Counted from the stretch's first letter, positions 1 to 39,972 are shown. The stretch is 39,972 nucleotides of DNA from Sulfurospirillum sp. (GCA_018058685.1 JAGOZL010000006.1:1-39972), one strand, 5' to 3'. The notes: a model not told the origin generated them from the sequence alone. Numbers and translations: made by a program.

Positions 1-570
1 ACCGACCAACGTTAAGCTACCAGAGTTTATATTGATTGTTCCATTGAAGTTAAAATCTTTTGCATAAATGGTTACATTGCCGTTAATGTTTAGAGTGCCA
101 CCGCTATTGAGCGTGAAATCACCTGCGTTACCACTATTGTTTTTCAAGTTTAGATAGATGTCATTATTTAAATTCAATATCCCACTTATGGTTGCACTTT
201 GACGTGTGCGGTTCACTGCAATTATTTGATTTTGATTTGAATTAATTGATAAAGAACTATTATTTCCACTTGTTGGAGACGTGGGCAATGTCATTGTGGA
301 AGCAGGATCTGTTTTGATACAGGTTGCTGTCCCCCCTTGACATATCGTGGTTGAACCTGAAATACCACCAACGGCTAGGAGATTCGAATTGTTTTCTGTG
401 TTATAAAGTTTAGCACCACTATTTGCAGAGAGATTACCACTGGTTGTTCCTGCAGCATTACTAAAAACAGCTGAACATACGGGTGCTGCATAGAGAGAAG
501 CGTAAAATAAGGTTAGTATGCACACATATGAAAAAATGTGCTTTTGAAAGATAGGCAATACTCTTTGCAT
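1..570 (-). CDS. Exported surface/adhesin-like protein, 5' part only (runs off left edge)
   Basis: Reading frame open from about 570 to base 1 with no stop, so the C-terminal part lies outside the window. The N-terminus (MQRVLPIFQKHIFSYVCILT...) has a charged start, a hydrophobic core and a likely cleavage site after ...YASLYAA, a Sec signal peptide. The mature part is rich in Asn, Ser, Gly and Thr with a cysteine pair around 'TTICQGGTATC' and runs of alternating short beta-strand-like segments (ISGILNLNNDIYLNL, LNINGNVTIYA). That composition suits a large secreted beta-helix adhesin or an MSHA pilus MshQ-like protein; I cannot choose between them. The start is uncertain: ATG at 570 has AAAAGG ten bases upstream, while an in-frame ATG at 591 lacks a nearby Shine-Dalgarno sequence. 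It lies downstream of fliW on the same strand. Confidence 0.6.
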   Translation of the reverse strand, partial: MQRVLPIFQKHIFSYVCILTLFYASLYAAPVCSAVFSNAAGTTSGNLSANSGAKLYNTENNSNLLAVGGISGSTTICQGGTATCIKTDPASTMTLPTSPTSGNNSSLSINSNQNQIIAVNRTRQSATISGILNLNNDIYLNLKNNSGNAGDFTLNSGGTLNINGNVTIYAKDFNFNGTININSGSLTLVG

Positions 571-639
571 CACAATTTTACCTTTTGCCATGTTTGAAAG
601 AATGTGACCTAATTTCTCCAAAAGAGCCTAGGTTGTGGC

Positions 640-671
640 AAGATAAAGTAGAGGTTACTCTACTTTATCTT
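640..671 (-). terminator. Perfect 14-bp hairpin spanning the fliW stop codon
   Basis: AAGATAAAGTAGAG at 640-653 and its exact reverse complement at 658-671 flank a 4-base loop. The TAA stop of fliW (655-657) sits in the loop. The stem is AT-rich and no clear T-tract follows on the minus strand, so it may be a terminator, an mRNA 3'-end stabiliser or an attenuator before the downstream surface protein. Confidence 0.5.
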
Positions 672-1050
672 TGTTTAAAAACTTAGCAACACATTCCATT
701 AAGCCAAAATCAGGGTATTGGTTCGCGTCTAAAACGACTTGAGCGACGCTTCCGTTATCGACATTAAACACAAGGGGTGCAATGAAGTTAATCGTTGATG
801 TCTCAATAGGTGTTGCGATAATCATAATATTGAGTACTAACACATTGGTATCTTCTTTAATATCAAGGAGTGTTTTAAAATATTCTGGTATTTCAAAATC
901 ATACTCGCGAATCATAAAAGGGTTGATGAGTGTAAAAGTAGTTTCATCCGATTTTGAAATAAGTTTGAGAAAAAATTCATCAATTTTCTCTAGTTCGACA
1001 CCTTTGATGGTTTCAAATCCGGGTATTTGTGCTTTTACCGTAAAAATCAT
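655..1050 (-). CDS. fliW: Flagellar assembly factor FliW
   Basis: 131 residues, the usual size for FliW (about 130). FliW binds flagellin in the cytoplasm and also antagonises the translational repressor CsrA, coupling flagellin synthesis to assembly. The sequence shows the family pattern: an early 'IPGFETIKGVELEKID', a central 'TLINPFMIREYDFEIP' and 'VLNIMIIATP...TINFIAPLVFNVDNG' followed by the C-terminal 'QVVLDANQYPDF'. The open frame continues upstream to 1446, but the ATG at 1050 is preceded by AAGGA with good spacing and matches the family N-terminus (MIFTVKAQIPGF). It is divergent from bamD across 170 bases; the same fliW-bamD-lon neighbourhood is known in Campylobacter. A TACAAT-like -10 on the minus strand lies at 1085-1090. 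Confidence 0.95.
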   Translation of the reverse strand: MIFTVKAQIPGFETIKGVELEKIDEFFLKLISKSDETTFTLINPFMIREYDFEIPEYFKTLLDIKEDTNVLVLNIMIIATPIETSTINFIAPLVFNVDNGSVAQVVLDANQYPDFGLMECVAKFLNKDKVE

Positions 1051-1220
1051 AGCATTCCTTTTCGTTAAGATATCAGTTTTAACTATTGTATCATTTTGTA
1101 TGTAAAATAAGGCAATAGTGTACAGTGAAATCGACAAAATTTTAAAAAAATCGACTTTTATTTTAAGATAACAAAAAAGAAGATACAATGATGCACTTTT
1201 AACTAAAAAGGATAAAATGT
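1051..1220. promoter_or_regulatory. Divergent fliW / bamD promoter region
   Basis: 170-base AT-rich gap. Candidate -10 boxes are ATTGTA at 1085-1090 (reads TACAAT toward fliW) and TACAAT at 1184-1189 toward bamD. The octamer AAATCGAC occurs at 1128-1135 and again at 1148-1155, a 20-base period, which could be a tandem binding site. Nothing else was recognised here. Confidence 0.4.
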
Positions 1221-1865
1221 ATGAAATTAATCCATGTCGTACTTGTGACTTCGCTTGTAGCTTTAATGAGTGGTTGTGCAACAAAAACAAAGGAAGTTTA
1301 TAATAAACCAGCATCGCATTGGTATGATGAAATTTCAAGAGAAATAAAAAACCAAGACTTAGAAAAAGCAGATTCGTTTTACACTTCATTGGCCAGTGAA
1401 CACGTGGAGTCTCCTTTATTGCCAGAAGCGATGATGATGCTTGCAAATGCGCACATGCAAGATGAAGAATATTTACTGGCTAATTTTTATTTAGATGAGT
1501 ATTTAAAACGTTATGGAAGCAAAGAAAATGCAGACCATGTACGCTACTTAAAACTCAAAGCCAATTATGATGCGTTTCCAAATCCAAATCGCAACCAACA
1601 ACTTCTTTTAGACACGATTGCGCAAACGAAAGAGTTTATTGCACGCTATCCAAATTCAAAGTATAAACCTTTAGCGCAAACCATGCTTTCAAGACTTGAA
1701 TTAGGAGAATATTTTTTAGATAAAAACATCAAAGACCTCTATGAGCGCACCGATAAAGCAGAAGCTGCTAAAAAATATGATGAAAAGCTTAAAAACTCTT
1801 CATTTAACCAAACAGAAATGGTTGAGCCACATATTCCTTGGTATCGTTCTTTATTTGAAAAGTAG
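1221..1865 (+). CDS. bamD: Outer membrane assembly lipoprotein BamD (ComL/YfiO)
   Basis: 214 residues. BamD is the essential lipoprotein of the BAM complex that inserts beta-barrel proteins into the outer membrane. The N-terminus is a lipoprotein signal, MKLIHVVLVTSLVALMSGC, with the lipobox cysteine at residue 19. The mature part is a series of TPR-like helical repeats ('DQDLEKADSFYTSLASEH'-type start, 'PEAMMMLANAHMQDEEYLLANFYLDEYLKRYG', 'FIARYPNSKYKPLAQTMLSRLE'), as in ComL/BamD proteins. The ATG has AAGGA eight bases upstream. It precedes lon as in Campylobacter. Confidence 0.92.
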   Translation: MKLIHVVLVTSLVALMSGCATKTKEVYNKPASHWYDEISREIKNQDLEKADSFYTSLASEHVESPLLPEAMMMLANAHMQDEEYLLANFYLDEYLKRYGSKENADHVRYLKLKANYDAFPNPNRNQQLLLDTIAQTKEFIARYPNSKYKPLAQTMLSRLELGEYFLDKNIKDLYERTDKAEAAKKYDEKLKNSSFNQTEMVEPHIPWYRSLFEK

Positions 1866-1917
1866 AAACAAACTCTAAACTTTTTATTTACTTCTTTACT
1901 ATACAATCTCACATACT

Positions 1918-1940
1918 TTAGGAGGCTTTTGCCCTCCTAA
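1918..1940 (+). terminator. Hairpin between bamD and lon
   Basis: TTAGGAGG (1918-1925) and CCTCCTAA (1933-1940) form a perfect 8-bp stem with a 7-base loop. The following sequence is only moderately T-rich (ACTTTTATTA). It is most simply the bamD terminator. A TACAAT at 1902-1907 could instead place it in the lon leader. Confidence 0.6.
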
Positions 1941-1947
1941 ACTTTTA

Positions 1948-1957
1948 TTACATGTAA
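1948..1957. repeat. TTACATGTAA palindrome, lon leader
   Basis: Perfect 10-base copy of the iterated palindrome, 27 bases before the lon ATG and just after the hairpin at 1918-1940. Confidence 0.9.
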
Positions 1958-1984
1958 AAACATAGACAACGGAGAAAACAGGTG

Positions 1985-4408
1985 ATGAAACTTAGTGATT
2001 ATAATGCCTTTCCGGCAGATTTACCTATTATTGTGGAAGATAATCTTTTTTTGTATCCCTTTATGATCTCACCACTTTTTTTAAGTGATGAAGAAAATAT
2101 TCGTGCCGCGACAGACTCTTTAGAGCATAATTCATTAGTGTTGGTGTGTACAGCTAAAAGCGGTATGGAGCACGGACGCGATTTTTCGTCTATTTATAAT
2201 GCAGGCGTCATTGGCTCGATTATGCGTAAAGTTGATTTGCCTGATGGGCGGGTGAAGATACTTTTTCAAGGGATGCAAAAAGGGAAAATTATCAAAGAAC
2301 TTTCTCGTGTTCCGCTGCGAGCAACCGTAGATGTGATTCACACGCAACAAGCAGAGGCTATGAAAGTTGATGCGATGATGGCAATACTGCGTGAGAAAAT
2401 CACAACCCTCTCTACACTTGGCAATCAATTCCCTCCTGATTTGATTAAAACCATTGAAGAAAACCATGATATTCATCGTATTTGTGATTTGATAGCCAGT
2501 AGTATGAAATTGAAAAAAGAGCAGGCTTATAAACTTTTTATTGAAGAAAACGACGAAGCAAGGCTTTTGGGATTGATTGATTATGTGATTGAAGAGATTG
2601 AAGCAAGTCGTCTTAAAAAAGAGATTAAGACAAAAGTACATTCTCAAATCGAAAAAGTCAATAAAGAGTATTTTTTAAAAGAGCAACTCAAGCAGATTCA
2701 AAAAGAGCTTGGAACCGATAACCAAAGAGAAGAAGAGATTGAAGAGTATCGTAAAAAGCTAGAAGCTAAAAAAGAGCATATGGACGAAGATGCGTACAAA
2801 GAGATTAAAAAGCAAATCGATAAGCTTTCTCGTATGCATCCTGATTCTGCTGATGCCAATTTAATTCAGAGCTATTTGGATTGGGTGATTGAAATCCCTT
2901 TTGGAAAGCTCTCTAAAAAAGCTTTGGATGTTTTAGAAGTAAAATCGCAACTCGATAAAGACCATTATTCACTTGAAAAGCCAAAAGAGCGCATTGAAGA
3001 GTTTTTTGCCGTACGTGAGCTCCTCTCAAAACGAGGTATCGCTGATAAATCAGCCAATGGGGCAATTTTATGTTTTGCAGGCCCTCCAGGTGTGGGTAAA
3101 ACCTCTTTGGCAAACTCCATCGCAAAAGCCTTAAAACGCAAACTGGTACGCATTGCTTTGGGTGGTTTGGAAGATGTGAATGAATTACGAGGGCATAGAC
3201 GCACTTATATTGGCGCAATGCCAGGGCGTATTGTTCAAGGAATTATTGAAGCTGGTGAGATGAATCCTGTAGTGGTTTTGGATGAAATCGATAAAGTTGC
3301 ACGAAGTTTTAGAGGGGATCCAACCGCCGTTCTTTTGGAAGTGCTTGATCCTGAGCAAAATAACAAATTTAGAGATTATTACCTCAATTTCAATATTGAC
3401 TTGAGCAAGGTGATTTTTATTGCAACCGCGAATGAAGTAGGCTCTATCCCAGCTCCCCTTCGCGATAGAATGGAGTTTATCTTTGTGAGTTCTTATACAC
3501 CACAAGAAAAGTATGAAATTGCCAAAAAATATTTAATTCCTCAAGAACTCAAAAAACATGGGCTTAAAAACAGTGAAATTGCTATCTCTAAGCCAACCTT
3601 ACAATTGGTTATCGCTAATTATACGCGAGAATCAGGGGTGCGAAATCTAAGACGTCGTATTGCAGATATTTTGCGAAAAGTAGCTAAACAGCTTTTAATG
3701 AACCCAAGCTTAGATAAAGTCACCATTAACCAACATAATCTCAAAGAGTTTTTACCTAAAACAGTTTTTGAAATTGATGAGGTTGATAAAGAAAGCTCTG
3801 TAGGCATCGTCAATGGTCTTGCTTGGACAAGCGTGGGTGGAGATGTGCTAAAAGTAGAAGCCATTCGCATTCAAGGAAAAGGTGGGATCCAAATCACGGG
3901 ATCACTTGGGGATGTCATGAAAGAATCAGCCAAAATTGCGTTAAGTGTGGTTAAAGTCTTGATTGACACTAAAAAGATAGATGTTCCACTTTCTATTATT
4001 CCAAGCGTTTCAGGTGAAAAAGATGAAAGCACTAAAGCGATTGAGCCTAGTGATGTGTACCGAAGGTATGATTTGCACATTCACGTACCAGAAGGGGCAA
4101 CGCCTAAAGATGGACCAAGTGCGGGTATAACCATGGCAACAGCCATAGCATCTATTCTTTCAGATAAAAAAGTCAAAAGCGATGTGGCTATGACAGGAGA
4201 GTTGACACTTACAGGAAAAGTCTTACCGATTGGTGGGCTTAAAGAGAAGTTGATTGCGGCATATAAAGCCAAAATTAAAACGGCACTGATTCCAAAGAAA
4301 AATTATGAAAAAGATTTAGATGAAATTCCTGATGAAGTGAAAGAGAAGATGACGATTATTCCTGTATCTCGTGTGGAAGAAGTCTTGGCGTATGCGTTAG
4401 AAAAATAA
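1985..4408 (+). CDS. lon: ATP-dependent Lon protease
   Basis: 807 residues. Cytoplasmic AAA+ serine protease that degrades misfolded and regulatory proteins. In order it has the N-terminal substrate domain (about 10-195), a long charged coiled-coil linker (about 200-285), the AAA+ module with Walker A GPPGVGKT (366-373) and Walker B VVLDEID, and the C-terminal protease domain with the Ser-Lys dyad: S712 in GPSAG and K755 in GGLKEK. All catalytic residues are present. A polar insertion before the GPSAG segment ('[15 protein letters not shown]') resembles other Campylobacterota Lon proteins. GGAG at 1971-1974 can serve either the GTG at 1982 or the ATG at 1985; the latter gives the family-like start [10 protein letters not shown]. 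It is convergent with rpsR across a large palindromic hairpin. Confidence 0.97.
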
Positions 4409-4413
4409 GAGAG

Positions 4414-4447
4414 TGTAAAGATTCGATGATATCATCGAATCTTTACA
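4414..4447. terminator. 34-bp perfect palindrome between convergent lon and rpsR
   Basis: Bases 4414-4430 are the exact reverse complement of 4431-4447: TGTAAAG at 4414-4420 pairs with CTTTACA at 4441-4447, and the core ATTCGATGAT/ATCATCGAAT meets in the middle. It lies between the lon stop and the rpsR stop, so it probably works as a bidirectional terminator. Its right arm is the first half of the CTTTACATGTAAAG repeat at 4441-4454. Confidence 0.75.
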
Positions 4448-4454
4448 TGTAAAG
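4441..4454. repeat. CTTTACATGTAAAG, perfect 14-base copy of the iterated palindrome
   Basis: One of two copies in the window that match the full 14-base consensus. It overlaps the right arm of the lon/rpsR terminator palindrome. Confidence 0.92.
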
Positions 4455-4455
4455 G

Positions 4456-4722
4456 CTATTGTTGTAATTGTTCGAAAGGAACAGCCACTACTTTTTTTGT
4501 ATCGATAACAAATGGAATAATCGCAGTCGCACGCGCGCGTTTGATTGCTAGTTCTACCATTTCTTGGTGTCTTTTACAGTTACCTGTTAAACGACGTGGC
4601 ATAATTTTGTAACGCTCAGAAAGTGAGTGTCTCAAAATCTTTGCATCTTTATAATCAACATATTCTACTTTTGCTTCACAGTATTTGCAGTATTTACGTG
4701 CAAACTTTCTTTTCTCTGCCAT
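4456..4722 (-). CDS. rpsR: 30S ribosomal protein S18
   Basis: 88 residues. Small-subunit protein that binds next to S6 on the platform. The sequence has the S18 core '[49 protein letters not shown]'. It keeps a possible zinc site: C12 and C15 near the N-terminus with C49 and H52 in 'GNCKRH', the metal-binding form of S18. It is last in the rpsF-ssb-rpsR operon, 17 bases after ssb, a conserved arrangement. Confidence 0.98.
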
Positions 4723-4739
4723 GTTTTATCCTTTAGTTA

Positions 4740-5228
4740 CTAAAACGGTATTTCATCATCGTTAATATCGATGTCTGGAATGCTATGACCACTGTGTTCA
4801 GGTGTCGATGCTTTTGGATAGCTTGCAGGTTTTGCTGAAGGGGTATAACCCACATTCGGTGTACTTTCACCAAAATTATCTCCCGCTTCACTTTCGTGAC
4901 CTCCGCGCGAATCAATCATTTGCAATGTCTCCACGGTAATGGAGTGTTTACTGCGCTTAACACCTTGTTGATCTGTCCATTGGTCAAGCTTTAAACGACC
5001 TTCCACAAGGACTTTTTTCCCACGGCTTAAGTACTGATTTGCAATCTCTGCTGTACGTCCAAAAAAGGTAATATCGATAAAACATACCTCTTCGCCCTGA
5101 CTCCCATCGGTTTTTTTAAAACGTCTATTGGTTGCAAGGCCTGTTGTACATACTGCTCCTCCACTAGGAAGGTAGCGAAGTTCACAATCACGCGTTAAGT
5201 TACCAAGCATTACGACTCTGTTAAACAT
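4740..5228 (-). CDS. ssb: Single-stranded DNA-binding protein
   Basis: 162 residues. It coats single-stranded DNA in replication, repair and recombination. An OB-fold occupies about 1-110 ('MFNRVVMLGNLTRDCELRYLPSGGAVCTTGLATNRRF' at the start, 'CFIDITFFGRTAEIANQYLSRGKKVLVEGRL'). A flexible linker with Ser, Pro and Gly follows, ending in the acidic tail DIDINDDEIPF that recruits partner proteins. Two ATGs are adjacent (5231 and 5228); the second is better spaced from the AAGGAG and gives the usual family start. It sits between rpsF and rpsR. Confidence 0.97.
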   Translation of the reverse strand: MFNRVVMLGNLTRDCELRYLPSGGAVCTTGLATNRRFKKTDGSQGEEVCFIDITFFGRTAEIANQYLSRGKKVLVEGRLKLDQWTDQQGVKRSKHSITVETLQMIDSRGGHESEAGDNFGESTPNVGYTPSAKPASYPKASTPEHSGHSIPDIDINDDEIPF

Positions 5229-5241
5229 CATGGCTCCTTAA

Positions 5242-5649
5242 TTAGGCTTCAGTTGTAACGGGTTGCTCTTCAACAATCTCTTTAGCTTCAACAACAGCAG
5301 CAGGTGCTTCACTTTTTTTAGTGAGTTTTTCAACTTGCTTGTTCCAGAATCTAAGTTCTTTTTGATTTTCAAATTTTACAGTCATAAAGCGAATGAATTC
5401 TTCAGTAATTCTGATGATACGCTCAACTTCTGCAATAGCAGCTGTAGGGGCAGTGAAGTAGAATACTACGTATGTGCCACGTTCAAATTTATCAATTTGA
5501 TACGCTAATTTTCGTGTACCCATTTCAAGTTTTGCAGTAATAACCGCACCGTTTTTTTCTAAAATTTCTTTTAGAAATGTTTGTTTTGCTTGTAGTTCTT
5601 CTACTGTAAGCGTAGGCTTAAGTACAACAAGCAACTCATAATGTCGCAT
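5242..5649 (-). CDS. rpsF: 30S ribosomal protein S6
   Basis: 135 residues, starting [20 protein letters not shown], with '[51 protein letters not shown]', the ferredoxin-like fold of S6. The C-terminal 30-odd residues are a charged, Ala/Val/Glu-rich tail that is not part of the fold. The start has AAAGGAG seven bases upstream. It is first in the rpsF-ssb-rpsR operon. A 7-bp hairpin at 5673-5689 lies in its leader; S6:S18 leader autoregulation is known in other phyla, but I cannot identify the diagnostic S6:S18 motif here. Confidence 0.97.
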
Positions 5650-5672
5650 CGTTTCTCCTTTTGGATTTCACC

Positions 5673-5689
5673 CAAAGAGCATCTCTTTG
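5673..5689 (-). promoter_or_regulatory. Hairpin in the rpsF leader
   Basis: CAAAGAG (5673-5679) and CTCTTTG (5683-5689) form a perfect 7-bp stem with a 3-base loop, between holA and rpsF. On the minus strand TAAAAT (5716-5721) or TATAGT (5721-5726) could be the rpsF -10, which would place the hairpin in the rpsF 5' leader. It could also mark the end of holA transcripts. Confidence 0.35.
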
Positions 5690-5721
5690 AGTAAGGATTT
5701 TTTAAAAAGCTTGAGATTTTA

Positions 5722-6708
5722 CTATAAATAACTTTGAAGTTTTATTAAGCTTGAAAGTAGGAGTGCATTTTTTTCAACACCACTGACTTTTTTTAGTTTG
5801 TATTCGGTAATGGCTAAAAGCTCAAAAAGCTTGTGGTAAGTGGCTAAATCGATTTTGATGGATTGGTGTGAGCGTTGTTGTGCGATGGGTGTGGGCAAAG
5901 CATATCCTAAGATAGCCTTAGCATCAAAGGAACCGTGCATTTTGATGTAGGCGTGAAATAAAAAAAGTTGTGAAAGATGGGATTGTGTTGCATTGAGGAT
6001 ACGCATCTCTTCCACACCTCCTCCTTCAATGATACGCTCGTAGAGTTCACTGAGGTCTTTTTTCTCAAAAAGTTTTGTCATAAAGTGCTCCATCGAAACA
6101 CTTCCAAGCCCATAAACAAGTCTGTCGATATCGTTAATGGTAATCTCTTTTTCCAGTAAAGAGAGTTTTTCAAATTCGTTAGCACACAAGGACAAATCTT
6201 CCATATGCACAGCATAGAGGTGTTGTAAAACATAACGATCAATACTAAGCCCTTGTTGATGTGCTTGTTGTGAAAGTATGTTCAAGGCTTCATTCATATC
6301 GGCTTTAAAAAGACGTACAAAAAGAGCATGGGGAGATTTTTCAAAGAGTTTTGTAAGACTTAGCGCTTTTTTATCTTCTCCAAAAAATTGATAGATGAGA
6401 TAGCTGGACTCATTTTTACCACACAACTCTATCAAGGTTTCAGCCTCTTTGGTAGGCAAAGGCTTTTCTGTTTTAATAATAAGAATGTTTCTATCGCCAA
6501 ATAATGAAGACTGAGAGATAAAGTTTTTTGCTGTGCTAAAGGTGTATTCATCAAAGTAAAGGGTAAGCTTTTCTTCGCTATTGGCTTTCAATAAAAGGAG
6601 CAATTCATTGGCTAAAAAATTATTTTGATACTCACACGCCCCATAAAAAAAAGAGGCTTTGGGAATTTTCTTCGCTTTTAAAAGATTTTCAAACTCTCGT
6701 TTATACAT
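5722..6708 (-). CDS. holA: DNA polymerase III, delta subunit
   Basis: 328 residues. The delta subunit of the clamp loader opens the beta sliding clamp. Features include the start 'MYKREFENLLKAKKIPKASFFYGACEYQNNFLANELL', an AAA+-like fold without functional Walker motifs, 'SSLFGDRNILIIKTEKPL', and the helical C-terminal collar domain ('MEHFMTKLFEKKDLSELYERIIEGGGVEEMRILNATQSHLSQLFLFHAYI'). This matches HolA proteins of Campylobacterota, which are short and divergent. The ATG overlaps the rnr stop by one base (TAATG), so translation is probably coupled. Conservation of this family is low, hence the small doubt. Confidence 0.85.
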   Translation of the reverse strand: MYKREFENLLKAKKIPKASFFYGACEYQNNFLANELLLLLKANSEEKLTLYFDEYTFSTAKNFISQSSLFGDRNILIIKTEKPLPTKEAETLIELCGKNESSYLIYQFFGEDKKALSLTKLFEKSPHALFVRLFKADMNEALNILSQQAHQQGLSIDRYVLQHLYAVHMEDLSLCANEFEKLSLLEKEITINDIDRLVYGLGSVSMEHFMTKLFEKKDLSELYERIIEGGGVEEMRILNATQSHLSQLFLFHAYIKMHGSFDAKAILGYALPTPIAQQRSHQSIKIDLATYHKLFELLAITEYKLKKVSGVEKNALLLSSLIKLQSYL

Positions 6709-8648
6709 TAAAAATACCTCGCGACTCGTGCATAAATCTTTGTCGTTGCGATGTTACTTTCAACGATTTTTAGCTCAACGCGTTGAAGGAGCGAAACATC
6801 TTTGTCTAAAAGAAAAATACGGGCACCTTTCATCTCATCTTCTAATTTTGCAATAGGATTTTGCTCAGTCTCAACCACAATGGCTTTAAAATTTTCGCCT
6901 ACATGTAACGCCATAAAGCGGGCAAATTTTCGATCCATATAGTCCCATGCCACTTTGTCGCTTTCTCGCTCCAATGTACTAATTTTTTCACATAAAGCAT
7001 CAATATCTTTGAGTAAAAAAGCGAGTTTTTTCTCATCTTTTGCTATCTTCGCTTTTAAAAGACGGTGCAGTAACAAATCACTGTAACGACGAATCGGTGA
7101 AGTAAAGTGTGTGTATGAGTCAAATCCTAAACCAAAATGCCCTTTGTTTTCAGGCTCATAAATGGCTTTTTTCTGGCTTTTAATAATGAGCTTATCCACT
7201 TCATCGCGTAAGTTTAAATCATCGGCTTGTTTTTGAATCGCTTGTATCATGCGTGGTAAATCAGAGCTAAGTTTCACCCGAATACCAATTAGTGCTAAAT
7301 CATTTAAAAGTGTTTCCATGCGCTCTAGTGATGGACTTTCGTGCGTTCTAAAAATACCAAAGCCTAGTTTGTTGGCCGCTGCTTTATTGGCTAAAAGCAT
7401 ACAATCTTCAATCAGACCGTGCGATGGCGTCTCAGACTCTATGGTCGTTGCTTGTAAATTTTGTTTTTCATCTAAGCGCATACGTACTTCAGATGAGCGA
7501 AAGGAAAAAGAGTCTTCAAGGCGCATATCACGAAGTTTTTGTGTTAAGGTGTGCAGGGGTAAGAGAGATGCTAAGATGGTTTTATCCACATCGTCTGCTT
7601 CTTGGGTATGCCCTTCTAAGAAAAGATCAATTTTTTCATAAGTATAGCGCCTGTGAGAGTGAATGATACTTTCAAAAAGCTCTTCTTTGAGAGGTTTACA
7701 TGTAAAAGGATCTAGTGTGATTTTAAAGGTATACGCAAGTCTATCTACATTGGGTTTTAAAGAGCAGATATTTTCACTTAAAGCACGTGGTAACATGGGA
7801 ATAGCTTTGTGCGGAAAATAGATAGAAAAACCTCGATCAATCGCTTCTTTATCGATAGGTCCCATCTCAAAAACATACGCACTCACGTCAGCAATGGCAA
7901 CATAAAGTGTGTGGTTTGCGACATCATAATAGATAGCATCGTCAAAATCTTTAGCATCCACAGGATCAATCGTACAAAAAGGTAGATGGGTTAAATCTAC
8001 ACGCTCTGGATAGAGGGATTTATCAACGCTGTCTCCATGACTTTTCGCTTCTGCTTCTGCTTTGGCAGAAAAAAACTCTTCTTTATCAAAAAGTGCTAAA
8101 GAAATCTTTTCATCCACTGTAGGATCGCTCAAAACACCTAAAACTTCTTCAATAGCACTACTTAGATTGTCAATTTTTAAAACAGAGCCAAGGGGAAGTT
8201 GCTTGAGTGATTTTTGTGAAGCGGGCATTTCCAAAATGGATTCATTCTTAATATTAGCCCCGACCACCTTGCCTTTATGCATTTTAGTGTAAACGATACT
8301 TTTAGCAAATGCTCGGCTTGCGATGTAGACAACAACGGCTTTAGCACGTCCACCTCGTTTATTTGGGGTGCGTTTAGCCACAACCAAATCACCTCGCATC
8401 GCACCTTTTAGCCCTGAAGCTTCGATGATGATATCTTTAGAACGTGTTGGCAAAAGGGAGGTTAAAAAGCCTGTCCCATTCATCGCAACATCGATTTTAC
8501 CTACAACATGCGATGAATCTAAGATAAAAAACCCTTTTTGCGAGGAGAGTGCTTTAAGTGCTATGAGTGCATTAAAATGAGGGAGGAAAAGAGGAGGGAC
8601 ACTCTCTTGTGTCACTCCATCTAAAAGGCTAAGGAGAAAATTTTTCAC
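6708..8648 (-). CDS. rnr: Ribonuclease R / RNase II family exoribonuclease
   Basis: 646 residues, the size of the short RNase R of Campylobacter rather than the longer enterobacterial enzyme. It is a 3'-to-5' exoribonuclease. Cold-shock-like domains precede the RNB catalytic domain. The metal-binding aspartates are visible in 'CTIDPVDAKDFDDAI' (D228, D234, D236, D237), followed by 'YVAIADVSAYV', 'FPHKAIPMLPRALSENICSLKPNVDRLA' and the C-terminal 'GHFGLGFDSYTHFTSPIRRYSDLLLHRLL'. The S1-like C-terminus is short and weakly conserved. Start is GTG, overlapping the HDOD stop by four bases (GTGA). It carries a perfect iterated palindrome at 7696-7705 and a variant at 6899-6908. Confidence 0.93.
   Translation of the reverse strand: MKNFLLSLLDGVTQESVPPLFLPHFNALIALKALSSQKGFFILDSSHVVGKIDVAMNGTGFLTSLLPTRSKDIIIEASGLKGAMRGDLVVAKRTPNKRGGRAKAVVVYIASRAFAKSIVYTKMHKGKVVGANIKNESILEMPASQKSLKQLPLGSVLKIDNLSSAIEEVLGVLSDPTVDEKISLALFDKEEFFSAKAEAEAKSHGDSVDKSLYPERVDLTHLPFCTIDPVDAKDFDDAIYYDVANHTLYVAIADVSAYVFEMGPIDKEAIDRGFSIYFPHKAIPMLPRALSENICSLKPNVDRLAYTFKITLDPFTCKPLKEELFESIIHSHRRYTYEKIDLFLEGHTQEADDVDKTILASLLPLHTLTQKLRDMRLEDSFSFRSSEVRMRLDEKQNLQATTIESETPSHGLIEDCMLLANKAAANKLGFGIFRTHESPSLERMETLLNDLALIGIRVKLSSDLPRMIQAIQKQADDLNLRDEVDKLIIKSQKKAIYEPENKGHFGLGFDSYTHFTSPIRRYSDLLLHRLLKAKIAKDEKKLAFLLKDIDALCEKISTLERESDKVAWDYMDRKFARFMALHVGENFKAIVVETEQNPIAKLEDEMKGARIFLLDKDVSLLQRVELKIVESNIATTKIYARVARYF
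6899..6908. repeat. CTACATGTAA, one-base variant of the iterated palindrome in rnr
   Basis: Reads Leu-His-Val in the rnr frame ('ALHVGENF'). Confidence 0.6.
7696..7705. repeat. TTACATGTAA palindrome in rnr
   Basis: Flanks extend it to TTTACATGTAAA (7695-7706). It encodes Phe-Thr-Cys-Lys in rnr. Confidence 0.9.
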
Positions 8649-9457
8649 TGCTTAAATTGCTCGATAGTTTGAATAAAGGGCTCCGAAGCTAAACCATAGG
8701 TTTCAATAAGGTTTAACGCTCGTGCGATAGAAGCATCGTCAAATTGACCAAAGATATGAACACTGTTTTTAACAACACTCAGTGCTGCGGCGTAAGGTTT
8801 GATATGATCACTTGCACCATTTGCATCGTTCGAAAAATGAATAGATTCAACCAATTCACCTTCTAAGTTCCATTGCTCAAAAATTTTAGCCGTAATCTCT
8901 TCGTTGTTAAAGCCAACAAACTCTTTTTCAAGTAAAGAGAGCGCATCTGGTGTCTTAATCATAGCAAGTGCTTCTTTGAAATTGTTCTCTTTTTGTTGGT
9001 CAATGAGTTCATTGGCAATAACGATTTTCCCCACTTCCATCATAAACGATGCTGGTTGTAAAATCTCTAGCATAGACTTATTAACTTTAGAATACCATTT
9101 GAACATCAAACTGCTTTGCAAGGTACTGATATCTAAAAAAGCATTGTTGCTGATATTATAAGGAGCAAGATTGATTTTGATGTTTTGTTTGATGGCACTT
9201 GAGAGCGCAAAGCCTCGAACAGTTGCCATGCCAAATAAAGAGACAGCGTGTGAAATGTTTTTGATTTCTCGACTAAAACCATACAAAGGAGAGTTAGACG
9301 ATTTTAAAATATTAGCGGTCAGCATCGGATCGCTTTCAACGACTTTGACAAGATCCGCTAAAGAGCTATTTTTATCAACACAAATACGTTGAATTTTTAA
9401 AATGGTATCATCAAGAGGCGGAAGTGCTTTAATTTTTTTTAAAATACTCTCATCCAT
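8645..9457 (-). CDS. HDOD domain protein
   Basis: 270 residues that are almost entirely an HDOD domain: 'LPPLDDTILKIQRICVDKNSSLADLVKVVESDPMLTANILKSSNSPLYGF', 'ISHAVSLFGMATVRGFALSSA', 'LQPASFMMEVGKIVIANELI'. HDOD proteins resemble HD hydrolases without the catalytic HD pair and often act in signalling or cell-cycle control; the exact role here is unknown. The frame is open upstream to a TTG at 9472, but GAGGA eight bases before the ATG at 9457 decides the start. It leads the HDOD-rnr-holA run, which is overlapped throughout. Confidence 0.85.
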   Translation of the reverse strand: MDESILKKIKALPPLDDTILKIQRICVDKNSSLADLVKVVESDPMLTANILKSSNSPLYGFSREIKNISHAVSLFGMATVRGFALSSAIKQNIKINLAPYNISNNAFLDISTLQSSLMFKWYSKVNKSMLEILQPASFMMEVGKIVIANELIDQQKENNFKEALAMIKTPDALSLLEKEFVGFNNEEITAKIFEQWNLEGELVESIHFSNDANGASDHIKPYAAALSVVKNSVHIFGQFDDASIARALNLIETYGLASEPFIQTIEQFKQ

Positions 9458-10625
<1,168 letters not shown>

Positions 10626-10640
10626 AATTTATCAGCGTAG

Positions 10641-10684
10641 GTGTCAAGAAAATTAAACCTTTCTTGGCATCTTCATTTTGACAC
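10641..10684 (+). terminator. Two alternative hairpins between ilvC and minD
   Basis: TGTCAAGAAA (10642-10651) can pair with TTTCTTGGCA (10660-10669, one G-U pair), or GTGTCAA (10641-10647) with TTGACAC (10678-10684). The two are mutually exclusive. The first is the likelier ilvC terminator, though only TCTTCATTTT follows it. Confidence 0.4.
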
Positions 10685-10702
10685 AAACACTAAAGAGGTT
10701 AC

Positions 10703-11512
10703 ATGGGTATAGTTATCACCGTTACATCAGGTAAAGGCGGCGTTGGAAAATCAACGACGACTGCAAACCTTGCTGTTGGACTTGCAAATTTGGGAAAAAA
10801 AGTTGTTGCGATTGACTTTGATATAGGGCTTCGAAATCTTGATATGATTTTAGGGCTTGAAAATCGCATCGTATATGATGTGGTTGATGTGATGGAAGGT
10901 CGTTGTAATTTAGCGCAAGCGCTGATTAATGACAAAAAATCAAAGTCACTCTATTTTTTACCTGCGAGCCAGACGAAAGATAAAGATATTTTAAGTAAAG
11001 AGAAAGTCAAAGCCCTCATTGATAGCCTTAAAGAGAGTTTTGATGTTGTGATGATTGATTCACCTGCTGGAATTGAAAGTGGGTTTGAGCACTCCATCTT
11101 TTTAGCAGACCGTGCACTCATTGTTTCAACACCTGATGTAAGCTCCGTACGTGATGCTGATAGGGTCATCGGTATTATCGATGCGAAGAGTGAGCGTGCA
11201 AAAAATGGCTTGGAAGTTGAAAAACATGTCATTATCAATCGTATTAAACCAGAGATGGTGGATGCTGGTAATATGCTTAGTGTTGAAGATGTTTTAAGTA
11301 TCCTAGCCCTTCCTTTGATTGGTATTGTACCTGATGATGAAGATATTATCACATCAACAAACATAGGAACACCTATCGTGACCAAAGAAAAATCACTCTC
11401 TGCCGAAGCGTACCGCAATATTGCACGACGTATTTTAGGTGAAGAGGTTGAGTTTTTAGACATTCGTGCTAAAAAAGGTCTTTTGGCAACTCTAAAAGGG
11501 ATATTCAAATGA
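10703..11512 (+). CDS. minD: Septum site-determining ATPase MinD
   Basis: 269 residues. A deviant Walker ATPase that binds the membrane and, with MinC and MinE, keeps the division septum at mid-cell. The ATP-binding loop [10 protein letters not shown] at 9-18 has both lysines. '[27 protein letters not shown]' and '[39 protein letters not shown]' are typical of MinD. The C-terminal '[10 protein letters not shown]' is the amphipathic membrane-targeting helix. It overlaps minE by four bases (ATGA). No minC is next to it in the window. GAGG lies five bases before the ATG. Confidence 0.97.
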
Positions 11513-11748
11513 GTTTATTTGATACGCTTTTTGGACGTAAAAAAAGCACGGCAAGCGTGGCAAAAGATAGACTCACCATCATGCTCTCACATGAGCGTGC
11601 TAGTTGTAAACTGCCTTATTTAGATGATTTACGCAATGATCTGATTGCGGTTATTAAAAAATATACAAAAGTAGAAGATGTCAAAATTACTTCGCATAAC
11701 AATCAAAATATTGAATTGCTTGAAGTTGAAATTGTCCTTGGAAAGTAA
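11509..11748 (+). CDS. minE: Cell division topological specificity factor MinE
   Basis: 79 residues. MinE stimulates the MinD ATPase and drives Min oscillation. The N-terminal '[31 protein letters not shown]' contains the membrane-binding start and the anti-MinCD segment. The C-terminal '[43 protein letters not shown]' is the dimerising domain. Translation is coupled to minD by the ATGA overlap. Confidence 0.95.
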
Positions 11749-11760
11749 TCGGTAAAAAGT

Positions 11761-12900
11761 GTGAAGAAAAGTAAGGAAAGAGACGCTAAAGGTGACTCTG
11801 GGCACCATCATCAACCCAGAAATATTTTTTTTCGTAAATACGCACTCATCTTTTTAGTGGCATTTATTGTACCTCTTGTTGCGACGAGCCTTTACATGTA
11901 CGTTGATGCTTATCGGCATGCAACAGTTAAAAAAGTAGAGCAACAAGCACCTCAAACTTCGACAGAAGAGTTGATGCGCAAAATGAAGCAGATGCTTGAA
12001 GATGAAAAAGCAAGGCTTGCGACACTGCCTGTCATACCTGAAGCAAATGTGACTCACAATGAACCTATTGTAGATGAAAAGAATGCAACAATGACGGTTC
12101 CACAACCAGAAGAGCTTATAAAGCCTGTTGTACATCATGAAGATGATAACAAAACCCATGAACTTTCTGAAGTCCATGAATACAAAAACTACCTCAAAGA
12201 AGAAAAACCTGCCAATTATAAGCCTAGTGAAATCATTCGTAAAAAATATCCTCCTGGAACGATGCCAAAATTAGCCATTATCATTGATGATGTCTCTTTT
12301 CCTTGGCAAACACGTATGATGAAAGAGATTCCATATAAGGTCACCCCTGCCTTTTTCCCGCCCACAAAAGGGCATCCTGAAACGGTTCGTCTCTCATATG
12401 AGTTTCCTTTTGCAATGATTCATCTACCGCTTGAGGCAAAGTATTTTTCACGACCTGAAGAGGATACCTTAAACACAACTGATTCTTACGAAACGATTGA
12501 AAAGCGTATTAAGCGCATCAAAGCGTGGTTTCCGCATATCACCTATTATAATAACCACACCGGAGGTTATTTTACAGCGCATTATGAAGCTATGGATAAG
12601 CTGATTGGCATTATGAAAGCCAATGAACTTGTTTTTGTGGATAGCCGAACCATTGGAAATTCAAAAGCGCCTGAAGTGACAAAAAAGCATAATATGTTTT
12701 TATACTCACGCGATGTTTTTTTAGATAACTCTTTAAACAAAAGTGAAATAAGAACGCAACTGCAACTGGCTGTTTCAAAAGCCAAAAAAAATGGCTATGC
12801 AATTGCAATTGGTCATCCGCATAAAAATACCCTAGAAGTTTTACGTGATTCTAAAGAGTTGGTGCGTGATGTCGAGATGGTTTATCTCAATGAACTGTGA
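11761..12900 (+). CDS. Divergent polysaccharide deacetylase family protein (YibQ-like), membrane-anchored
   Basis: 379 residues from a GTG start with only a weak upstream purine stretch. One transmembrane helix at about 27-46 leaves a periplasmic domain. A charged, low-complexity linker (about 50-165) precedes the C-terminal domain, which has 'PKLAIIIDDVSFPWQTRMMKEIPYKVTPAFFPPTKGHPETV', 'FAMIHLPLEAKYF', 'HITYYNNHTGGYFTAHYEAMDKLIGIMKANELVFVDSRT' and 'AIAIGHPHKNTLEVL'. This is the divergent polysaccharide deacetylase (DUF610) fold with the conserved DD, NNHTG and GHPH motifs. Enzyme activity for this family is not settled; a role at the cell wall or septum is suggested only by its minDE neighbours. 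The gene overlaps dprA by 11 bases and carries a palindrome variant at 11892-11901. Confidence 0.82.
   Translation: MKKSKERDAKGDSGHHHQPRNIFFRKYALIFLVAFIVPLVATSLYMYVDAYRHATVKKVEQQAPQTSTEELMRKMKQMLEDEKARLATLPVIPEANVTHNEPIVDEKNATMTVPQPEELIKPVVHHEDDNKTHELSEVHEYKNYLKEEKPANYKPSEIIRKKYPPGTMPKLAIIIDDVSFPWQTRMMKEIPYKVTPAFFPPTKGHPETVRLSYEFPFAMIHLPLEAKYFSRPEEDTLNTTDSYETIEKRIKRIKAWFPHITYYNNHTGGYFTAHYEAMDKLIGIMKANELVFVDSRTIGNSKAPEVTKKHNMFLYSRDVFLDNSLNKSEIRTQLQLAVSKAKKNGYAIAIGHPHKNTLEVLRDSKELVRDVEMVYLNEL
11892..11901. repeat. TTACATGTAC, one-base variant of the iterated palindrome in the YibQ-like gene
   Basis: This copy lies in the third reading frame (Tyr-Met-Tyr-Val), where the perfect palindrome would give an in-frame TAA stop; the variant base avoids the stop. 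Confidence 0.6.
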
Positions 12901-13681
12901 GGCAACGTGTACTATAAAATGTTTTGAAACACTCCCTGAGTTTTGTATGGGGATGAAGCATATCCCCTCTAAGCTGTTCTATATTGGCAATACAAAGCTC
13001 CTCCAAAAACCAAAAATCTCTATCGTGGGAACACGAAAACCTACCGCATATACTAAAAGTTACACGCATCTTATCGCTCAAAAACTCTCTCACGCAGGTG
13101 TTTGCATTGTCAGTGGAGGAGCTATGGGCGTTGATGCACTGGCTCATAGCGGTGCTGGAGCAGACAATACGATTATGGTGGCAGGTACAGGCTTAGATGT
13201 ACGTTATCCCTCTATCAATCACGCTCTTATCAAAGAGATAGAAACGAAGGGGTTAATTCTGAGTCAATTTGAAGCAGGAGAACCCTCTTTAAAATGGAAT
13301 TTTCCGCTTCGTAATGAATTGATTGTCGCTCTTTGTGAAGCGCTTATTGTGACACAAGCGGATTTAAAAAGTGGTACGATGCACAGCGTGGCTTATGCGC
13401 AAGCGATGGGAAAGAAGATTTATGTTTTGCCGCATCGTTTGGGTGAGAGTGAGGGAACGAATATGCTTTTAGCCAAAGGTTTAGCAGAGCCACTGTACGA
13501 TATTGATGCGTTAGTTGCTCTTTATGGGCAGGTTTCTCCTCAAATCGTTGATTCATTTTTAGCCTATTGTGACACGCAACCACTCTACCATGAGGCGATT
13601 GAAAAATTTGCAAACAAAGTTTTTGAGTACGAATGTTTAGGCAAAATAGTTGTTCATAATGGACGCCTTGTAAGAGTATAA
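12890..13681 (+). CDS. dprA: DNA-processing protein DprA
   Basis: 263 residues. DprA protects incoming single-stranded DNA during natural transformation and loads RecA onto it. The Rossmann-fold core shows 'ISIVGTRKPTAYTKSYTHLIAQKLSHAGVCIVSGGAMGVDALAHSGA' with GTRKP at 47-51 and SGGAMGVD at 75-82, then 'MVAGTGLDVRYPSINHALI', 'FPLRNELIVALCEALIVTQADLKSGTMHSVAYAQAMGKKIYVLPHRLGESEGTNMLL'. The frame is open from a GTG at 12845, but the ATG at 12890 fits the usual short Campylobacterota DprA. It overlaps the upstream gene by 11 bases. Together with ruvX nearby, it shows recombination functions in this region. Confidence 0.95.
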   Translation: MNCEATCTIKCFETLPEFCMGMKHIPSKLFYIGNTKLLQKPKISIVGTRKPTAYTKSYTHLIAQKLSHAGVCIVSGGAMGVDALAHSGAGADNTIMVAGTGLDVRYPSINHALIKEIETKGLILSQFEAGEPSLKWNFPLRNELIVALCEALIVTQADLKSGTMHSVAYAQAMGKKIYVLPHRLGESEGTNMLLAKGLAEPLYDIDALVALYGQVSPQIVDSFLAYCDTQPLYHEAIEKFANKVFEYECLGKIVVHNGRLVRV

Positions 13682-13682
13682 T
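13677..13682 (+). promoter_or_regulatory. Candidate -10 box for the TauE/SafE gene
   Basis: TATAAT at the very end of dprA. Transcription would start near 13689, inside the 14-base palindrome at 13685-13698, so an occupied palindrome would overlap the start site. Confidence 0.4.
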
Positions 13683-13684
13683 GC

Positions 13685-13698
13685 CTTTACATGTAAAG
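13685..13698. repeat. CTTTACATGTAAAG, perfect 14-base copy between dprA and the TauE/SafE gene
   Basis: Full match to the extended consensus, in a 35-base intergenic gap, directly after the TATAAT at 13677-13682 and before the AAGGA ribosome site. Confidence 0.92.
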
Positions 13699-13716
13699 CA
13701 CATATAAGGAAAAAAC

Positions 13717-14520
13717 ATGGGTTTTGAGTGGGTTGTAGCGTTTTTAATTTTAGGTGTTGTTGTGGGTTTTATGGCTGGATTGCTCGGTATTGGAGGTGGT
13801 GGTATGATGGTGCCAGTACTGACAAGCATTTTTTTAGCACAAGGTGTTCCTGTCGAACAAGTGGTACATATGGCACTGGGAACGTCGATGGCTTCTATTG
13901 TTGTGACGTCCTTTGCGAGTATGCGAGCTCACCATAAAAAAGGTGCGGTGATGTGGGATGTGGTCAAGGTGATGGCAGGTGGTGTTATCATTGGAACCTT
14001 TGCCGCAACCTTTTTGGCGGCGTATTTAAAATCAGCACAACTTGCTATCTTTTTTGCCATTTTTATGGCGTATGTTTCGATTCAAATGGCGATTGATAAA
14101 AAACCAAAACCCAGCCGTGAGCTTTCAAGCCCAACATCACTCTTTAGTGTAGGCTCGCTCATAGGGATTGTCTCTGCGTTAGTTTCCATTGGCGGAGGCT
14201 CACTTAGTGTTCCTTACTTGATTTGGCAAAATGTAGACCTTAAAAAAGCGATAGCCACATCAGCTGCTATTGGTTTTCCTCTCTCCATCGCAGGAACGTT
14301 GGGGTATATTTTAAACGGGATGATGCGTACTTCCAATACGGAGGAGATGATGTTAGGGTTTGTTTATCTACCAGCAGTGATTTTAATTTCAATGATGAGC
14401 TATTTTACAGCGCCTTTAGGTGCGAAGATGGCACACCGTTTACCGGTTGGAAAGCTCAAAAAAATCTTTGCTTTGTTATTGATGGTGCTCAGTCTCAAGA
14501 TGCTCAGTTCCGTGCTTTAA
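13717..14520 (+). CDS. TauE/SafE-family membrane permease
   Basis: 267 residues with about eight hydrophobic helices in two halves. The first starts 'FLILGVVVGFMAGLLGIGGGGMMVPVLTSIFL' and the second 'LFSVGSLIGIVSALVSIGGGSLSVPYLIWQNV'; these Gly-rich duplicated motifs define the TauE/SafE (UPF0721) family. Members export sulfite or organosulfonates or import small anions; the substrate here cannot be read from sequence. The start has AAGGA six bases upstream. It is flanked on both sides by the iterated palindrome (13685-13698 and 14528-14537). Confidence 0.9.
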   Translation: MGFEWVVAFLILGVVVGFMAGLLGIGGGGMMVPVLTSIFLAQGVPVEQVVHMALGTSMASIVVTSFASMRAHHKKGAVMWDVVKVMAGGVIIGTFAATFLAAYLKSAQLAIFFAIFMAYVSIQMAIDKKPKPSRELSSPTSLFSVGSLIGIVSALVSIGGGSLSVPYLIWQNVDLKKAIATSAAIGFPLSIAGTLGYILNGMMRTSNTEEMMLGFVYLPAVILISMMSYFTAPLGAKMAHRLPVGKLKKIFALLLMVLSLKMLSSVL

Positions 14521-14527
14521 AACCGTT

Positions 14528-14537
14528 TTACATGTAA
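14528..14537. repeat. TTACATGTAA palindrome between the TauE/SafE gene and ruvX
   Basis: Flanks extend it to TTTTACATGTAAAG. It lies eight bases after the permease stop and about 20 bases upstream of a TACAAT (14558-14563) that may be the ruvX -10. Confidence 0.9.
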
Positions 14538-14595
14538 AGCTTTAAATCAATCTTCGGTACAATAAAAGCTTATATTCAAAGTAAAGAGTCAAGCT

Positions 14596-15003
14596 GTGAA
14601 AAAAATGGCAAGTATTGATATTGGGCTTAAACGCATAGGTGTTGCCTTGTGTTTAAATGCAGATATTGTCACCCCTTATGAAGCGATACACCGACAAAAC
14701 CGTGACCAAGCCGCGCGCGATGTGGACGCTTTTTTAGAGGAGTGGGGGATTGAATGTCTTGTGGTTGGATTGCCTAAAAGTGGGAGCAGTAGCGAAGAGA
14801 TGCAACGGCGCATTAAGCACTTTGTGAGTTTATTGCAGTTTAACAAAGAGGTTGTGTATCAAGATGAGTATGGCTCAAGCGTGGAAGCAAAAGAGATGAT
14901 GCAAGGCGTTGTGAAGCAAAAACGCGACGGACGCGTGGACTCGATGGCGGCAAAAGTGATATTGGAGCGTTATGTACTTTCTTTAAGGAGCCAGCATGGA
15001 TGA
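14596..15003 (+). CDS. ruvX: Putative Holliday junction resolvase / pre-16S rRNA nuclease RuvX (YqgF)
   Basis: 135 residues with an RNase H-like fold. YqgF proteins process the 5' end of pre-16S rRNA and may resolve Holliday junctions. The catalytic Asp is D8 in 'MASIDIGLKRIGVALC'. 'CLVVGLPKSGSSSEEMQRRI', 'VVYQDEYGSSVEAKEMM' and 'DGRVDSMAAKVILERYV' supply the other acidic residues. The start is GTG at 14596; an ATG at 14605 would remove only three residues. It overlaps the next gene by eight bases. It lies near dprA, as in other Campylobacterota. Confidence 0.93.
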   Translation: MKKMASIDIGLKRIGVALCLNADIVTPYEAIHRQNRDQAARDVDAFLEEWGIECLVVGLPKSGSSSEEMQRRIKHFVSLLQFNKEVVYQDEYGSSVEAKEMMQGVVKQKRDGRVDSMAAKVILERYVLSLRSQHG

Positions 15004-15604
15004 GTTGTTGGTGGCGGAGATTCTAGGAACCATTGCCTTCGCACTCAGTGGTTTTTATGTGGCAGTGAAGGAAAGGCTTGATTTATTAGGAGTGTTTATC
15101 GCCTCTTTTTTAACGGCTCTTGGTGGAGGAATTGTTCGAGATACCATAGCTGATCGCGCACCCTATACTTTTACGTATCTTTTTCCAACACTCTTAGTCA
15201 TCGTGGTTTTAGTGTTAAGTATTGCTTTAAAAGTGCATCACAAAGATGAGATTGAAAAGAAGTTTTATTTTATTATCTCAGATACCTTAGGTCTTGTCTC
15301 TTTTGCAATTTCTGGGGCATTGGTAGGCTTGCAAGCGGAGTTTAACTTTTTTGGTGTCATCCTCTTAGCCCTTTTAACCGCAGCGGGAGGTGGAGTGATG
15401 CGAGATATTTTACTCAACCGCGTTCCGATTTTGCTGACCAGTGAGTTTTATGGCACGGTGGCTTTGTTGGTAGGGGCTATCTTATTTGTTTTAGACCACT
15501 ACCATCTTTTAGGCGTGATACCTTTAATGGGTGTTTTTAGTTTTGGTGTGGGGCTTCGTTTATTGGCGTATTATAAACAGTGGCATTTGCCAAAAATTGG
15601 GTAG
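14996..15604 (+). CDS. Trimeric intracellular cation (TRIC) channel family protein, UPF0126
   Basis: 202 residues, about seven transmembrane helices in two repeats. Each repeat has the family signature: 'FLTALGGGIVRDTIADRAPYTF' and 'LLTAAGGGVMRDILLNRVPILL'. Prokaryotic TRIC channels conduct K+ and other monovalent cations across the membrane; some UPF0126 members are linked to glycine uptake, so the substrate is open. The ATG follows AAGGAG with five-base spacing inside the end of ruvX, so translation is coupled. Confidence 0.9.
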   Translation: MDELLVAEILGTIAFALSGFYVAVKERLDLLGVFIASFLTALGGGIVRDTIADRAPYTFTYLFPTLLVIVVLVLSIALKVHHKDEIEKKFYFIISDTLGLVSFAISGALVGLQAEFNFFGVILLALLTAAGGGVMRDILLNRVPILLTSEFYGTVALLVGAILFVLDHYHLLGVIPLMGVFSFGVGLRLLAYYKQWHLPKIG

Positions 15605-15612
15605 CGATGCGC

Positions 15613-15618
15613 TATAAT
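15613..15618 (+). promoter_or_regulatory. Candidate -10 box for argD
   Basis: TATAAT 24 bases before the argD start codon, in a 38-base gap that also holds the AGGAG ribosome site. It would give argD and the overlapped genes behind it their own promoter. Confidence 0.45.
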
Positions 15619-15642
15619 GGCAATTTTTGATAGGAGAAAAGT

Positions 15643-16830
15643 ATGAATTTAGAAGCAATGGATAAAGAGTATGTTTTACAGACGTATACGCGTAATTATG
15701 TCAATTTTAAGCATGGCATGAATGCCACATTGTTTGATGAGAATGGAAGAGATTATATTGATTTTACCAGTGGAATTGGTGTGGTAAGTGTGGGGCATGG
15801 AAATATGCGTTTAGCTGATGCTATCGCTGAACAAGCCCGTCATCTCATTCACACTTCAAATTTGTACATGATAGAACCACAAGCAAAATTGGCTAAGAAA
15901 ATCAACGAACTTACAGGGTTTGATGTTGCTGTCTTTTTTGGAAACTCTGGAGCGGAAGCTAATGAAGGGGCTATCAAGCTGGCACGAAAATACGGTGAGA
16001 AAAAGTTTGCCAATAAAAAATATAAAGTCTTAACCCTAGAGCACTCCTTTCACGGACGTACCATCACAACAGTGAAAGCAACAGGACAGGAGAGTTTTCA
16101 CAAAAGCGCCTTTGCTCCTTATCCTGAAGGATTTTCTTACACGAAAGCCATCGCTGATTTATACAACAGCATTGATGATGAAACCGTCGCGGTGATGATA
16201 GAACTTGTGCAAGGTGAGGGTGGCGTTAAGGCATTTGCGAAGCAAGAGATTCAAGATTTGGCACAGTTTTTAAAAGAAAAAGAGATTTTACTTATCATCG
16301 ATGAAGTGCAAAGCGGTGTGTTTAGAAGCGGTGAATTTTTAGCGACGTCACTGTATGAGATTGAGCCAGATATTATTACACTTGCTAAAGGTTTAGCGGG
16401 TGGTGTGCCTATTGGAGCGGTGATTACCAAGCATAAAGATATTTTTGAGGCGGGGGATCATGGCAGTACTTTTGGTGGAAACTTTCTCTCCACACGCGCT
16501 GGTATAGAAGTTTTGGATATTTTGGATAGCTATAAACAAAGTGGGATGTTGGATGAAGCGCTCATTTACTTCGAAGAAAAACTCAAAGCTTTGTGTCTGG
16601 CATATCCTCAAATGTTTGAAAGTGTGGAAGGTTTAGGATTGATGCGAGGATTGCGTTGCAAAGATAGCGACACACTTGCAAACATCATCAAAAAAGCATT
16701 TGAACACGGTGTACTAGTGCTTAAAGCGGGTAAAAATACCTTACGTTTGCTCCCACCACTCACCATCAGTAAAGAAGAGATGGATGAAGGTATAAAAAGG
16801 TTGGAACGTGCGATTCAAGCACTATTATAG
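15643..16830 (+). CDS. argD: Acetylornithine aminotransferase (class III PLP aminotransferase)
   Basis: 395 residues. It transfers the amino group between glutamate and N-acetylglutamate semialdehyde in arginine synthesis, and probably also acts on N-succinyl-diaminopimelate precursors in lysine synthesis. The PLP fold shows 'FFGNSGAEANEGAIKLARKYG' (phosphate binding), 'HSFHGRT', 'LLIIDEVQSGVFRSGEFLA' and the Schiff-base lysine K249 in 'ITLAKGLAGGVPIGA'. 'GDHGSTFGGNFLSTRAG' is also typical. AGGAG precedes the start. The end overlaps the TolC-like gene by 23 bases. Confidence 0.92.
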   Translation: MNLEAMDKEYVLQTYTRNYVNFKHGMNATLFDENGRDYIDFTSGIGVVSVGHGNMRLADAIAEQARHLIHTSNLYMIEPQAKLAKKINELTGFDVAVFFGNSGAEANEGAIKLARKYGEKKFANKKYKVLTLEHSFHGRTITTVKATGQESFHKSAFAPYPEGFSYTKAIADLYNSIDDETVAVMIELVQGEGGVKAFAKQEIQDLAQFLKEKEILLIIDEVQSGVFRSGEFLATSLYEIEPDIITLAKGLAGGVPIGAVITKHKDIFEAGDHGSTFGGNFLSTRAGIEVLDILDSYKQSGMLDEALIYFEEKLKALCLAYPQMFESVEGLGLMRGLRCKDSDTLANIIKKAFEHGVLVLKAGKNTLRLLPPLTISKEEMDEGIKRLERAIQALL

Positions 16831-17995
16831 TTTTTTATTTTTGAGTTTCTTGCCACTTTTTGGTGAGCAAGAAGCTCTTCTGTCTTCTTTGAAACAAGAG
16901 AGTTTACGCCTACAAAAAGAGAAAAATAGCGTTGAAAGTGATATCTTAGAATTTAACTGGATAAACCCAGTGATGGGTTCGTGGAGCAATACCACCAATG
17001 ACCAACTAGGAACAAACTCAAAAACCAATCTTTATGCCATTACCCTAGAGCAACCTATTTTTAAAAGCGGTGGTATTTACTACGCGATTGCTTATGCCAA
17101 AGCCAATCGTGCTTTTTTGGAACTAAGCACGAAGATAGAAGAGCAAAACCTTCTCAAAGAAGCGATGAATGCGCTTCTTTTACTCCAAAAACAGACACTT
17201 CAAATCGAAAAACAGCAGTTTTTAATCCAAAATAGTGCCATTGATGTGATGCGAAAACGTGAGCAGTTTGAGCGAGGGTTGATAGACAGTAGCTTCTTAG
17301 ACCAAGCCTTGCTTGCGCAAAATACACTGGAAAAAACCCTTCTTGATTTACAAACAAATTTAGAAAATCAAAAAATGCGCTTTGCCAATATCAGCGACAT
17401 GAATCCTTTACATGTAAGCCTTCCCGTATTTGTTTTAGTCGATGAAAAAACATACATCAAGCACTCTTTGCCTATTGCGCAAAGTGAGGCAGGACTTCAC
17501 AGAAGTGAGCATCTTAAATCTTTGACACTCTCTTCGTATTTACCCTCGGTTTCTTTGGTAGCAGGCTATTATAAGAGCGATAACGATGCTCTTACCAAGC
17601 GTGATAATGAATACACAAGCTATGGCTTAAAAGTTTCGATGCCACTTTTTGATATCAATCGTGCAAAAAATATCGAAAGCAAAAAGTTAGACTATCTTAA
17701 ATCACATATACTAATGGAAGATACAAAGCGCACAGAAAAGCATTTGTACGAAAACACTCGCAAACAGCTCTTGTTTTTGGAGCAAAAAATAGCCCTTTCA
17801 AAACGCGATGCGGCGTTGTACGCTTCTTTAATTGTTTCGACCAAAGAGGGTGTTCAAGCGGGCGATAAAACCATCTACGATGTACAAACTTTAGAGAATT
17901 CTTATCGGTCGATTGTTTTAGATGAAGCAATTTTGGAGTATGAAAAACAACTCTTACTTTTAGAACTGAGCGCAAGGATGGAGCGTGAAATTTAG
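16808..17995 (+). CDS. TolC-family outer membrane protein
   Basis: 395 residues, short for TolC (usually 420-490). The GTG start follows AAGG and gives a signal peptide, MRFKHYYSFLFLSFLPLFG, ending near residue 19-20. The mature protein is mainly long helices with two related halves: 'FKSGGIYYAIAYAKANRAFLELSTKIEEQNLLKEAMNALLLLQKQTLQIEKQQ' and 'LKVSMPLFDINRAKNIESKKLDYLKSHILMEDTKRTEKHLYENTRKQLLFLEQKI', as in the OEP fold. 'YLPSVSLVAGYY' is an outer-membrane strand pair. TolC proteins form the exit duct of efflux or type I secretion systems. No membrane-fusion protein or inner-membrane pump adjoins it, so its partner is elsewhere. It overlaps argD and the methyltransferase gene. Palindrome at 17408-17417. 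Confidence 0.85.
   Translation: MRFKHYYSFLFLSFLPLFGEQEALLSSLKQESLRLQKEKNSVESDILEFNWINPVMGSWSNTTNDQLGTNSKTNLYAITLEQPIFKSGGIYYAIAYAKANRAFLELSTKIEEQNLLKEAMNALLLLQKQTLQIEKQQFLIQNSAIDVMRKREQFERGLIDSSFLDQALLAQNTLEKTLLDLQTNLENQKMRFANISDMNPLHVSLPVFVLVDEKTYIKHSLPIAQSEAGLHRSEHLKSLTLSSYLPSVSLVAGYYKSDNDALTKRDNEYTSYGLKVSMPLFDINRAKNIESKKLDYLKSHILMEDTKRTEKHLYENTRKQLLFLEQKIALSKRDAALYASLIVSTKEGVQAGDKTIYDVQTLENSYRSIVLDEAILEYEKQLLLLELSARMEREI
17408..17417. repeat. TTACATGTAA palindrome in the TolC-like gene
   Basis: Reads Leu-His-Val in frame ('PLHVSLP'). Confidence 0.9.
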
Positions 17996-19001
17996 CGCTT
18001 ACATGAATGCATGGTTGTATGAAGAAGGTGGGTATTATACCAAAAGACGCACCATTGGAAAAGAGGGTGATTTTTATACAGCAGTGAGTACGAGTATGTT
18101 TTTTGGCGGAAGTATTGCTAAAAGGCTTATTCGTACGATTGAGAGTGGTTATCTCTCTTCTTCGTGTTGTGTCGTGGAGATAGGAGCGCATAAGGGGTAT
18201 TTACTTGCCGATATGATTCAATTTATCTTTTCTCTCAAGCCTGAATATCTTAAAAGCATTCAATTTGTCATTGTTGAGCCTTTTGAAGAGAACCAAATCA
18301 TGCAAAAAGAGTATTTTCATGAAGCTTTTGGCGATGCAATCCAGCTTTTACATGTAAAGAGTTTGGAAGCTTTTACATGTAAAGAAGCGTTCATCGTTGC
18401 CAATGAAATTTTTGATGCTTTTGCATGCGAAGTTATCAAGGGTGAAGAGATGCTTTTTATCGAAGAAGACGAAGCTTTTTTTAAACCTATGGATGCGCAA
18501 ACACGCGAAATGGCTAAAGCCTTTGGGCTTAGTAAAGGAGAATTGTGTTTGGAGTATGAGCCTTTTGCAAAAGCCCTAAAACGTAGTTGCGAGCGTTATG
18601 AATTTGTAACGTTTGATTATGGTGACACAGAGGCACGAGAAGATTTTTCACTGCGCGTGTATGACAAACATCAGGTTTATCCTTTCTTTGCACTTACATC
18701 CTTGGTTGAAGAAAATCTGCGTGAAGCAAAGCCTTTTCATGAACTTTTCCAACGATCAGATATAACGTATGATGTTAATTTTACCCATCTTATCCATGCG
18801 TTTGAAAAAAGTGGTGCTAGGGTAGAAATGTACGCGACGCAGATGAAGGCATTGGTTGAATTTGGTTTGATAGAACTTTTAGAAATGCTTCAAAAAAATG
18901 TTTCCGAAAAAGCGTATAACAGCGAAATGAACAAAGTAAAAATTCTTATAGACCCATCTTTCATGGGAGAGCGTTTTAAAATGGTCTGTTTTCGCGCCTA
19001 A
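17985..19001 (+). CDS. SAM-dependent methyltransferase, MidA/NDUFAF7 family (DUF185)
   Basis: 338 residues. The family includes NDUFAF7, which methylates an arginine of respiratory complex I; the bacterial substrate is unknown. The family start 'FSAYMNAWLYEEGGYYTKRRTIGKEGDFYTAVSTSMFFGGSIA' is clear, followed by the SAM-binding 'CCVVEIGAHKGYLLADMI' and 'VIVEPFEENQIMQKEYF', then 'FIVANEIFDAFACEVI'. A GTG start follows AAGGA at six bases. It overlaps the TolC gene by 11 bases and the convergent acpS by four. It carries two copies of an 18-base repeat containing the palindrome (18343-18360 and 18368-18385). Confidence 0.87.
   Translation: MKFSAYMNAWLYEEGGYYTKRRTIGKEGDFYTAVSTSMFFGGSIAKRLIRTIESGYLSSSCCVVEIGAHKGYLLADMIQFIFSLKPEYLKSIQFVIVEPFEENQIMQKEYFHEAFGDAIQLLHVKSLEAFTCKEAFIVANEIFDAFACEVIKGEEMLFIEEDEAFFKPMDAQTREMAKAFGLSKGELCLEYEPFAKALKRSCERYEFVTFDYGDTEAREDFSLRVYDKHQVYPFFALTSLVEENLREAKPFHELFQRSDITYDVNFTHLIHAFEKSGARVEMYATQMKALVEFGLIELLEMLQKNVSEKAYNSEMNKVKILIDPSFMGERFKMVCFRA
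18343..18385. repeat. Two 18-base direct repeats, each holding TTACATGTAA, in the methyltransferase gene
   Basis: AGCTTTTACATGTAAAGA occurs at 18343-18360 and 18368-18385, exactly 25 bases apart. The palindromes are at 18348-18357 and 18373-18382. The first copy is read as Leu-Leu-His-Val-Lys, the second in another frame as Ala-Phe-Thr-Cys-Lys. Confidence 0.93.
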
Positions 19002-19372
19002 TGAAACAAAACACGCTTCTCTTTTTTCCCCTCAATAACAGCTACGGCAATCGCAAAACCATTATCATGCGTGATGGATAAAGAAGTATCTGTAATCGCA
19101 AAGGTTTCAATGAGATGGTGTGAGAGGGTAAAATAAGGGGCATTTTTAGCATCTTTGTAAAGCTTGATATCAAAAAAACCACACGTTTGAGAAATGCCTA
19201 ATCCCAAAGCTTTAGATATGGCTTCTTTTGCGGCAAAAAAACCTGCAAGAGTCGCATCACTCTTAACTAAAGCAATTTCATCGGAGCTTAAAAATTTAGT
19301 GAGCGCTTTGTCTCCAAAACGCTCTTTGAAGTGTTTCATTCGCTCAATAGAGACGATATCAACACCTATCAT
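18998..19372 (-). CDS. acpS: Holo-[acyl-carrier-protein] synthase
   Basis: 124 residues. It transfers 4'-phosphopantetheine from CoA to a serine of acyl carrier protein, activating fatty acid synthesis. The Mg2+-binding residues are in 'MIGVDIVSIERMKHF' (D5) and 'AGFFAAKEAISKALGLG' (E50). 'LSHHLIETFAITDTSLSITHDNGFAIAVAVIE' covers the C-terminal strand and the 'SxTH' motif. The ATG overlaps the fliL stop (coupled translation), a pairing I also know from Campylobacter. The 3' end overlaps the convergent methyltransferase gene by four bases. Confidence 0.95.
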   Translation of the reverse strand: MIGVDIVSIERMKHFKERFGDKALTKFLSSDEIALVKSDATLAGFFAAKEAISKALGLGISQTCGFFDIKLYKDAKNAPYFTLSHHLIETFAITDTSLSITHDNGFAIAVAVIEGKKEKRVLFH

Positions 19373-19905
19373 TGCACCACAAAATCAGTGAAGTAGATAT
19401 TTTTGATGTAGCCATCAGAGAGATTTTCGTTAATTTTATTTAAGACTTCTTCTTTGAGTTTGTCTTTACCTTTAAGCGTGCTAATCTCTTCAAAGGTTTT
19501 AGAAGAAAAGGTACGAATGATGATATCGCGAACCAAAGATTTTTTTTGATCCATTTCAGGCTGTAATTTAGCATCGCTTAATTCCAAATCAACGGCAACT
19601 TTCAAAAAGCGGTTACCGCTCTCACTTAAGAGGTTGACAACAAACTGCGCCATAGGATACATCGGTCCAATTGCCAACCCATCGGTTGATTTTTTTGAGC
19701 TTTTCTTTTTATCGGATTTCATATCTGATTGGGTTGTTTGTGTTACAGGAGCTGCTTCATCTTCTCCACCGAGTAAAAAGAATGCCGCCGCACCACCACC
19801 GACAAGCAGGAGTACCAAAAGTGCTACAACGATGATTAAGACCATATTGCCTTTGGGTTTTTTTTCAACAATTTCGTCATTTTCGTCAGGTTTTTTTCCT
19901 GCCAT
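19369..19905 (-). CDS. fliL: Flagellar basal body-associated protein FliL
   Basis: 178 residues. FliL sits at the flagellar motor and supports stator function. It has a short cytoplasmic N-terminus (1-20, charged), one transmembrane helix ('MVLIIVVALLVLLLVGGGAAAFFLL', 21-45), a Lys/Ser-rich linker and the periplasmic domain 'GPMYPMAQFVVNLLSESGNRFLKVAVDLELSD...RDIIIRTFSSKTFEEISTLKGKDKLKEEVLNKINENL' ending 'IYFTDFVVQ', the usual FliL C-terminus. AAAGGA lies seven bases before the ATG. It is separated from radA by 68 bases that hold the palindrome at 19924-19933. Confidence 0.95.
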   Translation of the reverse strand: MAGKKPDENDEIVEKKPKGNMVLIIVVALLVLLLVGGGAAAFFLLGGEDEAAPVTQTTQSDMKSDKKKSSKKSTDGLAIGPMYPMAQFVVNLLSESGNRFLKVAVDLELSDAKLQPEMDQKKSLVRDIIIRTFSSKTFEEISTLKGKDKLKEEVLNKINENLSDGYIKNIYFTDFVVQ

Positions 19906-19923
19906 AGAGTTTCCTTTGTGTCT

Positions 19924-19933
19924 TTACATGTAA
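19924..19933. repeat. TTACATGTAA palindrome between radA and fliL
   Basis: CTTTACATGTAAG context, 18 bases upstream of the fliL start codon, in its probable leader. Confidence 0.9.
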
Positions 19934-19973
19934 GAGTTTTTATAGTTCCAAATCGTCATGTGAGATGAAAAAT

Positions 19974-21332
19974 TTACATCCACTCGATGAGTTTAGAAAC
20001 TTCGTCGACATTATAACATTTGATACCCTCGATTTTTTCCAAAGGTAAGGATGGAACAACCGCTTTTTCAAATTGTTGTGCCTTGGCTTCTTTAAGGCGT
20101 AAGTCAAGATTGAAAATATCACGCACATCCCCAATTAAAGAGACTTCGCCAATAAAAATCGTATCTTTACTAATAGGACGATTGCGGTATGAACTGATGA
20201 TAGCGGCAATAATAGCTAAATCAGCCGATGTTTCCGTGATTTTGATACCGCCTGCGATGTTGATGTAGACATCGTATTGGTTAAAAGGAAGGTCTAGTTT
20301 TCGCTCTAAAAGCGCTAAAAGCATCGTTAAACGGTTGAGTTCATAGCCTGTTGCACTGCGTTTAGGTGTAGGATAGCTACTCTCACTCACCAGTGCTTGA
20401 ACTTCTAAAACAATGGGGCGACTTCCTTCCATCAAAACAGTAATGGCAGAACCTGCTTGTGCTCGTCCGCGTGTAAAAAACTTTTTAGAGATATCTTTGG
20501 CACTCACAAGTCCAACTTTGGTCATCTCAAAAATGCCTACTTCGCTGGTCGTTCCAAAACGGTTTTTAAAGCCTCGTAAGAGTCGAAGTTCCCTAGAAGA
20601 ATCTCCCTCAAAATAAAGCACCGTATCCACCATATGCTCTAAAACTCTAGGACCTGCGATGGTTCCATCTTTGGTAATATGTCCGATGATAAACGTTGCA
20701 ATATTTTTAGCTTTCCCAAAACGCATCAGTTCAAAAGTGATTTCACGTACTTGCGAGACACTTCCGGGAGCTGAGCTAATTTTTTCACTGTAAATGGTTT
20801 GAATAGAATCAATCACTAACACTTCAAACGCATGTTTTTCTAACTCTTTAAAAATCGTATCGAGTCTAATTTCAGAGAGTAAAAAGAGGTCTTTGTAGTT
20901 GCTATCCACTCGGTTAGCACGCAGTTTGATTTGGCTAGAAGACTCTTCTCCGCTGACATAAAGTACTTTTTTTCCCTCACGTGCGAGATTGCCTGCGATT
21001 TTAAGTAAGAGTGTTGATTTGCCAACCCCCGGACTTCCCCCGATGAGTGTGAGGCTTCCTTGAACGATACCACCACCTAAGACCAAGTCAAGTTCGCTAT
21101 CTCCAGAACTGTAACGCTCGATATGTTCATAAGCAACATCAGTAATAGGAATGGCATGGCTTAAACTACTGTTTGAAGAAGGGTTGGCGTTAATCTCTTT
21201 TAAAACATCTATTTGGTTTTGACTAAGCTCAATAAAATCATCCCAAGCCCCACAACTTGGACATTTTCCAAGCCACTTTGCACTTTGATGCCCACAGGCT
21301 TGGCATTCAAATAAGATCTGTTTTTTAGCCAT
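19974..21332 (-). CDS. radA: DNA repair protein RadA
   Basis: 452 residues. RadA (Sms) is a RecA-like helicase that drives branch migration in recombination repair and transformation. The zinc finger has C10, C13, C24 and C27 in 'FECQACGHQSAKWLGKCPSCG'. The ATPase has Walker A 'GGSPGVGKST' and the RadA signature 'GFKNRFGTTSEVGIFEM'. The C-terminal part is a Lon-protease-like domain ('VYINIAGGIKITETSADLAIIAAIISSYRNRPI') without protease function. The ATG overlaps ftsY by eight bases. It follows tlpA-ftsY in one transcript. Confidence 0.97.
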   Translation of the reverse strand: MAKKQILFECQACGHQSAKWLGKCPSCGAWDDFIELSQNQIDVLKEINANPSSNSSLSHAIPITDVAYEHIERYSSGDSELDLVLGGGIVQGSLTLIGGSPGVGKSTLLLKIAGNLAREGKKVLYVSGEESSSQIKLRANRVDSNYKDLFLLSEIRLDTIFKELEKHAFEVLVIDSIQTIYSEKISSAPGSVSQVREITFELMRFGKAKNIATFIIGHITKDGTIAGPRVLEHMVDTVLYFEGDSSRELRLLRGFKNRFGTTSEVGIFEMTKVGLVSAKDISKKFFTRGRAQAGSAITVLMEGSRPIVLEVQALVSESSYPTPKRSATGYELNRLTMLLALLERKLDLPFNQYDVYINIAGGIKITETSADLAIIAAIISSYRNRPISKDTIFIGEVSLIGDVRDIFNLDLRLKEAKAQQFEKAVVPSLPLEKIEGIKCYNVDEVSKLIEWM

Positions 21333-22209
21333 GGTGACTTACAAAAATAGCATCTAAAATGGTTTCGATGTAAGCATCAGGTTCAAAAGGAATCAAATCA
21401 TCACGTCCCTCACCCACACCCACATAAGCAATAGGAAGCCCAAGTGCTTTCGCGATGCCAAATAAAGAACCTCCTTTGGCTGTACCATCAAGTTTTGTGA
21501 TAATAATAGCATCAATACCCACCATCTCATGAAAAGCTTTAGCTTGGTTAATCGCCGATGTTCCTTGTGTGCCATCTAAGATAAGGATTTTACGATGGGG
21601 TGCTCCAGCAAGTGCTTTATCACAGATGCGGACGATTTTTTTGAGTTCATTGGCAAGATTGACTTGGTTATGCAAACGTCCTGCTGTATCGATAATCACA
21701 TGGTCTATTTTTTTTGCAAGGGCTGAACTGATGGTATCATAAGCCACAGCGGATGGGTCGTGCCCTTGTTGGGTGTAGACGATGCCTACATCAATTCTTT
21801 CTGCCCAACTTTTAAGTTGTTCAATGGCGGCGGCTCTAAAGGTATCAGCCGCACCAAGCAAGACGCTTTTCCCTTCTTTTTTATAGTTGTGTGCTAGTTT
21901 AGCAATGGTTGTTGTCTTTCCTGCACCATTAACACCCATGACGAGTTCAACAAAAGGTGCTTTTCCCTCTTGTAGGTGAGCAGTGTCATAGAGAAAATAG
22001 GCTTTTAAAACACGCTTGATATCTGCTTTTGCAATCATGTTTGAAGGTGGAAGATAATAGATAATCTCTTCGACCAATTCATAAGGAATGTCTGATTCGA
22101 TTAAAATCTCTTCTAAAAGAGTTTTATCGATTTTTTCGACCTTTTCAGGCAAAATTTCTTTTATGGCTCCGAGTGTTTTCCCGAGTCCTTTTTTGATAAA
22201 ACTAAACAT
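21325..22209 (-). CDS. ftsY: Signal recognition particle receptor FtsY
   Basis: 294 residues, lacking the long acidic A-domain of the enterobacterial protein, as is normal in this phylum. GTPase that docks SRP-ribosome complexes at the inner membrane. The N domain (1-85) precedes the NG GTPase: G1 'GVNGAGKTTTIAKLA', 'LGAADTFRAAAIEQL', 'DTAGRLHNQVNLANELKKI', 'TKLDGTAKGG' and 'YVGVGEGRDDLIPFEPDAYI'. Its ATG overlaps the tlpA stop by one base (TAATG). Confidence 0.97.
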   Translation of the reverse strand: MFSFIKKGLGKTLGAIKEILPEKVEKIDKTLLEEILIESDIPYELVEEIIYYLPPSNMIAKADIKRVLKAYFLYDTAHLQEGKAPFVELVMGVNGAGKTTTIAKLAHNYKKEGKSVLLGAADTFRAAAIEQLKSWAERIDVGIVYTQQGHDPSAVAYDTISSALAKKIDHVIIDTAGRLHNQVNLANELKKIVRICDKALAGAPHRKILILDGTQGTSAINQAKAFHEMVGIDAIIITKLDGTAKGGSLFGIAKALGLPIAYVGVGEGRDDLIPFEPDAYIETILDAIFVSHHG

Positions 22210-22757
22210 TATAAAACTTTCTTAATATCAGCATCAATCATCTCTTCTGGAACGGCTCCAACATAATGGGTTGAATAATTGCCATTTTTATCGTATAAAA
22301 ACATCAATGGAATATTTTTGACTCCTCCAACGCTTTTAGCAAATTTGAAATTTTCAGAAGAATTAGTAATAGGGTATTGAATAGCGTTATATTTAATAAA
22401 GCTCGCGATTTCTTCATTGGATTTATTTTCTTCCAATAAAATGCTAATAATGATAAAGTTTTCTTTGTATTTTTCTTGAAGATTGTTAAGATGGGGAATT
22501 TCGGCTTTGCATGGAGGACACCATGTAGCAAAAAAGTTAACAAGAACCACTTTATTTTCATAGCCTGAAAAAATAAATCCTTTTTCAGTAGGGGTAACAA
22601 TAATTTCTTTACCATCAGTGCTTGTGAGTGTAATTTTTTCACTTTTAGATGTTTCTTTAAGTGGTTTTGCTTGAGCCTCTTCTTTTTTAGATTCAGAAGA
22701 ACAACCGCCCCAAAAGAGTAACGATGTTGTGGCCAAAATGCTTATCCAGAGTTTCAT
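22209..22757 (-). CDS. TlpA-like thioredoxin-fold lipoprotein
   Basis: 182 residues. Periplasmic thiol-disulfide protein of the TlpA/ResA type. The N-terminus MKLWISILATTSLLFWGGC has a hydrophobic segment and a lipobox-like FWGGC (Cys19), with an unusual Trp at -3. The thioredoxin domain has 'VVLVNFFATWCPPCKAEIPHL' with the active-site pair C80-P-P-C83 and the cis-Pro loop 'VKNIPLMFLYDKNG'. Such proteins reduce haem-binding cysteines of apocytochrome c or other exported proteins; the target here is unknown. The start ATG at 22757 follows AAAGGA at five bases; a TTG at 22760 is less likely. A -10 (reads TATAAT) lies at 22787-22792. Confidence 0.87.
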   Translation of the reverse strand: MKLWISILATTSLLFWGGCSSESKKEEAQAKPLKETSKSEKITLTSTDGKEIIVTPTEKGFIFSGYENKVVLVNFFATWCPPCKAEIPHLNNLQEKYKENFIIISILLEENKSNEEIASFIKYNAIQYPITNSSENFKFAKSVGGVKNIPLMFLYDKNGNYSTHYVGAVPEEMIDADIKKVL

Positions 22758-22786
22758 CAAAGTCCTTTACTTAATCGTAATAAAAT

Positions 22787-22792
22787 ATTATA
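22787..22792 (-). promoter_or_regulatory. Candidate -10 box for the tlpA-ftsY-radA operon
   Basis: ATTATA on the plus strand reads TATAAT toward tlpA, 30 bases from its start codon, in the 76-base gap shared with the divergent 5-FCL gene. Confidence 0.4.
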
Positions 22793-22833
22793 AAGGATAT
22801 CATTATATTGAAGTGAGGCTTAAAACGACAACA

Positions 22834-23487
22834 ATGAAAAAAATTAGGTTTGAAAATAAATGGGAATTTCGTCACTATGCAAAGCAAAAACTCCTCAAAA
22901 GTATCAATGCTTATAAGCGTGATAAAATTATTTCACGCCACATTTTAGACATCGTTGAGGAGCTTAAACCGACCACTCTTTTACTCTATATTCCTCTTTC
23001 TATTGAGCCTAATATTCGAGATGTGATACGAATTTGTCAAAAAAAATGTCAGGTTTTTGTACCATTTATGGAAGGTATTAGTTTCAAGATGGTAAGATAT
23101 AGATTGCCTTTATATACAAAACAATTTAACATCAAAGAGCCTAAAAATTCTTTTGCGGTTAATCCAAAAATTGATTTAGCCATAGTGCCCGTCATAGGGG
23201 TTGATGGAGCACTTAAAAGAATTGGTTTTGGAAAAGGGATGTATGATCGATTTTTCGATACCCTTGCTACAAAGCCAACTGTAGTGTTTGTTCAACGAGA
23301 ACTTTGTATGACACAAACACTTTTAGGCGAAGAACACGATATCGGAGCCGATATTTATTTAACCCCTTATTACACTATTATTCAAAGAGGACACGATGGT
23401 CTTAGAGTCACTAGCAGTAGGTGCAGCAGTCGTAAGCGGCGCTGCAGGGTTTTTCATCGCCAAAAAGATGGAAGCGGCCAATTATGA
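22834..23487 (+). CDS. 5-formyltetrahydrofolate cyclo-ligase, with a long overlap into rny
   Basis: 217 residues. The enzyme converts 5-formyl-THF to 5,10-methenyl-THF with ATP. Motifs include 'LLLYIPLSIEPNIRDVIRICQKKCQVFVPFMEG', 'IDLAIVPVIGVDGALKRIGFGKGMYDRFFDT' (the conserved P-G-x-G-K-G-x-Y-D-R region) and 'DIGADIYLTPYYTII', which is where the family normally ends. The frame then runs another 30 residues ('HDGLRVTSSRCSSRKRRC...'), Arg/Ser/Cys-rich and unlike the family, because it reads through the first 92 bases of rny in another frame. The ATG at 22834 matches the family start but lacks a well-spaced ribosome site (GAGG is about 14 bases away). Confidence 0.85.
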   Translation: MKKIRFENKWEFRHYAKQKLLKSINAYKRDKIISRHILDIVEELKPTTLLLYIPLSIEPNIRDVIRICQKKCQVFVPFMEGISFKMVRYRLPLYTKQFNIKEPKNSFAVNPKIDLAIVPVIGVDGALKRIGFGKGMYDRFFDTLATKPTVVFVQRELCMTQTLLGEEHDIGADIYLTPYYTIIQRGHDGLRVTSSRCSSRKRRCRVFHRQKDGSGQL

Positions 23488-24949
23488 GATCCATGTTGCT
23501 CAAGCAAGAGCCAAAGCAAAAGCGATAGAGCATGAAGCAGAATTAATCCTTAGCAATAGCAATATCAAAGTGAAAGAAGCAGAGCTTGAAGCCAAGCGTC
23601 GCTATGATGACAAAACTATAGCACTCAAAAAAGAGCATTCTGAAAAAGTACTAGAGTTAGAGAAAAAAGAGCGAACCTACAAAGAAGAGTTGAAAAAAAT
23701 TGAAAAAGAGCGCCAAGACGTAGAAGCTCTTCAAAATGATGCCACTTCTGTGTTTCAAGAAGGAAAGCAACTAAAAGATGAATACAGTGCCAAAGTTCGA
23801 GAAGCACTTCTTGTTTTAGAGCGTTCTGCTGGACTGACGCAAAGTGAGGCCAAAGAGATTGTTTTAGCAAAAGTTGAAGAGCAATCCCGTGCACAAATAG
23901 CTCATATGGTTAGACGTTTGGAAGAAGAAGCCAAACAAGATGCTAAGCGAAGAGTGAATTACATCCTAGCACAAGCCACCACACGTTTTGCTGGTGAATA
24001 TGCAGCAGAGCGTTTGATTAATGTGGTCAATATTAAAGACGATGAACTCAAAGGTCGTATTATTGGAAAAGAAGGGCGAAATATTAAAACCTTAGAGATG
24101 CTTTTAGGGGTGGATATTATTATTGACGATACACCTAATGCGATTATTTTGAGTAGCTTTAACCTTTACCGTCGTGCGATTGCAACGAAAGTTATTGAGC
24201 TTTTGGTTCAAGATGGACGTATTCAGCCTGCGCGAATTGAAGGAATTTATGAAAAAGTGAAAGATGAATTTGACCAAAGTTTGATGGAAGAGGGTGAAAA
24301 TATCATCATCGACCTTGGTATCACTAAAGTACATCCAGAGCTTGTAAAACTCATTGGTCGTCTGAAATTTAGAGCAAGTTATGGTCAAAATGCGCTAGCG
24401 CACTCTTTAGAAGTGGCACACTTAGCAGGTATTATTGCAGCTGAAACGGGTGGCGATGTGTTGTTGGCACGACGAGCGGGAATTTTACACGACATTGGTA
24501 AAGCATTGACGCATGAAACAGCTGGAAGCCATGTGGATTTGGGTGCTGAAATTTGTCGTCGTTATAAAGAGCACGATGTTGTTATCAATGCGATTTTTGC
24601 CCACCACGGACATGAAGAGCCAACCTCTGTTGAATCTGCTGCTGTCTGTGCTGCTGACACACTCTCCGCCGCACGTCCTGGAGCACGTAGAGAAGTACTA
24701 GAGAGCTTCTTAAAGCGTGTTCAAGATATTGAAGATATTGCAAAAAGCAAACAAGGAATCAAGCAAGTATATGCCATTAACGCTGGGCGAGAGATCCGTG
24801 TTATTGCCAATGCAAAACTTATCAATGATGATGAAGCGGTTCTTTTGGCCAAAGAGATTGCTCAAGAAATTGAGAGTAAAGTGCAGTACCCTGGAGAAAT
24901 TAAAGTCAATGTTATTAGAGAACTTCGCGCAGTCGATTTTGCTCGTTAA
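23396..24949 (+). CDS. rny: Ribonuclease Y
   Basis: 517 residues. Membrane-bound endoribonuclease that starts mRNA decay. In order: an N-terminal transmembrane helix (about 4-22), a long coiled coil (about 25-190), a KH RNA-binding domain with 'GRIIGKEGRNIKTLEMLLGVDIIID' (220-244) and the HD catalytic domain with 'QNALAHSLEVAHLAGIIA' (H336) and 'RRAGILHDIGKALTHE' (H365, D366). AGAGGA lies about five bases before the ATG. It starts inside the 5-FCL gene. A hairpin follows its stop. Confidence 0.97.
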   Translation: MVLESLAVGAAVVSGAAGFFIAKKMEAANYEIHVAQARAKAKAIEHEAELILSNSNIKVKEAELEAKRRYDDKTIALKKEHSEKVLELEKKERTYKEELKKIEKERQDVEALQNDATSVFQEGKQLKDEYSAKVREALLVLERSAGLTQSEAKEIVLAKVEEQSRAQIAHMVRRLEEEAKQDAKRRVNYILAQATTRFAGEYAAERLINVVNIKDDELKGRIIGKEGRNIKTLEMLLGVDIIIDDTPNAIILSSFNLYRRAIATKVIELLVQDGRIQPARIEGIYEKVKDEFDQSLMEEGENIIIDLGITKVHPELVKLIGRLKFRASYGQNALAHSLEVAHLAGIIAAETGGDVLLARRAGILHDIGKALTHETAGSHVDLGAEICRRYKEHDVVINAIFAHHGHEEPTSVESAAVCAADTLSAARPGARREVLESFLKRVQDIEDIAKSKQGIKQVYAINAGREIRVIANAKLINDDEAVLLAKEIAQEIESKVQYPGEIKVNVIRELRAVDFAR

Positions 24950-24955
24950 ATAGTT

Positions 24956-24965
24956 TTACATGTAG
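24956..24965. repeat. TTACATGTAG, one-base variant of the iterated palindrome after rny
   Basis: Its right half forms the base of the rny terminator hairpin. Confidence 0.6.
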
Positions 24966-24985
24966 AGGAAAATTTCCTCTGCATG
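24959..24985 (+). terminator. rny terminator hairpin
   Basis: CATG (24959-24962), a U-G pair and AGAGGAAA pair with TTTCCTCT, G and CATG (to 24985) around a single-base loop position. The stem starts ten bases after the rny stop. The T-tract is weak (CTTCTTG), and the ABC gene begins soon after, so some readthrough is likely. Confidence 0.55.
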
Positions 24986-25007
24986 CTTCTTGAAATATCG
25001 GATACAG

Positions 25008-26795
25008 ATGCCTCAAACCTACACATTCAAGCACCTTTTTAACGAAGCGCTTCATTACAAAAAAGAGCTTATTTTTGCCCATATTATTGCGTTTATCGCA
25101 GTGAGTGTGAGTATTCCTATTCCTTTAGTGATGCCACTGCTTGTGGATGAGATTTTACTGGGAAAACCAAAATGGATTGTGCCTTTTGTGGATGCAATGT
25201 TAGGTTATTCAAGCCCTGCTTTTGTCTATATTGTCATTGTATTAGTGCTTGTTTTGGCGTTACGATTTTTGTTTTTTGCCTTTAACTACACGCAGACAAA
25301 ACTCTTTACGATTATCTCTAAAAATATTGCATTTAAAATTCGTGAAAATGTGCTAAATCATCTCAGTCGTGTCGCGATGCATGAGTTCGAATTTTTTGGT
25401 GCAGGGCGTGCTTCATCACTTTTAGTCACCGATGTTGAGACGGTAGATAATTTCTTAGGTGTTTTTGTCAGTCGCTTAATTATTTCCGTGCTAACGATTA
25501 TTGGTGTGGGGGCGGTATTACTGATGATTCATTGGCAATTGGCTCTTTTTATTCTTATTCTCAACCCTTTGGTGGTGTTATTGACCACAAACCTTGCTAA
25601 AAAAGTCTCTATTCTTAAAAAAGAGCAAAATAAGGCGTATGAACTTTTTCAAGAGGCATTGGGCGAAACCTTGGATATGTTTATGCAAATACGTGCCACC
25701 AATAAAGAAAAGCTTTTTTTTGATAAAGTGAATGCCCAAGCACAAGAGATAAAACGAAGTTCGATTCTTTTTGGTTATAAGAGTGATGGGGCAAGTAGGC
25801 TCTCTTTTTTAGTATTTCTTTCAGGATTTGAGCTTTTTCGTGCGGCGAGTATTTTTGTGGTGGCGTATTCGGATTTGAGTATTGGCTCGATGCTAGCTAT
25901 TTTTGGCTATTTATGGGTGATGATGACCCCCATTCAAGATATCTTAAATATTCAATATTCGTACCATAATGCACTCAAGGCACTAGAGCGCATTAATACT
26001 ATTTTGAGTTTAAAACAAGAAGAGAGAGGCTTACATGTAAAGAATCCTTTTGCGCATCATTTGACCAATGCGATAGATGTAAAAAACCTCTCTTTTGGGT
26101 ATGATAAGGGTAAGAAAGTACTTGAAACGATTAATCTGCATGTTCCACGAGGGGCAAAAGTAGCAATTGTAGGAGCGAGTGGTAGTGGCAAAACAACGTT
26201 AGCGCACCTGCTTGTTGGGCTTTATCCTGTGCAAGAGGGTGAGATTTCCTTTGATGGTATTTCTGTCAATGAGATAGGGCTTGATGTCGTAAGAGAGCAT
26301 CTTTTTTTAGTGTTACAGCATCCACAACTTTTTAATGCTTCCATTGCACAAAACTTGATGATAGATGAAGAAAGTGATACTTCTCTGATTGAAAAAGCAC
26401 TCAAAATCGCGCAGCTTGAAGAGTTTGTTGCAAGTTTGCCTGAGGGGATGCATACGCAGATTGGAAAGCATGGGATTAAGCTTTCAGGTGGTCAGCGTCA
26501 AAGACTCTCCATCGCTCGCATGGTGCTTCAAAATCCTAATATTGTGGTTTTTGACGAATCAACTTCTGCGCTTGATGTGCATACGGAAGCAAAACTTTTT
26601 TCTGCTTTGGAAGAGTATTTGCTTGGGAAAACAACGATTATTATTGCCCATCGATTGAGTACGATTAAAAAGGCAGATTATATCTATGTGTTGGATAAAG
26701 GAAGCATTGTAGAAGAGGGAACCCACGAGGAATTGATGGCACGTGAGGGAACATTTTTTGATTATGTAGTACAAAACAGTAGGAGTAAAGAATGA
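25008..26795 (+). CDS. ABC transporter, fused permease and ATPase (MsbA/lipid-flippase type)
   Basis: 595 residues. Half-transporter exporter: six transmembrane helices (about 20-310) and an ATP-binding domain with Walker A 'GASGSGKTT' (about 389-397), signature 'LSGGQRQRLSIARMVL', Walker B 'NIVVFDESTSALD' and the H-loop 'TTIIIAHRLST'. Family substrates are lipids, glycolipids, peptides or drugs; none can be assigned here. The frame begins at a TTG (24990), but the ATG at 25008 (MPQTYTFKHLF) is preceded by GGA at five bases. The stop overlaps the SYLF gene by four bases (ATGA). Palindrome at 26031-26040 in the linker before the ATPase. Confidence 0.9.
   Translation: MPQTYTFKHLFNEALHYKKELIFAHIIAFIAVSVSIPIPLVMPLLVDEILLGKPKWIVPFVDAMLGYSSPAFVYIVIVLVLVLALRFLFFAFNYTQTKLFTIISKNIAFKIRENVLNHLSRVAMHEFEFFGAGRASSLLVTDVETVDNFLGVFVSRLIISVLTIIGVGAVLLMIHWQLALFILILNPLVVLLTTNLAKKVSILKKEQNKAYELFQEALGETLDMFMQIRATNKEKLFFDKVNAQAQEIKRSSILFGYKSDGASRLSFLVFLSGFELFRAASIFVVAYSDLSIGSMLAIFGYLWVMMTPIQDILNIQYSYHNALKALERINTILSLKQEERGLHVKNPFAHHLTNAIDVKNLSFGYDKGKKVLETINLHVPRGAKVAIVGASGSGKTTLAHLLVGLYPVQEGEISFDGISVNEIGLDVVREHLFLVLQHPQLFNASIAQNLMIDEESDTSLIEKALKIAQLEEFVASLPEGMHTQIGKHGIKLSGGQRQRLSIARMVLQNPNIVVFDESTSALDVHTEAKLFSALEEYLLGKTTIIIAHRLSTIKKADYIYVLDKGSIVEEGTHEELMAREGTFFDYVVQNSRSKE
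26031..26040. repeat. TTACATGTAA palindrome in the ABC transporter gene
   Basis: Reads Leu-His-Val-Lys in frame ('GLHVKNP'). Confidence 0.9.
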
Positions 26796-27457
26796 TACGA
26801 CGTATAGGACACATGATAACCGTTTTAATGATGCTAACTGTATTGGCTCACGCCTCGGCAGAAGAAAAGTTGCTCGATGCTTCTAATTCACTCAAAAGCA
26901 TGCTAAGAGATTCTAAAGCCATTCCAAAGGGTGTTTTTACTAAAGCGCAAGCCATCGCTATTTTTCCTGGAACGATAGAAATTAGTATGTTTTTAGGCGG
27001 AAAAACAGGCAATGGTGTCATGGTGGTACGTAAAAGTGATGGTTCATGGAGCTCGCCGATGTTTGTCAAATTAGGCGGTGCTGGGTTTGGTTTGCAACTG
27101 GGTGTTGAAAAAAAAGATATCTTGATGGTTTTTCAAACCAAAGATGCGGTCAAAAAGATGATGGATAATAAAATGACCTTAGGGGTTGATGCTTCTGTCG
27201 CTGTTGGACCTGCGGGGGAGAGTGTGGGGAGAGGAAGTGAGGTCAATTTTAAAGCCGAGGTGTATACGTACACAAAAACGGAAGGCTTATTTGTTGGTTT
27301 TTCGTTGGATGGTTCTGTTATGAATCATGATTTTGACCAAAATATTGAGCTGTATGGCAATAATATTATGCCTGAGCAAATTATTGAATCGGAAGGCTTA
27401 AACACATCGTTTGCCATTGAAGAGTTTTTAAAAACACTACAACAGATTAATTATTAA
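26792..27457 (+). CDS. Exported SYLF/Ysc84-domain lipid-binding protein
   Basis: 221 residues. Signal peptide MIRRIGHMITVLMMLTVLAHASA. The rest is a SYLF domain: 'IPKGVFTKAQAIAIFPGTIEISMFLGGKTGNGVMVVRKSDGSWSSPMFVKLGGAGFGLQLGVEKKDILMVFQTKDAV', 'LGVDASVAVGPAGESVGRGSEVNFKAEVYTYTKTEGLFVGFSLDGSVM'. Eukaryotic SYLF domains bind phosphoinositides; bacterial members sit in the periplasm with unclear function. The ATG overlaps the ABC transporter stop, so they are translated together and may act on the same lipid substrate. Confidence 0.88.
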   Translation: MIRRIGHMITVLMMLTVLAHASAEEKLLDASNSLKSMLRDSKAIPKGVFTKAQAIAIFPGTIEISMFLGGKTGNGVMVVRKSDGSWSSPMFVKLGGAGFGLQLGVEKKDILMVFQTKDAVKKMMDNKMTLGVDASVAVGPAGESVGRGSEVNFKAEVYTYTKTEGLFVGFSLDGSVMNHDFDQNIELYGNNIMPEQIIESEGLNTSFAIEEFLKTLQQINY

Positions 27458-27465
27458 GGAAAGAC

Positions 27466-28029
27466 GTGGAAGATATTATTAATTCGCTCTCAACATACGG
27501 TTATATTATTTTATTTGCTTATTCGTTTGGGGGTGGCATGGTGGCGATTATTGCTGCGGGTGTGCTTTCGTATGCTGGGAAAATGGACATAACCACATCG
27601 ATTATTGTTGCTGCTTTTGCCAATGTTTTGGGGAGTAGTTTTCTTTTTTACATGGGGCGTTATAACAAAAATGCACTGATGCCTTACATCAAAGCACATC
27701 GTCGTAAATTAGCGCTAAGTCATCTTTTGATGAAAAAACAAGGGGATAAAATTATTTTTATTCAAAAATTTGTTTACGGTCTTAAAACCTTGGTTCCGAT
27801 GACGATAGGTATCACCAAATACCCTCAAGCAAAATTTCATCTACTTAATACACTCAGCGCTATTTTTTGGGCGGTTGTTTTGGGCTTAGGAAGTTACACC
27901 GCAGGTGAGCTTTTGATGCAAATTGCAGCGTATTTTTCTGATAACACCTTTATGGCACCTGTGATTCTCTTCTCTATTTTAGGCTTAATTTGGTTTTATT
28001 TCCAAAAAGCAACACAAAAGAAGCGCTAA
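27466..28029 (+). CDS. DedA/VTT-family membrane protein
   Basis: 187 residues, GTG start after AAGGA. The DedA (SNARE-associated, VTT) fold shows in 'GGGMVAIIAAGVLSYAGKMDITTSIIVAAFANVLGSSFLFYMGRY', 'RKLALSHLLMKKQGDKIIFIQKFVYGLKTLVPMTIGITKYPQAKFHLLNTLSAIFWAVVLGLGSYTAGELL'. The family includes undecaprenyl-phosphate and phosphatidylethanolamine flippases and proteins needed for membrane potential. Together with the ABC exporter and SYLF gene directly upstream it makes a small membrane-lipid cluster. Its stop codon lies within a bidirectional terminator. Confidence 0.88.
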   Translation: MEDIINSLSTYGYIILFAYSFGGGMVAIIAAGVLSYAGKMDITTSIIVAAFANVLGSSFLFYMGRYNKNALMPYIKAHRRKLALSHLLMKKQGDKIIFIQKFVYGLKTLVPMTIGITKYPQAKFHLLNTLSAIFWAVVLGLGSYTAGELLMQIAAYFSDNTFMAPVILFSILGLIWFYFQKATQKKR

Positions 28030-28041
28030 AAAGCGCTTCTT
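28018..28041. terminator. Bidirectional terminator between dedA-like gene and small ORF
   Basis: AAGAAGCGCT (28018-28027) and AGCGCTTCTT (28032-28041) form a perfect 10-bp stem with an AAAA loop. An A-run follows on the plus strand (28042-28047), giving U's to minus-strand transcripts; the plus-strand T-rich stretch is weaker. Both flanking stop codons overlap the hairpin. Confidence 0.75.
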
Positions 28042-28144
28042 AAAAAATCTTATTGCTCAGTATGAGCATCTTTTGTTCAAAGCGATTCATAAATTCTTGG
28101 TAAGCTTGTCGAGAGTGGCTGATGGTACAGATAAAAGTCTTCAT
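28040..28144 (-). CDS. Small protein of 34 residues, unknown
   Basis: Begins MKTFICTISHSRQAYQEF and ends with an aliphatic, basic tail (MLILSNKIF). It is too short for most gene callers but has a textbook AAGGAG seven bases before its ATG. It ends 10 bases from the convergent dedA-like gene, with the shared hairpin covering both stops. It is divergent from the S24 regulator across 110 bases. No signal peptide or transmembrane helix is evident; the composition is helical and basic. I do not recognise it. Confidence 0.6.
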   Translation of the reverse strand: MKTFICTISHSRQAYQEFMNRFEQKMLILSNKIF

Positions 28145-28217
28145 AAATAACTCCTTAAAATAATCTAAGCTAAAATCGTTCCATATGTTGATATTGTAAT
28201 AAAAATATAAAATATGC

Positions 28218-28223
28218 TATAAT
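28218..28223 (+). promoter_or_regulatory. Extended -10 promoter of the S24 regulator
   Basis: TATAAT preceded by TGC (TGCTATAAT), 31 bases before the start codon. The inverted repeat at 28226-28242 begins two bases after it, at the expected transcription start. Confidence 0.65.
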
Positions 28224-28225
28224 TT

Positions 28226-28242
28226 TATTTCAAAATGAAATA
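28226..28242. promoter_or_regulatory. Probable operator of the S24 regulator
   Basis: TATTTCA-AAA-TGAAATA, a perfect 7-3-7 inverted repeat between the -10 and the GGAGGA ribosome site. Its position over the start of transcription suits autorepression by the downstream CI/LexA-like protein. Confidence 0.55.
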
Positions 28243-28254
28243 TTGGAGGAAAAA

Positions 28255-28914
28255 ATGCCAGATATTTTAAGTGTTTTGCAAAAAGTTAAAGATATCCTCT
28301 CCCAAGAAGTGGGCGAACGAAAAGTATTTGATAAAGACGTCGCAGAAGCTTTGGGCATTAATCAACTCACCCTTGCTACAATGAAAAATAGAGCAAAAAT
28401 TCCTTATAAAGAGATACTTGAGTTTTGTGCAAAACGAAAAATTTCAATCAATTGGGTTTTATTTGACCAAGTGGTTGAGAGCTTACAAGCTGAGACAGAT
28501 AAATTTGCCAAAATTCACTATTTTAGAGATATTTATGCTTCCGCAGGCGGAGGTGCTTTAAATGAAGAAGAAGAGGGTGAGATGATGTATCTCGATGAAG
28601 AAATCGTTCAAAAACTAGGAGGCATTGGTATGATAAAACATATTCAAGCTATCAATGTTTTGGGTGATTCGATGGAGCCTACACTTTACAGTGGTGATGT
28701 GGTTTTTGTCAATAAAGAGTACCGTAATGCACACAAAGCAGGCATTTATATCGTTTCAACGCCTGCTGGACTTTTCATTAAGCGATTGCATCTTCAAGCC
28801 AATGGTATGGTCGCGTTGCTTTCTGATAATGAGTCGTATGCGCCTGAGATGGTCAATGCGCATGACGTTGAAGTGATTGGAAAAGTGGTGGGGAAACTCT
28901 CATCGAATATTTAA
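28255..28914 (+). CDS. CI/LexA-like transcriptional regulator with S24 self-cleavage domain
   Basis: 219 residues. The N-terminal domain (about 1-70, 'VFDKDVAEALGINQLTLATMKNRAKIPYKEILEFCAKRKISINWVLF') matches the Bac_CI_repr type of DNA-binding domain. The C-terminal S24 domain has the catalytic pair S139 in 'GDSMEPTLYSGDVV' and K176 in 'GLFIKRL', and a possible Ala-Gly cleavage site at A97-G98. Such proteins repress until RecA-stimulated self-cleavage after DNA damage. A TTG at 28243 is in frame, but GGAGGA immediately before the ATG at 28255 fixes the start. There are no phage structural or integrase genes nearby, so it looks like a resident chromosomal regulator. A strong hairpin ends it. 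Confidence 0.9.
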   Translation: MPDILSVLQKVKDILSQEVGERKVFDKDVAEALGINQLTLATMKNRAKIPYKEILEFCAKRKISINWVLFDQVVESLQAETDKFAKIHYFRDIYASAGGGALNEEEEGEMMYLDEEIVQKLGGIGMIKHIQAINVLGDSMEPTLYSGDVVFVNKEYRNAHKAGIYIVSTPAGLFIKRLHLQANGMVALLSDNESYAPEMVNAHDVEVIGKVVGKLSSNI

Positions 28915-28933
28915 TTTTTTTACTGCGTTATAA

Positions 28934-28967
28934 AACAATACGATAAATAATTTTTTATCGTATTGTT
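28934..28967 (+). terminator. Terminator of the S24 regulator
   Basis: AACAATACGATAAA (28934-28947) pairs exactly with TTTATCGTATTGTT (28954-28967) over a 6-base loop, followed by AAGACTTTTTTT. The 157-base gap to the PAS gene also holds a weak TACAAT at 29021-29026 and the 10-base palindrome CTCGTACGAG at 29040-29049. Confidence 0.8.
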
Positions 28968-29071
28968 AAGACTTTTTTTAAAATAAAACTGAATACAACC
29001 CCATTGCAACACTTCGTCGATACAATACCCACAACAATACTCGTACGAGAGTCAATAAGGGCTTAAGCGCA

Positions 29072-29473
29072 ATGAAAAAAGAATACCGCGATATGATAGA
29101 GTGTGTTGGACATGGTTTTTGGGAATGGAATCCTATCACCAATGTTCTTTATTTTTCAAAGCAGTGGCAAGGGATGCTTGGGTACGAGCATGAAGGCTTA
29201 GTCCACAGTATTGAAGAGTGGGTTTCACGTATCCATCCTGATGATTTTAGCCACTGCTTTAATGCGTTAGCCACGCTTCTTAGAGGAACCACATCGGTGT
29301 ATCGGAATGAACATCGCATGTTATGTAAAGATGGAAAATACCGATGGTTTTTAGACCAAGCAAGAGTAATTGAACGCAATGCTCAAGGCTATCCTTCTAA
29401 AGTAGTAGGTACGTACACAGATATTGATGAGCTTAAAAGTAGTTTGGAATACTATAAAAAGAGTAACCCTTAA
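29072..29473 (+). CDS. Stand-alone PAS domain protein
   Basis: 133 residues, essentially one PAS fold of the PAS_3 type: 'CVGHGFWEWNPITNVLYFSKQWQGMLGYEHEGLVHSIEEWVSRIHPDDFSHCFNAL', 'RNEHRMLCKDGKYRWFLDQARVIERNAQGYPSKVVGTYTDIDELK' followed by a short helix. There is no kinase, GGDEF or DNA-binding output, so it must signal by protein contact. The next gene starts 11 bases later and is the obvious candidate partner. The Shine-Dalgarno (AAGGG) is about ten bases before the ATG. Confidence 0.85.
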   Translation: MKKEYRDMIECVGHGFWEWNPITNVLYFSKQWQGMLGYEHEGLVHSIEEWVSRIHPDDFSHCFNALATLLRGTTSVYRNEHRMLCKDGKYRWFLDQARVIERNAQGYPSKVVGTYTDIDELKSSLEYYKKSNP

Positions 29474-29484
29474 AAGGAGAGATT

Positions 29485-30270
29485 ATGGTAGTAAATATTG
29501 CACAAAATCAACATTACTTTTTAGAACATAAAGAAGATGTTGCTTTTTCATTTATTCATGATGAGTCCATTCGTGACGTGTTAGAAAGACATGGGATTGA
29601 CCTTTTGTTTTTTGCTCGACACTTTGGTGTTCGCATCGTTGATGCTGTGATGTTAGCATTGTTAAGCCAGCAAAAATCCTCTATCAATATACTCTTAGAC
29701 GTGATGCAACTTTTTTTTGCTCATCATCATATCTGTTTAGATAAGCACGATTTGGATTTTTTGCGTCAAGGATTTAGAAAAACATTTGCCAAATTTGCGA
29801 TAAATCTTGATGCTCACGATATGATTAAAATAGAATCGATGCTAGACGTAGAAGATAAAAAAGGTTTTTTTAGCATCGAGGAGATTGAAGAGTCTAAAGA
29901 ATTGATTGAAGATATGGAGTATTTTCTCTCAAAAATTTCCAGTGAAGAAATTTCGATGGCTGATTTGCACAGCGCAATGGAAAAATGTGTCATTATCACA
30001 GAAACGTATGGGCATTTATTAAGTGAAAAAGAGTCCTGTGCTTTTTTAAGTCGCAAGCTTTTGGATATGAGTGTTTTACTACGCTCTTGGTCAACCTTGA
30101 TGGGAGAAGAAGCCTTTTTTATGGTTTTGGATAGGCTCAAGTCGATTATAGCATTACTTCTTGCCTTTCACGAACAAGCATTAGAGGCTCAAAGTGTTGA
30201 ATACACTGCTTTTGATACGCTTTTTAGTCGTGATATTGAAAGATTATCAGAGATTTTAAAACCAAGATAG
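29485..30270 (+). CDS. Unknown helical protein paired with the PAS protein
   Basis: 261 residues, start preceded by AAAGGAG. I do not recognise a family. It has no signal peptide or clear transmembrane helix. It is acidic, predicted almost all helical from its hydrophobic periodicity, with a His-rich patch 'FFAHHHICLDKHDLDF' around residues 75-90 and strings of Ile/Leu/Glu ('FSIEEIEESKELIEDMEYFLSKISSEEISMADLHSAMEKCV'). Metal binding by the His patch is possible but the hemerythrin motif is absent. It shares a transcript with the PAS gene and ends in a strong bidirectional terminator. Confidence 0.7.
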   Translation: MVVNIAQNQHYFLEHKEDVAFSFIHDESIRDVLERHGIDLLFFARHFGVRIVDAVMLALLSQQKSSINILLDVMQLFFAHHHICLDKHDLDFLRQGFRKTFAKFAINLDAHDMIKIESMLDVEDKKGFFSIEEIEESKELIEDMEYFLSKISSEEISMADLHSAMEKCVIITETYGHLLSEKESCAFLSRKLLDMSVLLRSWSTLMGEEAFFMVLDRLKSIIALLLAFHEQALEAQSVEYTAFDTLFSRDIERLSEILKPR

Positions 30271-30272
30271 GG

Positions 30273-30305
30273 TTACATGTAAAGAGTTTTTCTCTTTACA
30301 TGTAA
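30273..30305. terminator. Bidirectional terminator built from two iterated palindromes
   Basis: TTACATGTAAAGAG (30273-30286) pairs exactly with CTCTTTACATGTAA (30292-30305) across a TTTTT loop, a 14-bp stem followed by AAAA. Each arm contains one complete TTACATGTAA (30273-30282 and 30296-30305). It separates the convergent unknown gene and the peptidyl-prolyl isomerase gene. Confidence 0.85.
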
Positions 30306-30310
30306 AAAAA

Positions 30311-30802
30311 TTAGAGGCTTTCTTTAATCTCAATGGTGAGCATTTTGTCATTTTGTGTGATACTATCGAGTACTTTGAAGCTCTCTTTATCGTCTTTATC
30401 GATGGCTCCAAAGACGGTGTGGACACCATCTAAATGAGGGCAATCTACAAAACAGATAAAAAATTGGCTTCCACCTGTGTTTGGACCAGCGTGAGCCATG
30501 GAAAGCGCGCCACGTTTGTGCTTGCTTTTTTGACCTCGACACTCACATGCAATATTCCAACCCGGTCCCCCCGTTCCTCTTCCGCTTGGGCATCCGCCTT
30601 GTGCCATAAAGTTTTTGATGACACGGTGAAAAATTAAACCATCGTAAAACTTATCATTGGCTAGGGTTGCAAAGTTTGCAACGGCAATGGGTGTCTCTTC
30701 AGGATTGAGTTTAATGACAATATCACCTTTTTCTGTTTTAATAATGGCGTATTGAAATGCCGCTAACTGTTCTTTAGAATAGTCGTATGTTTTGAGTTTC
30801 AT
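30311..30802 (-). CDS. Cyclophilin-type peptidyl-prolyl cis-trans isomerase
   Basis: 163 residues. Protein-folding enzyme of the cyclophilin family. 'KFYDGLIFHRVIKNFMAQGGCPSGRGTGGPGW' carries the catalytic Arg and Phe, and 'GALSMAHAGPNTGGSQFFICFVDCPHLDGVHTVFG' the rest of the active site. No signal peptide, so it is cytoplasmic. The frame extends to 30853, but the ATG at 30802 (MKLKTYDYSKEQLAAF) follows AAGG at eight bases and fits the family. A minus-strand extended -10 (TGCTATAAT) is at 30831-30836 with its TG at 30838-30839. Confidence 0.93.
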   Translation of the reverse strand: MKLKTYDYSKEQLAAFQYAIIKTEKGDIVIKLNPEETPIAVANFATLANDKFYDGLIFHRVIKNFMAQGGCPSGRGTGGPGWNIACECRGQKSKHKRGALSMAHAGPNTGGSQFFICFVDCPHLDGVHTVFGAIDKDDKESFKVLDSITQNDKMLTIEIKESL

Positions 30803-30830
30803 CAAGGTACCTTTGTTTAAAATTTTGCGA

Positions 30831-30836
30831 ATTATA
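30831..30836 (-). promoter_or_regulatory. Extended -10 promoter of the cyclophilin gene
   Basis: ATTATAGCA on the plus strand reads TGCTATAAT on the minus strand, 28 bases before the start codon, in the 69-base gap after the propeller gene. Confidence 0.55.
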
Positions 30837-30871
30837 GCATAGAAGCGTGACAAAAAGAGAAGGATTTTGAA

Positions 30872-33001
30872 TTAGCTTTTGAGCATCAAAAGGTCTTTAG
30901 GATAGGTGGAAATATCTTGCGAAGTGGATTCGGTGGAGAGTTCTTCAAGCGTGGTATGAAGATTTACATGTAAAGCAAATTCTTTGATGAGCGCATCTGG
31001 ACCAAAAAGATGCAAATAAGCACTTAAAGACTTTTCCCAATCAATAGCCGACGCACATTCTTGGTAAGCATCTTTAAATTGTGCGATGTAGAGTCTTCTC
31101 ATTAAAAAAGAGACATTAGCTCTGCAAACAGAAATCGCCATATATGGAATCAAAGCAGCATAGACACTTGGATAGGCTTTGGCTTCAATGGCTTCGAGCT
31201 GTTTGGCTTGAAAGTGTAATTTACGCTCTTCAAGCTCTTTGATTGGCTCATAGTTGAGTCCTAGTTTGAATTGGTCTTGTGTTTTAATGGCTTCAAAAAG
31301 TAAATTATGCTCAATTTGGGTTTCAAGCGTACTGAGCGCATTGGAAACTTCTTTGAGTCGTATGGCTTGGTTGCGGTAGGGTAAAAAATCATGAAGCATC
31401 GAGGTTAAACTTAGAGCTTGCATATAGTTTCTTTCTTCTAAAAGCGTGGTAATTTGCAGTTGGAGTTTTTCGCCTAAGAGAAGCACCTTTTTGTACAAAG
31501 GAGTAAATTCTAAAAAAGTATTTTGAGAGACTAATTTAAAATAGAGTGCAAAATTTTTATCACGAATGGCTGATTCGCTAAGCATAAAAATCTTTGAATT
31601 ATGCAGCATTTGCTCTATCATTACTTTTTTTTCTTCAACATCTAAAAAAAGTTTGAGGCTATCTTTTGCCGCTTCTTTGTTTAAGATAGGTTCACGTGAA
31701 AGTAAAATTTGTGCTTTTTGAAGGTTCTTATTCCATAAAGCTTCCATTTGGGCATAGATAGCGCTTTTCTTCAAGATGGGTTTAGAAGAGGCAAGCTCAT
31801 AAGCAGGAGCAAAATGAAAGCTTCTGAAATAGCGATGCAAAGACATCAAATCAGGTTGTAACTCTTCTATTTGGGTAAATTCAAGTTTACATTTAGGGTG
31901 AAATAAAAAAGGTTCAGCCATGTTTTTTGCTTCTTCAAGATGCCCTGAAGAGATAAGGTTGATAATGGTCTCTTTTTGCACCAGCCATTCATCGTAAATA
32001 AGGCGTGTGTCACGGTGCGACATGAGAAAAATATTTTTAGTAAAAAGGATAGAAGCTTCTTTAATTTTTTTTAGCTTGATGTAGAGCTTAAACTGCTCTT
32101 CAAATTCTCGATGATTGAGAAATAAAAGTTCACCTGATTTGAATCCAAAAATAAAATAACGCCCCGTTCGTACAAAAGAGGTGATTCCAAGATACGGGAG
32201 TTTGACAGAAAATAAGACTTCCATACTCTTTACATGTAACGCAAACAAAACGGACTCTCGTGTCCCGATATAAACAAATTTTTTACTGTGTGAGAGGGTT
32301 AAATAAGAGGGCCAAAGATTTTCATCTAAAAGTGTTTGTTTCACAATACGTTCTTTAGCAATATCGATTTTGATGATTTTACCATTGCGTGTGATGGCAA
32401 GGAGAGTATTCTCCGAGATAAATGTCATCATCTCCACCACTTCTTCTAAACGTTTATGAAAAATAACTTCTTGTGTGTTGTAACGGTAAACAATCAACCC
32501 TTTTGAAAAAGAAGCACGTGCGGCTAGCTGGGTCTCTTCATTAAGCGTTACAGCGGTAATAGTGTCACTTGAGCGGGGCAGTTCTGCGATAAGATGCCCA
32601 TCATCGGTGTGAATAATAAATGTACGACCTTTTTCATTGCCTGTAATAAGTATTTTATCACTCTCTCCAAAACGCGCCTTTGTGACACGTGCTCCAGCAT
32701 TGTGTGTGAAGTTGCAAATTTTGTTGAGTTTAGTTTTGGTATCGAGGATATATTCTGCTCCTTGGGTCGAAAAAGAGACATACGCTCTTTTTGCGCCAAG
32801 TGCGGCAGGGCGTTGATAATAATCAAAGAGTGAAGGGGTATACAAGGTACTAAGCGTGGTGCTTTTAATCGTTTCAAGCCGTGTGAGGTCAATTTTGTGC
32901 AATGCATAGTTATTGTCAATCACATGCAGCGTATTTTCATCCGCAAGTGCTATGCGTGAGATGGGAGCGTGAAACGTTATTTCTCGAGAACTTGGCAGCA
33001 T
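30872..33001 (-). CDS. Unknown beta-propeller plus helical-repeat protein
   Basis: 709 residues. About 10-300 are WD40-like strand repeats ('ISRIALADENTLHVIDNNYALHKIDL', 'RVTKARFGESDKILITGNEKGRTFIIHTDDGHLIAEL', 'TITAVTLNEETQLAARASFSKGLIVYRY', 'VVEMMTFISENTLLAITRNGKIIKID', 'SYLTLSHSKKFVYIGTRESVLFALHV'). About 300-709 are amphipathic helices like a TPR or alpha-solenoid. No signal peptide or membrane helix, so probably a cytoplasmic scaffold. It begins 25 bases inside the preceding receiver gene, with GAGGA ten bases before the ATG, so the two are translated together. Palindromes at 30964-30973 and 32230-32239. No family name can be given. Confidence 0.8.
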   Translation of the reverse strand: MLPSSREITFHAPISRIALADENTLHVIDNNYALHKIDLTRLETIKSTTLSTLYTPSLFDYYQRPAALGAKRAYVSFSTQGAEYILDTKTKLNKICNFTHNAGARVTKARFGESDKILITGNEKGRTFIIHTDDGHLIAELPRSSDTITAVTLNEETQLAARASFSKGLIVYRYNTQEVIFHKRLEEVVEMMTFISENTLLAITRNGKIIKIDIAKERIVKQTLLDENLWPSYLTLSHSKKFVYIGTRESVLFALHVKSMEVLFSVKLPYLGITSFVRTGRYFIFGFKSGELLFLNHREFEEQFKLYIKLKKIKEASILFTKNIFLMSHRDTRLIYDEWLVQKETIINLISSGHLEEAKNMAEPFLFHPKCKLEFTQIEELQPDLMSLHRYFRSFHFAPAYELASSKPILKKSAIYAQMEALWNKNLQKAQILLSREPILNKEAAKDSLKLFLDVEEKKVMIEQMLHNSKIFMLSESAIRDKNFALYFKLVSQNTFLEFTPLYKKVLLLGEKLQLQITTLLEERNYMQALSLTSMLHDFLPYRNQAIRLKEVSNALSTLETQIEHNLLFEAIKTQDQFKLGLNYEPIKELEERKLHFQAKQLEAIEAKAYPSVYAALIPYMAISVCRANVSFLMRRLYIAQFKDAYQECASAIDWEKSLSAYLHLFGPDALIKEFALHVNLHTTLEELSTESTSQDISTYPKDLLMLKS
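30964..30973. repeat. TTACATGTAA palindrome in the propeller gene
   Basis: Reads Leu-His-Val-Asn near the C-terminus. Confidence 0.9.
32230..32239. repeat. TTACATGTAA palindrome in the propeller gene
   Basis: Reads Leu-His-Val-Lys at the end of the propeller domain ('ALHVKSM'). Confidence 0.9.
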
Positions 33002-34266
33002 AACTCAAAATCCTCTTGCTTAATAATGCACACAAGATAGCTTTGCGCTTCAAAAGAAGATACCTTAATAAGCACTTCTTGAAGACCTCCGAGTGATTTG
33101 ATGGTTCCTTTAAATGTGATATCACCCTCAAATGGCCATTGCTCCAAAATGGCATAAACACTCTCATAATAATCCATCTCTTCAAAATAAACAATCTCTT
33201 TTAAAGAAGCTGATTTACTAGAGAGTTTTCCAAGCAGTGTTTCATCGCTATGATAAAGAAGCATATCCTCAAGTCCTTTATTATGGGCTTGAAGCAAAAA
33301 GTCATTACTAATCAATGCGCTAGGAAAAGGAAGCATTTTCAAAAAGTGCTCAGAGGTGATTTTTAAAGCTTGCTCCACATCTTCTTTTGCCACTTGTTCT
33401 TGCGCAGTGTGCAAGTCCGTTAAATCTTGAATAATACCTACAAACTCGATAATCTCACCTTCATTGTTTAGAATGGGTACAACGGTTGTGTAGTGGTAGA
33501 GTGGGGTAAGGAATTTGGTTTGATTGGTGAGGTATCCTTGCCACATCTGTTTTGAAAGAATGGTTTTCCACAAATCTTCAAAAACAGTTTTAGGAGTTAG
33601 GGGAGAGCCAATGATATTATGCTTTTTACCGACAATATCTTCTTTGCTATACCCTGTACTTTTGCAAAAGTTTTCATTCACATCTTTGATAATGCCATTG
33701 GTATCAGTGATAGAGACAATGCATGCTTTATCCAAAGCTTCTTTGTAGGATTTTAAAATAGAGCTTTTTAAATCAAGTGTGCGAGATTGAACTTCTGTTA
33801 GACGCTTAAGTTTGACATTGGCGTTTTCAAGGTCTTCGCGATACCTTTGTAACTCCTTTTTGTGGTGTATGTGTTCCACAATCTTGTGTAAAACTTTAAA
33901 AATTTGTTCACTGCGAAGGGGCTTTGTGATGAAATTATCAACGCCTAGGCTAATTAGTTTGACCAAGTATTCAACCTCATTATGCGCTGAGGTGACAAGA
34001 ACAGCTTGTTCTGGATAGAGCGCTTTGATATGCTCAATCATCTCAATTCCATCCATTACAGGCATGCGTATATCGGTAATGACGATATGGTAATGATTTG
34101 CCGCGAGTTTTTCTAGTCCTTCTTGTCCATCTTGTGCTAAATCAACATGTTCAAAAATATCGCTTAAAAAAATACTTACCTCTTCACGCAATGAAAGATC
34201 ATCTTCCACATACAGCACCCTTAAATCTTTACTCCAAGTGATGAGTTGGTCGATTGTATTTTCCAT
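32977..34266 (-). CDS. Response regulator with PAS sensor domains and no recognised output
   Basis: 429 residues. Receiver domain at about 14-130 with acidic pocket 'YVEDD', phosphoacceptor D65 in 'IVITDIRMP' and K115 in 'NFITKPL'. A coiled coil (about 130-175) leads to a PAS domain ('ACIVSITDTNGIIKDVNENFCKSTGYSKEDIVGKKHNIIGSPLTP...FVGIIQDLTDLH', about 185-300). The remaining 130 residues ('PFPSALISNDFLLQAHNKGLEDM...') look like a second, divergent PAS. No kinase, GGDEF, EAL or DNA-binding domain is visible. The ATG at 34266 follows GGAG at five bases. It overlaps the propeller gene by 25 bases and is divergent from the OmpR-type regulator. Confidence 0.85.
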   Translation of the reverse strand: MENTIDQLITWSKDLRVLYVEDDLSLREEVSIFLSDIFEHVDLAQDGQEGLEKLAANHYHIVITDIRMPVMDGIEMIEHIKALYPEQAVLVTSAHNEVEYLVKLISLGVDNFITKPLRSEQIFKVLHKIVEHIHHKKELQRYREDLENANVKLKRLTEVQSRTLDLKSSILKSYKEALDKACIVSITDTNGIIKDVNENFCKSTGYSKEDIVGKKHNIIGSPLTPKTVFEDLWKTILSKQMWQGYLTNQTKFLTPLYHYTTVVPILNNEGEIIEFVGIIQDLTDLHTAQEQVAKEDVEQALKITSEHFLKMLPFPSALISNDFLLQAHNKGLEDMLLYHSDETLLGKLSSKSASLKEIVYFEEMDYYESVYAILEQWPFEGDITFKGTIKSLGGLQEVLIKVSSFEAQSYLVCIIKQEDFELCCQVLEK

Positions 34267-34358
34267 CGTAACTCCGATTTTAATTTCTTTCAAGTATTAT
34301 ATACCCAAAACGTTGCATTTGTGTTATATAATTATGAAAATTTGGAAGGAAGTATTTT
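34267..34358. promoter_or_regulatory. Divergent promoters of the two response-regulator genes
   Basis: TATAAT at 34327-34332 toward the OmpR-type gene, and ATTATA at 34296-34301 (TATAAT on the minus strand) toward the receiver-PAS gene. Both are about 30 bases from their start codons; the 92-base gap would let one regulator control both. Confidence 0.55.
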
Positions 34359-35060
34359 ATGGGGCATTGCCTATCATTACTTTTAGTTGAGGATGATCTC
34401 TCTTTACTCGAAGAATTAAAACTCTTTTTGAGTGATTTTTTTAGCGATATTATCACTGCGACAAGCTCAGAAGAGGCACATAAGCTTTTTTTTGAACGCT
34501 CTTTTGACTTGGTCATCACTGACATCAGGCTTCCGCAACAAAGTGGTCTTAGTTTGGTAGAAAAAATCAAGAAGAGAGTACCTGAACAACGCATCATTGT
34601 GATGTCCGCATATCAAGATATTGATTATTTTTTAAAGAGCATTGAGCTTAAAATTTATGGCTTTTTAACCAAGCCTTTTGATTCACAAAAATTGATTTCC
34701 ATGATGCTCAAAATCACCGCAGAGCTAGAGCAGTCTAAAACTAAAACCCTTTCCAGCCATCGTGTTCAACTCTTAGCATCTTGTGTATTCGACACCTTTA
34801 CAAAATCGTTACATGTAAATGATGTTTTACAAGAATTAACGCAAAAAGAGGAGCAATTATTGGCTTTGTTGGTCAAGCATCGAAACCATTTTGTCTCAAA
34901 TGAGCTGATTGCGAAGATGGTTTGGGAGAGTGATGAGGTGAACAACTCAACCCTACGAGCCCTTATCAAACGATTGCGTGATAAGTTAGGCTCAGAGGAG
35001 AGTATTGCTAATCTTAAAGGAAGAGGGTATAAGCTTAATTCAATTTTTGAGGCTGAGTGA
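34359..35060 (+). CDS. OmpR/PhoB-family response regulator
   Basis: 233 residues. Receiver at about 5-120 with 'LVEDD', phosphoacceptor D55 in 'LVITDIRLPQQSGL' and K105 in 'GFLTKPF'. The C-terminal winged helix (about 135-230) has 'LTQKEEQLLALLVKHRNHFVSNELIAKMVWESDEVNNSTLRALIKRLRDKLGSEESIANLKGRGYKL', the typical OmpR pattern. This is the only DNA-binding output in the signalling island. GGAAGGA lies eight bases before the ATG. Its end overlaps the convergent EAL gene by 26 bases. Palindrome at 34809-34818. Confidence 0.95.
   Translation: MGHCLSLLLVEDDLSLLEELKLFLSDFFSDIITATSSEEAHKLFFERSFDLVITDIRLPQQSGLSLVEKIKKRVPEQRIIVMSAYQDIDYFLKSIELKIYGFLTKPFDSQKLISMMLKITAELEQSKTKTLSSHRVQLLASCVFDTFTKSLHVNDVLQELTQKEEQLLALLVKHRNHFVSNELIAKMVWESDEVNNSTLRALIKRLRDKLGSEESIANLKGRGYKLNSIFEAE
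34809..34818. repeat. TTACATGTAA palindrome in the OmpR-type gene
   Basis: Reads Leu-His-Val-Asn ('SLHVNDV') in the linker before the DNA-binding domain. Confidence 0.9.
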
Positions 35061-36756
35061 AAAAATAACCTTGAGAATAATCAACTCCTAGCGAGCAAAC
35101 TGTTTCAAACTCTTCTTTGGTTGAGACAAATTCTGCGATGACTTTAATGTGCATCTTGTGTGCCATAAAAACGATGCTTTCAACGATATTTTGATTGCGT
35201 TCACTGTGTTCAATGCCTTTAATAAACTGTCCGTCTATTTTAACAAAATCAACCCCGCACTGTTCAAAACGGTTAAAATTTGAGCGGTCACTCCCAAAAT
35301 CATCTAGTGCCAGTTTATAGCCAAGCTCTTTAAACTTTTCCAAACTTTTTAACGCGATACTGTTGGCATCATTTAAAATAATATCTTCTAAAATCTCTAA
35401 CACCACACGAGAGGGGTCAATACCATTTTGTTCTTGTTTGAGTTTTAAAAATTCAATAAATGAAGGGTTGAAAAGGTCTTCATTAGTGATATTAATCGAA
35501 AAATGAATCTCTTTTCCTGAAAAAATCTTGAAGCATTTATTCACCATTGTTCGTGTTAAATTGCTCATTAAACCACTGCGTCTGGCCGCTTCTAAAAAAT
35601 ACGCAGGCGAGATAAATGCCCCTTCTTCTTCAATACGAGCAAGACATTCATATGAGACAATTTCTTGGGTTTTATTATCAACGATGGGGTGAAATAAAGG
35701 GATTACGCGATCTTCTTCTAAAGCAGAGCGAAACTTTTGAATCCACGTTGTTTCCATAAAAATTTTTTGTGTGGAAACACACTCGGCATTATAGGTATTG
35801 ATTTGGTTGGGAAGTCCTGTGAGCCCAGCTTCTTTGAGAGCGGTACGAGCATTGGGTAAGAGCATGGTGGGTTCGTTGGAGCTTGCGATACCACATGAAA
35901 GTGTAACGTAGATTGGATGTTCATTGCCCTCAGCCACGGGTGTTTCTTTGAAAAATGCTTGAATTTGAGTGGCTAAAGAGAGTGGGTCGATGAGTAATTT
36001 ATCGCATAAAATGACAAATTCATCGGAATTGTATTTAAATAAGTTAACCTCTTCTGGAAGATTGTAGTGTAAAAACTCTCCAACTTTTGCTAAAACGCTA
36101 TCGCCTAGTTCAAAGCCATAGGTTTGGTTGATAGTGCTTAAATCATCGATATTGTAAAGAATCGCACAGATTTTTTGTCCCTTAGGCAGCGCATCAAGAT
36201 AGTGATAAAGCATCGTGGCATTTTGAAGTTTTGTGACTTTATCAATCGTTAAAAACTCGTGCATTTTTTCATAACTGCGCTCTAACGCAACCGTTTTTTC
36301 TTCAACCATCTCTTGAAGCTTTGTTTTATACACTTCATTTTCTTTGCGGACATTAACCATCTCAGCTGTTTTATATAAGGTATCAATCAGCTGTTCAAAA
36401 TCGATAGGCTTTAAAATATAGCCCGTAATATTGTTGCGAATACTCTCTAAAAAATATTCCGTTTCATTGTGCGCAGAGACAACCATCACCGCTTGGTCAG
36501 GGTTTTGAAGATGAATATTTTTCAGCAACTCGATACCATTCATAAACGGCATATTCAAATCCGTTATAACGATGTCATACGCAAAAGGATTTTGCTGATA
36601 GGCTTCAAACGCAACTTTGCCATTGTCACATTCTTCGACATTGAAGCGAAGATCTCTTAAAATGGAAGCAGTGGTTTCTCTTAAATCAAGGTCATCTTCC
36701 GCATAAAGAATACGCATATGTGAACTAAGATTGATTAAGGCTTCTAAATTCTTCAC
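35035..36756 (-). CDS. Response regulator with degenerate GGDEF and EAL domains (probable c-di-GMP phosphodiesterase)
   Basis: 573 residues. Receiver at about 14-130 with 'YAEDD', D66 in 'IVITDLNMP' and K116 in 'YILKPI'. The GGDEF domain (about 165-325) has NSDEF at 243-247 in place of GGDEF, so it is unlikely to make c-di-GMP. The EAL domain (about 340-573) has ECL (370-372) for EAL but keeps the catalytic set: Asn in 'INITNEDL', Glu in 'VLEILED', DD in 'LALDDFGS', Lys in 'VKIDGQFI', Glu in 'IAEFVS' and Gln in 'YSQGYFF'. It probably hydrolyses c-di-GMP under phosphorylation control. Start is GTG, overlapping the kinase stop by four bases, with AAGGAG about ten bases upstream. Confidence 0.92.
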   Translation of the reverse strand: MKNLEALINLSSHMRILYAEDDLDLRETTASILRDLRFNVEECDNGKVAFEAYQQNPFAYDIVITDLNMPFMNGIELLKNIHLQNPDQAVMVVSAHNETEYFLESIRNNITGYILKPIDFEQLIDTLYKTAEMVNVRKENEVYKTKLQEMVEEKTVALERSYEKMHEFLTIDKVTKLQNATMLYHYLDALPKGQKICAILYNIDDLSTINQTYGFELGDSVLAKVGEFLHYNLPEEVNLFKYNSDEFVILCDKLLIDPLSLATQIQAFFKETPVAEGNEHPIYVTLSCGIASSNEPTMLLPNARTALKEAGLTGLPNQINTYNAECVSTQKIFMETTWIQKFRSALEEDRVIPLFHPIVDNKTQEIVSYECLARIEEEGAFISPAYFLEAARRSGLMSNLTRTMVNKCFKIFSGKEIHFSINITNEDLFNPSFIEFLKLKQEQNGIDPSRVVLEILEDIILNDANSIALKSLEKFKELGYKLALDDFGSDRSNFNRFEQCGVDFVKIDGQFIKGIEHSERNQNIVESIVFMAHKMHIKVIAEFVSTKEEFETVCSLGVDYSQGYFFTQPQKLN

Positions 36757-38918
36757 GCGTTCTTTTCTCCTTGAAAGGTAATGACAAATTTTGCACCCTT
36801 ACTTGTATTTGAAGCACTAAGTGTCCCGTGGCAATGCTGTTCGATAATCATCTTTGACATATAAAGTCCTAGTCCCGTTCCATTTTTCTCATTTTTAGTT
36901 GAAAAATAAGGGTCAAAAATCTTCTCCATAATCTCAGGCTTAATACCGCCTGCATTATCTTCGACTTCGATGATAAAATGATTTTCTTCTTCGTAAGCAC
37001 GAACGAAAATTGTACCATCTTCTATCTTATGTTCCAAAATAGCATCATGTGCATTTTTGATGATATTCATCAGCACTTGAGTGATTTTTTTGCCATAAGT
37101 AACGAATGTGGCGTGCGACTCATTTTTTACATGTAAAGCGATATTGTTGATTTCAAGGCTCTTTCCGATAATACCAAAGGTATTTTGCAAAATACTCTCA
37201 ATCGATACTTCTTCATGCTCTTGTTCTGGCTTAAAAAAATTGCGAAAGTCATCAATGGTGGAAGTGAGGTATTTGAGATAATTATCCATCTTCGCAATAG
37301 AACTTTCTAAGTATGCTTTATGCTCAAGTCTGCCTTCATCCGTGTTTAAATCAAATTTATTGAGCGTTGCTTTGAGTTTGATGCTCATCAGAACTGTTCC
37401 AATGGCTCCCAAAGGTTGGCGCCATTGGTGCGCTATCATGCTGATCATCTCACCCATTTGCGCAAGGCGTGATTGGTGAATCATGATTTTTTGGGCTTCC
37501 ATGTTTTTCTCAACGCCCTGAGCGATTTTACGCTCCATCGAGCCATAAAGCTCTTGCAAAGTTTTACTCATGGTCGTGAAGTTTTCGATTAAAGTATCGA
37601 TTTCTAAAATACCTGAGCGCTCCAGCTTGGTAATAGAAAGTTTGCCTTTTAAATCTTTCGTGGCTTCAATGAGGTTTTGAATAGGGCTTAGTATACGATT
37701 GGAAAAATCTTTGGAACGCTTGATGATAAGCACTAAAAAGACAAGATAAAAAAGAGCCATAAAGATAAGTGCAAAGTAACCAATGGTATCGGTTTTTGCT
37801 TTGAGTGCTTGTGAAGGGGCTAGCAAAGAGTCTTCATCTAAAAGTAAAATCAGTCGCCAATCCGTCTCTTCAATACTATTTTGTGTAATAATCAAACGAT
37901 TTTGTTTACTTTCAAAACGGGATAAGTTTTCGTTGTTTTTAATGATTTGGTTGAGGTATTGGCTTAAGCTATTGGTGTTTTGAAAAAGATTGAAATCTTT
38001 TGGCTTGGCGATGGTTTGAACCACAGGCGCTTCATACGTGTGCGATGTCAGCTCCCTAAGCCCCAACAAAGGCTCTAACGCACTGTCCATAGCTAAGATG
38101 TTGCCTGATTTATCCACGAGCATGGCAGAAGAAGTGTAGGGGAGTTTGATGGATAATATATTGGTGATAAGTTTATCAATCGTCACATCGATACCTACAA
38201 CACCTTCTAAAAATTCACCTTTATACACAGGAGCAATAGCACTTATCATCCATCCCGCACCCGCTGGGTCAAGGTAGGCTTCTGTCCAGACCACTTTTTT
38301 AGAAGGGTTATGCTTCGCATCAGCAAGGTAGTAAAAGTTATAGATAGGAATATCGATGTCATGCGGATATTGCTCTAGGGCATCTTTCATATACGGACAA
38401 AGTCGGTTCATCGAGTCAAAACTGTTGAAATAAAGCTGTGCGATATTTTCATTGCTGTGTAAAACAGAGTTATACAAATCGTCCATCGACTCTGTCGCAA
38501 TGGCCTTTTCTAAGCGATTGGGGTTGCTTTTTTGAACATTGGAAAAGAAAAGGGTACATGAGTTCTCTTTTCGCTTAGCATTGACTATGACACCATCGTT
38601 TGTAACGGTGTAAATTGGGTCATTTGTTTTTACATGTAAAGGGTTGTAAGAGGAAAAAAACGTTTCATGCCCTTTTTGAAATAAGGCGGTAATGTTTGCA
38701 ATAGAGCGAAATTCATTGTTTACGATGGTCGCGGAACGCTGAGAAATCTCTTTGATATTGGCTTTTGTCTCTTCAATCAATGCTTTTTGTGTTGCTTCGT
38801 TCACAAAGGCATTACTCCAAAAGTAAGCCACTAAAAGCATTGTTTCGATAATCAAAAGAGGAAAAATAATCGATTTTAGGTACTCTTGTTTGATAAGATT
38901 TTGAAGTGTGTTTTTCAT
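36753..38918 (-). CDS. Membrane sensor histidine kinase with dCache-like periplasmic domain
   Basis: 721 residues. Transmembrane helices at about 17-36 and 378-399 enclose a 340-residue periplasmic domain with the double-Cache pattern ('PIYNFYYLADAKHNPSKKVVWTEAYLDPAGAGWMISAIAPVYKGEFLEGVVGIDVTIDKL', 'SAMLVDKSGNILAMD'). A HAMP-like linker follows. The transmitter has the phospho-His H497 in 'MISMIAHQWRQPLG', N-box 'QVLMNIIKNAHDAI', 'VEDNAGGI' and 'GTGLGLYMSKMII'. Cache domains bind small organic ligands; which one is unknown. It is coupled to the EAL regulator by GTGA. Palindromes at 37127-37136 and 38630-38639. Confidence 0.93.
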   Translation of the reverse strand: MKNTLQNLIKQEYLKSIIFPLLIIETMLLVAYFWSNAFVNEATQKALIEETKANIKEISQRSATIVNNEFRSIANITALFQKGHETFFSSYNPLHVKTNDPIYTVTNDGVIVNAKRKENSCTLFFSNVQKSNPNRLEKAIATESMDDLYNSVLHSNENIAQLYFNSFDSMNRLCPYMKDALEQYPHDIDIPIYNFYYLADAKHNPSKKVVWTEAYLDPAGAGWMISAIAPVYKGEFLEGVVGIDVTIDKLITNILSIKLPYTSSAMLVDKSGNILAMDSALEPLLGLRELTSHTYEAPVVQTIAKPKDFNLFQNTNSLSQYLNQIIKNNENLSRFESKQNRLIITQNSIEETDWRLILLLDEDSLLAPSQALKAKTDTIGYFALIFMALFYLVFLVLIIKRSKDFSNRILSPIQNLIEATKDLKGKLSITKLERSGILEIDTLIENFTTMSKTLQELYGSMERKIAQGVEKNMEAQKIMIHQSRLAQMGEMISMIAHQWRQPLGAIGTVLMSIKLKATLNKFDLNTDEGRLEHKAYLESSIAKMDNYLKYLTSTIDDFRNFFKPEQEHEEVSIESILQNTFGIIGKSLEINNIALHVKNESHATFVTYGKKITQVLMNIIKNAHDAILEHKIEDGTIFVRAYEEENHFIIEVEDNAGGIKPEIMEKIFDPYFSTKNEKNGTGLGLYMSKMIIEQHCHGTLSASNTSKGAKFVITFQGEKNA
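37127..37136. repeat. TTACATGTAA palindrome in the dCache kinase gene
   Basis: Reads Leu-His-Val-Lys in the ATP-binding domain ('ALHVKNE'). The tandem kinase has unrelated sequence at the corresponding place. Confidence 0.9.
38630..38639. repeat. TTACATGTAA palindrome in the dCache kinase gene
   Basis: Reads Leu-His-Val-Lys in the periplasmic domain ('PLHVKTN'). Confidence 0.9.
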
Positions 38919-39972
38919 ACGATATCCTCTTTAAGTTCAATCACAAATTTTGCACCCTCTTGTGTGTTGTGCGCGTAAATATTTCCTTGGCAATGCTCTT
39001 CAATGATGATTTTTGACATATAAAGACCCAATCCTGTTCCATTTTTTTCATTTTTTGTTGAAAAATAAGGCTCAAAAATATGTGGCAAAATATGCGGCGC
39101 AATGCCTCCCGCGTTATCTTCAATTTCAATGATCTGATACCCATCTTTTTCTTTTGTGGTAATCGTAACTTGCGGATGATAGACACCACGTTCTTTTATC
39201 ACATCTTCTGCATTTTTGAGAATATTTAGAATGACTTGAGTGAGTTCGTTGGCGTAGGTGGTGATTTTTCTGTGCGCATGTTGCTCAATTGTTAAATGGA
39301 TACCATTAATTTCAAGGGCTTTACCAATAATCTCAAGGGTTCGATTAACCAAAGTAATGGTAACAACGCTCTCTTGGTGTTTGTCGGGCTTGAAAAAATT
39401 ACGAAAATCATCAATAGTGTTGGTTAAAAAGCGTACATATTCTTCGATTTTATGCAAAGATTCATTGGTAAAGAGTTTGTGTGCTTCTCTGCCCTCATCA
39501 CTGGTTAAATCAAATTTATTGAGTAAAAGTTTGAGTTTTAAGCCTGCGACCACTGCGGAGATAGAGCCTAAAGGCTGTCGCCATTGGTGGGCTATCATGC
39601 TAATCATTTCGCCCATTTGTGCCAGACGTGATTGTTGTAAGATGTGTTGGTCTTTTTGTCTGTTTTTTTGTACCTCTTCTTCGATGCGTTTTTCAAGGTT
39701 TTGATTGATAGCAACGAGTTCTAAGTGATTTTTACACGCGCAAATCGCATTTTCAAGTTTGGCACTAAACGAAGAGATAATCGCTTTGATAAAGGACAAG
39801 TCACTTTCGTTGGCATAAAAAACAAAGACAATCCAATCGTTTTTTAACTTTACATGTAAAAGGTTTTTTCCACTCTCTTTATCGTGCACGATGGTATAAT
39901 TTTCCATCCTCTCATAAGGAGGTGTGAGTAAAGGTTGAAATGATTTTTTGCCATAAAGGCACAAGGGGAGAT
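38915..39972 (-). CDS. Sensor histidine kinase, N-terminus cut by the window edge
   Basis: About 350 residues visible; the frame is open to the edge, so the true start and part of the sensor domain lie outside. The visible N-terminal part ('NYTIVHDKESGKNLLHVKLKNDWIVFVFYANESDLSFIKAIISSFSAKLENAI') looks like the end of a cytoplasmic sensor domain and a coiled coil. The transmitter has 'RLAQMGEMISMIAHQWRQPLGS' with the phospho-His, 'QVILNILKNAEDVI', 'IEDNAGGIAPHILPHIFEPYFSTKNEKNGTGLGLYMSKIIIEEHC'. It is closely related to the transmitter of the next kinase and overlaps it by four bases (ATGA). Palindrome at 39850-39859. Confidence 0.9.
   Translation of the reverse strand, partial: LPLCLYGKKSFQPLLTPPYERMENYTIVHDKESGKNLLHVKLKNDWIVFVFYANESDLSFIKAIISSFSAKLENAICACKNHLELVAINQNLEKRIEEEVQKNRQKDQHILQQSRLAQMGEMISMIAHQWRQPLGSISAVVAGLKLKLLLNKFDLTSDEGREAHKLFTNESLHKIEEYVRFLTNTIDDFRNFFKPDKHQESVVTITLVNRTLEIIGKALEINGIHLTIEQHAHRKITTYANELTQVILNILKNAEDVIKERGVYHPQVTITTKEKDGYQIIEIEDNAGGIAPHILPHIFEPYFSTKNEKNGTGLGLYMSKIIIEEHCQGNIYAHNTQEGAKFVIELKEDIV
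39850..39859. repeat. TTACATGTAA palindrome in the partial kinase gene
   Basis: Reads Leu-His-Val-Lys ('LLHVKLKN'). Confidence 0.9.

Follow-up and report, generated by a model that had tools for sequence, protein, structure and literature searches.

A conserved, probably branched two-component island in Sulfurospirillum, and a recurrent pairing of a response regulator C-terminal domain with a propeller protein

The stretch of DNA analysed here (the window) is the whole of contig C72, 39972 b long, of a 1.82-Mb draft genome of Sulfurospirillum sp. (GCA_018058685.1). Two histidine kinases are encoded at one end of it. K1 (38915-39970, minus strand; Pfam HATPase_c, 4.9e-19) is a cytosolic kinase with the H-box AHQWRQPL. 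The contig ends inside its gene, and since its orthologues, which are 61-74% identical to it, are about 405 residues long, some 55 N-terminal residues are missing. K2 (36753-38918, minus strand) is a membrane kinase, in which Pfam identifies a periplasmic dCache sensor (dCache_1/MCP-like_PDC_1), a HAMP domain and HATPase_c. Next to K2 is the gene for a response regulator with a receiver domain, a degenerate GGDEF domain and an EAL domain (35035-36756, minus strand; REC 1.6e-24, GGDEF 2.5e-17, EAL 8.1e-64). It is followed on the plus strand by an OmpR/PhoB-type response regulator (34359-35060; REC and Trans_reg_C), and then, again on the minus strand, by a third response regulator containing a PAS domain (32977-34263; REC 9.5e-24, PAS_9 2.8e-12) and by a protein of 709 residues, which WD40-type matches, AF2 and Foldseek suggest to be a propeller-solenoid protein (30872-33001). 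The two kinase genes are in this way accompanied by those of three response regulators: one with an EAL domain, one a transcription factor, and a third.

The genes are tightly packed. K1 and K2 overlap by 4 nt (38915-38918), as do K2 and the EAL gene (36753-36756); the PAS receiver and propeller genes overlap by 25 nt (32977-33001), and the EAL and OmpR genes by 26 nt (35035-35060). The OmpR gene, which starts at 34359, is divergent from the PAS receiver gene, for which there is an ATG at 34263 and an in-frame TTG at 34293. This gene order and all of these junctions had been predicted exactly, and the domains predicted with them agree with Pfam, except that what had been called an EAL receiver is in fact a REC-GGDEF-EAL protein. 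The original prediction is thus confirmed as an observation, with corrections concerning the GGDEF domain, the truncation of K1, the overlap of the two kinases and a sequence motif in the receivers.

It had also been proposed to examine the synteny of the island across the genus, and the island proves to be syntenic. In most of the 23 other Sulfurospirillum genomes the order is kept as FIST-K1-K2-EAL / OmpR / PAS-propeller, the usual neighbours being genes for a peptidyl-prolyl isomerase and a LexA-like protein. A genome of a sister genus (G031) keeps EAL-OmpR-PAS-propeller, and has FIST-FIST-K1 on a separate contig. All 24 Sulfurospirillum genomes have K1, although only in part in G006 and with an interruption in G002, and 21 of them have K2; K2 is lost in G013, G014 and G015, which retain the EAL and OmpR genes. 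A full-length PAS receiver, the orthologues of which are 57-75% identical, and the propeller protein are both present in the same 17 of the 24 genomes. Two complete genomes (G007, G014) have an interrupted propeller gene and retain the PAS receiver. The gap that this gene seems to have in G005 was rejected as biology, since the assembly has a run of N there. Of the 14 genus loci in which the overlap between the PAS receiver and propeller genes was measured, 13 share the value of 25 nt, and the remaining one is masked by a run of N. The overlap of K1 with K2 is not universal among the relatives, some of which have gaps of a few nt.

In the relatives, a stand-alone protein consisting of FIST N and FIST C domains is encoded directly upstream of K1 on the same strand, and in some there are two of these in tandem. 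FIST adjoins K1 in 21 of the 22 Sulfurospirillum genomes in which the contig extends far enough, with G009 as the exception. Because the window ends within K1, a FIST gene upstream of it is in this strain presumed from the relatives rather than observed. The sole FIST match in its own genome is elsewhere, within a longer protein. The small PAS protein encoded at 29072-29473 (plus strand; PAS_3 5.5e-23) is a likely satellite of the signalling locus, since in several relatives (L036, L039, L042, L077) its gene is the divergent neighbour of the FIST gene. A search for an H-NOX (HNOB) sensor beside the kinase found none, the neighbour of K1 in the relatives being the FIST N-FIST C protein. Against the NosP equivalog model NF041558, two of the relatives' FIST proteins scored 30.9 and 18.8 bits, compared with a cut-off of 450, and a third gave no match; identity with NosP is therefore ruled out by score under the NCBIfam criterion. 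One ligand signal reaching all of the outputs is too simple an idea in view of the inputs, which number two at least, namely FIST (together with the N-terminal part of K1) and the periplasmic dCache domain of K2.

The two kinases are mutual nearest paralogues, with 53% identity over 266 residues, compared to 42% for the next kinase in the genome. The helix that follows the phospho-accepting histidine (DHp) is almost identical between K1 and K2 in several relatives, for example GSISAVAASIKLKT and GSISAVTASIKLKQ, and is more diverged in the window species. Kinship is also apparent among the receivers, of which this genome has 53. A tree was calculated for 43 of them together with orthologues; it is based on few columns, and its internal order is weak. 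The three island receivers fall in one clade (97/95) with L096, from elsewhere in the genome, and with receivers from the same module in other families, while the other receivers of this genome fall outside it. The α1 helix of a receiver sets its choice of kinase partner. In this helix the PAS and OmpR receivers are 67% identical, which ranks first among 903 pairs (compared to 35% in the rest of the domain), and the PAS and EAL receivers rank eighth. The likeness persists in the relatives, and is weaker in the sister genus. The three receivers had originally been considered paralogues because of a shared SAHNE motif. They belong to one small clade. The motif itself is not diagnostic, since further receivers of the genome carry versions of it (SAHNESSY, SAHTDKEY, TAFTETEY, TAYSEAEY), and as proof of an island-specific paralogy it was rejected.

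The kinship of K1 and K2, the receiver clade and the α1 likeness of the PAS and OmpR receivers all support shared wiring, indirectly, and on the strength of these sequence relationships the two kinases probably drive the three response proteins as a branched two-component system. An outside kinase or receiver may also take part, as the clade contains L096. The interpretation first put forward for the island is therefore partly supported: the synteny is found, shared wiring receives indirect support through kinship, and the single ligand signal is too simple a view.

Two of the three candidate outputs are of familiar kinds. The GGDEF motif of the REC-GGDEF-EAL protein reads NSDEF, both in the window and in nearly all orthologues scanned, so that an intact GG(D/E)EF diguanylate cyclase motif is absent from this protein, whereas the catalytic motifs of the EAL domain (E, N, E, DD, K, E, Q) are all present in the window protein. 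Its predicted activity is therefore the breakdown of c-di-GMP, as a phosphodiesterase with a dead cyclase domain. The divergent promoter between the OmpR and PAS receiver genes contains, in most genus loci, a direct repeat GTTGYAT-N4-GTTRTAT with a pitch of 11 bp, a spacing that is typical of PhoB-type boxes. In the window it is found as GTTGCAT-N4-GTTATAT (34312-34329, plus strand), and a second such repeat (28993-29010, minus strand) precedes the small PAS gene by 61 bp. The whole genome holds 7 exact copies of the relaxed form GTTRYAWNNNNGTTRYAW, compared to one for a reversed-pattern control, and the two occurrences in the window (34312, 28993) compare with a first-order expectation of 0.035. 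Similar repeats, many with one mismatch, are found upstream of FIST in most relatives. Exact repeats are also found upstream of chemoreceptors and, in five genomes, between the divergent genes of an EamA transporter and an HD-domain protein. Putative sites upstream of cheV were discarded: they are about 183-204 bp away, and in most genomes checked are within the preceding coding frame. The presence of repeats in the island promoters, upstream of FIST and upstream of chemoreceptors leads us to predict that the island is probably under the control of its own OmpR protein, which perhaps acts on motility genes as well.

The third response regulator carries no DNA-binding or enzymatic output domain recognised by Pfam. 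Its last 140 or so residues (32980-33426, minus strand), here called the CTD, form a conserved region. Profile-profile comparison matches it to the C-termini of PAS proteins whose genes immediately precede distant propeller genes (95.8%, E 7e-9). The weak scores that Pfam PAS_8 gives in the CTD region of two of these distant PAS proteins mark the CTD as a divergent PAS-like domain.

The CTD profile was run on 299 Campylobacterales genomes, and at E<=1e-9 it identified 16 loci outside the family, of which 13 were counted, two at a contig edge and one unexamined being set aside. In 11 of the 13 the CTD adjoins a gene of the propeller family, which is immediately downstream on the same strand in 10 cases and divergent in one. 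When the two loci that helped to seed the profile (G040, G056) are left out, the proportion is 9 of 11. There are weaker CTD matches with a propeller in G232, G223, G192 and at a second locus in G304, and one without a propeller in G164. The same-strand pairs extend over eight families, and what precedes the CTD varies: REC-PAS (L139, L141, L152), REC alone (L140, L160, L166), PAS, PAS-PAS (L148, L150), or, in L055, a membrane HAMP-PAS (giving TM-HAMP-PAS-CTD) with a periplasmic CxxCH motif.

No Sulfurospirillum genome has a CTD without a propeller protein or the reverse: the two are either both present or both absent. In G002, G004 and G022 the receiver remains as a stump of 147 residues, and both the CTD and the propeller have gone. 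In G028 it is the receiver that has gone, while the propeller is retained together with a CTD-like remnant of 103 residues (a weak match, HMM E 0.008), which overlaps the propeller gene by the same 25 nt. It is this pattern of joint presence and loss, more than the operon itself, that argues for the propeller protein as the partner of the CTD. The suggestion that the third receiver feeds into an unknown scaffold can thus be sharpened: the CTD of the PAS receiver is recurrently paired with the propeller protein, and we propose that within this pair the CTD is an adaptor to the propeller protein, and the latter an effector or scaffold.

The propeller family is found in 133 of the 299 genomes, several copies being present in some; no relative was found in plasmid records. 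For many members there is no CTD gene nearby, the neighbours being genes such as ilvA or one for a polysaccharide deacetylase, and the family must therefore have other roles. WD40-type similarity covers residues 91-212 or thereabouts, and in the helical half of the protein Pfam gave chance-level matches only; a weak match of this half of one homologue to the C-terminus of COPI alpha is at chance level, and was not used. AF2 predicts β structure for residues 1-296 and helix pairs for 297-690. This model, like that of the PAS receiver, was built on five sequences and is for this reason of low confidence (mean pLDDT 63 and pTM 0.30 for the propeller protein). Foldseek, run with this low-confidence model, finds propellers, with IFT-A subunits as the best full-length matches (TM about 0.15). 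The model thus tentatively suggests a β-propeller followed by an α-solenoid, in a layout (rather than a homology) like that of membrane coats. In 2010, membrane-coat-like proteins had been reported only from eukaryotes and PVC bacteria (PMC2799638). The PVC proteins have an N-terminal β-propeller and then stacked helices at the C-terminus, and the comparison with them is of layout alone and made with a low-confidence model; for them no signalling partner has been described (PMC2799638).

On the basis of these observations, we consider the island to be a real, conserved and probably branched two-component system, and somewhat favour the following account of it as a whole, in which two or more inputs feed three outputs. 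The inputs would be K1, with its stand-alone FIST sensor, and the dCache membrane kinase K2. The two would have arisen by duplication of a kinase core, and phosphotransfer from both would reach overlapping receivers. As one output, the OmpR/PhoB-type regulator would occupy the repeats of 11-bp pitch at the promoters of the island operons, resulting in autoregulation. As another, the phosphodiesterase activity of the REC-GGDEF-EAL protein, with its cyclase dead, would lower c-di-GMP. In the third, phosphorylation, and perhaps a ligand of the PAS domain, would alter the binding of the CTD to the propeller-solenoid protein, which is translationally coupled to the REC-PAS-CTD protein and would be the true effector or scaffold of this branch.

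There are three other ways of reading the island. One is that it contains separate two-component pairs that are merely clustered, with one receiver per kinase, sharing promoters but no common signal. Such clusters are common in Sulfurospirillum genomes, which have dozens of receivers, and the persistence of the EAL and OmpR genes where K2 has been lost would fit; strict pairing is nevertheless impossible with two kinases and three receivers, and the near identity of the kinase helices in relatives, an α1 similarity of the PAS and OmpR receivers that is the highest in the genome, and the conserved synteny all speak against independence. We regard this reading as possible but rather doubtful. 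The remaining two concern the third branch only. If the propeller protein were an unrelated passenger in the operon of the PAS receiver, coupled to it for stoichiometry or by chance, this would suit the location of its paralogues beside metabolic genes in other families and the broken propeller genes of G007 and G014, but not the adjacency to the CTD in eight families that differ in neighbours and inputs, nor the complete co-loss within the genus, and we think it unlikely. It is still more improbable, indeed hardly to be expected, that the PAS receiver has no output of its own and serves the other two branches as a phosphate sink or buffer: its lack of an effector domain and the survival of the receiver stump alone in three genomes point that way, but the conserved CTD, its pairing with the propeller and the REC-CTD-propeller operons of family f17 would all be left unexplained.

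Returning to the branched system, its general plan is a variant of known wiring. In the Hno network of Shewanella oneidensis, the kinases HnoK and HnoS act on the regulators HnoB, HnoC and HnoD (PMC6335343), and there too two kinases with different inputs are combined with a transcription factor, an EAL phosphodiesterase and a third regulator. The Hno input is H-NOX, whereas here it is FIST and dCache; and where that network has as its third regulator the degenerate HD-GYP protein HnoD, which inhibits HnoB (PMC6335343), the island has a REC-PAS-CTD protein paired with a propeller-solenoid protein. The NosP-NahK-NarR system of Legionella similarly consists of a stand-alone FIST protein, a kinase and a REC-GGDEF-EAL protein, but has one output where the island has three, and the FIST proteins here are below the NosP cut-off (PMC8846402). 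The island therefore lacks the defining sensors of both systems, having no H-NOX and, by score, no NosP. A link to the PCE-sensing PceS/PceP of Sulfurospirillum was also considered and rejected, because that locus is in the organohalide region and the paper names no FIST or EAL genes (PMC7755780).

What is new is the pair that the CTD forms with the propeller protein. For the third branch, the literature searched describes no counterpart, and the pairing seems to be a kind of signalling output that has not been described. Few kinds of two-component output are known: DNA binding, nucleotide enzymes, protein binding at the flagellar motor, and RNA binding. If the proposal is correct, an adaptor and a propeller/solenoid protein placed behind a receiver, a PAS domain or a membrane sensor would be another, in a phylum that holds pathogens as well as abundant sulfur and vent bacteria. 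More speculatively, the CTD and its coat-like partner could be a general output module of the Campylobacterota, through which different sensors, phosphorylated receivers among them, act not on transcription, c-di-GMP or the flagellar motor but on a cytosolic scaffold, governing its assembly or the cargo that it binds. The pair would also provide a handle on a large uncharacterised protein family, and the island, with two kinases against three receivers, is a compact system in which to test branching. A distant operon (L160) contains kinases, a REC-CTD protein, a propeller protein and a REC-GGDEF-EAL protein together, and in L166 the CTD-propeller pair is found beside kinases.

At the far end of the island, a two-gene unit (window 29072-30270) pairs the gene for a small PAS protein with one for a 261-aa protein that belongs to no known family. 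It is preceded by a direct-repeat copy (window 28993-29010) of the same type as the repeat in the divergent OmpR/PAS-receiver promoter. In several relatives the small PAS gene adjoins FIST, the stand-alone sensor gene upstream of the first kinase, and it therefore seems to have been relocated to the opposite end of the island in the window genome. The island's direct repeat is also present in five genomes between an EamA transporter gene and a divergent HD-domain gene (loci L193, L194, L195, L196 and L198), and precedes 4HB chemoreceptors (L197, L201, L205). Possibly, these recurring repeats mark a motility/c-di-GMP regulon under the island's OmpR protein.

Two related genomes have a single propeller gene directly preceded by a tandem pair of proteins of the CTD type, the C-terminal domain of the PAS receiver (L062:9673-12326, L163:6524-8114), hinting at alternative inputs into one effector. 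In G018, the EAL gene is separated from the OmpR gene by an additional stand-alone receiver of 181 aa (L077:736-1281), which matches the PAS receiver at 55%; this genome carries its full PAS receiver, together with the propeller, on a different contig.

The propeller gene is broken in two complete Sulfurospirillum genomes, G007 and G014 (L049:5510-7659, L050:5754-7909), which may reflect either gene decay or sequencing error; the PAS receiver is nevertheless intact in both. The propeller-solenoid family has a second conserved context, in that further members adjoin the threonine dehydratase gene ilvA, a ppx-like gene or both in several bacterial families (L061, L064, L065, L066).
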